Shown here: positions 1 through 64,000 of the stretch, piece after piece | How positions within the stretch are numbered: position 1 is the stretch's first letter | How the letters are laid out: each line of letters opens with the position of its first letter | NCBI RefSeq assembly: GCF_037975245.1 | Contig: NC_092569.1 | Location: 25,991,168-26,055,167, forward strand | Reading direction: 5' to 3' | From: Apostichopus japonicus | Lineage: Eukaryota > Echinodermata > Holothuroidea > Aspidochirotida > Stichopodidae | DNA length: 64,000 bases | Made by a program: the position numbers and the translations under genes | Notes under the pieces: generated by a model | Seen by the model: only the letters and a program-made list of their open reading frames with translations | The model's database searches: none | Told to the model about the DNA's origin: nothing

Positions 1-148
1 TGGCAATACCCGCATACAAATAGCCAGAGTGATTTTAACAATGTCTACTCCATGTCCCTGCAACAAACTTCACTTTCTTTAATACATATACTATAAATTC
101 GGGTTTCCATCAAGCTTCATTATGTAGAGAGCCTAAATCCATTTTTGG

Positions 149-545
149 TTGTTCCAGTTGCCTTACGGTACGAGAAATGAATTTATCAGACTAAGTAGGA
201 ATATTGAAAGAGAAGAAAATCACCTGCTTCATGCAGAACTGAAATCACTGTGTCGACACACTAGCTATAATCTCAGGAATCGTGCATTGACACCAAAATA
301 TAGAGTGCAAGTTTTCAGAAACTTGTTTGTATACAGAGCATCTATTTTTATTCAACATGACACTTTAAATGACTTGATTTGATGTAATTTGTATAGTTTC
401 CACAAATTTTATTCCCTAATTGGGTTACTGATTCCTAACTTTTATACATTTTATTTAACATTTTATTTATTATACTCACCATTTTCCTATTTATGAACTG
501 TATTTTATGCAATTTATACTGGAATAAACGAAACGAAACGAAATG
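149..545 (+). mobile_element. probable non-LTR retrotransposon 3' remnant
   Basis: An open stretch at 149-382 ends in a peptide with HTSYNLRNRAL, the kind of YNLRN motif common near the C-terminus of CR1/Jockey-type reverse transcriptases. About 140 bp of AT-rich sequence follows, then a short AAACG-type tail (three units, about 526-541) as found at LINE 3' ends. No upstream RT domain is present, so this would be a 5'-truncated copy lying in the RB1CC1 intron that precedes exon 945-1085. The assignment rests on a short motif and the tail. Confidence 0.4.
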
Positions 546-804
546 GCGTGAGTTTCATATGAGCCTTTGTGAGACATCTTAGATAGATTGGTTTAAGTAA
601 TGGATTGGTTTTGCGGGTTTTACCAGATTGTTTGATGCAGGTGCTATTACATACTATATCGTTTCAATGTGTCATGTATGTTTAGAATCAACCAATGTTT
701 CAGTTTTACATACCCATCTATCCTTTTCTTCTGGGCTAGTGGTTATGGATGGTTTTAGGTTTAACTGAGTGGTTCGATACTGTTCGTAGTGTCATGCTGT
801 TAAA

Positions 805-976
805 TCAACTGGTCTCATCAGCAGAGAGAGCAAAATCAACTAATCTCTCTGTTTTATAATCTCTTTCCTATCAGTGGGCTGGTCTCATCAGCAGAGAGAG
901 CAAAACCAACTAATCTCTCTGTTTTATAATCTCTTTCTTTTCAGTGGGCTGGTCTCATCAGCAGAGAGAGCAAAAC
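805..976 (+). repeat. 70-bp direct repeat spanning a splice acceptor
   Basis: The sequence ggtctcatcagcagagagag occurs at 811, 881 and 951, an exact spacing of 70 bp. Each unit carries the first bases of the following RB1CC1 exon plus its intronic pyrimidine tract. TCAG-TGGGCTGG acceptors therefore occur at 874/875 and again at 944/945. Only the last copy leads into open coding sequence. Reading from the upstream acceptor reaches a TAA at 911-913. Confidence 0.85.
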
Positions 977-1085
977 AGTACATTCAGCAGAAATTCATCG
1001 TAGGACAGAAATCGCCAAGCAGCTTCAACATCATTTCCTGAGCTCCCTCTTCCCAGGAATGGAATCGCTACCTCCTGTCTTTATG
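945..1085 (+). CDS. RB1CC1: RB1CC1 exon (first in window)
   Basis: 47 codons, phase 0 at both ends. The peptide contains FLSSLFPGMESLPPVF, which matches the segment of vertebrate FIP200 with a LF-G-DS-PPSF pattern just before the disordered linker. The acceptor TTTTCAG is the third copy of the 70-bp repeat. The donor is at 1086 (GTTGGT), and its non-consensus form is weak; an alternative GT at 1090 would put the next exon out of frame. Confidence 0.85.
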
Positions 1086-4000
1086 GTTGGTATCCATCTA
1101 GCTACATTCTAACTACTCCTCCCCATCCCCATCCCCCACCCCCCACTCTCCTGCTCCCACTCCCCGCTGCCATTCCTCACCCTCTCGATACCCAAAGTAA
1201 AATATGTACAAACACACCTGACCCTCTAGATAGCCCAAATATCAGCTATCCATCCTTGAGCTTGGAGAAAAAAGGTTGACGTTATTTTATACGAGCAATA
1301 AATCAAAGTTTACAAAGAAAATTATGAGAGAGTGTCAAAAAAGGCATAGAAGCTTTTAGAAAGTAGAGGATTGTATCCTGTGAAATACAGAGTACAACAG
1401 CAAAAATAGAGTACAATAGAGTAGAATTCTCCTTGGTATGAGTACAACAGCATGGGTATGAGTACAAGTAGAATTCCCCTTGGTGTGAGTACAAGTACAA
1501 CAGCATGGGTATGAGTACAAGTAGAATTCTCCTTGGTGTGAGTACAAGTACAACAGCATGGGTATGAGTACAAGTAGAATTCTCCTTGGTATGAGTACCA
1601 ATACAACAGCATGGGTATGAGTACAAGTAGAATTCTCCTTGGTATGAGTACCAATACAACAGCATGGGTATGAGTACAAGTAGAATTCTCCTTGGTATTC
1701 AAGTAGAACAGCATGGGTATGAGTACAAGTAGAATTCTCCTTGGTATGAGTACCAGTACAACAGCATGGGTATGAGTACAAGTAGAATTCTCCTTGGTAT
1801 GAGTACCAATACAACAGCATGGGTATGAGTACAAGTAGAATTCTCCTTGGTATGAGTACCAATACAACAGCATGGGTATGAGTACAAGTAGAATTCTCCT
1901 TGGTATGAGTACCAATACAACAGCATGGGTATGAGTACAAGTAGAATTCTCCTTGGTATGAGTACCAATACAACAGCATGGGTATGAGTACAAGTAGAAT
2001 TCTCCTTGGTATGAGTACCAATACAACAGCATGGGTATGAGTACAAGTAGAATTCTCCTTGGTGTGAGTACAACTACAACAGCATGGGTATGAGTACAAG
2101 TAGAATTCTCCTTGGTATGAGTACAAGTACAACAGCATGGGTATGAGTACAGGTAGAATTCTCCTTGGTATGAGTACAAGTACAACAGCATGGGTATGAG
2201 TACAGGTAGAATTCTCCTTGGTATGAGTACAAGTACAACAGCATGGGTATGAGTACAAGTAGAATTCTCCTTGGTATGAGTACAAGTACAACAGCATGGG
2301 TATGAGTACAGGTAGAATTTACATTGTATGAGTAGAAGTAAAATTTACCTTGACACGACTATGAGTACAAGTAGAATTTTGATTGGTATGAGTATGAGTA
2401 CAAGTAGAATTTACCTTTGTACGTGCATTAGTACAAGTAGAACTCCCTTGGTACAAGCATGAGTACAATGCTCTAAGTCTGAGTACATATATTTTGCATT
2501 ATTTCTAAATACTACTATAACAGAGACTATTTTACTGACATCTTCTCCTTCCCTTTATCTCCAAGTTCACCTTTACAATCACTTAGCTGATATTTTTAAC
2601 CATTGTCAAAGAGTGTATAATAAGTTGTAAAGTTTCATCAGTTGTATTCAGTAGATATCCTCCCAGACGAAGCACCGATAACGCCCTGATTAAATCGACG
2701 TTCTGTTTGTGTCCTTATTGCTTGTTCACATACCGTCGTGATGCTACCATTGAACCCCGAGTATAAGTATAACTTTATAGGGGCGGGATAGAATGAGTAT
2801 GCCACCTGGCTATGCTAGAATACTGACTCACAGTGTAGTCTGCTGCTTTGCCTTCAATATTGTACAATGTTTGTCTCCTGTCTAACTCTGATTTGCTACT
2901 AACTCCATCGATCCAGCTCTGTCCTTGCAAAGAACCTGAGCTGCTTTCAATCAATTGAGAGGATGCTTTTTTGGTGACATATTGCCGGAAATGAACAGAT
3001 AAAGCGAGATGTGTGATTGATTTATCAAATCTACCTTTTCCATTTCTCTCTTCTTCTCTTTTTTTTTTTTAATTATTTTTTTAATTTGTCTTAGATTAAT
3101 GAAGTTAATCCTTACAACCACCCTCTGCCACCAGTGTGTAGTGAAGATATTATAAGCCTTGCCGAACGGGTCCCGGAACTTACCGGCTTACTAAGGTATG
3201 AATCAGTCCGTATTCCTGAGTCCCAATTTTAACAAATAGATTGAGGATGTAACGATTCTCACCAGTCTAGTGGTTCTAATTTATTTTTGAGTGAAGGTCG
3301 GTAGGAGAGAGAATCGATGGATAGGGGGAGTGGGAGCATTTTACATAGAACCAAAGGGTACCCTATCAGCCTCAAAAGGAGGTGAATGGCCAAGTGTGCC
3401 ACCATAGGTGGTTGTCATCAATGAAGTTTACGTAATATTATCTTTGCAGTTGCCAACTGGTATGATTGCCCTTTATAGATTACCATTTTTATTGTTTTTT
3501 TCTTCAACCAAGAAAACTGGTATTTGTGCAAAATTACATGAATATGCATAGAATTATTATGATTATGCATACCCGAAGAATCCATTATGCATAAACACCC
3601 ATTTCCTCTTGATGGGAATGTCAGTGCTTTGTACAGTTAAGCTTTTGAAACATTTCTTATCCTTCTGTAAAATATGATTTCCCTTGACACACTCGCAGGG
3701 TGCAACACAGTATATACTACACCTCAGGCATCGGAAAGCAGGCTGCCTCCTTGTCATCGCAGGAGAGTGAAACGCAAACCACACTACCTCACCAAGATAT
3801 AAGCAATCTTCCCATTTCTCAGGAGGATGCGGTCGCCAAGATAGAGGAGGAGGAGGATGACAAAAACGTTGGAGGTGACTATGACGACGATGATGAATTG
3901 GATATTTACACTGCCGGTGATAACCAAGAGGATGATCATGGGAAGGAAACTTCTCATCTCAAAGAAGCTCAGGATGATGATGTGAGATGCGTATTTATCT

Positions 4001-7000
4001 TTCCGTTCTTTCTAGTATTTGGATAAAAGAAATGGCTGCAAGCTCCTTTTCATTTTTTATCTGAAAGTAAAATATTTTGAAGCTTTGTTTTGTTTGATAT
4101 TCCAATAAATATCAAGAAAACCCGGGTGTGTAGGAATTCCTCCAAGGGTTATTACAAGAGAGCAAGTAATATTTCAGTAGAAATGTCACAATTGTTAGTT
4201 TAATTGACACGAATGCAATAATTTATGTGCAAGTAAATTATGGTAAACAGTGTCCAAGGTCATATCATAGTTTTCATTTTTGGGGGGAAGGGGGAGTGGG
4301 TGGGGCCTGTGTGGAGGGGGAGTGCAAGGAGTAGGATCATTTCACGATAATGGTTGGTAATATTCTTTAAGGTTACAAAAAACATCACCAATATCCTGTT
4401 ATAGACCTAAATCTGAGGAGAGTATTTTGATAATCAGAAACTTACCTTAATATACTAAATGAACTTACAGTTTCACGCTGACTTATTCATTGGGTGCCTA
4501 AAACATTGTAATTTTAAGAGAACGCATTCTTGAAACACAGAAACATTTTTGAAAGACAGTAAGAAATTTCTATCCTTTGTCTTCGGTACAGACGGTGATG
4601 AAACAATTAAAAAAAAAGAAAAAACTTGTTAATTGTGAGCCTTGGGCCTAGAAGGTGATTTTGTTTTATTTACCATTTCTTAGCAGGAACCTAAAGAGAA
4701 CGAATTGGAAGAAGGGGATACATTAACAGAACCCGGTAGGCTGCTCAGCGATGAGAGCGACTTGTCAGAAGTAGGTAGCGGACCGGGGCAGTTAAGAGGA
4801 ATGGAGTTTCTCAGTCTTAAGCCCAGTATCGAGGACCTTTGTTTGACCTCTATGAATGCCAACGAGCCCTTCTATTCGGCCATCAGCACCCCCATGGACG
4901 GGAACGTACCCTTCCTGTCCACCCGGGAGGAAGACCTGACCGAAAACTATGGAGAGTTGGAAAATAAGATCGATTCTCTGAGAAAGAAATTGGACGACAT
5001 GGAACTGACCAAGTCGGTCCTAGAAACCGAGAAGACCGAGTTGGAGATGAAATCCCAGCAGAGTTCGGCCCACGTCGACAAATTGCAGAGGGATTACGAG
5101 ACGCAAGTTCACAGAGGCCACAAGCTGAGGAACTGTCTGATAAAGTATAGAGCGGATACGACGACAGAATTAAAAGCCATCAGATCAAACTTGACAGAGG
5201 TGAAAACAGATTTTGAAAATGTGCGAGCGGAATCGTTGAGACTAATGGGAAGTCATTATGAGAGATTGATCGTCTCGTTTTCAGATGTCATAGCTAGGGA
5301 GAGTCAACGATGGGAGAAAGATTCAGAGATCCGATTAGACAAAGAGAGGCAGGAATTAGCAACACGACTTGAAGAATCTCAGGGAAGAGTTAACACATTA
5401 TCAGTCCAATTAGAAACTTTGAAATCGACCGTGACTGAAGAAAATGGGCAAATTGCAAGAATTGAACAAGAACTGGTCACTACTCAACAAGAAAGAGACA
5501 AGTTGAATGATAGAATAGTTTTAGCGGAAGATGAGAGTCATAAACATTTAGCAGAAGTGAGAATTTTAAAAGAGAATATATCTAGGTTGGAAAATGCGCT
5601 CTCTCAAAAGGAGAAAGAGACCGAGACTTTGAAAGAGGATTTTGAAGCGAGGCTCAGAGACTCCGAGACGGAAGGTGAAGAGAAGTTAAATCGGACCACG
5701 TCGGCTCTGAAGATGGAGAGCGCGATGGAGATTCAGGATATGGAGGAGAAACTGAGAGGAAAAGACGAAGAGATTGCGGAGATGCAACGTCAGTTGGAAA
5801 AGAAGTTGGCAGAAGGGTTGCAAAGGATCGAGAACGAGAAGATTGAGGCGTTAGCATCGCTGAAGAGAGAAATCGAACGAGACGAGTTGGAGAAGAGAGA
5901 AGCAGAGAGGAAACAGCTGCAGGCCGAGCACGTGAGAGACTTCGAGGAGTTGGAGAAATGCCGACAACTACAACTGGAAGATGCTTCAGCCAAACTCAGA
6001 GCCGAGTTGGAAACAGAGAAAGGAAGTGCTTTGGAAGAACTAAGAGAAGCTCTAGTCAAGGAGTGGAGTGAGAAGATGGTCACACTGCAATCTGAGGGAG
6101 AATCAGAGGCGGAGAGAATCCGGAAGGAATACCAAGGAAGGATAGACGGCCTGCAGACCGACTTAGCAGAGAGCAAGCGTTACGAAGCCACTCCCACCGA
6201 CCTGAGCAATGAGGTCATGGAAGAGTCGATAGAGACCAAAGGTCGGTTTACGGACCTGGAGACCATCGAGAAGCTGCGATTGCAACACGCCGTCGAGATG
6301 ACCGAGTTGAGGGAGATGTTAGAGCAACAGGCCAGACACCAGGTGGAGACCACCCGGAGAGAATACGAACTGAAGATGGAGAGAATCAGACAGAGTATGA
6401 AACCGACCGACATGAGCAAACTGAGCAGCGCAGAGAAACAGGTAGCATTCAACGAAGCAATATCAAGGATAACAGCGGAGAAGGACTCGGAGATAGACAG
6501 GCTGAAAGAGAGAGAGGCTGCCCTGCTGGAGGAACAGAGCAGTTTAAGTGGTAAGCATAGTAAAACCAGACAGTCTTGACTTCTTTGATCCAAATACTGG
6601 ATAATCTCCATCCAAAATCCAACTAGTCCACTCGTTTATAATTGCAAAGTCCTGGGCATATTCGTACCTACCATCCAGTACTCTTAAATTTTATTAACAT
6701 ATACACAGTGTTTTATTATAACACTACTTCAAAGTGCCTTTGAGATGGAGTTTTTTTTTGGGGGGGTCACATTTTCTTATTTTCATTATTAGTGTTAAAC
6801 AAATGCACAGTGCACGGACAGTTACTATGGCAAATGCCATTTAAACACTGGAAGCTTCTTTTCTTCTCTGGATATTTTTCTTACCAGAGAACCTTTAGTA
6901 ATTTAAATGTGTCCATATCACACTGGTTCTTTGGTACAATCAAACTGTCACAATCAGTGATGTGCCTGTCTGGTGAGGTGGAGAGGAGGTGGCATACATC

Positions 7001-10000
7001 CCTAGGTGTGCTTGAAATGATAGCTACTCTCGCACACAAGAAAAATTCTTCATTATGATCATGTATGATTAATTTAGTAAGACTTCAGAAATGCAAGCCT
7101 AGTGAAATAATTGTCCCAGGGGCCTTGACGCCCTGTTTGTGAGGATAAAGTTCTATTCTTTGTGGCATAATTGTCTCACCCATTTATCAAAAAAAGAATA
7201 AAGAAATAAAGAAAAATCATTTAATATAATTATTCTTCATCAGTTTTTACAACCTTCTGACTCCTCATCCATGAGCTGTTGATTATAAAGCACCTAAAAT
7301 GTTAACATTCATTTGCTCATTTTTCGTTTTTATATTAAAAAAATTTCAGACAAACTCGAGAATTTACTGACAAGCAACGTAGATGTAAGCTCTGAGGCTC
7401 AAGAACTCATTAAAAGGTCTCGTGAGGTAGAGAGGGCTTCCAAGTATGAACTCAAGGAGATGGCAGAAACGGTGAAAGTCTTGAAACAATCTCTGGATGA
7501 GATCCGATCTGGGAGCCCAGCAGAGCTCATGGTCTCCAGGTAGGTCTTATGTGGGTTTATATAGAATGTAAGTTGGAATTTAAGGAGTCGCAGAGCATTG
7601 GAAGCATTGTTGTAATTGCAAATGATCTGTATCATGAACTACTTCAATACGACGACACAATGTCTGTCGAGGTCATCTTTGGATGAACGATTCACATGAA
7701 CGCCTTCAATCCGATGACACAATGTCTGTAGAGGTCATCTTAGGTTGAATGATTCACATGAACTCCCGATGACAAGATGTTTGTGGATGTCATCTTTGGA
7801 TGAACGATTCACATGAACGCCTTCAATCCGATGACACAATGTCTGTAGAGGTCATCTTAGATTGAATGATTCACATGAACTCCCGATGACAAGATGTCTG
7901 TAGAGGTCATCTAAGGTTGAATGATTCACATGAACGCCTTCAATCCGATGACACAATGTCTGTAGAGGTCATCTTAGATTGAATGATTCACATGAACTCC
8001 CGATGACAAGATGTCTGTAGAGGTCATCTTAGGTTGAATGATTCACATGAACTCCCGATGACAAGATGTTTGTGGATGTCATCTTTGGATGAACGATTCA
8101 CATGAACGCCTTCAATCTGAGGACTCAGTGTCTGTAGAGGTCATCTTAGGTTGAATGATTCACATGAACTCCCGATGACAAGATGTCTGTCGAGGTCATC
8201 TTAGGTTGAACTATTTCACATGAACTTTTTCAATCAGATGACAAGATGTCTGTCGAGGTCATATGAGGATGAACAATTCACACAGCAAACTGCACTGATA
8301 CTTTAACAGGACTAATATCCTTCCTCACACCTGGGATTAAGCAGTTTGTTGGAATGTTTAGAGGGGTTTACAGTGAAGCATCTGTAGTTAACATTCAGAG
8401 TTTCATGTAAGAGAGATAGAGACATAGTTCACCTCTTAAAGCTTACACTAGTTTAGTCTAAGCGTTTAATGTGTTGTTTACCTCAGAGTACAAACTATAC
8501 TCACTGCTGTAAGGTTATCTGATATGACAGATAGCCACTCAACTTTTAAATGTCATTTGATCTATTCCTGTGAAAACGGGATTAATGTTAAGCTGAAGAG
8601 ATTAAATTTTGATGTGGAAGACCACGCAAATAGAATTTACAGCCGTAAATTTGAAAGGCAAAAACAAGGAAACAAAAACCATTTCAGCCTACGTTTCGTA
8701 TAACATGGTATCATTCACACATAGACCTATCGTATTCCCCCCCATTCCAATTCGTAATCTCTCTGCAATTTGTCAACGTATGCCGAGCTCCGCCCTGACT
8801 TCAGTTCTAACTCTCTTGTCTTTCCCGGTTTCAAAGACTGACTTGGTGTAAAGTTCCATATCATACAACTTTTTCCTCAGGATACGATTACAGGTGCCCC
8901 ATACTAAGACGTCCAGGTTCCGTAATTCTTTCTTACCTGAGGGAATACACTTGTTCAATTCGCGTGCAAAGAGATTTGGCCACAGTGTGTGATCTGTCAC
9001 TTGCAGCTCTCTGTGCTGCTTCTGTTACTGTTCTGGTTCTGCTTATTTAGTTTTATTCTCGTAGTTGTTCACTAATAGCTTGTTATTGTATGGTTTTGTT
9101 TGTATTCACTACTGTCTTATGTTTACTGTCGACGGGAAATCATTTTCCGTTTTTTGTTTTCTGAAATGGACAATAATATTTCTATCTATCTATCTATCTA
9201 TCTCAGAGAATCCAAACATTTGAATAGTTTAAACTGAATACGCTACTACTACTTAATACATAATCTGTTTGTTTCTGATTCCAGCGAGGACGGATCCGTC
9301 CATCCAGCAGACGCCACCAGTAAACTACATGCTCTTCTCCATTCCAAGGAACAAGAGTGCATCAGTCTTAAGAAGCAATTGGTGAGTATATTTCTTCAAC
9401 TTCAGGTTCCAATGTCATGTAAAAGGTCTTTCGGTGACCGTAGCTTTCCGAATGCTGCACCACGTTTATGGAACTTCCTTCCGATTGGAATTAGGTCTTT
9501 GGATTCTATTATTCAATTCAGGCGCTGTCTTAAAACTTTTCTTTTCTCTCAACTCTATGAGGTTTTGCTCATTCAGCACCTGTAAAGGGCATTGAACAAC
9601 CATTTTCGGAGTCTGTGCTATATAAGACAAGTTATTATTATTATTATCATCATTAATATTATTATCATTAAGTTCATTATTGTTGTTGTTTTTGTTTTTA
9701 TAGATAGAATAGAGATTGTGGTCCCAGACTCTATTTTTCAGTTACTGTCTATTTATTTTTTGTAAAAAACCAAATAATATTTTGGTTTGTAATACCATAA
9801 CCTGCACAGAATTTCCATTAAATGCTGATTTAACTTCAGTTTGAAGTATCTTTTGGTTATGATAGAGATGGCGATGCCATGCTAGTTGATAAAAGGATGA
9901 AAAGGTAGTACCGCTGAAAACCAACGGTTTGCATATTAAAACCTGATACTACAGAGCCAATGCTGTTAATATAAATTGAACAAAATTAAACAAGGACATG

Positions 10001-13000
10001 TAAACCCACACATATAGTCTTGCATTTAAAGCAGTGGTTCCCAAACTTTTGCAAGTTACTGCCCCCTTGACTCCCAGAGCCACATCCTTAGCGCACCCCA
10101 GACACATACGAACACACACCGTGTGGCGTGTGTCCTGTCCAGACCACATCACCAATATTCAAACAAACCTTCCAGTGTTTAACTCAGACTTTGTACCACA
10201 AAATAAAGTAAAGCCATGCTTTGGTAAATAACTTTGTGAATTTTATTCTTTGTAAAGCGTGCGTGTTACTTAAGTATTTGTGACTTGTTGTATATAGATT
10301 GTAAAAAAAAAATGCCTACTTGGTTCAGATGCCACCCTACCATTCCCTTTATCCTTTGTCCCCACCACCTCTGTTCTGTCACAGCCCCCCTGGATCATTC
10401 CACCACCCGGGTGGTGGTACCGTCCACTTTGGGAACCACTGATTTAAAGTAACGAGACATGCTCTCATTTCCCTTCCGAACAAATTTGGACTTTCTGCCT
10501 TAATCGGTAGATGAAACAACCTATTCTTCCTTTTTTACGGCAATCGTTTTTCATTTTCTTTCTTGTCTTTTTTGGTATGGATTAATTATTTTGTGGTGGT
10601 CCAACCAAAAGTAATAGCATAAACTTCCTGTAATAACTCGGTGGAATTATCATCAATTTGTCCATTGTTGTGATGTCTCATTAATATGATATCTCATTTA
10701 TTAATATGACGTCTCTAATATGATATCTTTTTCTGCTGTAATGCAACATCTCTTTTTTCCTCTCCTGTAGCAAATGCACTTGAGGAATACTCACATGGGA
10801 TCCAAAAGTGAAAAGGTCTCTCTCAGAGAGTGAGTTGTTTTGTCTTTCTTCATAGTTGTGTCCATCAATTGTCCTACTGCTGTCCGTTCGTACAGTACAT
10901 TGTGCTGTTGATTGTCTTAAACATCCTCGTAAGATTTTACAAGATTGCAGCAAAATTTCAACACGAAATGCTAATATAAAAGGATGCCGTCTCGGAACAA
11001 TTCGTCAGTAAAAGTTTGATGGTCCATCCTCAGTGTTCATTTTGTCATATTTTGGCCCTTTTTTTATTTTTTATTTAATTGAACCCTGTCAGAAGCTCTG
11101 TTTACAAAGCATGTGCAACTTCCTTTTTTGAACTTTTCAAAAATACTATTCAACCCCTTTCAAGAACATTTTTAAATCCCAGATGTAAAAAAAAAAAAAA
11201 AAAATGTTCGGTTATCATTTGGGAGTTTCTTCGTTACTCACTGCTTGTACAAGAAACATGTTCCTCAGGCTATTAAAATTCGTAATATTAATTTTAAACT
11301 TTAGATTTTCTTTCTTGCCATTTCTGTACAGCCTGCTGCTTTTTTCAATATTTTCTTTCTTTTTAGTTTTACTTTAGTTTCCTTTTAAGGATTAGTAAAG
11401 TTATTCTTTACTCTTACTCTTATATTTTGGGTGAAACAAAGGAACAACCTAATTTTGGTGATTTGATTGTAATGCAGTGACTGTATTGTTGTCATTCATG
11501 ATAACAGTTGGTCATATGACATGCTGCCATTCTCTGTCAAGTGGTAGAAGACAAATGAGAATCAACTACTCTACAGAATTTTACTTACAAATTTATAGAT
11601 ATTCTTCTTTCGAGACCCTATTCCGAGTATATCATGCATCCTGTCTACACTGAGCCGCAACGAGAAGGTTGCGCTATGTATCGCCACCGATCCTCTGTAA
11701 CTTTTGAATAGTTCCGTGTATAATCATCCTCACATTGATCGGCTTGCCTTCATTGGCCACAACGAGACCACCCGTGCATTGATATCACTCAACTTAAGAC
11801 AAACTCCTTTTTTGTATATGTATGTATATTAGATCCTCCTGCAAGCAGGAACTCGCGAAGAAGCCTCATTGGCTTATCAAAGCCGCCCGCAAGCTGACCG
11901 AAGTCAGTCTCTTACATTCATATTTAACATCCATGATTATGAATTGTTAATTGTCAAGAACTCTGTAACTGGACGACATACATTAATCTGGGAGTGACTC
12001 AAACCGGGGACCTTATGATTGAAAGGCACCGGCGTTAACCACTGAGCTAACACGCCACAAGCTAAAAACTCCTTTTTTCAAACCCCCCAGCATCGGAGTC
12101 GGTGATTTGGTGTGGATCAAGTTTGAAGAGGCCCACCAGAACTATGTAGTATTCACATTGGAAGCCACTCTGTATTTCGTCCATTCAGAGTCCGTGCATG
12201 CTCTCGGCTTAAAGACGGAAGATGCCAAGAAGACGAGGTAAGCGGGATATGGTTTTGTCATCTCTTTGTCGGTCATAGGGTACATAGAAAGGGGGAGGAG
12301 GGGGGGGATCAAAATGTCAAATTTTGAACAAATAAAGATTTTTGCTCAAAAACACCCACCACCTTTATTTTGTAATTTATCTGGCAGCGAATTTCCACCC
12401 ATTCAGCTCTTATGTCTGTCCTAGGTTTTGCAAACAGAAAATGCTGCCACTTTGGGCGTCACGAAGGTGTCAGTAACCCTCTCGCTGTTATTCATAGGGT
12501 TCAGGGTGGGAGAATGGGAGGGTTCAGTTGCCAAATTGGGTATAGCATTTAAAATTCCTTGTTGAAATTAGTGGTTCATCTTGAATCTCAAAAGGTTGAG
12601 GAGTAACATTAAGAAGTGTATCTTCTTAAGCAGTAGCTGTGATGTTACTAGTGTTTAGCACAACTTTTTACGCTCTGGAGTGTGTCCGAAGAATTTTGGG
12701 GGAACTCTTTTCAGCGCGAGGTAGGTTGTGCTTACAATAACAGGGATGTGCCCAGGAGTTCCTGAGTGCCGAGTAAACTGATCGCCCTCCTGGGTGAGGG
12801 GGTGACCCCCTCCCCTTTGAGAAATTTTTTGAAGGTGCTCAGATGCCAAATGCTGTCACTTGTGTAGCTTTTTAAGCACAAACACAAGTACTAGATTTGC
12901 TAACAATTGACATATTTTAATTTTTTTTAGTGCAATATATTACGTACCTGGTAAAAGTTATTAGTTTGTTTCAAAGAGATTTTACAAGGGACCGATTGAG

Positions 13001-16000
13001 AGTCGTAAGAAATGTTTCTCGCATGCGTAACTGATGCATTAATAGTCTGTATGATTTTGTCATAGGCTAAGCCCAATTTATATTGAATATATATAGTTAG
13101 GAATGTCAGGATTTTAGATGAAAATAGTGCTGGGCGGGATTCACGATTTTTAAGACAGTGCTGGGTGGTAATTTTTAGTGCTGGGCGGGGCTGCCCAGTG
13201 CCGTCCAGCATGGGCACATCCTTGCAATAAAGCGTGTTAGTGTGAAAGAAAGAAAGATGTTCAGATTCTTGGGTCCTTTGGATCATGGACTATGTTGGAA
13301 TTCGTAAATATGTACTTTGTTTTCTAGTGTCATATGTTTTATTTAAGTTTTGCCATTCTGCTTTAAAATGATAGTAGATACACTTATCATGTATTTGACA
13401 TTGTAAAGTGTTTGCCCAATTGATTGTGAAAGGAAGTAGAAAGGTCTCTTCCCTATTGAGTCAGAATTAGTGCTTTTTTGAGACGAGACGCCCTTTTTAG
13501 TAAATTAGTGAAATGGCCTTGCGAAAATAGAAGTTTATTATAAGTTTCCGTTTGGCTTCGGTGTCATTGTAAGTTCATTGAAGCGAAGACATTCGATAAA
13601 CAGTGGTAAAATTAAAATTTCAATCCAGTCTGCATTTCCAAATTCTGTTCTTGAATTTAATAACTAAGCACAAATCAGCCTTCACAGAGGTTGCCATGGT
13701 AGCAAAGCAAAATCGTACCCTGTCTGTGGAGTCATAGGGCTTGTTTAAACCTTCCTAATCTCTTCTATATTACTTCACAGTTTGGTCATGAAAACATGTT
13801 TCTCCAGGCTGTAGCCATGCCATGCATACAATACAAAGGGCCAGTCCAATTGGTTCCCTGGATGTCTAGGTCCACAACGTTGGAAGGGACACCCCCTCCC
13901 CCGTGCCCTGTGGCAACAAAACTTTTGACAATGGAGGGTGGTGCTTATATATATACACATAGAGACAGAAACAATTTTAAACTCTTCAAGCTGATAAATC
14001 CACCTTCATCAGTATCTTGTGAATTATATGGTCAAGGCATCATGTTTATGACTTTGTCAAAAAAGTAGCTCACCATGACTACTCATTTGTCTGGCCATCA
14101 AATCTTCCCTTTGCGATGGGACCAGAAAGAAATGGAACCTGTTGTTTTGGGCAAAAACTGAAAGTAAATACATTTGACCTTTAAATGCTCTGTTGAAAAT
14201 AAATGCCAAATTTACTCACAAAGTCTATTTTTAACCAGACATTGTGCCTGGCACAAGATACTTGATTCCTCCAGATTTCAAGTGTACCATAAGCAGCCTT
14301 TATTATTTGTTAAAGGTCACACTGCGGGCAGGTTGACCTTCTGGCAGGGTGACTCCAGTCTGCGAGTGTTCCATTTTTAATCGCAATAACATATCGAGAA
14401 GATAGCCTTATGACCTTTGGTGTTAGTTTTGGCATGTCTAGACTCGGCATTCTCAGAAAGGTAATCAACCTTGTCAGCAGGGTTGCCAAACCAGAGTACT
14501 TTACTCCTCCGCACAACTTTTCAAACAATTTCTGTGACTTGTTTTGTTTCCAGGGATTTTGCATTAGGTCGAATCGCAGACAAGGAGTACTGCCAAGCTA
14601 AGAAGGTGAGTTTGACAATGTGTGTGTTCAGGTGTGTTAAAGTACAACCGGGCGGCGGCGCATTGCACAGAATGGATTTATTTATAGTGCATTGAGGCTT
14701 TATTATATAACGTTTTGTGTCAAGTTCATGCAAAGTTCATCAGGGGGGAAAATTGTTGTGATAATGAAAGGGTCGTACTAAGTTCATGTAGAAACGATTC
14801 ATCAAACATACCACAATCAGCTTCATTGGGTACAATGGAGCAAGTTTGTCTTGATCATTACTGAGCTTGGCAGGCATTAATTTGACCTTGTTGTCTGTTA
14901 TATTGTATGAGGTAGCCTACCACACAGATTAGTCTGAATCTACTGTATGATTAAGTTACAATTAGGCATGATTGATCCTAAAACTCTCTTAGGGTTATTT
15001 ATACTTATAGATGCAAAGCTCACCCCTACAGCTTCCATGTGTTCCTTTTGACTTCAAAATTTATCCTAAGTAGCTTAGCTAGTTTCATCCTAATAGGATT
15101 AATGTTAATCCTAGTGAATTTAAGGATCCGCCAAAGTAGCTTAACTAGTTTTATCCTAATAGGATAAATGTTTATCCTAGTGAATTCAAGGATCATCCAA
15201 AGTAGCTTAACTAGTTTCATCCTAATAGGAATAATGCTAATCCTAGTGAATTCAAGGATCATCCAAAGTAACTAGTTTCATCCTTATAGGATTAATGTTC
15301 ATCCTAGTGAATAACAAGGATCATCCAAAGTAGTTTAACTAGTTTCATCCTAATAGGAATAATGATGTTCATCCTAGTGAAATCAAGGATCATCCTAATG
15401 ACTTTCAGGTTCATCCTAAAGTAGCTTTGAGTTAGGTTCATCCAATTAAGCAGTAATCTTCATCATAACAGCTTTAGTGTTCATTCTAATGGGCTCAAGG
15501 TTTATCCTAACAGTTCTAATACTCATTGTCACAAAGCTTTAGTGTGTGCTCATACCAGCAGCTCTAGTGCTTGTCTTGATAATCCTAACAGCTTTAGTGT
15601 TCATTCATCTTGGATCCAAGGCTAATCCTAATGGCTCCAGTGCTATCCCAATTAGCTTGGGTGTTCATCATAGTAGCTTGAGTGTTCATCCTAATAACTT
15701 GAGTGTTCATCCTAATAACTTGAGTTTTCATCCTTGTTGCTTTAGTGTTTATTCTAATAGCTTTAGTGTTCATTCTAATAGCTTTAGTGTTCATCCTTAT
15801 AGCTTAAGTGTTTATTCTAATAGCTTTAGTGTTCATTCTAATAGCTTTAGTGTTCATCCTTATAGCTTAAGTGTTTATTCTAATAGCTTTAGTGTTCATC
15901 CTAATAGCTTTAGTGTTTATTCTAATAGCTTTAGTGTTCATCCTAATAGCTTTAGTGTTCATCCTAATAGCTTTAGTGTTCATCCTAATAGCTTTAGTGT

Positions 16001-16693
16001 TCATCCTTATGGCTCCAAGATTCATCCTGGTGGATTATGCCCGGCCACACACTGCACACTCGTGCACATAACTCAGTGTTCCATAGGTTTAAAGAAGTAC
16101 CAGCCTCTGACAACTCACGCTGGACACGGAATGCTTGATGAGCTCATATGACGACTGCAAATGACCAGTCTTAGTTTAGGTCACATGCTAAAATATTGTC
16201 CTGGTGATGGGTTGCTTTAGTTACAACTGCAGTCTTACCCACTGCATACTGCTGACTGCCAGTCAGGAAGACACTTACATGTTCAGTTTTCCTGATTGAA
16301 GCCAATGCAAAGTTAAAATGTTGATCCATCGTAATCATAAACCTTGCAAATTGCCCGACTAATCATATATTCCATATATATAACAAGAGTCAGGTTAAGT
16401 CAGTTCATGATCCGTCGGGTAGCAATATAACAGGACTAGATTCATACAAATCGTTTCAAGGGTCTAGGTGTGCATGTGTTCATTACCAAGTATGTTATCA
16501 CAATTGTTATGATCCAGTCAAGCTGTTCAAATATTGGTAATACTTGATGATAAACTTTCTTCCCTCTCTCTCTTGTTCTTTGCAGGCTCAGAATCGCTTC
16601 AAGGTCCCCATGGGAACCAAGTTCTACAGAGTTCGAGTCACAGCATATGACATTAAGTCATCAAGTCACCCTGGGTACCAAAAGTCATTGTAA
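945..16693 (+). CDS. RB1CC1: RB1CC1/FIP200, C-terminal part (10 exons; 5' end outside window)
   Basis: Orthologue of FIP200, the scaffold of the ULK1/Atg1 autophagy-initiation complex, related to yeast Atg11/Atg17. Ten exons join in frame (945-1085, 3095-3195, 3699-3981, 4687-6550, 7350-7539, 9285-9381, 10771-10829, 12091-12237, 14554-14605, 16586-16693), all with GT-AG introns and matching phases. They total 3042 bp: 1013 residues plus stop. Layout: a conserved short segment (1-80), an acidic linker (about 82-260), a long coiled coil (about 262-870) and the Claw domain (about 905-1000). The Claw is the diagnostic part: GDLVWIKFEEAHQNYVVFT, LYFVHSES, KEYCQAKK and AQNRFKVPMGTKFYRV closely match vertebrate FIP200. 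The basic pocket that binds FIP200-interacting regions of cargo receptors is kept (by my alignment human K1569, R1573 and F1574). The N-terminal ubiquitin-like and dimerisation parts must lie upstream. The C-terminal tail is about ten residues longer than in human. Confidence 0.95.
1086..3094 (+). other. RB1CC1 intron with 53-bp minisatellite
   Basis: Noncoding. Nearly half is the 53-bp minisatellite listed separately. Bases 2490-3094 hold no recognisable gene or element and end in a T-rich polypyrimidine tract before the CTTAG acceptor. Confidence 0.8.
1418..2480. repeat. 53-bp minisatellite (about 17 regular copies, decaying at its right end)
   Basis: The unit begins gtacaagtagaattctcctt and contains acaacagcatgggtatgag. 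Spacing between successive cagcatgggt motifs is exactly 53 bp (1868, 1921, 1974). Copies differ by a few bases; one copy near 1690 is shortened. After about 2335 the units become degenerate. 53 is not divisible by three and the minus strand of the unit has no stop in any frame, so long artefactual minus-strand ORFs run through it. It lies inside an RB1CC1 intron. Confidence 0.95.
3095..3195 (+). CDS. RB1CC1: RB1CC1 exon
   Basis: 101 bp, entering in phase 0 and leaving in phase 2 (AG). Encodes INEVNPYNHPLPPV followed by SEDIISLAERVPEL, continuing the conserved segment of FIP200 after the PP-F motif. Acceptor CTTAG, donor GTATGA. The frame was fixed by the neighbours; the other entry phase tested hits a stop. 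Confidence 0.8.
3699..3981 (+). CDS. RB1CC1: RB1CC1 exon (acidic linker)
   Basis: 283 bp; the first G completes the Arg codon split from the previous exon, and the exon ends in phase 0 before GTGAGA. It encodes a low-complexity acidic linker with runs such as EEEEDD and DDDDELDIY. In vertebrate FIP200 the matching region is disordered and carries short interaction motifs. No clear LC3-interacting motif with a strong aromatic core is visible here. Confidence 0.85.
4681..4686 (+). other. NAGNAG tandem splice acceptor
   Basis: The intron ends TTAGCAG before GAACCT. Both AGs (4682-4683 and 4685-4686) are usable and in frame, giving isoforms with or without one Gln at the start of the large RB1CC1 exon. 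NAGNAG acceptors are known to yield such single-residue variants. Which is used here cannot be told from sequence. Confidence 0.6.
4687..6550 (+). CDS. RB1CC1: RB1CC1 large exon (coiled coil)
   Basis: 1864 bp, 621 codons plus one base (phase 1). After about 85 Ser/Glu-rich residues, heptad-type sequence starts near YGELENKIDSLRKKLDDMEL and runs to the exon end. It is rich in Glu, Lys, Arg and Leu with no proline-rich breaks, and is predicted as a long rod. This matches the central coiled coil of FIP200. YGEL, preceded by acidic residues, fits a loose [WFY]xxL LC3-interacting core, but only as a weak candidate. Donor GTAAGC at 6551. Confidence 0.9.
6551..7349 (+). other. RB1CC1 intron, nothing recognised
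   Basis: Noncoding, AT-rich, with a T9G7 run near 6750 and A-rich sequence at 7188-7215. Short ORFs here lack codon structure or homology that I recognise. Confidence 0.7.
7350..7539 (+). CDS. RB1CC1: RB1CC1 exon (coiled coil)
   Basis: 190 bp; two bases complete the Asp codon split from the large exon, and it leaves in phase 2 (AG before GTAGGT). Encodes DKLENLLTSNVDVSSEAQEL and continues helical heptads (ELKEMAETVKVLKQSLDEI). Acceptor TTTCAG. Confidence 0.9.
7625..8285. repeat. 55-64-bp minisatellite, two interleaved monomer types
   Basis: About eleven units carry gatgacaagatgtctgtaga or gatgacacaatgtctgtaga followed by a shared ggtcatctta...gaatgattcacatgaac block. One type has ctcccgatgacaag; the other has gccttcaatccgatgacaca. 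The two alternate irregularly, as expected of unequal exchange in a dimeric array. It lies in an RB1CC1 intron. Confidence 0.9.
8894..9204 (+). mobile_element. LINE 3' fragment with (TCTA)n tail
   Basis: The frame from 8894 reads VPHTKTSRFRNSFLPEGIHL and then stops at 8990. This R-SF-P--I-L-N pattern is typical of the extreme C-terminus of non-LTR reverse transcriptases. About 190 bp of T-rich 3' UTR-like sequence follows, ending in a (TCTA)n tail at 9179-9204. It is 5'-truncated and sits in the intron before the exon at 9285. Confidence 0.6.
9285..9381 (+). CDS. RB1CC1: RB1CC1 exon
   Basis: 97 bp; the first C completes a Ser codon and the exon ends in phase 0 before GTGAGT. Encodes SEDGSVHPADATSKLHALLH and KEQECISLKKQL, the last heptads before the link to the Claw domain. 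Acceptor TTCCAG. Confidence 0.88.
9400..9660 (+). mobile_element. LINE 3' fragment (RT C-terminus, TTATTA tail)
   Basis: The peptide KRSFGDRSFPNAAPRLWNFL, followed by a FRRCLKTFLF segment, is the classic C-terminal motif of CR1/RTE-like reverse transcriptases (SFGDRAF-AAPRLWNSLP). The ORF ends at 9585 and is followed by GTGCTATATAAG and a TTATTA-type tail. It begins only about 20 bp past the RB1CC1 exon donor and lies in sense orientation within the intron. Confidence 0.8.
10024..10449. mobile_element. 410-bp nonautonomous hAT element with 8-bp TSD
   Basis: The element spans 10032-10441. Both ends read CAGTGGTTCCCAAA in inverted orientation (14-bp TIR). It is flanked by a perfect 8-bp direct repeat, ATTTAAAG, at 10024-10031 and 10442-10449. 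Eight-bp duplications and CAGTGGTTCCCAAA ends are features of the hAT superfamily. There is no transposase ORF, so it is a MITE mobilised in trans. It sits in an RB1CC1 intron. Confidence 0.93.
10771..10829 (+). CDS. RB1CC1: RB1CC1 exon (link into Claw domain)
   Basis: 59 bp, entering in phase 0 and leaving in phase 2. Encodes QMHLRNTHMGSKSEKVSLR. SEKVSLRD corresponds to SEKIAIRD, which starts the Claw domain in vertebrate FIP200. Acceptor CTGTAG, donor GTGAGT. Confidence 0.9.
11811..12078 (-). mobile_element. tRNA-derived SINE with 13-bp TSD
   Basis: On the minus strand the element starts near 12060 with a tRNA-like head. Its A box is TTAGCTCAGTGG and its B box is GGTTTGAGTC, about 35 bp apart. 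A body follows with an inverted motif near CCTGCTTGCAGG, ending in a TATACATAC-type tail near 11824. Identical 13-bp direct repeats AAACTCCTTTTTT flank it at 11811-11823 and 12066-12078. The right-hand repeat is the polypyrimidine tract of the acceptor of the next RB1CC1 exon. Confidence 0.88.
12091..12237 (+). CDS. RB1CC1: RB1CC1 exon (Claw domain core)
   Basis: 147 bp, entering with one base (completing Asp) and leaving in phase 2. Encodes GVGDLVWIKFEEAHQNYVVF and TLEATLYFVHSESVHALGL, the beta-rich core of the Claw, and is the most recognisable FIP200 segment in the window. Acceptor CCCCCCAG, directly preceded by the SINE target duplication. Confidence 0.95.
12735..13230. mobile_element. 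484-bp TIR element with 6-bp TSD
   Basis: The element spans 12741-13224. The left end CAGGGATGTGCCCAGG and the right end, as reverse complement CAAGGATGTGCCCATG, form an imperfect 16-bp TIR. A 6-bp direct repeat CAATAA flanks it (12735-12740 and 13225-13230). No transposase is visible. It is GC-rich with repeated GCTGGGCGGG boxes near the right end. The ends resemble hAT-type TIRs, but the 6-bp duplication leaves the superfamily open. It lies in an RB1CC1 intron. Confidence 0.7.
13231..14553 (+). other. RB1CC1 intron, rest, nothing recognised
   Basis: Noncoding. Several short ORFs lack homology that I recognise. It ends at the TTTCCAG acceptor of the following exon. Confidence 0.65.
14554..14605 (+). 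CDS. RB1CC1: RB1CC1 exon (Claw domain)
   Basis: 52 bp; the first G completes Arg and the exon ends in phase 0 before GTGAGT. Encodes DFALGRIADKEYCQAKK, matching the vertebrate LGKVMEKEYCQAKK. The final Lys pair contributes to the basic cargo-receptor pocket. Confidence 0.94.
15030..15420. repeat. about 65-bp minisatellite
   Basis: Five to six units contain tagcttaactagtttcatcc, then taataggattaatg and cctagtgaattcaaggatc. Copies diverge by substitutions and small indels. It lies in the last RB1CC1 intron, directly upstream of the 21-bp array, which shares the CATCCTAATAG core. Confidence 0.85.
15480..16020. repeat. 21-bp minisatellite in last RB1CC1 intron
   Basis: The unit is agtgttcatcctaatagctt plus t (21 bp); the array is most regular from 15730 to 16010. 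As 21 is divisible by three, a plus-strand ORF of 201 codons runs through it with heptapeptides of the type SFSVHPN. That ORF is a repeat artefact, not a gene. Confidence 0.92.
16586..16693 (+). CDS. RB1CC1: RB1CC1 terminal coding exon
   Basis: 35 codons plus TAA at 16691-16693, acceptor TTTGCAG. Encodes AQNRFKVPMGTKFYRVRV, the C-terminal strand of the Claw with the pocket Arg and Phe, then a tail TAYDIKSSSHPGYQKSL not seen in vertebrates. The tail region and the first part of the 3' UTR are tandemly duplicated just downstream. Confidence 0.95.
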   Translation, partial: AQNRFKVPMGTKFYRVRVTAYDIKSSSHPGYQKSL

Positions 16694-16803
16694 TCCTCCC
16701 CTGTGTAGTCAGTACAGTATTGAATATGACATTAGGTCATCAAATCACTCTGGGTAGAGAAGGTCATTGTAGTTTTCCTCCCTGTGTAGTCAGTGTAACA
16801 ATT
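16646..16803 (+). repeat. 79-bp tandem duplication across the RB1CC1 stop codon
   Basis: tatgacattaagtcatcaag at 16646 recurs as tatgacattaggtcatcaaa at 16725, an offset of 79 bp. The similarity continues through CTGTGTAGTCAGT. Copy one holds the last codons and the stop; copy two lies in the 3' UTR. Confidence 0.85.
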
Positions 16804-16889
16804 ACATGATTCCAGCTATGTGCAATTTTCCAGCTATGGCCCAAAAATGTTGATATTGTGCAATTTGAAAGTCACCGTGGCTATAAATA

Positions 16890-17215
16890 TGAGCAGCTAT
16901 TGCTACAGTAGTGTAGCTATTGTTCCAAGCCCTGCAGCTATTGTTACAAGTCCTGCAGCGATCTCAACAAGTCCTGTAGCTATCTCTACAAGTCCTCCAG
17001 CTATCGCTACAAGCCATGCAGCTATCGCTACAAGCCGTGGAGCTATCGCTACAAGCCATGCTATCTCAACATGTCCTGCAGCTATAGCAAACAAGCCCTG
17101 CAGCTATTGCAACAAGCCCTGTAGCTATGGCTTCAAGTCCTGCAGCTATCTCAACAAGTCCGGCGGCTTTCTCAACAAGTCTTGCAGCTATCGCTACAAG
17201 TCCTTCCGTGATAAA
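16890..17215. repeat. 21-bp minisatellite in RB1CC1 3' UTR region
   Basis: About 15 units of the type gcagctatcgctacaagccat, some shortened. It starts about 200 bp after the stop codon, so a transcript reaching any of the downstream poly(A) signals would contain it. The heptapeptide ORF through it is an artefact. Confidence 0.88.
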
Positions 17216-17543
17216 CTAATTTTATGACTGTTTCATTTACGAATCTTCTGACCATCAGTGGATATAGCTGCTTACCTGCTGCTACTCCTGTGAGGTGATT
17301 GTATCGTTAACGTTTGGTAATGAACCCTCTGTGCAAAAGAGTCCCTACCATTTTACAGTCTAATGTTTGTTGAATGTAGTAGTATTATGCCATATTTGCG
17401 CTTTTTACAAGTATCGTTCTGTAAAATTATAAATTCGTTAATATAAACCCGAAATTTGATTAAATAACCAAACGTTTGGGAGAAGATTTGATATATTTTC
17501 TACCAGCATATAGAAATAAGTACAGTTAAGTAATAAGACAGAT

Positions 17544-17669
17544 GTGAAAATTAATTGTGGCAGCAAAACATAATCTTTCTGAAAATACCACGTGGAACAT
17601 TCAGGGGTGAAAATTAATTGTGGCAGCAAAACATAATCTTTCTGAAAATACCAAGTGGAACATTCAGGG
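17544..17669. repeat. 63-bp tandem duplication
   Basis: gtgaaaattaattgtggcag begins at 17544 and again at 17607. The two 63-bp copies differ at about one position (CCACGTGG against CCAAGTGG), so the duplication looks recent. Confidence 0.9.
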
Positions 17670-19164
17670 GTGATGGCAGAGGAGTTTGCCTTATTAAGAG
17701 CATGATGCTTCTTAAGCTTTCCTCCTCATTCCTATCTCCATCTTAAAAATCCCTTCTGCAACCAACCCCCCCCCCACCCCACCCCACCCACAGTTCATTC
17801 TTCTTTCTTTTCGTCAGTTTGAAATATTTGGGAAGATTTGTAGGTGTAAATATTAATTCATAGTACTTATCTAGCAACGCAGACAATTAAAGTATGTACT
17901 TATTTAATATGATAACACAGCTGGCAGCAATTCGAAACAGTGTTGATATTTGAATGAGCCTAGTCTGCAAGGATAGTTGTTATTCGAGACGTAAATAATA
18001 TATTAAAATTGACCAGCATGTGGCCACTTAGGTCCTCAAGAGTGTCATTGTATTTTATAATTCGCTTATTAATTTAATTATCCATTTTTTTCGATCTTGA
18101 TTTCTGTTTTTGTAAGTACATTTCTGTTGATTATGGATTGGAGAATCTGATAATTTATCTTCTTACATAAATGATTTCAGGTGTATTACAACTATCGTGA
18201 TTGGCTTATCGTTAAGCTTCCATTTATGTTATACATATATGTAAAAAAAAAAGGAAATTTTATTTACAAATGGATAAAAATTACGAACAGCGTACAATTT
18301 GAAATAAAACTGAGAAATATGGCTATCCTGTTTCTAATGTAATCATTCTATTCATTAATTATGCCGCAGAGCATTAGCCCCGACGAAGTGATGACGTCAT
18401 CATTTCCACCCAGTGTCATTTTATCTGTTAAGGACCAGTTAGCCGTATGAAGATATGGATTGGACCAACTGTCTCTTAATACGTATTGAGCTTAACGTAT
18501 TATTATATGGTTTTTAGCCATAGACTTCGTTAAACTATTTAACAGGAAAAGAAATCATTACAGAAGTAAAATCAAAATACAAACACTGCAGCTAAGTCTC
18601 CCGTTATGATGAAGGGGAAGGGAAGCTTGAAGTCGTGAGTCTGCATGGAACTTCAAAAAAACTACGTTAATCTTGAACAAAGAAGTCCTATACGTTTAAT
18701 GTCTATACACACCACAGAAGTGCCATTTCTATGTAAACGATTTGGCAGGATGAAAATCTCCATGTTTAATTGAATATATGCATGGCCGCCAGTAAGCTAT
18801 ATATAGACCTGTATCTCACAGACCATACATGCTACTAAGGAATACTGTTTCGTGGTTTCATGCATACCTTTACAGGGGCCCATTTCTCCGTTGACATTTT
18901 GTTACGGAGAGGTGTGCAAACATAGCCTGCTCGCCCCCCCCCCCCGCCCTTACAGATGGCACTTTTACAACGGCAGTGGTTTTTGTTATATTTTTCAAAC
19001 TAACATGTGGGGAGTTCAATAACAACTTGAAATTTGAATAGCAGTGTCTTCGGACATTATGAAACCATATTTGGTCACGTGGCGTATGGAAAGACAGAAA
19101 TCACGAGACGATCAGGATTCAGAACTAATTTCATCGAATTGTTCTGTAACTTATTCACTGACTG
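17670..19164. other. gene-free stretch downstream of RB1CC1
   Basis: No gene recognised. AATAAA at 18303-18308 is a candidate distal poly(A) signal for RB1CC1, but nothing else supports its use. C-runs occur near 17765 and 18935. A TGATGACGTCATCA-type palindrome lies near 18390-18403; it contains the core of a CRE site, but no gene starts nearby. Confidence 0.6.
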
Positions 19165-21650
19165 AATTAACAGACAAATGTCTACACTTGTGTATGTAAA
19201 CTAGAGTAGTAAAGAGAGAAAAGCCTTGTTTATATTTGAAACATACAAGTCACTACACTTGTGTATATAAAGTAGAGCAGTAAAGAGAGAAAAGCCTTGT
19301 TTATATTAGAAACAGACAAGTCTCTACACTTGTGTATATAAAGTAGAGCAGTAAAGAGAGAAAAGCCTTTTTTATATTGGAAACAGACAAGTCTCTACAC
19401 TTGTGTATATAAACTAGAGCAGCAAAGAAAGACAAGCCTTGTTTATATTAGAAACAGACAATTCTCTACACTTGTGTATATAAAGTAGAGCATTAAGAGA
19501 GAAATCCTTGTTTATACTGAAAACAGACAAGTCTCTACACCTGTGTATATAAACTAGAGTAGCAAAGAGAGTAAAGCCTTGTTTATATTTGAAACAGACA
19601 AGTCTCTACACTTGTGTATATAAAGTAGAGTATAGTAAAGAGAGAAAAGCCTTGTTTATATTGGAAACAGACAATTCTCAACCCTTGTGTATATAAACTA
19701 GAGCAGCAAAGAAAGACAAGCCTTGTTTATATTTGAAACAGGCAATTCTCTACACTTGTGTATATAAAGTAGAGCATTAAGAGAGAAATCCTTGTTTATA
19801 TTGAAAACAGACAAGTCTCTACACCTGTGTATATAAACTAGAGTAGCAAAGAGAGTAAAGCCTTGTTTATATTTGAAACAGACAAGTCTCTACACTTGTG
19901 TATATAAAGTAGAGTATAGTAAAGAGAGAAAAGCCTTGTTTATATTGGAAACAGACAAGTCTCTACACCTGTGTATATAAAGTAGAGCATTAAAGAGAGA
20001 AAAGCCTTGTTTATATTAGAAACAGACAAGTCTCTACACTTGTGTATATAAAGTAGAGCAGTAAAGAGAGAAAAGCCTTGTTTATATTGGAAACAGACAA
20101 GTCTCTACACTTGTGTATATAAACTAGAGCAGCAAAGAAAGACAAGCCTTGTTTATATTTGAAACAGACAATTCTCTACACTTGTGTATATAAAGTAGAG
20201 CATTAAGAGAGAAATCCTTGTTTATACTGAAAACAGACAAGTCTCTACACCTGTGTATATAAACTAGAGTAGCAAAGAGAGTAAAGCCTTGTTTATATTT
20301 GAAACAGACAAGTCTCTACACTTGTGTATATAAAGTAGAGTATAGTAAAGAGAGAAAAGCCTTGTTTATATTGGAAACAGACAATTCTCAACCCTTGTGT
20401 ATATAAACTAGAGCAGCAAAGAAAGACAAGCCTTGTTTATATTTGAAACAGGCAATTCTCTACACTTGTGTATATAAAGTAGAGCATTAAGAGAGAAATC
20501 CTTGTTTATATTGAAAACAGACAAGTCTCTACACCTGTGTATATAAACTAGAGTAGCAAAGAGAGTAAAGCCTTGTTTATATTTGAAACAGACAAGTCTC
20601 TACACTTGTGTATATAAAGTAGAGTATAGTAAAGAGAGAAAAGCCTTGTTTATATTGGAAACAGACAAGTCTCTACACCTGTGTATATAAAGTAGAGCAT
20701 TAAAGAGAGAAAAGCCTTGTTTATATTAGAAACAGACAAGTCTCTACACCTGTGTATATAAAGTAGAGCATTAAGAGAGAAATCCTTGTTTATATTTGAA
20801 ACAGACAATTCTCTACACCTGTGTATATAAACTAGAGCAGCAAAGAAAGACAAGCCTTGTTTATATTTGAAACAGACAATTCTCTACACCTGTGTATATA
20901 AAGTAGAGCATTAAAGAGAGAAATCCTTGTTTATATTTGAAACAGACAATTCTCTACACCTGTGTATATAAACTAGAGCAGCAAAGAAAGACAAGCCTTG
21001 TTTATATTTGAAACAGACAAGTCTCTACACTTGTGTATATAAAGTAGAGTATAGTAAAGAGAGAAAAGCCTTGTTTATATTGGAAACAGACAATTCTCAA
21101 CCCTTGTGTATATAAACTAGAGCAGCAAAGAAAGACAAGCCTTGTTTATATTTGAAACAGGCAATTCTCTACACTTGTGTATATAAAGTAGAGCATTAAG
21201 AGAGAAATCCTTGTTTATATTGAAAACAGACAAGTCTCTACACCTGTGTATATAAACTAGAGTAGCAAAGAGAGTAAAGCCTTGTTTATATTTGAAACAG
21301 ACAAGTCTCTACACTTGTGTATATAAAGTAGAGTATAGTAAAGAGAGAAAAGCCTTGTTTATATTGGAAACAGACAAGTCTCTACACCTGTGTATATAAA
21401 GTAGAGCATTAAAGAGAGAAAAGCCTTGTTTATATTAGAAACAGACAAGTCTCTACACCTGTGTATATAAAGTAGAGCATTAAGAGAGAAATCCTTGTTT
21501 ATATTTGAAACAGACAATTCTCTACACCTGTGTATATAAACTAGAGCAGCAAAGAAAGACAAGCCTTGTTTATATTTGAAACAGACAATTCTCTACACTT
21601 GTGTATATAAAGTAGAGCAGCGAAGAGAGAACAGTCTTGTTTACATTTGA
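19165..21650. repeat. 71-bp satellite array with ~710-bp higher-order repeat
   Basis: About 35 head-to-tail monomers of 71 bp, with the core acttgtgtatataaagtaga, then gagagaaaagccttgtttat. Monomer variants (taaactagagtagc, gtagagtatagtaaag, gtagagcattaagag) recur in order. ctgtgtatat with its flanking variants sits at 19541 and 20251 (710 bp), and acacctgtgt at 19821, 20531 and 21240. The repeating block is therefore ten monomers. A 67-codon shadow ORF recurs identically 709 bp apart (20650 and 21359). Confidence 0.95.
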
Positions 21651-21704
21651 ATCCTCGAGGGCGATCAAGATCGTAGTCGCGTGGACTCAGTATCAAACAA
21701 TGTA

Positions 21705-21930
21705 ATCATGAGTCTCCCTATCGCTTCTCCGCCTTTTGGCTAAGATCATGTGTAGTATCTGTTCTTTCAGGGAATGGTGATACACACCTGACGATGATCA
21801 CACAGTCACAGTCCCGATGCAAGGGGACTGGGGTTAGAAGCGGATCAGTCGTTCAGTAGTTTGGTTTTCGTGCCCAGGTTCTTTCCTGGGCGACTTTTTC
21901 TTAAAAAAAGTATCATGAGTCTCCCTATCG
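21705..21930 (+). mobile_element. SINE with U2 snRNA-derived 5' end, full-length copy
   Basis: The element runs from about 21720 to 21911. Its first ~47 bases match the 5' end of U2 snRNA with about two changes (ATCGCTTCTC, GCCTTTTGGCTAAGATCA, GTGTAGTATCTGTTCTT), including the branch-point-recognition segment GTAGTA. The rest is not U2. It has hairpins AGTCCC/GGGGACT and CGTGCCCAGG/CCTGGGCG, then an ACTTTTTCTTAAAAAAAGT end. A 19-bp direct repeat beginning atcatgagtctccctatc flanks it (21705-21723 and 21912-21930), overlapping the first bases of the element. This shows reverse-transcription-mediated insertion. A second copy lies at 23041. Confidence 0.88.
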
Positions 21931-23030
21931 AGTAGGAGCCTGACCTAGCAAGCGATGATCTAGATGGTGGTAATGTGGACGCTTAGGGGATCAATTACCC
22001 TAGATCTCAGGTTATACTTTAGCCTACCTCGTCACTTCTGCATACACTGGCAGAGAAGTATAATATACGAATACACAGAACAAAGCCCTCGCAGTGCGGA
22101 ATTGTAAACAATCATTGAGGCCCTTGTCGTGATTGCGTAGTATTCTGTTTGTTGTTGTTCCAACCATGTGGACGATTACGAAGTACCGCTTTATTACCTC
22201 TCTCCTGGGAAAAGAAAACAGAATACTGATGTTCCTTGCGGTGTCAAATGTGAAGAAGACTGAATCTTTCAATACGAGGAAAGACAAGATACTACTCCAG
22301 CCAATCCCAACGCTATATCTTGACCAATCAAAATGCAATATCACTGAGTTACTCCTTCTTGGTAAAACTTCTTTTCTCTTTTCAAATTGTGATAAACCCC
22401 AGTTCTGTTCTTCTGTTGTTGATTTACTTGGAAATGAAACAAGGAAACACCGGCATATTCATATGTACATGCAATGTGTGAGAAATACAGTGCATATTCC
22501 ATTGTTAATTTAGGAATGTTGTCACCAAAGATTGTTAGCAAAGTTATTGTAGTCTGCAACCGCAGGTTGCTTTCAAGTTGCCATTGCAGGTGTTGGGTTG
22601 CGGTGTTTTTTGTTTTGTTTTTTCTCTGATCAGGCCATCTAATAACCGCACATTATTGGATTGCCCTCAATCCAACTACCCAACAATATATGGTTACAAC
22701 TAGTCCAGCCCTCATAAAATCATAGGGAGTTGTAAATCGCAGAAAGCGTATAGCTAGGGTTTGTGGGGTCCTCGATTCAAAAGTAAGAGTTGTGACCTTT
22801 AAAACTAGCTTCATTTAGACTGCTCCTGGCCCAAGTTCATAGATGTAACATTACAGGAAGGGCACCGTGATAGAATTGGTATTGAACCGGATAGTGAATT
22901 TTTCAACGAAAAAAAAACAACAGTTGCTTGTGGAATAGAAACAAAAAAGGGTACAGAGATGTTGGTAGTATGTCAAGTATCCATGCAAAAACATGACTGG
23001 CATGCAGTTGTGATCCCTTGGCTCGAAACA
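21931..23030. other. gene-free stretch between the two U2-type SINEs
   Basis: No gene recognised. Overlapping ORFs of 106 and 126 codons lie on opposite strands near 22024-22513. Neither has a recognisable domain or a supported splice context. Confidence 0.55.
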
Positions 23031-23217
23031 ATTTTCAGCGCCTTTTGGCTAAGATAATGTGTAGTATCTGTTCAATCTCGAGGTGAATGGTGCACACACA
23101 GTCACAGTCCCGATGCAAAGGGACTGGGGTTGAGAGCGGATCAGTCGTTCGGTAGTTGGGTTTTCGTGCCCAGGTTCTTTCCTGGGCGACTTTTTCTTAA
23201 AAAGTATTTTCAGCGCC
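23031..23217 (+). mobile_element. SINE with U2 snRNA-derived head, 5'-truncated copy
   Basis: The element at about 23041-23205 begins CCTTTTGGCTAAGATAATG, lacking the first ~13 bases of the U2 head. It then matches the copy at 21720 through the GTAGTATCTGTTC segment, the hairpins and the CTGGGCGACTTTTTCTT end. Target duplications ATTTTCAGCGCC lie at 23031-23042 and 23206-23217. Two independently inserted copies with the same chimeric layout show that the U2 fusion is part of the family. Confidence 0.88.
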
Positions 23218-25100
23218 ATCATTGGCAGCTGTAGATGAAACTCTGTGGTAGAGGGATTGTAGAGGGATATACTGTTGCCCTGGGATGGGTGTGGGGTGGG
23301 GTGGAGTGGGTTACGGGTTAAAGGCCTGAAGGTAAACTATACTGATTGCGCTACACAGGAGTAGGTTTATCTACTACCAGGCGAGGTGATGTGCCAATCT
23401 TAAAATGTGTTTACACCCAGGTGAGCATATTGAGACCTGAACCGTTATTTGCAAAGTGGGGTGAGGTGAATTGGAGGGGGCGGAGATGTTTTCGAATATC
23501 TGGATCAATTATGCAGTCATATCATTATTCATCTTCTTAGCTGTTTAGAGCTAATATAGAGTGTATAAACCAGTTGTACAGGCTCGTGTTAACGCGTACC
23601 ACAATTACAATAGTGTAAACACATCTTGCCAAGTTACTAGTTCACATCCGCCACCTTTGATTACTCGTACCAGGTACAGGGGCCGCTAAACTCCTCTCTA
23701 TGTTTGAGGGGAATATATTTCTGATTTGATTACAAAAACGACTGGAATAAAGTAAAGTGGTCATTTAGTCTCGGATGCGATCTGGTGATCGAATCTAATA
23801 GAACGATGCGACCTCGTCCAATCAAAGTTGTGGTCTTGGGTAAATAAAAACAACATATTTACGAATTAACTATAGATTTGTATCACCTGTTTAAACGCAA
23901 GTTTTGTGTATAGTACACCATGACATGATCAGAAACCTATAGTAGGGTACAACTTTAGTTCCTGCCAACAGTTGCCCCCTTCCGTTTCTTATTCATTCAT
24001 CATTTCAATGATAGCTTTGTTATGATGTTCACGCTTGACTATAACCCTAAATTTTTTTCTTCACACTACTCTGGGCAGCAACAATAGGCGTACCGTGAAC
24101 TGATATACCGTAATATTATGGAAGGAATCGGAAGATTTTGATAAAAAATTAAAATAAAAGAAAACATGGCATACAACACTTAGAAGGAAGAAAAAGGTCA
24201 AATCTAATTCAAAGTTGTTCATTTATTGCGAAACTTGTTATCTCCCGAAAAATTACATCACCGCCTAGATTGATCACACTAAACTGTGCATTTTGCAAGT
24301 GAATACAAAACCAGTGCACATCATCCAAACCTCTACAAGGGATTCACCTAAAATGATCCAAAAACAAAAACATCCGCCCACCCCCCCCCCACCCACACCA
24401 CTCCCCATCCTTCATTCGCCTCTGGACCTTCCAGAAAAGGTCAGCAATATATAAATCCCTCCCGAGTCATTTAACCCTGTACACGCCACTAATATATACA
24501 GAAGGTTATGTTCATTTTATGAGTGTCACAGAATGAGCAGCAAGCTTGGATTTCACATTTTTGTACTGTTCAATGCTCCCGTTATCACCTCTCTTTCTTT
24601 TTAATTATTATTATTTGGCGTTCCATCGGTCCTGGTACACTAACACTATATGTTGCTGTTATTGAATGTCCTTGAACCCAGCGATTTGCGCAAAAGTAAA
24701 CAGAGGAAGGAGGGGTCGTCCCCTACTTCCACCATACACCGTTAAGACGGAATATTTTACTTCATTCCGTCTGGGAAAAAAATAGACCATCACACCGTGC
24801 CCAGGACGCCCTTCTAGTGCATAAAGGTTTATGCCCCTGAGCTGCTCGTAAACCGCATTGTATGTCTAATTAGTGCAATTGATATGTCAACAAGCCGTGG
24901 AAACAACCATGGAGCTATAAACAGATGAAACAACAAAGCTACAGTAGTTTTTGGTTCATTCACTTGAAAATGACGTCATCATAACAGTTCCTTGGCTGCT
25001 TCTAGTCACAAGAATCTCAAATTTCGTTGGTTTTTTTTTTATTTTGCGGTAAGTGCCCACGTCACTGTGGTCTCGCAGTGTTCATGGCATTCCTCAGACC
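23218..25100. other. gene-free stretch
   Basis: No gene recognised; AT-rich with a G-rich block (23280-23310) and a C-run near 24380. Short ORFs only. Confidence 0.55.
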
Positions 25101-25415
25101 ATACCATATCACCATATCACCATATCACCATATCACCATATCACCATATCACCATATCACCATATCACCATATCCATCCATCCATCCATCCATCCATCCA
25201 TCCATCCATCTATCCATCCATCCATCCATCCATCCATCCATCCATCCATCCATCCATCCATCCATCCATCCATCCATCCATCCATCCATCCATCCATCCA
25301 TCCATCCATCTATATCAATATATATATCAATATATCTATATCTATATCAATAAATATCTATATTTATATCTATATATATTTATTTACTTATATATTTATA
25401 TAGCTTATATAGCTT
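25101..25415. repeat. microsatellite: (ATATCACC)n, (ATCC)n, then AT-rich
   Basis: Eight-bp units ATATCACC at about 25104-25172 give way to a nearly perfect (ATCC)n tract to 25311, then degenerate TATATC/ATTTAT repeats to about 25415. The histidine/proline/serine ORFs in all three frames are repeat artefacts. Confidence 0.95.
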
Positions 25416-25911
25416 AAAGCGTTGCTAGGATAAAGTTGCAAGCTTATTGACACAGTTTCGGTGACGATTTCTGTAGTAATTGAGAAACAATTGATTTCGG
25501 CTGCCAATTCCTAAGCTTCTGTTATCCAATGTCCTATCATCTCTTCCCCCTCATGGGGTGTTTGTGATGGCATCGCAGAAACATCCCAACAGTCCCACTT
25601 CGCGGTTACATAAACAATTGAAAATTAACAGAATTATACGGTATATCTTGTAAGATGCTTTATTAAATTGAAAGTACCGTACCGACGCAGTGGAGAAGAA
25701 TAGGGGAGCGAATTGAATTGCAAAAGTGGGACCCTCATTTATTTATTTTCGGCTGTCCTAATTCGGCTATCATATTAAGAAATTTCCAAACAGGTTATCA
25801 CTCCCCTAATCTTTGTTCTTGTGGTGTGAAACAGCAAGTTGTGTGGGTATAGGGTGTGCTTAGAAGGCTCGAGTGTTGTTTGTGAACATTTAGCAAAGGT
25901 CCATCTTTGCA
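25416..25911. other. gene-free stretch
   Basis: Nothing recognised. Confidence 0.5.
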
Positions 25912-26204
25912 AGGGCGTAGGAACCGGGGGGCTGGGGGCGCCAGCCCCCCCCAGTCAAAAACATGGAGGGGCGGAAGTATCATTCCGCCCCCCCCCCCGC
26001 TTCGCAAGTCTGAAAACCCCTTTTTCATTTCCAAATGAGAAAACAATCTCATTTGGAGCACCAAATTGCATCTAAGGCCAGGTGAAAATGCAAAAAAATT
26101 CCAAAGGGACACCCCCTCCCCTTAGACCCCTCCCCCAGGCCGGCCATCAGTCTTCAGCCCCCCCCCCCCACTCGAAAGTACCTTCCTACGCCACTGCATC
26201 TTTG
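25912..26204. mobile_element. 277-bp G/C-rich hAT-like MITE with 8-bp TSD
   Basis: The element spans 25920-26196. The left end is CAAGGGCGTAGGAACC; the right end reads CAGTGGCGTAGGAAGG on the other strand. It is flanked by a perfect 8-bp repeat CATCTTTG (25912-25919 and 26197-26204). The ends are followed by G-run/C-run hairpins. The body (GCACCAAATTGCATCTAAGG, CCCCTTAGACCCCTCCCCCA) is shared with the copy at 61221 and with the larger element at 27042. No ORF for a transposase. Confidence 0.9.
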
Positions 26205-27033
26205 TATATGTATCTTTGTATATTATTCGTCTGCACCCTCTACACTTGTAACCAGTAAGTAGTACTCTAATTAACCCATCCTTCGTAATTCACGAAGACT
26301 AAAACTACCATATCTACAGCACCCCTTTAAACGCACCCGCACACGCCCACACACTCACAAAATTGTGTCATGTATTCTAACGATATAACAACAATAACAA
26401 CAATAATATTTACAACAAATGGAATTTTTTGAGACAGTCGAAAAGCGAATGGAAAAAAAGAACCCGTATTATTCCACTCGCGCAGTAGTGCATATATTCG
26501 TTTTGTTATTGTTTTTAAAGCACTGTTTCATAGTTAAGCCCCGGCAATTCATGTCCACTTTTCCTTTCCACTGTTAACAGGTGGTGTTATTGAATGATGC
26601 TTATTAACGAATGATTTGTGCGATACGTACGCTGCACACCACTGCAGGAATTAATGGTAATATTAACCATGACAGGTAAACACTTAGATAAAATCTATCA
26701 GCGGGCATATACTTAATTGGAATCAGAGTTTCTCGATACAGGAAATGACATCATCAATCGAGTAAACCCGCAATAATAGCAAGGAAAATTCAATGGCTGT
26801 GTTTCCATGGCAATGTCTCCCGTTAATGCATCGTTAGATAATTTTCATTACATGAATAAGAGGGAAAGTTACAGCGAATTTGTTTATGGTACAACCAAAA
26901 AAATATATCCCTTTTTTCTAAAAACATTGGAGCATTTCTATAAGTAGTCGAAATAACGATCTTTTCAATGTGACCCGCCATAAAACTGTACATGGTTAAT
27001 TACCGTAGCTTAATAACTATTCTTTAGTAACAT
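26205..27033. other. gene-free stretch
   Basis: Nothing recognised; AT-rich single-copy-looking sequence. Confidence 0.5.
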
Positions 27034-28775
27034 CTCAACCGCAGTGGCGTCGCCAAGGGGGGGGGGGGCCAGGGGGCACGTGCCCCCCTGGAAAACCTAG
27101 TGCCCCCCGAGTGCCCCCCCCCATCTGAGATTTGGGTTGGTAAAAAAATATATATATATTTTGTTATATTCAACTCCCATCATCTGAGTTGGTTTTTCAT
27201 AAGGACAAAGAAGCCCAGTAATTCGTATTTTCTTCAAATGAGCTGCGAAAAAATGAAAAAAATGTATCCTTGAACGTCGGGTATCGAAGTCGTAACCCGC
27301 GCCATCACAACAGGTGTCGATATTTACACTGAATGTGTCAGTGCTCACGCCATACCAGCGGATAAACACGTCCGCTTCGCGAGCTACATGACTGTGAGAA
27401 GGGAGGGTACTGCAATATGTTGCCTTGGTCTGAGGTTGACAGGCTAGTAGCTGACGAAATGTGAGAATGTGAGGGTCCGCAGGCACCATACTTGCCTATA
27501 TTTGTGGACCCATATATTAACCCTGTTGTGTAGGGGGTGCAGAGGTCATTTGAGGTCAGATGCTTGTAGGAACAAATGGCGAATGTTCACACCTGCATAC
27601 TGAGCCATACTCGATGTGTGATCAAACTTTGGATTGCATGGTGAGATCCCTGATAGGAGCCAATAACGATGCTGGAACCTGTTACATCTTAATAGATAAT
27701 GGGCGAAAACGAGGACAAGAAAGGAGTCGGGGGTCATGCACACATTAATTCAACAAATGTAGGTTCTATTGATATAGGGTTAGGCATAATATCGACAGCA
27801 TGTGGTTCATATCCTCTGCAAAATTCTGCGCCTTGTTAAAATCATTGCCTCAAAAATAGCAATTTCTGGAGATATCTTCAGATCGAATTTAGCATCAAAT
27901 GTGGCAGCATTTTGCATCTAGCCCATCCTCCGTATGAGAAAATTTTCCAAAGGGGAGGGGGGCAGTGGCGGCGGAACCGGGGGGGCTCAGCCCCCCCCCC
28001 CCAATGAAAAAGTTGAGGGGCAAATGCATGATAAGCCCCCCAATATTTACCAAGGCTCCGAAACGTGCATCTGCCCAATTTTTCAATGCATACTTGTCGA
28101 TCTGTCCGATGCACACGTATACTATATAGGTGTAATAATTTTAGTAAATGCTGGGGGGACCCTCGGCCCGTCCTCTGGCTATAGACCACATTGTCACCCC
28201 AACCGCGTCTTCACGCCACGTGAAAAGTGGAAGCAGTGAGTGTGAGTACCGGTACGCGCAACACAACTTCGTCTTAGGCCAATGACTTGCTTCATTTCAG
28301 CCAGTTCTCCAACATCCCCTTACTACACTCAAAAACGTCTTTGCGACTACACTACGAGTAATAGCTACTCTCTTAAAACACCATCGAATATACAAATTAC
28401 AATGTTTTTACAGACTTTTACGTGCAATCTGAGAAATTGCAGGCTTGAGACCCATATTTTAGTTCTAGGTATTCGCAGCATAAAACACTCGGGAAGTGCC
28501 GTTTCCGGCCATCTGGGGGTTTGAAAAACCCAAACTTTTCTTGTACGCTCCGCGCCAACCGATGGTGGCGCTCCGCTTAGATAGTCTCTACACATTAGCC
28601 CCCCCCCCCCCCAATAATTTTCCCGTTCCGCCGCATCTGGAGGGCCACCCCCTCCCCTTAGACCCCTCCCCCAGGACGGCGATCCGTATCCACCTAAGTG
28701 CCCCCATCAAATGCTGGTGCCCCCCCGTGCCCCCCCCCCCAGACTGAAAAGTCTGGTGACGCCACTGCTCAACCG
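27034..28775. mobile_element. 1.73-kb hAT-like element with 8-bp TSD, carrying a nested element
   Basis: The element spans 27042-28767. The ends are CAGTGGCGTCGCC and, inverted, CAGTGGCGTCACC. It is flanked by a perfect 8-bp repeat CTCAACCG (27034-27041 and 28768-28775). Removing the internal element at 27963-28639 restores a body like that of the 25920 and 61221 copies (TTCCAAAGGGG, then ACCCCCTCCCCTTAGACCCC). The stretch at about 27270-27400 on the minus strand resembles a decayed tRNA-like head (GTAGCTCGCGAAGCGG, later GGGTTACGACTTCGATACCC) and may be a further SINE insertion, at low confidence. No transposase found. Confidence 0.85.
27963..28639. mobile_element. nested 0.68-kb TIR element
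   Basis: The left end CAGTGGCGGCGGAACCGG and the right end, inverted, CAGATGCGGCGGAACGG form an imperfect TIR next to G- and C-runs. Flanks share only GAGGG (27955 and 28640), so the target duplication is decayed or short. The element interrupts the body of the 27042-28767 element. Its internal block at about 28490-28590 (GGGAAGTGCCGTTTCCGGCC, GCGCCAACCGATGGTGGCGC) occurs in inverted orientation at 34255-34365. Confidence 0.65.
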
Positions 28776-29080
28776 ATACACACAGAGAACACAGTAACTA
28801 CTGTAAATCTTAAATCCTACTGTAAATGTAAGTTTGTACCACAGTAAACTTAACTGGATTGTGCTATAAATCAGTAGCATGTGCTATTAGGATTACAGTA
28901 AGCACTGAGGATACGTGTAATCCCAACAAATCCATTTTGATGCATTTGTTGGGATTACATATATATCCTCAGTTCCTACTGTAAACCTAATAGCACATAC
29001 TACCGATTTATCAGCACGATCCAGTTTTTTTTCAGTACCGTAGTTACTGTATTCTCTATACGTGATTCGGTTGAACATCT
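28768..29080. mobile_element. fold-back (long inverted repeat) element, about 310 bp
   Basis: The left arm 28768-28932 is complementary, with small mismatches, to the right arm 28945-29080. Examples: ctcaaccgatac against gattcggttga, GAACACAGTAACTAC against GTAGTTACTGTATTC, TGTGCTATTAGG against CCTAATAGCACATA. The tip is AATCCCAACAAATCC / GCATTTGTTGGGATT. Transcribed RNA would form one long hairpin. The 8-bp target duplication of the element at 27042 lies inside the left terminus, so that element inserted into the end of this one. Confidence 0.85.
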
Positions 29081-29575
29081 GGCAAAAACTACAATTAAAT
29101 CAAATAATTCCGCCCAATTAAGAAACTTGTGTTATTGCTATACTATATATGTTACCAGTATTCGTTCATTATTATAGTACGGCGAAGCCATGAAGATAAA
29201 CGTATGGTGACGTTTCGCAACATGTAGTTTTTACTGCGGTGTTTCTATTAATAGATGTATTCGTTCAAGTGCCAGTGTGTGGTATTCTCTTTATTTTTAT
29301 ACTATCGTGTTTTGTGCGACGTATCGACCTTGTTTTGTATGTATTTACAGTAGAACCATTGACTTTTGGGAAGTTTTTCAGACCGTGTGGTTTTCGTTAA
29401 GGGAAGCAAATTACTACAAGTTTCAATAATCTATGATGAATGAAATGAAATTTAAATAAAAAAGAGAATGATATAGTCAACACAGAGAAACAAAGAGAAA
29501 ACGTATAGCCTGCAAAGAAGAGTTCATATATCACCCACGCTAAAACTGTGCTCGAGCTTGGGTGCGCAAAAATAA
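29081..29575. other. gene-free stretch
   Basis: Nothing recognised. Confidence 0.5.
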
Positions 29576-29741
29576 GGGGTTAATCAACGGTCTAGCGTGC
29601 GTTACTCACAGGATTAATACACGATCGGGGGATAATGCAAGCGATGCACGAGGGCGGAGCCCGAGTGCATCCAGCGATAGCATTAACACCCGGAGTGCAT
29701 TAATCATGTGAGTAACGCACGCTAGGCCGTTGATTAACCCC
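29576..29741. repeat. 166-bp long palindrome
   Basis: ggggttaatcaacggtctag at 29576 is matched by the inverted ...ctaggccgttgattaacccc ending at 29741. The arms stay complementary inward for about 60-75 bp (GCGTGCGTTACTCACAGGATTAAT). A related single arm (GTGCGTTACTCACAGGATTAA) recurs at about 29849-29869, so this looks like a repeat family, perhaps a MITE. I could not find convincing target duplications. Confidence 0.8.
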
Positions 29742-31730
29742 GTTCATTCATACACTACCATTTGTGTGGGGGAAAAATCATAAAACAAAACATTTTTGGT
29801 TACATATAACCAAAGATTTATTAAAGTGATGCCCCGTAATTTTACCGTGCGTTACTCACAGGATTAACCACGGTCAGCTGACCTGAATGGACCAATAGGA
29901 TTTAGGAATCTTTACTAAGTATGAATGAAAAGAAGATAATTTGTACCTCACTTTATACCCGGATATGGCAATCTGCGGAATGACTTTCTTATTGACTCGG
30001 GCTACACGATTTCGTTTGGACTCCCTTTTTGGTGGGTATCGGGAGAGAAGTTTAAGAATTGGTGTAACCACGGCCGCGCTGGCCGTATAGGTGGGTTTGA
30101 AATGGGGATGTACGGTATCCTCGGTTGCATGGTAAACAATGTAATGTGACTTCTGAATGGCATCATCGATTCGAAAGGAAATGGTTACATAGAGGTTACC
30201 CACAAGTAAGTTGATGTAGTAAGCTCAGTTAGTATAGGGCACATGCATGGACCGTTAACTTTGTAAGCACTGCTTCGAATCTAATTTTACCAAATGTGGC
30301 CAAAAATATATATATATCATTTTCAAGTTGGCTTTAACAGAGAGATTTTGGAAAGTTGATATAAATTAGATGGATGCTTACAACAAACGCAAGAAGCACT
30401 AAACGTTAAAAAAAAATTCTTAGTGACCCTGGCGAGAAAATTGTTTCGCGTTGCGCTGTTCCTGACATGATCTGCCTAACACCAGGTTAACTATAAACGA
30501 AAGGAATGTGTCAGACAATCTCGTGCAGTACCTCTTGGTCACATCCTCCCTTCCCCCCCCCCACCCTCCTCCTCCTCTCCCAACACTTCTATTCCCCCTC
30601 ACAAGTACACCACATATCTCTCAGACACACACACACACACTATACGTAAAGCCAAAGAAAAGGTTATCAGTATATGTCGGACTATAAATATATAGATTTG
30701 AATAATTCACGGGTTGACTCCCTTTCCCTTCCCTCTAATTTCTAAAACAATAAGAGCCCCAAGCAATACAAAAGTTTCTCCTTGGTCATGGCTTATAACT
30801 ATTTTGCAACAACGACGTGACGGGCCTTCTGCCAATTGGAAATGTGTGCGTGCTATGTTCTGGCTTTGATTTAATCTTAATTATGAAACCATGGTCGGAA
30901 TTAAAACTCCTGGTCTAGCCGTGCAAGGCACGGCTCCTGCAGGTTAATTAGAATTATGATTAAAACAGACAATAACAGTTTGGAGAATCGAGTGAAGAGG
31001 AAGCAAAGCAGTACACGTAATTTGGAAGCTTTTAAGGAGTAAATGAAACTCACTTCTGTTACTGTTACTTGTCATTTAGTCTTTGAAGAAAATTCTGCTA
31101 GGATCGAAACGTCAGGCCAACTTACTTTTACACATTCTCCTACACAGGCTCTCTAGTGGATAAGCAGTTTGCTAACAGTTTTAGTTTATATTTATTTTTA
31201 TTTTATTTAGTAATGAAACTACTTATTAAAAATAATGGGAGGTTGCTCCAGAACTGGCATACCCACCCTGCCGGGCTGTACCCTTACGCTTAGAAGAAAG
31301 AAAAATGGAAAATAGTTCCCGGTTAAATTATGAAACCAAATGCAATTCGGTATGCTTTATACCTTTTTACCAGAGTTTCGGAGAGTCAGTTTGTACGGTG
31401 GGGCACAATGACGTCCCGAGGGCCTCCTTTGTGCACTCTTCACATATCCTTTTCCCTTCCCCTTCGATGTTTTCCCGGGCTTCCAAATTGACATCGGGTC
31501 TCGGGGCTGGCGCTCCTTATTAACTCCCCCCCCCCGCGCCCCTCTCCCCTGAGCCTGCACACTGTGGAAAACTGGAGGTTAATACTTCCATAGAAAAGCG
31601 TTCACGTTGTTTGCACAAAGCGGAAAGAAATTTGATTATTCAACATAGCTGTTTGTTATTCCAAAAATGTTCCAATGCGAGCTGAAATGTTCCGCTTACA
31701 CGCAGGTGTATATTTCCAAAGAATGTATGC

Positions 31731-31779
<49 letters not shown>

Positions 31780-34076
31780 TTATATCGAAAAGAGTTCATA
31801 TTATGTTTAAGATGAGTCACACGAAAGCGACTCGCTAGTAAATTAACCACCATAGATAAATCTACCACTAACGGCAACTGATAATTCTTCCATTACGTTG
31901 ACTGAGTAATTTGCGCATGCGTATTAATTAGTACTATCAAACGTTTCCATAACTTTTGTCACTTTGAAGGTTCGCGATGGCACTTGTAAGGTAGTGTGAA
32001 GTGGAGTGAAACTAACTCTAGATAGGGACGTGTTTATTTACTATATCCAGATAACACATGCAGGGAACCCGAACGACTAATACAGCTACTGAATATCTCA
32101 GGTTTTTATCCTTTGTGAAATTACTGGTGAAGAGAAATATACTTCTATATTTCACCGCAGTCTGATTTACATTGTTGGTTTGGTTTTGTATATACTACGT
32201 GAAAAGCGATCTATTAAGGTTATAAGAATTGCGCGTAAATCTGTTATTATGAAGTCAGATAAGGGTCGCTCATATTTTATTTCCATCGAGTTATTAGCAA
32301 ACTTTGAACTTTCGTGTTTGTACTTATATTTACTCACAGGGCATTTTGTAAATAAAAATTGATTGGAGCTTTCGAAAATAATGACACTTTAAAAAAATAA
32401 AAGGTGCACTCATTAATTCCCAAAAAAATAATTGGAAAGGGGTATCTTTTACCAAAAAGGGGAGTTATATTTGCTAACTGGCACTGTTGAAGATGTTCCC
32501 TTGTGTCCCGTGTCTTTTCAGTGGCAAAGGCACGTTACTTACACAAGCTTACAAGCAGCGGGGCGGAAGGGCCCTTCCATGCAGGATCCACAGTGGGTTG
32601 CGTATAAAGTCGTGGCGGGTGCATAAGCTATAATTACAAAATCCCTATGTATTGCCCACCCTGGAAAAAAAATTGTATTCATATGTATTCTTCTAACAGA
32701 GACATGCAAGGCTTATTTGTGCAGTGGTTCATACCCTGCAAGTTGTCCACTCATCTGCACTCCAGCTTCTGAACAAGATGGCCTCGCTCTTCGGGTTTTG
32801 CTCTTGAATAGTTCTTGAAGTAATAAATATGATTGACAGAAGGATTTCACTACATCGCCAAACCTATTATATTCGCAATATAACTCGGCTTTACAATGTA
32901 TATCTTTGAGTTTTACATAGGGTTCACAGTGTTCACGCATATGGGTCCAAGGCTTAGGGGAGGATTACGGTGGTAGGGGGGGGGCAAGGGACACTTGCTC
33001 CTCCCCCACCCCGAGCTTTTCCCCAGACCTTGAGTTGGCAGGTTATTAATTATAATTATGGTAGGTTATGCCACAGCAATACTGACAACTCTGCGATAGT
33101 TTTATACTTATTCATAGTGTCATTACACAGGCATGCCATAGAACAGATAGACTCATTGTAACGATTCTAATTGTCTTCCAGTTGTTACTTTTCATGTCGC
33201 TCTATAATCTGGCAACACTTTTATGCAGAAAGCATAATTACATATTTAAATACACAACTAGTGCTGGGAAACAAGCTACATTGCATTTATATTACATCTC
33301 GGGGCTTTATAAATCCAAAACTGCTCAAATAAACCACGCCGTCGATTTTGGACTAAGAGTTTTTCTAAGGATCAAACCGTGTTTTTGAACTCGGATTTTC
33401 AGGTCCCACACGACCGGATGTAGTCATATGTCAAGGAATGAAGATCGGATGTAGTCAAACGTCAATGACAATGAAGACCGTTACCCTATATGTAAAATAA
33501 GTTTTTGAAATTTTGAAAGCCGGGGTATTTTGTTCCGATTTTAAAAATCCGGTCGTGACCTTGAACTCGAATTGCCAGGAGCCAAATGTGTTCTTATAAT
33601 TAAAATCTAGAGAACAGCCGTGACGGATTCTTGTACTCCAATTTCCAATCATCAACAGGGACGGCCGGGGGGGGGGGGCTGGCTGTGATCTTGGACTTGG
33701 TTTCAAAGGACTCGATCATGGCGTTGTTCTTGGGTATAGCACGAGTACAACAGTGATATTGGAGTCAAGTCGTATAAGGACTCCGTTTACGTCTTGAACT
33801 AAAAATGTTGGGGACCTGCATGGCCATGGTCTTGGACTCGAATTTAAAAGACTCTATCTGGTTTATTACTCGGATAAGACCCCTGTTTCTGTTTACATCA
33901 TTTCTGCGCTAAGGGTTTGCCACATGTTTATATTTTTGTTCAATATGTGCATGCGTATATCTAAATACTTTAAGGTGTAACACACATGCTAGACACTTAA
34001 GTTAATTACAAGACTACAAGTGTACCTGAGCTTCGAAGGACACCGTTCTACTTTCCATTACGCACACAGGGGCGTA
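29742..34076. other. gene-free stretch
   Basis: No gene recognised in 4.3 kb. It holds an (AT)n tract at about 31730-31777, a C-rich block near 30545, a hairpin AGCCGTGC/GCACGGCT near 30918, and G-runs near 32978 and 33668. ORFs up to 109 codons are unsupported. Confidence 0.5.
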
Positions 34077-35423
34077 ACCAGGATTTTCCAATAGGGGGGG
34101 GGGGCGCCAGGCATGAATGATCGCCGTCCTGGGGGATGGGTCTAAGGGGAGGGGTGTACAATTTTTGCTTTCAAAGAAGGGCTGAAATGCAAAATGGTGT
34201 CATATGCATGGGCGGCGATCCGTACTTCCGAGTGGGGGGGGGGGGGGATATGACCTTGTTGACTATCTAAGCGTAGCGCCACCATGAGTTGGCGCGAAGC
34301 GTACAAGAAAATTTTGGGATTAACAAACCCTCTAGATGGCCGGAAACGGCACTTCCCGAGGTTTCCAAGCGGCATATACCCAACTTTAAAATAGGGATGT
34401 CATGTCCGAAATATCTCATAATCAGGATCCAAAATACTTTTTTTTTTAATTTCGGGTGTTATTTTGGGAAAATTGCCCCTGTCAATCTTGTTTCAGGCGC
34501 AACGTTATAATGTTCGAGAGCTCTGTTATATTATTCGATGAAGAAAATGGCCTCATGCAGGCTATTATAGGCCTATACACATGCAATACACAATTACACA
34601 TAGTTACATTCCTAGGTACCGATTGCTAGGGCATCCAGGTGAAACGTGTATTAAGCATTACCCTGGTTACATGAGATTCTCAGCTGTTCGGGGGAACATG
34701 TACGTGTGTAGGCCTACTATAGGGCCTATATGAATACTATGAGGGTGCCTATATGTACTATATCAATACCGTGGGCGCAATAATACATTTTGTTGTTATA
34801 GGGCCAATGAAGCCTACAGTCAACTATTTTTGCTTTATAAAGACGCTTTATTTGAAAAGATCGCACTGCGTTTATGGTAGGCGAGAAATGAAGCTAAAAA
34901 AGAGCCGTACATTAACGAAGATGCATAAATGTAGGCATGAAAATATTCTTATCCCTGGCATTTGGTGGGGGGGGGGGGGGGATATGGTGCATTACATCCC
35001 CTCCACCCATTTTCATGGGGGGATATATCCCCCCTCCACCCAGGATCGCCGCCCATGGCCATATGTGATCCATTTTTCGACCTTAATAATAAGCAACATT
35101 TCCAGTAAATATGGACACAAAATGCACAATTTAGTATGGCTGGCATGTCATTTAGTGTTTATAGTGATAATACAAACACAATTACCATCTATGTTTCTAA
35201 AACTATTATGCCGCCGAACTTCGCCAGAACCTTTTTTTGGCAATCAAAAAATAAAGCATACGGGAGGGGGGGGGGGGGGTTGAGCGATCACCGACATCTC
35301 ACATAAAGGTCGTCATCAATTTTTTTTTTTTTTTTTTTTTTTTTGCTAAACTTTTTTTTTTTGGTGACGGCCAATAGGGGGGGGCGCGCGCCTGTTGCGC
35401 CCCCCCCCCTGGATACGCCCCTG
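34077..35423. mobile_element. 1.35-kb G/C-ended TIR element
   Basis: The left end CAGGGGCGTAACCAGG and the right end, inverted, CAGGGGCGTATCCAGG form a 16-bp TIR with one mismatch. Immediate flanks share GCACA on each side (34072-34076 and 35424-35428), consistent with a 5-bp duplication; an 8-bp duplication is not present. The block at 34255-34365 matches, inverted, part of the 27963-28639 element. Poly-T (35321-35344) and several G-runs lie inside. No transposase ORF. Confidence 0.75.
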
Positions 35424-38400
35424 GCACATCAACTTGACTTTGTTTTGACAACCCGCAGCTACGACGTTACTGGAAAATTGTAATATGAGAGCTATGAATA
35501 GTAATTGGGAATATCATATCAGCCCTATGCACGTGTCATTGTTTCTTTTATTAATACGTCACTCGTGCTTCCCGATATCATGAGTGAATAATATTGATGT
35601 ACCATTTTTGTTTTCATCAGCAAAAGGGAAAAAATGAAGGAAATACTTGCAAAGATTGTTAACTGTTAATGGGAAATTTAAGTCAAGTTAGATCTACGGT
35701 GCATGTATATCCATAGAGAAAACAAAAGAATGCTACGGTACCTATTTACGATGGGATTAGTCATATCTGTGTTACATTGTTTGAATTATCCTCGAATTAC
35801 ACAATGCCGTAGAATTCAGAATAAGCCTACATATTAAAAAACAAAATTGGCTTATCTGTTGTTAGAATGCGTCATAACGCCGTTACGTAAACTTAGAATT
35901 TCCGTTGACCTTGACAGAGTTGGACTGGTTGTAAGTTTATTATTGAATGAGACTAGTGTAAATTGTGGTACATATACTGGGCCTATACCATGGGCGAAAG
36001 GGGTATACGTCCATCAATGCATCGATAGTGCCTTTCCTTTCATTTATTGACACCAACAGGGGAGGAGAGGGGGGGGGGGATATACTTAGCGGAATTATCC
36101 CCATGTTATGACTGAACTTCAAACCTGTGCTGACTGTACCCGGACTGACTGAAGCCTTCACTTATAAAAACTGTAGCAATGTGTCCCCCGAGAAAGGGTA
36201 GGTCGATTCCAGCTGTTAATTAGAAACCCAACCACCCAATCCCAACCACCCCTCACACATTCCCGATGGAGGTTATCGCATGTATGTAGAAAAGTGTAGG
36301 GTGTGTGATTACACCTGTTAACATTTACCAATATATGTTATCATTCAAGTACAAAGGCCGTTGTTAAAGCAATTTGACAGGAAGGAAACTATTATGCACT
36401 ATACACTTGAAACCGATCTTTTAATTATAGCATTTGTTCTCTTATCAGAAAGTATGACTAAAAATAGTTGTCAAAGAGACAACTCAATATAAATATAGGC
36501 TATAATAATCAGCGCATTGAGACTTAAGTGTGTATTTGCGCTTTATAAGAACTGTGTATTATTATTATTATTACTAGTAAAATGGATTCGCGCTATTATA
36601 GAAGATGTTTCTGTCATTGGGTCATAGTTATTTTCCGTTAACCTCCCTATATATACTAAATGGCTCGGTGTTCTTGTTCGGTTTCTAATTCATTTTTTTA
36701 TGCCTGTAGGGATTTATATGATACCGATCTATGGTATGCACATGATATGAATGGTTAGGAGAAGGGTATCCCACTTTACCCACCGAACGATTTGGGTAGG
36801 GGAATGAACCTTTATATGGACGGGCTGAATAGTCCGATCAACAATATTTCGAATGAGGGATGTGTTTGTGAGGTCGTTGAATGCAGTCCCTTGTAGTGGA
36901 ATCTTGGGTATCTGGGGGTATTTGGGGGAATCTGGGGGTATTTCCCAACATAAAATCGAAGTGTAGACCGCAAATGGTATACATTCTGAGGAATTTCTTA
37001 GCCTACTATAAGTTAAGTCTATAATTAGGTCTAAACGCAAGCTTGTGCTAATAGATACTTTTGAATTTGAAGAAAACAAAATCCCCGACTGAACGTTTGT
37101 TTCTTTTTTATGCCGACAGACGATGGTGGATTCCTCCTCTCCATCCACCCCCCTCCCCACATCCCCTTTGCACGCCCAAAAATCTTCAACGATTGAAAGG
37201 TAACTTGTTGACCGTTTTACTAATTAATGCAGAGATGCCAGTGAAACAGAACCAGAACAAAACAAAACCCAGGCTCCATGATTATATATACGTTACCGCA
37301 CTTTTGCCAGAAATTAATATCATACAAACGTTTACAATCCTATATACCACATACATCACGCGTAAAAATAAACAATGACACCACACACACAAAAAAGCGA
37401 CTAGATTTGTATTTATAAGTTCCAATGTATCATGAATATATGAATGGAAGCGGGTCCATATGTATATTACCTGCTATTCCAAGTGTCATAATCAATACAG
37501 CCTCTGAAAGGCTTTGGCCTCACTCTATTGTTTATTACAGTTGATCTATTATAGTTTCTATTCAGTCGAGCAAAATCTACGGAGTTGTTTAAAGAACACC
37601 AATAATGCAATGGAACAGTGTTAATTGTTTTTATGCTCGCAGTACAATGATTTGCCTATCATAGGAATCCCGGACTTGCTGAATAAGCAAAATGTGGGAG
37701 TGAAAGTTTTTACATTTCTATTGTGCTGCTAAAGGATGTTTCTGTAGAATTTTGAGATTGCAGAAAGAAAGAAAGTTATATCACGTTTGAACACCAGTGC
37801 CTTTTAATTGACTTTCTTGCATAAAAAATCAGATCATAACGTCACGTGTCTCACACCAATGTGATTCCGGGAAACGTCTTATTCATAAAGGAAGGTCATG
37901 GTTTTTGGAATTCCGGTTTATTTCAACCTTTGCAGTACCTTGTTAGGTTGATGCTGGGGTTATACATATCCAACATGCTACCTTTATTTATAATACATGT
38001 GGTTTCGATGCCCTTATCGCAAACGGAAACTTGTTACTCATCAAATCATGACGTCACTGTTTACGGCATTTTTTAGTTTATAAGTCAGAGGTCAACCATT
38101 GGATACTATATGAATTATTATGCAATGCCTCCGTGTTACACGGTTAATGCGGAGGGGATATAAACAACTGTACTGCACTGGTTATCTTGTTACCATACCA
38201 GTATAGGTGCGTCAAACTGTAGGGTATGTGGATGTACTTCGTACCGTATCGAATCAATCATGTCAATAAAGTGATAATGATCAAGTTAGTAATGTAGCTT
38301 AAATAAACAAATAAAAGAAATACTATAGTGGTGACAAATTCAATTCATTAAATACTCATATCAAATTCTTAAGGTTGATCCTGCCTATACGTATCCATGT

Positions 38401-41400
38401 TATAAAATATGTTTCCTATATTATAAGCGATGGTTTGATGAATACATTGGAAGAGGACGAGAACAGCCGATTGGGGAGGGGGGGGGGGTGAAGGGAATGG
38501 GATAAATACAGAGATTACCTAGGCACACGACAAGCTTTCCACAGGTCTTTTTCTGCAACATTTCGAAATATGAGCTAACTGTATAATCATACCCCGTACA
38601 AGCTTTTATTTTCCCAAAAAAATCGATTGTTATGGCAGTCATGGACTGCCAGCCCATGGGGGGGGGGTCTAAGGGCAGGTATGACAGCCCCACCCCACCC
38701 CCGCCGCCAGTGAGACTTTTTTTCTATAATTATAGTGCTTAAATGCGAAATGATGCGGTCCTTTGCAACTTATAAAGGAACTTTTATATTCCAAATATTG
38801 CCTTCATATTCGTGAAAATGATCAAGATTTTTGAGATCAAAGTTTGCAACATTTCACTGTTTACACAACAAACATATTATACTCTATTTAATTCTCGAGG
38901 GTCCGGAGGGGGAGCTGGTACGTTCTAACTATAGAACAAATACTGATAAAAGCTTTGTCACGTGATATATTAAAAGGTAAATGTGTGGATACAGAAAGTA
39001 AGTACGTTGTCTTTTAATTCCCAAACCATGCTGGTATAGCATGAAGTTTTTGAAATTTAAAAATTTCTGTGCAACTCTGCATAACGCTAACTAGCTTGTT
39101 TTTTTTTACTATTATTATTGTTTTAATATATAGGGTGCATTCTTTTGGTCTTTTCATTCTAAAAATATTTAATAACGCATTCACATATTTAAATTGATTA
39201 ATTGTTTAACTTTATTGCACATTATATAAGCTTCAATGTAAAGAACGTTCTGTGAAGAAAATCAGCGCCAAACTTATGCAGCGGGGACGTCAACTTGAAA
39301 GCAGAATGAAGCCTGCAAGCACTATAATTTACTAGCCTATTATATAGGCTACTTATATATACCATTGCTCCCAGGCTCATATATAATGCTGAACAAAGTA
39401 TGGTAGAATTTAACCGAAAGTAAATATAAAAGTGATTTTAAAGAACCGAAATCTATAAACATTAAATGGATTGGTGATTTTCTCTTTGGGTTTACGTGGA
39501 GGGGGCGGAGGGGGGGGGGGTGGGGGAATGGGTTTTTCCGAACCCCGAGACTCCCCTTTACTGGAATATAGCCATGCATGCCTTTGTCACATACGGCGTT
39601 TACGTGTGTGTTTACTATTACTGTAGCATATGGGGTCTGTGGATTCATCCGATTTACACAATTATTGTTCTGTAATTTTATATTATGAAATTATTTCGCG
39701 AAAAAATTATCATATAGAAATGAAATTACTCTAACGGTTCATAATATTCCAATATTTTTCGACAACCGATCGAAGGAAGAGCGTGGAAATGAATTTCATT
39801 CAGCTTTTTTACTTGGGAGGGCACTCATGGTTTGGACAAGAAAAGCAGATTGCTCGCGTATACCAACCCTCTCTTTACCCCTCACCTCCCCCCTCACCCT
39901 ATCCCCCCCCCCCTTACACACCCTTCATTCTACAAAATGTGAACTTCTTGAACTATGAAATATAACCAGGCCTATGTGTTAAGTGGAAGGGTCAAAGATC
40001 ATCGTTCTCTCTAGTTTGGTCCGTTAACTATATGTCAATCTTCTATCCCACCACAGTATCTAAGAAAGAGTAAGAAACTATGTGTTTTCCCTTTTCTCGA
40101 TTTTTGTGTGTGTGCATGCTTGATATATATATGTTGCCCATTTTTTTTTAATGATTCCTACACGTAGAAAAACGTAACACCAAGTCGAATTAAAAAAATG
40201 AAGCATTCCACATATTTAGCTAATATTTGACAACTGGATATCTTTGAAAACTAGAATAGCTGTACAAGCAAACTTAATATTCATATACTGTCATCCTTTT
40301 CAATTTTTCTTTATAGCAAAGTTAGTTATGAAAACAATAACATGATTTCACATATTCAGATCAGATCCAATAGAAAATCATTTTAATTGCACGGACAAGT
40401 TTTGTCACATAATTTTGTCACATAAATCGAGATGAGGTTTTTAACGTTGTTTTGCGCTTTATAAGAACTGTATATTATTATTATTATTATTAAATGCCGG
40501 ACAAAAACAAGTCACAATGCCTAGCTATGACTATTCAATTGTTTAGCGATTGTCCTTGAATCTTGACTGAAAAACACAAAAATCAACCTATTTTTGTAGT
40601 TTTTTCGTTTGTTCGTTTCATCCTCTTTATTCATTAAGAGGAGAAAGCGAAGTGGGGTCACAGCGACAGGAAACGTTGAGTTTCTATGAGGTATTGTACG
40701 TAGGACCTTAATAATAGTGACGTCACCATTTGATTGTTTCTGATTTTTTTAACAATATATATATTCTCTCTGAAATTGTTTTTGCATGATATTACAGGGA
40801 ATATGCGCAACATCTTTGCACGTGCAAATATTTCATATCTCCATGAAAGGCAACAGGAATTTAAATAATATTTAAACAATGTTATCTAAAAAATATACAT
40901 AAACGTACAGATTTCAGGGCTTATATTAATCTATCGAGCCGGATCATGAGTCTGTTTATTATCGTGGGTAGTCCCCCCCCCCCATTGTTATTCATATTCT
41001 TCCTGTTTAAGCTTCATTTATGGTCATCTAATATACATGTCAATGTTTCTAAACTAAATATCAAGCTTACCGCTTAAGATTTCTCAATCGAAATTGATAT
41101 GTGTTGTCTTTAAGGTTAATCATATTTTATATTTTTTAATATTTTTTTGCAGTGACGGAACTTGAAGACTCTAAGTTAATAAGTGAAACAATAAAACCTT
41201 ATTTTTAGGATAAGGTGAAGCGCTGTGTGTTAACAGAAGAAAGATTTACAGTTTAATAATTAATACTTCAGAGGAAACTAGGATGAGTTAATACTATTTT
41301 TACAATACACCGATGTGTTTAGTCAACAATAACAGCGCCTTATGAATTTGCATGTATGGTGTAAGCTGTTAATGTATAGTATTAACAAAGTCAGCAGGTG

Positions 41401-42482
41401 AAATACCTGAATGGATTCACAATAGATGGTTCATCACATATTATATGTTCGGTTATTCATTCATGTATGTAGTATGTACAGCGGGCGGTTGACGGGGGGG
41501 TGGGGGTGTAGGAGGGAAGGGGCGTTGGGAGTTGTGGGGCGGTATGAATGGCGTCGAAAGCTATATCAACAAGTGAGTGACAGACAACCGTAAGGATTTT
41601 TGGCCATCACCGGGAAGAAGTTTAGTTTTGAATTAGATGTCACGGTGTCCCTGATGGTCCCTTAAAAATTTCGATTATTGTATGTCCAACGAATTTCAGT
41701 GTTGACTTGGGCAAACCAGAAATTAGACTTTCGTCGAAAGTCCGAGGAAATAATGGAAAATTATACAAAATTAAGGAGGTATATGAAACGAAAAATTGAC
41801 CTTGTGATTGATCCAGCTGAAAGATTTTGCGCTGCCGCATGGATTTCTACAGTTGATAAAATTAAGGGGAGGGGGCGGGGGTGTTAGAACCAGAAACATA
41901 AAAACTAACTTCAAATTTCATAAGTAGGTGGAGGAGGAAGTGTCCCATGCTCCCTATTCCAAAGCCCATTTGTTTAAAGTAACAGGGCGTCGATCCTTTT
42001 TGAAAGAAATTAGAACATTCGTGAAGTCACTTTTATACCTGATCTGTACCCATCCCCCTCTCATCCTTCCCCTCCCCTCCCATCCCCTCCCATCCCCTCC
42101 CTCAGTTGCCCCGCGAATATCCCTGCAGCCTATGCAAACCTTACGTACTTGCGGGCTACTATAGTCTGATGTTAAGCGGAATGTTTTACTTTACTTGTAA
42201 GAGACGATAATATGTGGGTGGGTGGGTGTTTTTTGTGGGGGGGGGGGTCGTAGGATGCCCCATTATCCGCAGGAAACTAGCCTTCAACAATGTGATATTT
42301 CAAGGAGGGATGTTTTATATTTGAAACGGACACTGGTGAGAAAAATTAATTGGTGAATTACTTTTGCATTATAGGCTTTAGGAGACTAGGAGCCAGATCC
42401 GGTGGATGAGGGCGTGGGAATGGGTTGGGGTAGAGGTGTACGCGGAACCGGTGGTTCGGGGAAAGACTTACGTCCAGTAAAG
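35424..42482. other. gene-free stretch with two SINE/LINE-type tails
   Basis: No gene recognised in 7 kb. Two copies of tttgcgctttataagaactg followed by a TTATTA-type tail lie at about 36535-36575 and 40452-40492. They are typical 3' ends of invertebrate SINEs/LINEs, but I cannot delimit their 5' ends. Many G- or C-runs occur (36070, 38475, 38657, 39510, 39907, 40974, 41496, 42237). Short ORFs are unsupported. Confidence 0.5.
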
Positions 42483-42540
42483 GTCGATGTATCCTTTCCT
42501 TGCTAAGGTTAGCTTATAAGGAGGTTTGACTAATACTTGA

Positions 42541-42545
<5 letters not shown>
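42483..42545 (+). repeat. 60-bp dispersed repeat, copy A
   Basis: gtcgatgtatcctttccttg through ataaggaggtttgactaata to ttgattca. It is about 90% identical to a block within 44401-44484 and, like it, lies directly before an (AT)n tract. Both copies follow a gtccagta motif. Confidence 0.8.
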
Positions 42546-42576
<31 letters not shown>

Positions 42577-42580
42577 TATA
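42541..42580. repeat. (AT)n microsatellite
   Basis: TATATA tract between dispersed repeat copy A and the hammerhead element. Confidence 0.9.
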
Positions 42581-42598
42581 TAGTAAATCAATAAAGAA

Positions 42599-42740
42599 TA
42601 ACACACCAGAAAAATTCCACTTCACGACCGGTTTCGTCCTTTTGGGACTCATCAGGCGAAGGTAGGAATCGAACCCCGGAGCTTCGTGTCACGAACCTAA
42701 GCCCGTACCACTCGACCACAGTGATTCTACTGGTGTGTTA
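42599..42740 (-). mobile_element. 142-bp tRNA-like / hammerhead mini-element
   Basis: On the minus strand: 11-nt 5' terminus TAACACACCAG; A box TGGTCGAGTGG (42708-42718); B box GGTTCGATTCC, a perfect consensus (42665-42675); a hammerhead ribozyme (42615-42668); then CTGGTGTGTTA, exactly complementary to the 5' terminus. The RNA would close on itself with an 11-bp helix. Internal Pol III boxes plus a self-cleaving ribozyme resemble the Schistosoma Sm-alpha SINE-like repeats and retrozymes. No clear target duplication; the left flank is an (AT)n tract and A-rich sequence. Confidence 0.75.
42615..42668 (-). ncRNA. type I hammerhead ribozyme
   Basis: Self-cleaving RNA motif, minus strand. The catalytic core is complete: CUGAUGA, stem II GUCC-CAAAA-GGAC (G10.1-C11.1 kept), GAAA, then a minimal stem III ACCGGU and the cleavage triplet GUC. 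Stem I pairs CUUCGC with GUGAAG (six pairs, one G-U). An internal loop (UAC against U) and an outer UUCC/GGAA helix follow. The predicted cut is between 42626 and 42625. The very short stem III is known from newt, Penelope-like and retrozyme hammerheads, which tend to work as dimers. ACCGGU is itself palindromic, which would help dimer formation. The outer stem I strand overlaps the Pol III B box. Confidence 0.85.
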
Positions 42741-42861
42741 AAGCGTATAAATTGGCTTTGAATAACTGTCTTAAGGGCGTATTACCCAAGTATTAAGATT
42801 GTACAGAGTGCACCCCTGGCGCTTTGAATCTGACAATCTTTACACAATTTTACACAGAATA

Positions 42862-42899
42862 GATATATATATATATATATATATATATTTTCATTTATA

Positions 42900-42933
<34 letters not shown>

Positions 42934-42951
42934 CAGATATATTTTCATTTA

Positions 42952-42989
<38 letters not shown>

Positions 42990-42992
42990 CAT
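42862..42992. repeat. (AT)n microsatellite, interrupted
   Basis: Three (AT)n blocks separated by ttttcattta and cagatat. ORFs across it are artefacts. Confidence 0.92.
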
Positions 42993-43644
42993 ATCCACAC
43001 ATACATCCAGGTCACGTGAGTAATTGTTATATGTATTTACGAAGTCCATGGTAGTTTTTTATCTTTGTTCTTCCTCAAAAATGCCACAATTAGTTCACCA
43101 CCAGTTATAAAGAGCTTTGGTAACTATTGACAATGGCCAGCCTGCGTGCGTGGTTCAAGGAAGTTTGACACGGAATAAAGTCACATGCTCGCGGAGGCAT
43201 GAGGAATGTCACCTACCATGAAAGACTACAGTTATTACATATAGGCCTAACTGTTGCACTATAAAACGAGGGCAACTATATATATCTACCGCATGCATGG
43301 TCGGTAAATATCACAAGACTCTTGCAAATGAACTCTTCTGGGATTTGGGTCCTTGACATTCCAATTTCATTTTCTTTCGAAACAAATATTGCACGACACT
43401 GATATTCATTATAGTTGCCGATAATATCTTATTTTAGAGAGAATTCTTAAATAGAACCAAATGTCTAAGATGAGAAATTTTGTGTTTGACATAAGGAGTT
43501 ATAGAAAAAGGACGAAAATTAGTCTTCATCTCTATATAACTGTCGGGATTGCTCGTTATTTTGTTGTTAGATGAATATTACAAGCCCGTAACTATAGAAA
43601 AGTACTGTCGGGATTACGAAAATATTACAAGCATGTTATAGATT

Positions 43645-43985
43645 ATCACATTGCATTACTTTGCATTGCATTGCATTGCATTGCATTAAATTACATGACA
43701 TAACAATAACTTACATTACATTACATTGCATGACATAACAGTGCCTAACATTGCGTGACATTACATTAAATAACTATACATTACATTATATTGCATTCCA
43801 TTGCCTGAACCTTACAGTAAATGACATAACAGTGCGTTACATTACATGACATAACATTACATAGCAGTACATTACATCACATTGCATTACAATGCATGAC
43901 CTTACATTAAATTAAATTACATAGCAGTACTTACATTGCATTACACTACACTACATTACATTACATTGCATTACATAACATTGTA
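43645..43985. repeat. degenerate pentanucleotide microsatellite (TTACA/TTGCA)n
   Basis: TTGCA units (43657-43686) grade into TTACA and variants (TGACA, TAGCA) for about 330 bp, an old decayed array. Confidence 0.9.
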
Positions 43986-44198
43986 TGGTCTATAACCACA
44001 ACAACCTCCTTCCTCTTAAAGAAAAAATCAAATGTAACCATGCCATGTCATGTGAATGTATATATGCCTTTGAAATTGTTCTGGTGGAGAGTAAAATGCG
44101 AGAGTTTTCTATGTAACAGTTACGTCACGTTATCGACATATATGGGAGCTGTAGTACAGGCTTCTATACCCTACACCATGTAATCTTTACTGCAGTGA

Positions 44199-44333
44199 AT
44201 TTAAATCGATGATATGTAGAATTAAACTGGTATATGTCGATTTAAATCGGTAGAAGTCAATTTAAGCTGCTGGAAACTGGTATAAGTCGAAGGAAATTGG
44301 TATATGTCGATTTAAATCGGTATAAGTCGATCT
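44199..44333. repeat. degenerate repeat with palindromic CGATTTAAATCG
   Basis: Units of the type ggtatatgtcgatttaaatc recur five to six times at roughly 20-22-bp spacing; several contain the perfect palindrome CGATTTAAATCG. Confidence 0.75.
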
Positions 44334-44400
44334 CCCTCCCACGATTTGAGACTGATGGCCCGCCATATCGGCGGAGTCCAAATCATCTTCGGTTTCAGTT

Positions 44401-44484
44401 GTCCAGTACAGGAGTTTCGTTGTCGATGCATCCTTTCCTTGCAAAGGTTAACTTATAAGGAGGTTTGACTAATAATTGATTCAG
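44401..44484 (+). repeat. 60-bp dispersed repeat, copy B
   Basis: Copy of the block at 42483, with a longer leader (gtccagtacaggagtttcgt). It is also followed by an (AT)n tract, at about 44506-44591. No hammerhead motif accompanies this copy. Confidence 0.8.
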
Positions 44485-44499
44485 TCAATTCTTTTATGT

Positions 44500-44532
44500 T
44501 TATATAAATATATAAATATATATATATATATG

Positions 44533-44593
<61 letters not shown>

Positions 44594-44640
44594 ACGTAAC
44601 AGAACTTACTGAAGCAATTATTATATATATTTAAATATAT
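44500..44640. repeat. (AT)n microsatellite
   Basis: Long TATA tract, longest pure run about 44540-44591. Confidence 0.92.
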
Positions 44641-46616
44641 ACTAAAATGTTTAATTAGTACATGGAAGATTGGTTTCCCTTTCCTATGCGGAAGATGTGG
44701 GGGAATTCGATGGAAAGTTTTTTAATCGTTTTATTTTAATTTTATTTATGTCTTGTTTATTTGTAGTTAGGATTATTACAATTAGGGCTATATTAACTTC
44801 CTCAATTATTATCAGTTCTCAATTGGCAAGACTTCCCCGGAAGCTATAGACGAGTATAAAGTATCATCGTGCCATTGATTATACTGTGCAAAACTCCACT
44901 GTGGGACTTTGGGGTTTAACATACAATAAGAAAAGAAAATGCAAAACAAACAACAACAACTATATAGTCTTTATCGGGGATCCCCCTTACACTGGACCGG
45001 ACACTCCAGTCAGCCTCACAAACGCTTCAGTGCTCCCTTCAGGGAGTTCCCATAACAGGCTCCCTGGTACAATACACACGCGCGAGTTACACTTTGTCCG
45101 TGAAATGTCTATTTTTAGATGCCTGAGGGAAAGCACCGTCACACCTTCTACCACGCGTAGGCTTTATTGACATATTGAGAAGTGTTGACAAAACGGTTTG
45201 ACTATATGTTGAATGTTTGCGCTACGAGTATATTGACAGCACACAAGTGGAAACTAAATTCGTTGTTATCGGCGAGTAAAGTGACTATACACAAATTAAC
45301 ATATGACACAGTTTCAAACAACACACTAAGCAAACTCACGCGATTCAAAAACGACACGCGGTTAAGTGAAATAGGAATTAGTGATAATATGTTTGGGCTT
45401 TATTGTTTTTAGATCGATACGGAGTTTGGGGGAAAAAGTTAAAATAAGGAGTTTTAACCAGTTTAAACTGTTATTCAGTGTGAAGGGAAATACTAGGGAT
45501 AACTATGATGGTCGGGGTAAACATTGTCTGTATAATCAGATCTAAGGAATACAGAACCTAATGAACTGGCTCGGTTTCTTCCCGTTTGTTTCTGAAGGAA
45601 TCTGGGTGGAGGGGAAGGGGGGGGGGGAAGACATTCGTTTTTCTATCTTCAAAGGGAAAGGACACAGGACCAAGAATAATATCGGACCAAGCATTATTGA
45701 ATGAATAAATGGGGGGGGGGGAATGGAAAATAAAACTGAAATTTGATCACTGTGTTTTTTTTTAATTGGTTTAGCCTCTTTCTTCAAGTCTACTGTTGGG
45801 ACGCAACCTGTAAACCCTGTTTTTTGATAATATTGATAAATAATGACGACAAAAAAATCGTGTCTGCAAAATACGATAAGTATATCTATGAAACTTCTTA
45901 CTTGTTATAAGTTTTCAGCATTTTATTTTTCAGGTTATATTTATACATTTGTATCTTGATAGACAAAGTAATCAAATTATGATTTTTAAAAAAAGGAGAG
46001 ATCTGAATATTTTCTTTCGTTTACTTACATTCGTCTGGTTCCAATTTGTGAGGGGTTTCCCATACTTAATATCAGTAATATTTAAATATATAGTTATATA
46101 TATGTATCATGCAATGAACCAAACGGAGTGACCACTACATTGTTATTTCATCAGAAATAATCAATGAACCAATCGTTCAACAAAAACTGATCGTCACCAA
46201 GACATATCGTCGTATCATTATGTATCAATCATTAAAATGCTTATCGTGGGTAATTTTTAATTTTGGAATCTTTTGTTCATTTTTGAAAAGAAAAATACTA
46301 CTAGCTGTAGCCCACTACATGGTTATTAATATATGTTTAATATGTATAATATATGTATACGGGATGGAAACGAAATTTTGCCGTGAACAAGGCCAAAAAT
46401 TTGCATTAATTAACAAAGTTATGTACTGCAATGCTAATTAGATTGTCGTTGATTCCCGCTATAGAAAAAAAGAATGTATTTTAATCGTTTCCTACTTTTT
46501 CAGGTTTGTATGTTTACGAATATACTATATAAAATAGTGATACCGTATAGTTCTTCGAAATAATACGTCATAATACTATATTATATGTAGATTATATTAT
46601 TCATATATTATATATG

Positions 46617-46656
<40 letters not shown>

Positions 46657-49600
46657 GTATAGTATTGTAAAGTGATATCGCAGAGTTCTTCGAAAACATA
46701 CGTTCAATTGTCGGTTTGCCAAGCCGTAGGACAGGGTGGACAATCACTAAGATAAAGGGACGAATAGAATTATGTCATTAGAGAACAATAGGTAATTGTT
46801 CAGGAACCAACTTATTGTCCTGGCTGTTTCAATGTACCATTCCCTTAGAGATTCACGTGCGCAAAAAACAATCAACAATCATTAAAAATCCCCGAAATAT
46901 TGCACAGAGAAATAAAATTAACTATAACATGTGTCAGTAAGGGATGCCTGCCATAAACAATGTCAACATGACAATGTTTACTTGGTCTCACGAGCCAAAA
47001 AGAATAAACACTTTTCCTTCGAGCATGAGACCCCTTGTAGTCTTACAAACAGTTTATTACCATGTGCTGAATATTCATAGGTACCGGTAATCGGTAGCAC
47101 CATCTGATTGGTTGATGGCTTAACGTGTCCTCTTACAAACCTCTTAAGACAAGACAGACGAAATTACTTCTCTCCTGTCTTCTTAACCCCCCCCCCCCCC
47201 CTCCTCCGCCCCAACCCGCTCATTTACTCTCGTCTACCTTAAGCATTTCTACCTCTTTGCTCTTCCGTAGTGTCAACTAAACTTTCCACTCATTGCCTGT
47301 ATTGCTTCTTTTCTTTTTTTCTTCAAAGTTTACGATAAATTTTACTTTCTGTTTGAAATGTGTAAGCAACCGGTTACGACATGAATGGCAAAGTTTATTA
47401 ACTATCCCCTTTGTTACTTTAATTGCTGTAATAACGGAGAGGAGATAATTGTTTTTTTTTTATGGGAGAAAAGCTAAAAACAAGAAGAACAGGATGTAAT
47501 AATGAAAATGTTTTATAGGTTAAATCATACAAAAGATTTACCGGTTTTCACGAAAATAGATGATTAATCATTTATACGTGCATTAACGTATACCTATGTT
47601 AACAACATAGAAACATATCCTCTCTTCAAGTCAGTTTAGATTACGTAAACGAAATACAAATCTGGTCTCATATGTGAAATTTAATTGCAATTATTATTAT
47701 TAAAACATCTCATTAAAACAGAGTGTAAACAGCAAAAAAACCCAAATAAACTTAGCAATATTATTTCTGTTTTGGTGATGGGTGTGTTGGGGGTGGGGGT
47801 ATCTAAACGGGCTGCTATACCCAAATTCTACCGCCTCCCCCCTCCCACTCCACCCAACCATCCAATCACCCAATCACCCAACCACCCAACCACCCAATCA
47901 CACGTACACAAAGGAAAACGTTTGCTTTCTTTTCTTTTAGAAAATTAAAACCAGAGACTATTTCAAGACTAACATATATGATTTAAAAAAAAAAAATTGT
48001 ACCGATGCACAGCAACGTTGGACCAGGGGTGGGGTGGGCGGGGGGGAGTGGTAGGGTTGGGGAGTGGTTCCTCCAGATTAAACGCAGCCGTTATCATATC
48101 TTTTGAAAATTTAAGTTTTTAGCAATACGTTTATGACTCATACCATTCTTTATATCTGACACACATACTGGTTATGTAGATATTAATAAATGATTATGTA
48201 AATATTACTTTATATTAATTATTGTCCACGGGAGGGGAACTGATCCAAATTTAATGCATCTCGAAATGGAGGAAAATAGATTAATGCTGCCTAGCAGCTT
48301 GAATGAAGGGGAATTTAAGAAACACAAGTGGGTTATTTTGTAGCTTAAAAAAATCAAGGGGAACCGGTAAATGAAACTTAAAAGGACATATTATATTATT
48401 ATAGGGTGATGTAACAACAGCTACTATATTTGTATGGAATCGCGCGAGATTGCTTCTTTGGAATATTAAACTAAATGAAACAACAAATTTTATTGCATTT
48501 GCATTGTTAAAAATTGCTAAGTATACTTTTTATGACATACATAAAAAATATAAAAAATGTGAATATATCATGAAGGTGAAGTTTAAACTTGAAAAAGAGA
48601 GAAGGAGGGGTGTGTGTGTGTGTGGGGGGGGGCTCGATCGTTTGCTGCGTCTGAAATTTATCTCAAATCTAAAAGACACAAACAGGCTTAGACAATGTCT
48701 TTATGTCTTTTCTTTTGTGTTTTTGTTCTTGTTGTTTTCAGTAATGTTCATACATACCATATACAGATTTATATATAGATTTGCCCTTGTCTCATGTGTA
48801 AAATTGGACATGATTGCGTGTGTATACGCGTAGTGTTTGCGTTCTTCACGGGGCGGATGGGGGTATGAACGGTTGTGTAATACAGAGTATGTCGCACGGA
48901 TATACCATGCATATGAATAGCTGTGGGGGGAAATTGAAACTGTTGGATCCCCTGAACATCATGGTCCATGTTGAGCTCTAAATATACATTTGATAAGCAC
49001 ATCGATTCAGAGCTTAAAATGATATGGTTTGTAAACGAGGGGGAGGGGGGAGGGGCTAACGGATGAGGTTAACAGATGGGAGTGAAGGAAGGGTAATGTT
49101 TATAAGGGAGGGGAGTAATGGGAAACTGTTGCGGAAAATATGTAAGAATGTGAAGGGCCACCCATATAGGCTAGTGTTCTTACAAGAGTATCTCTCCACT
49201 TGGTACGGTTGGTGATTACAAGGAGAGGGGTGGCGTTCACATTTGTCAGAGAACGAATTTATGCAAATTGTTTAGTAAATTATGTTGAACATGAGCTTTA
49301 AGAAGAATTGTTTTTGGAGACCATCTGTATTCTGGGTGCCAGGAAAGCATCTTTATATATCTCTTTACACCGTATCGTTGTGTGCGATATAAGAACTTCT
49401 CTGCAGGAGTGACGACACTGTTAAGGCATCTAATATCTCCCTATACACGTTATCAACGTGTTGTATGTGCACAGAATTAAGGGACGTGACTCACGTGAGC
49501 ACACCTTTATGGATTCTCATACCCTATTTAACTGTAAGACATTGGCAGAAAACAGAAGATGGTGTGGGAAAAGAGATCAAGAACAAGAACTTCCCATCGA

Positions 49601-50430
49601 GAAACCAAGAAATGAAACAAACAGGTTGTTACAATACAACCCTTTTTGCAAACATCGACAATAGCGTATACCTCCCCTATAATAAACAAATAAGTTTAAC
49701 CACACGTACATTGCATGGAGGCTCACTCATGCATAGAACCTGCGGGCAGGTTTATGATGGGCGTGGGGGTCAATCAACCGTTTTATCTTGGTCTTCCTCC
49801 GTCTTGTCCTGATTATAAGCAGGGAGTTGTTCCATAACAACTCTCTGTGATAAGTAGACTCTGATGCAGTCGTTTAATACTTCCACTGAAAACATGACAT
49901 AGAAGCTGAAAATCTTATGAACGGAGTATTTGGGAAGGAAGATTGGACGGGGAGGGGCTCAGTGGTGATGTCCGGGAGTGGGGGGGGGCACGTAAGGTGA
50001 GGAATGACTGTAAGTGAAGTTGCTTAGTTGAAACGCCGGAGTAAGCGATTTAACAAGGAGTATAAAGTCAGCCTGGTCTGGCGAGAGAAGGGGTGTAAGG
50101 GGAATTATAATGGGATATAGAAGTGTCCTAAGGTTATTAATATACTAAAGTGGAAATAAAAAATGGGAGGGGGTGTCACATAATTGTTCAGCCTGTGTCC
50201 TGACGCCCACAGTCTAGAGTACCGGTAGGCTGTGTGGCTTACATTTTCACTGGAGAAACAAAATTAGTAGTTTAAATGAAAAAGAACCTGTACAAAATTA
50301 TGTGAATAAGTTATCATATTTGAAAGCTAGTGTGCCTGCCAATCCCCCTTTATGTAACATAATTATCTCGGATGCGGTGGCTAAAACGTTTTAAGCAAAC
50401 TTCCATCTCCACTTCACGAAGCACAACCTA
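44641..50430. other. gene-free stretch upstream of the IL-17 gene
   Basis: No gene recognised. It holds an (AT)n tract at about 46616-46656 flanked by a direct repeat (agttcttcgaaa near 46550 and 46684), a short (CAATCACC)n-like block at 47863-47900, and G/C-runs near 45617, 45711, 47187 and 48628. ORFs up to 127 codons lack recognisable domains. Confidence 0.5.
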
Positions 50431-50579
50431 ACTCAAACAGGAAAATGTGATTTTTTCTTACCTCTGATTCTACACGAACGTTTACAACAGTAAGTTCCGT
50501 TTCGACGATCTCCTATCGGCTTCCGTAGTATGAAAGCACATCCTGAAAATAGGGCATTGCGTTTCGACGATACGATTTT

Positions 50580-50590
50580 GGGAAATCCCC
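50580..50590 (+). promoter_or_regulatory. candidate kappa-B site upstream of IL-17-like gene
   Basis: GGGAAATCCCC contains GGGAAATCCC, a perfect match to the NF-kappa-B/Rel consensus GGGRNWYYCC. It is about 205 bp upstream of the IL-17 ATG. A TATA-like TTATTTAAG lies near 50744 and could place the start about 20-30 bp further downstream. IL-17 induction through Rel factors is known in other animals. Its role here is inference from motif and position. Confidence 0.4.
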
Positions 50591-50795
50591 ATTCGTCCCT
50601 GGCAGGTCGATAACAATTGCATATAAGGTACGCTAAGCCGTTCATTTGGCAAGCATTCGATGAGCTGACGTTAAGTGGTTAACTTCCAGAATTGAAATCA
50701 AGAACATTTCTAGCAAAACTAAGAGAGACAGAAAACTCTGCAGTTATTTAAGACTATAAGCCGGTCGTTTCTATAACATTCAGAAGTGCATCAAA

Positions 50796-50810
50796 ATGAA
50801 ATACAACACA
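50796..50810 (+). CDS. IL-17-like gene, coding exon 1
   Basis: Five codons, MKYNT, before a consensus donor GTAAGT. The preceding AAA gives a favourable -3 base. Very small first coding exons are common in secreted cytokine genes. Confidence 0.8.
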
Positions 50811-53526
50811 GTAAGTAACTTCTTTTTTTTTTTTAAGTTTTATTTATTTATCTAGAATGACTACCTTAACATCGATAATAATGGGTTTAAAAACAATTTT
50901 TATCAGGTGACAATTTGCACTGAGATGCAAGAAATGGTTAGTCGATGGAGACGTGAGAGGGTGGGGTGAGTTGGGATGAGGTGAGAGTGAGGTAGCCATG
51001 AAGTAGCCATGTGGTAGCGCGAGATGATGTTAATATGTCTCTCCCGAAAATTATTCACTTTTCTGTTGATATGGTTTGGTCAACTGCGTCCCCAATAGTA
51101 AAACCATACGATATCGGTTACTTACACTTAGGAAACACATAAATGAAATCGTTATTTGCTTTTGGGACTTTTTTTGTTTTGTTTACTTGGTCTGTGTGTT
51201 GTGGGTTCATAGTCTCGACTTAAGTATACAGCCTATATGTCTAAAAGCTGATAAGTAAATACAAGTCGAGTGCGCTGTTTAACAAATGTGTATGCATATT
51301 TTCGCCTACGGCTTATATTCATTTCTCATTTGACCCGTGCACCCGATTAGTTTTGTATGATTTCTAAAAAAATAATCATCACAGATAATTCTCGTCAAAA
51401 CTTTACCAAAAGAAAAGTCGACCCTTTTCAAACGCTCTGAAAAAAAGGGTGGTTTAGAAAATGGATGAAACTTATGGATACGGTGCGGTTAAGGTGGGTG
51501 GGTGGGCGCCGTGGGGATTATAATAATGTCATTCGAAGATAAACTGAGACAGTGCTATAGGTGTGTGACTATAGCCATGTCCGCATAATATTTACGAATT
51601 AAAATGGCCGATTGTATTATACTCTCTTCCAGTGTATAATCCAGATTTAGCCCTATGCTGTCACCCAAGCGATGGAAATTTTGCAAGAATTGCTTTACGA
51701 TAGAGTTCCCTTCTGCATGACATTGTTACTAAACTAGTCAAGGGCTTCATTTTGTTTACAATACAGACCCTGCGCTTGCTTGCATAGTGGGACAATAGGG
51801 TTTTGATCAAGCCATGCGTGAAAAGGGCAATGCTTAAAAGCATCGCCATGACAACAACCGCCGTCATAATGAAATGACACCTTTTTTTTCATTATAGCCT
51901 ATTACAAGGCAATGATATCAACTGAAGGGAGAACCCCTTCGAAGGTATAAAAAAAACGTGACCGTGTTTAGCGTACATATGACATGGCAGCTTATTTAAA
52001 TACATTCACAATAATGAACAAACCACTTTATATACATGGGCCTTATACATACTGAAAGTTCGCATAAACATTATTACTCATAATTACGTTTAGTATATGA
52101 TATCATATGATATTATTGGTTAATTTGCACAGAGCGGTGTGTATTATGTAGTATTTTCAAGAGTCTTTAACTCTTAAAAGGATCGGAGGTGCCATATACT
52201 TCCCATCAGAGCAAATGAAAATGATTGGCGGTTGTGGGGGAAGGGAACGGGAGGGGAGGGGGCGGCAGGGTGAAAACGAAAACAAAATGATAGGTTAACT
52301 GGAGATCTCTCTCTGACCGGTGGAAAAAGCCTGTCATTGCTTTCAGAATATCACAATAGAAATGTATGAAAATGATTATTTTCTTTTTAAGTTGTCAACC
52401 AGAATAAAGAAAAAAACAGCCAAAATTTTCAAATAATAAAGTTTTTCAATTTCTGACATGATTCCATTTCGATACTAGTGACGGATCTCATCCCGTTTTT
52501 CCACTGATCTTATATAGTTTGGTCGTTCATCACCATAATAAATTCCTATAACATTAATGAATCAAATGAAATTTGTTACACAATACAGAAGGAAGGAATC
52601 AATTAGCAAGAGTGGTGTAAGTAAATCAGAGGTACAGCATATTATTAATTGACACCCAGCAACGATTCGCGAGGGAAAATGAGTGCGCAATAGTGTAAGG
52701 AATTGGAAAGGAGGTATACTTGGTTGGTCACCCCTTTAATCCTTATTTTTCAAATTTAATAACAACCCTCCCGCCGCCCCCCCCCCCCGCTCCCTTCCAT
52801 ATACATGCCTCCTCCATAACTGTTATGAAAGTCTTCTCGAATCTGTTCTTACCTGTCAGTAGGTATAGACTTAAATTCAGTCGTTTTCATATTTCATTAT
52901 TCTCTTTCTGCTTACAGATACTACTATTCGCCGTGGTTGGTCTGTGCGTTCTCACTATTTGCGAAGCGGGCAAAAAAGGAGGCAATACTGAAAAGAAAAG
53001 GAATAAATCAGGAAAATCGCGATCGGCTCGGGCAGACCTCAATTCGCTCGACTTTTGTAGGACTCCGAGCAAGAGGGAGTTGACCATTCAGCTGAAGAAG
53101 TTGAGATCCAAACAAGATATGGGCAGTGTCTTCATCGCACCTTCCATGAGTGGGCCTCATCACCATCCCGCCGAGGGAACCGCCGCAGACGACTCCTCTC
53201 CAACAGCCCGAGCAGACGCTGCGCCCGCAGCAGCCGCCGCAGCCGGGAGAGGGGGACACTGCCAGGAGGTTCACTATGATGTTCCTGTCTTGGACAGGTA
53301 CCCCGTCAGCCTCAGGGAAGTAAGGTGTCACTGTGTCGATTGCGTTAATGAGAATGAGATACCTAACGCAAGGTGTGATCCTATTATGTACGCTTTCCCT
53401 GTACTGAAACTCAGCGACTCACAACCATGTTTCAATGGGCTATTTCAGTACACGCAAATGGAGGAGTACATCACAGTGGGTTGTAAATACGTTCGAAACA
53501 ACCGACCCCCAATCTATGGCAGTTAA
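50796..53526 (+). CDS. IL-17-like secreted cytokine (2 coding exons)
   Basis: Secreted signalling protein of the IL-17 family, expected to act through IL-17 receptors in invertebrate immunity. Coding exons 50796-50810 and 52918-53526 join in phase 0 (donor GTAAGT, acceptor CTTACAG) into 207 residues. Residues 1-22 form a clear signal peptide: MKYNT from exon 1, then ILLFAVVGLCVLTICEA. A basic Lys/Arg/Ser segment follows, then a variable region with HHH and a run of six alanines. The IL-17 domain is at about 118-198, with LDRYPVSLREVRCHC (family: RYP--I-EA-C), then PVLKL, a Cys-F element and ITVGCKYV (family: VGC-CV). The start was chosen because it alone supplies a complete signal peptide. 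The paralogue group cannot be decided. Cysteine pattern is unusual (see findings). Confidence 0.88.
50811..52917 (+). other. IL-17-like gene intron
   Basis: 2.1 kb, nothing recognised inside except a C-run near 52778. It ends in a strong tract TTCTCTTTCTGCTTACAG. Confidence 0.75.
52918..53526 (+). CDS. IL-17-like gene, coding exon 2 with stop
   Basis: 202 codons plus TAA (53524-53526). Encodes most of the signal peptide and the whole mature protein. Mature cysteines at 52, 120, 142, 144, 147, 158, 176 and 194. The open frame extends upstream of the acceptor, but that part is intronic: it lacks homology and would bury the signal peptide. Confidence 0.88.
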   Translation: MLLFAVVGLCVLTICEAGKKGGNTEKKRNKSGKSRSARADLNSLDFCRTPSKRELTIQLKKLRSKQDMGSVFIAPSMSGPHHHPAEGTAADDSSPTARADAAPAAAAAAGRGGHCQEVHYDVPVLDRYPVSLREVRCHCVDCVNENEIPNARCDPIMYAFPVLKLSDSQPCFNGLFQYTQMEEYITVGCKYVRNNRPPIYGS

Positions 53527-53685
53527 CTCTATTAAACCGTAAAACAGACTGCGGTTACTTTGCTCTGTAATCGCCATCATGTGTACCTCGAGAGAGAGGA
53601 GAAAACCGTCCATTTTGTTTTTATTATTATTTCCATAGTTTATTACAAGGAGGGGGATTTTAGTGACCAAGGATGAGGCTGAGAG

Positions 53686-53691
53686 AATAAA
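53686..53691 (+). terminator. candidate poly(A) signal of IL-17-like gene
   Basis: AATAAA about 160 bp after the stop codon, the first canonical hexamer downstream. A GT-rich stretch follows within 60 bp (GGTTGTGGGGGAGAGGGTTG). Confidence 0.5.
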
Positions 53692-61212
<7,521 letters not shown>

Positions 61213-61602
61213 ACGCAAAGCAAGGGCGTAGGAACCGGGGGGCTGGGGGGGGGGGCTCCCCCAGTGAAAAATATGGAGGGGCGGAAGTATCATTCCGCCC
61301 CCCCCCCCGCTTCGCAAGTCAGAAAACCCCTTTTTCATTTCCAAATGAGAAAAAAATCTCATTTGGAGCACCAAATTGCATCTAAGGCCAGGTGAAAATG
61401 CAAAATTATATACAAAATGGAGTGGGTGGGTTGAAGTGTGCTATATTGCACCAAATTGCATCTGAGGCCACCTGGAAATGCAAAAAAACCCAAAGGGAAG
61501 GGGGACACCCCCACCCCTTAGACCCCTCCCCCAGGCCGGCCATCAGTCTTCAGCCCCCCCCCCCCCCACTCAAAAGTACCTTCCTACGCCACTGACGCAG
61601 AG
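61213..61602. mobile_element. 374-bp G/C-rich hAT-like MITE, second copy
   Basis: The element spans 61221-61594. The ends CAAGGGCGTAGGAACC and, inverted, CAGTGGCGTAGGAAGG equal those of the 25920 element. The 8-bp flanks ACGCAAAG / ACGCAGAG differ at one base. Long blocks match the 25920 copy almost base for base (GGAGGGGCGGAAGTATCATT; CATTTCCAAATGAGAAAA), plus about 90 bp of extra internal sequence. This points to recent activity of the family. Confidence 0.88.
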
Positions 61603-64000
61603 CGTATGTAGAACTTTCATTTTCCATTATTATTATTACTATACGATAGAGATTGCAGTTAATCCCCTCTTTTCAATGTCAAGGCCCGTGGATTTGGTAC
61701 ACCACTTCACTGTGGACGACACGATTCAGTCTATGTTCACCCCTGATCTTATGTAAAATACTGAAACCCTATCAAACCAAGTGTGAACCAAATTAGGGAT
61801 AGAATTTAAAGAGAGCTTCAACAACACTTGCATTTTGTTTTTGACATAAGAAAAGTCATTTTACTACACTATGCCTATACTGATAATCCTCAGATTCTCA
61901 AATGACACGTGACCAGGACCTTGATGTTCTATAAGGACGTGGTTTTGACCTACCAAATATATTCAGAAAAGAATCAAGCAGTTTTGTAACAAATCATCAG
62001 TTTCAGCTGCAGGAATATTACTCTTAAGGACCTATAGTAGAACATAAATGCAACAAGCATTATTATATAAGTATATCCAATTCCCAAGTTGATTCTTCAT
62101 TAATATATATATATATCCTAACCTCATATGCGTCAGGATCATACCTACCATATGTGAGCACGAGCATTCACTCTTGATCCGGTATCTATATGCGGTTGTC
62201 TGTCTTTTGCGGTGAGTCACGTTAGGGGAGCTGGGTACAAGCAAACACACATACAAACAAGGGTAGATAAGCAATGCTTTGCTATAGGAAACTCCGGTTG
62301 TTGAGTGTTTGTTACTTGACTTATAGGTTCCCCCTTTGAGTAATTGAGTAAACAGGTTTAAAGTCATACATATATATATATAAATATATATATATGTATA
62401 AATATATATATATTATCTTTGACGTTACGTTACTTCGATGATTTAGTGTGTACGTCAATGGGACATTTATTGGGAGTATGCGACCTTAACAGTGATTTCA
62501 ATTACGGGGAGGTCCTATAGTACTTCTATCAGTGAAAAACATAAAAAGATATGCGAAGATACTTCCTCTTTGTAGTGTGACGTCACAAAAATGTTTGCGC
62601 AATGTACCAAAATGTAACTTCTTTTTATTCCTTGCTGTGAAAAGTCACCCAAGCCTACTTCGGCAAGCATGCAAACTTAAGCAAAAACAAAGGTTAACAA
62701 GCCTGATCTTCATTCATGTAGGCATACATTGTTCACGTGATCATGTAGTTACCTTGGTGATAAAGGTCTACCAATGTAAGCAGGACAAGGTGAGGAAACA
62801 CAGCGCCCGATATCTGAAGTGGTTGGCAAACAAAACGGGAGGATTAATGGGTTGGATTGTCAAGTTAGATATTATAAACTTCAACAGCAAAGATGTGCCA
62901 TTTTTATGACATAAAAGCGAGATAGCCAATAATGTTCAGCATATGTTGTGTTATATTCGACAACATAGATAAAGATAGCAATACGAAACTGGTTTCTCGG
63001 CATCTCAATCTTCAAACTTAAATTTTTGGCTAAGTTTTTTTTTTTCGGGGGGGGGGGGGGGGGGAGGGGGCGTAACGTTGAGTAATATACCTTTCCCTCA
63101 ATTTAGACAAATATAAAACAAGAGTCATATTAGCAATAACAAAGGAGAGAAACCAAATTGTTGATCCATTTAAAAAAAAAAAATGACCAGTTTTTCCTCA
63201 TGACAAAACCACAGTCAATATAAGAATATTTTATATACAATTTAAAACAAAGATGGTGACTAGCATGGCGGTGTGAGGCGAAATCTCTTCCCACATACTC
63301 CGGGCGTATGCTGGCACGTTCGTTTTGTTTTTGTGGTCTTGTTTTGGTCTTATCTTTGGGGGCCTCTCCTATGAATCAACAGGATATTACAACATGGTGT
63401 GGCACCATATTCTTTGCTTAGCGTAATGTCATCTTTTTCTAAACTCTAACCTCCCATGATGCACATGGACAGCGGTGTACACCTCTGGTTCACAAAAGTG
63501 GGGCCGAAGTCTAAATTAACCCCCAGCTGATTTAGTAAGATAGTGTCATGGACCTTTATTGAAGGGTCCGCCAGATGAGAATAACATTTATATTTGAGAG
63601 GGGTGATCCTGGGGTCGCTGAAGTTGGGAGGTCTATGGTCCTCCTTCAGAAGAAAGAGATAATAGTTTAGACGTGAAATGGGTGCATTATGATACACATT
63701 TAACTATACATTAGCACTAAACGTAAGGTTGTGCTTATAAGTACATATTCATGTCTTCATTGTAAGTGTGCGTGTGTGTGTCCACGGGTGTGTCTGTGTG
63801 TGAGAGAGGTTCAATAGGAGGTTAGACACCAGTAGGAGTGGTTTAATCTTCTTCGGCGGAATGTAATAGTCTGAATAGACTGAATAGTCTCCCCTACTAA
63901 TGATGAGAGATTGGGGTCATGTACCTTCCCCCTGCCCCCTGCCCCAGGCTCACACCCCTTGCCTATTCCTTCCCTGTTTTATTTGCACACACCAGTGTAT
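61603..64000. other. gene-free stretch to window end
   Basis: No gene recognised. It holds an (AT)n tract at 62368-62413 and a G-run of about 18 at 63045-63063. An unexplained 125-codon plus-strand ORF (62532-62909) has no domain that I recognise. Confidence 0.5.

What the first reader, a model, noticed from the sequence alone, without database searches (positions are those of the whole stretch)
42599..42740. Complete hammerhead ribozyme fused to a tRNA-like Pol III promoter in a 142-nt self-closing element
Seen: the minus strand carries CUGAUGA, a 4-bp stem II, GAAA, the cleavage triplet GUC and a two-part stem I, with no core mismatch. Directly upstream are consensus A and B boxes, and the B box 3' end doubles as the outer strand of ribozyme stem I. 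The element's two termini (TAACACACCAG / CTGGTGTGTTA) are perfectly complementary. Known: hammerheads occur in Schistosoma Sm-alpha repeats, Penelope-like elements and retrozymes, often with minimal stem III. Inferred: a mobile or circular-RNA-forming noncoding element in which promoter, ribozyme and closing helix are interlocked.
Basis: partly seen in the sequence, partly recalled or inferred. Interest (0 to 1): 0.87.

Follow-up and report, generated by a model that had tools for sequence, protein, structure and literature searches.

The report
Hammerhead retrozyme with tRNA-like promoter
The spot is one copy of a family of small non-coding jumping elements in an animal genome that carry a self-cutting RNA and a tRNA-type promoter, and its insertion scars point to Penelope-type retrotransposons as the machinery that moves it.

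Summary
The hammerhead is real (Rfam type I, 38.8 bits, E 2.8e-6), as are the A and B boxes and the 11-bp helix. The "142-nt element" is not: 42 of 42 full copies share the sequence downstream of it and 33 of 42 the sequence upstream. It is a domain of a tandemly repeating 341-nt unit, 41.6% GC, counted from cleavage site to cleavage site. The genome (671.6 Mb) holds 510 such hammerheads (<=3 mismatches; control 0). The window copy spans 42574-42846, minus strand, between AT tracts.

This is a metazoan non-LTR retrozyme. Two things are unusual. It carries an internal tRNA-type Pol III promoter and T5 terminator; a review says retrozymes seem to have no promoters, though schistosome Sm-alpha is tRNA-like. 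Its insertions resemble those of Penelope-like elements (PLEs): 66 of 77 3' ends fall in two zones with main peaks 37 nt apart, 60 of 72 outer 3' ends adjoin (AT)5+ (background 3.3%), and 23 of 49 insertions are head-to-head. The genome encodes PLEs. Circles, Pol III activity and PLE mobilisation remain inferred.

The parts
42574..42846 (-). whole retrozyme copy (unit positions 121-341 then 1-52; unit position 1 = first base after the cleavage site)
   Evidence: blastn of the 341-nt unit: 42626-42846 at 95.9% and 42574-42625 at 98.1%
42544..42582 (.). (AT)n tract at the 3' end of the copy; the unit's own TATATAT (42576-42582), unit 44-50, merges into it
   Evidence: TRF; 3' ends at unit 44-52 in 37 of 77 arms
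42859..42994 (.). AT-rich tract at the 5' side of the copy
   Evidence: TRF
42708..42718 (-). A box (TGGTCGAGTGG)
   Evidence: exact match to the recalled consensus; A+B pair at tRNA spacing 47 times in 2235 simulated windows
42665..42675 (-). B box (GGTTCGATTCC); its last six bases form the outer strand of ribozyme stem I
42613..42670 (-). hammerhead ribozyme with two-part stem I; Rfam Hammerhead_1 at 42620-42661
   Evidence: 38.8 bits, E 2.8e-6; Hammerhead_HH9 40.0 bits, below its gathering score 52
42625..42626 (-). predicted cleavage site (GUC | G)
   Evidence: Rfam alignment
42627..42632 (-). minimal stem III: one A-U pair with palindromic CCGG loop
   Evidence: sequence
42610..42614 (-). 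TTTTT, likely Pol III terminator
   Evidence: sequence; T run of 4 or more in 38 of 40 distinct copies
42730..42740 (-). 5' arm of the 11-bp internal helix
42599..42609 (-). 3' arm of the 11-bp internal helix

Best explanation
The locus is one less-than-unit-length copy of a non-autonomous metazoan retrozyme family with a 341-nt unit. Shown from sequence: a type I hammerhead, a tRNA-type A/B promoter overlapping it, head-to-tail units of 341 nt, several hundred copies, 3' ends mostly in two zones (main peaks 37 nt apart) 44-87 nt downstream of the cleavage site and mostly joined to (AT)n DNA, scattered 5' ends, and frequent head-to-head double insertions. Inferred: transcripts of tandem copies cut themselves at each hammerhead; the 341-nt RNA is closed into a circle by a host tRNA ligase; a Penelope-like RT/GIY-YIG protein cuts both strands of AT-rich DNA and starts reverse transcription inside the RNA at the two tail sites; each DNA end can prime its own cDNA, which runs through the ligated cleavage site and sometimes more than once round the circle; and the two cDNAs join head to head. 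The internal Pol III promoter probably drives a transcript of about 120 nt ending at TTTTT, or feeds unit-length RNA only by read-through; its role is the least certain step.
For: Hammerhead. Copies: 37 full-length matches among 45, at 96-100% identity, a lower bound (40 of 1126 candidates scored); 510 hammerheads genome-wide. Tandem 341-nt units: L039, L067, and L079 with three hammerheads in tandem. Circle fold -91.6 against -76.7 (sd 5.1) for 60 shuffles, none as low. 57 of 77 arms run across the cleavage junction, 11 span more than 341 bp, 66 of 77 3' ends lie at unit 44-52 or 76-87, only 5 of 77 5' ends lie at unit 1-3. 60 of 72 outer 3' ends and 16 of 26 outer 5' ends adjoin (AT)5+, background 3.3%; 23 of 49 insertions head-to-head, in 17 of these both outer 3' ends lie in the two zones (read off). 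A published PLE cleaves and extends both strands of AT-rich DNA and starts RT at two adjacent internal RNA sites, which is reflected in the optional 30-40-bp genomic tail (PMC11167929: abstract and passages). The genome has 37 GIY-YIG matches over cut-off, and one 835-aa stop-to-stop frame has RVT_1 plus C-terminal GIY-YIG and runs back into an (AT)n tract.
Against: No RNA data: neither circles nor Pol III transcripts are shown. The TTTTT run would stop Pol III before a unit-length RNA is made, so the internal promoter does not obviously feed circles. 11 of 77 3' ends lie outside the two zones, and 6 of 23 head-to-head insertions have an outer end outside them. Unit and the one PLE copy read share no significant sequence (best E 0.13), and that copy has no Rfam hammerhead at E up to 1. 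Units within a locus were only slightly more alike than between loci (0.943 against 0.933; 110 of 2000 permutations as high), so a single template molecule per insertion is not proven, although the full L079 units are identical. In the published PLE, HHR cleavage was not needed for insertion in vitro, and its RT start site was not homologous to the cut DNA, whereas here the 3' ends lie at AT-like sites that could anneal to the target. No clear target-site duplication was found at the window copy.
Confidence: 0.72

Rival explanations
1. Same family, but the template for reverse transcription is an uncleaved multimeric or read-through transcript; the hammerhead is dispensable for insertion and circles are a by-product.
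For: Copies read through the cleavage site (57 of 77 arms), which uncleaved RNA also explains; the published PLE used unprocessed RNA in vitro (PMC11167929, passages).
Against: Insertions longer than one unit occur at loci on several contigs (11 of 77 arms), which monomeric genomic copies cannot template without a circle or template jumping; the core is intact in 34 of 40 distinct copies, though these were picked by similarity or by an exact hammerhead.
Confidence: 0.3
2. An ordinary tRNA-derived SINE moved by a LINE, with a hammerhead in its body, like schistosome Sm-alpha.
For: A and B boxes and a T5 run; Sm-alpha elements are SINE-like, carry hammerheads, and tRNA-Gln-like S. mansoni sequences resemble them (PMC2770079, passages).
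Against: Head-to-tail 341-nt units, head-to-head insertions, (AT)n on both sides and two internal 3'-end zones are not usual LINE/SINE traits; no target-site duplication seen at the window copy, while two U2-headed SINEs in the same window carry direct repeats at both ends (by eye). No LINE with a matching 3' end was searched for.
Confidence: 0.12
3. A self-contained 142-nt element closed by its complementary termini, or a MITE with terminal inverted repeats.
For: The 11-bp inverted repeat is exact in the window and pairs in 99.3% of cells over 26 distinct copies.
Against: Sequence on both sides is part of the repeat: 42 of 42 copies downstream, 33 of 42 upstream; so none of these 42 ends at the repeat on both sides.
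Confidence: 0.02

Closest known systems
Metazoan non-LTR retrozymes (Cervera and de la Pena 2020, PMC7229834; review PMC7761336)
   Different: The review states that retrozymes seem to harbour no promoter and that metazoan ones show no motif pointing to their helper; here there are internal A/B boxes with a T5 run and a PLE-type insertion signature with (AT)n targets and head-to-head copies. (A plant LTR retrozyme is reported to have a promoter: abstracts of PMC9695139 and PMC12029980 in the listing.)
Schistosoma Sm-alpha / Sj-alpha SINE-like elements (PMC2770079)
   Same: tRNA-like sequence and hammerhead in one short non-coding retroelement family with thousands of copies
   Different: Their sequence was not held here, so homology and the position of the ribozyme relative to the B box could not be compared; insertion signature not compared
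Penelope-like elements, Poseidon of Anolis (PMC11167929)
   Same: Hammerhead, tandem copies, AT-rich target, both strands cut and extended, two adjacent internal RT start sites matching an optional 30-40-bp tail (here main 3' ends 37 nt apart)
   Different: PLEs code for RT and GIY-YIG; this unit is non-coding, has A/B boxes and shows no significant sequence match to the PLE copy read; in Anolis the RT start is not homologous to the cut DNA
Helenus TRIMs (PMC10886601)
   Same: tRNA-derived sequence inside a short non-autonomous retroelement
   Different: Helenus has LTRs and primer-binding sites, and solo LTRs with 5-bp duplications; not seen here. In the passages seen the only mention of hammerheads is a reference title

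Membership tests
metazoan non-LTR retrozyme | type I hammerhead motif | tested here: met
   Rfam RF00163 38.8 bits over gathering score
metazoan non-LTR retrozyme | head-to-tail repeats of 150-450 bp, one hammerhead each | tested here: met
   341-nt units in L039, L067, L079; 11 of 77 arms longer than one unit
metazoan non-LTR retrozyme | GC below 50% | tested here: met
   41.6% for the unit
metazoan non-LTR retrozyme | target-site duplications, when present, longer than 4 bp | tested here: inconclusive
   none clear at the window copy; a 7-bp match lies inside the repeat, not at its ends; not tested at other copies, where (AT)n targets would hide duplications
metazoan non-LTR retrozyme | self-cleaved linear and circular RNA in tissue | not testable with these tools
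   no RNA data held
metazoan non-LTR retrozyme | no recognisable internal promoter (as reported, PMC7761336) | tested here: not met
   consensus A and B boxes and TTTTT; a descriptive remark of the review, not a defining requirement; promoter activity untested
Penelope-like element (autonomous) | open frame with RT and GIY-YIG | tested here: not met
   the unit is 341 nt and cannot hold a frame of the size seen in L087
mobilised by Penelope-like elements | two adjacent internal RT start sites with an optional 30-40-bp tail, AT-rich target, both strands primed | tested here: met
   3' ends at unit 44-52 (37) and 76-87 (29) of 77; (AT)5+ at 60 of 72 outer 3' ends; 23 of 49 head-to-head; a match of pattern to PMC11167929, not a test of the enzyme
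tRNA-derived SINE (Sm-alpha kind) | A and B boxes plus LINE-type 3' end and target-site duplication | tested here: inconclusive
   boxes present; 3' ends at internal AT sites; duplication looked for only at the window copy, none clear; no LINE 3' end searched for

The most novel reading that the evidence does not exclude
A retrozyme that owns a Pol III promoter fused into its hammerhead and is inserted by a Penelope-like protein that primes on the circular RNA from both ends of an (AT)n break. The insertion scars would then be a direct genomic record of rolling, double-ended reverse transcription of a ribozyme-made RNA circle, and would name the helper that the retrozyme field lacks.
Probability: 0.4. 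Interest if true: 0.8.

Novelty: new variant of a known kind. Interest (0 to 1): 0.6.

Why it matters
How metazoan retrozymes are transcribed and which enzyme inserts them are left open in the two papers read (PMC7229834, PMC7761336). This family offers a candidate answer to both: an internal tRNA-type promoter, and insertion scars that match the biochemistry of a Penelope-like protein. With 510 hammerheads of one family in a long-contig genome it makes both questions directly testable.

Tried and rejected
Rejected: 142-nt boundaries. Rejected: a Pol III product closed by the terminal helix, because TTTTT precedes the 3' arm. An early idea that the inverted repeat was a palindromic target or a MITE end was dropped. 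Covariation gave no support: 0 pairs with changes on both sides over 26 distinct rows. Within-locus identity was tested and was weak. The unit had no significant match to the PLE copy L087, and L087 had no Rfam hammerhead; a CTGAAGA...GAAA look-alike in its 3' region is unscored. Pattern scans of viral contigs and genome contigs found no relative of this element; the 9 viral contigs are a different arrangement and L010 was judged by eye to be part of a protein gene beside a CRISPR array. Protein search with the IL-17 frame listed one protein, the window's own. The Rfam hammerhead search of the whole genome was asked many times and never answered, so other hammerhead families in this genome are unknown. 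Paper searches bearing on novelty. Among the titles and abstract starts that they listed (capped lists) I saw no metazoan retrozyme with a Pol III promoter or a PLE tail signature; most subscription papers are not held, so this is not proof of novelty.

Sampling limits: the loci were picked as best matches to the 142-nt query or as exact hammerheads. One search used 39 sequences and searches used 47, after leaving out 20 short loci that repeat regions held in the 10-kb loci; L011-L018 and L077/L078 were left out of these as repeats of other loci held. In one search clusters under 100 bp were dropped, and the (AT)5+ test looked 30 bases outside and 10 bases inside each end, so the unit's own TATATAT can contribute. 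Some insertions are not independent: L060/L061, L030/L043 and L031/L044 look like copies of one insertion by segmental duplication, and L066 holds one insertion twice. In one search, 12 identical sequences were dropped and 40 kept.

Full report
WHAT WAS CHECKED. The minus strand at 42599-42740 does carry a complete type I hammerhead. Rfam Hammerhead_1 matches 42661-42620 with 38.8 bits (gathering score 34, E 2.8e-6), and a looser scan gives Hammerhead_HH9 over 42672-42605 with 40.0 bits, below that family's cut-off of 52. A strict motif search (core, 4-bp stem II, 6-bp stem I) finds 1 in the window and 0 in 2235 first-order Markov windows. Stem III is a single A-U pair with a palindromic CCGG loop, like the weak helix III described for one axolotl retrozyme family (PMC7229834, text parts 1-4 of 6 read). 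The A and B boxes match the recalled consensus; a pair at tRNA spacing occurred 47 times in 2235 simulated windows, so alone it would be modest evidence. ARAGORN found no tRNA gene, and no Rfam tRNA match is among the 7 matches at E up to 0.5, so only the promoter boxes are tRNA-like. A TTTTT run at 42610-42614 lies between ribozyme stem I and the 3' arm of the 11-bp helix.

THE ELEMENT IS LARGER. The window lies on contig C9 of a 671.6-Mb assembly. The 142-nt query gave 45 matches, of which 37 are full length, 3 start at position 3 and 5 are shorter; identity of the first 40 is 96-100%. Only 40 of 1126 candidates were scored, so this is a lower bound. A 36-nt hammerhead pattern with up to 3 mismatches occurs 510 times, while the reversed control pattern occurs 0 times. 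With flanks fetched, 42 of 42 full copies share the sequence downstream of the 142 nt and 33 of 42 the sequence upstream. Tandem copies define the unit: 341 nt from cleavage site to cleavage site, 41.6% GC, circular minimum free energy -91.6 kcal/mol against a mean of -76.7 (sd 5.1) for 60 shuffles. In that fold the 11-bp helix is an internal stem. The window copy is 42574-42846 minus, unit positions 121-341 followed by 1-52, between two AT tracts.

HOW COPIES ARE JOINED TO THE GENOME. In 47 sequences I chained hits of the unit into 77 arms. Their 3' ends fall at unit 44-52 in 37 (30 of them at 50), at 76-87 in 29 (19 at 87), at 36 in 1 and elsewhere in 10. Their 5' ends are scattered; only 5 of 77 lie at unit 1-3, where a simply cleaved RNA would begin. 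57 of 77 arms run across the cleavage junction and 11 of 77 span more than 341 bp. L079 holds three hammerheads in tandem; its two full units are identical to each other and to the overlapping inverted arm. Of 49 insertions, 23 are head-to-head (unit 3' direction outward on both sides); in 17 of these both outer ends lie in the two zones, in L064 one end is at unit 36, and in L035, L058, L059, L060 and L061 one arm ends elsewhere (read off). 60 of 72 outer 3' ends and 16 of 26 outer 5' ends lie by an (AT)5+ tract, against 3.3% of 4000 background positions. The copies were chosen for similarity to the 142-nt query or for an exact hammerhead, so 5' ends are biased; the inverted partner arms were not chosen. 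A few insertions are segmental duplicates of each other, so the counts are of copies, not of events.

MECHANISM. These scars match what was found in vitro for the Penelope-like element of Anolis: it cleaves and extends both strands of AT-rich DNA, and reverse transcription starts at two adjacent sites inside the RNA, which agrees with the optional 30-40-bp tail of PLE copies (PMC11167929, abstract and passages). Here the two main 3' ends, 50 and 87, are 37 nt apart and downstream of the hammerhead cut, with an AC-rich stretch between them (by eye). One difference: in Anolis the start site is not homologous to the cut DNA, while here both sites are AU-rich and could anneal to (AT)n. The genome has 37 GIY-YIG matches over the family cut-off (626 candidates, 150 scored). 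One locus read (L087) has an 835-aa stop-to-stop frame that runs back into an (AT)n tract; 806 residues of it gave RVT_1 (E 1.8e-11) and C-terminal GIY-YIG (E 1.3e-5). This makes a PLE the best candidate helper. It is not proof: unit and L087 share no significant sequence, and no hammerhead was scored in L087. Crossing of the cleavage junction and more-than-unit copies fit a circular template, but multimeric uncleaved RNA fits as well, and the Anolis PLE did not need ribozyme cleavage in vitro. The role of the Pol III promoter is unsettled: transcription ending at TTTTT would give about 120 nt, containing the ribozyme and its cut site but neither a whole unit nor the 3' arm of the helix.

RESULTS AGAINST. 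Covariation was absent: over 26 distinct rows 98.5% of cells pair but no pair changes on both sides, and shuffled controls do as well, so helices are not supported by evolution within this family. Within-locus identity (mean 0.943, median 0.978, 61 comparisons) was only slightly above between-locus identity (mean 0.933, median 0.949, 4850), with 110 of 2000 permutations as high. A Rfam hammerhead survey of the genome did not complete.

COMPARISON WITH WHAT IS KNOWN. The unit meets three structural features of metazoan non-LTR retrozymes tested here (type I hammerhead, tandem units of this size, low GC); target-site duplication was inconclusive and RNA circles untestable. The 2020 review says that retrozymes seem to harbour no promoter and that metazoan ones show no motif pointing to their helper (PMC7761336 section 9); the 2020 article names PLEs as a strong candidate, so the PLE idea is theirs and the insertion evidence is what is added. 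A plant LTR retrozyme is reported to have a promoter (abstracts of PMC9695139 and PMC12029980, listing). Schistosome Sm-alpha elements already combine tRNA-Gln-like sequence with a hammerhead (PMC2770079, passages), so the fusion as such is not new; whether they share the B box/stem I overlap could not be checked. The judgement is a new variant of a known kind.

Noticed in passing
window 21720-21920 and 23028-23220, + strand: Two copies of a U2-snRNA-headed SINE: the U2 5' end (Rfam 53.6 bits; second copy 28.2 bits, below the cut-off of 46, E 0.097) followed by a shared body (84% over 182 columns), with direct repeats at both ends (about 19 and 12 bp by eye).
   Followed up: partly
L001 548-608, L002 6000-6060, L003 2146-2206, L005 7424-7480: Viral contigs with tRNA genes carry a hammerhead-like core just downstream of a tRNA gene (Asp in L001, L002, L003; Trp in L005), as if a ribozyme trimmed a tRNA precursor. 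No Rfam hammerhead match reached E 1e-5 in L001, L002 or L005; L003 was in the gathering scan only, with none.
   Followed up: partly
L004 9041-9095, L008 2809-2863: Rfam type III hammerhead at 47.0 bits, just under the gathering score of 48.5, in two viral contigs.
   Followed up: no
window 52699-53526, + strand: Open frame with an interleukin-17 domain (Pfam PF06083, E 2.1e-8), which points to an animal host; species not identified.
   Followed up: no
window 28881-28996: Long near-perfect hairpin scoring weakly as mir-12 (29.7 bits, cut-off 55); looks like a MITE-type palindrome.
   Followed up: no
L080: Beside a retrozyme insertion lies an inverted piece that by eye resembles the 3' region of the Penelope-like element in L087.
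   Followed up: no
L066 4183-5238: A whole head-to-head insertion appears twice, about 544 bp apart, suggesting a later local duplication.
   Followed up: no
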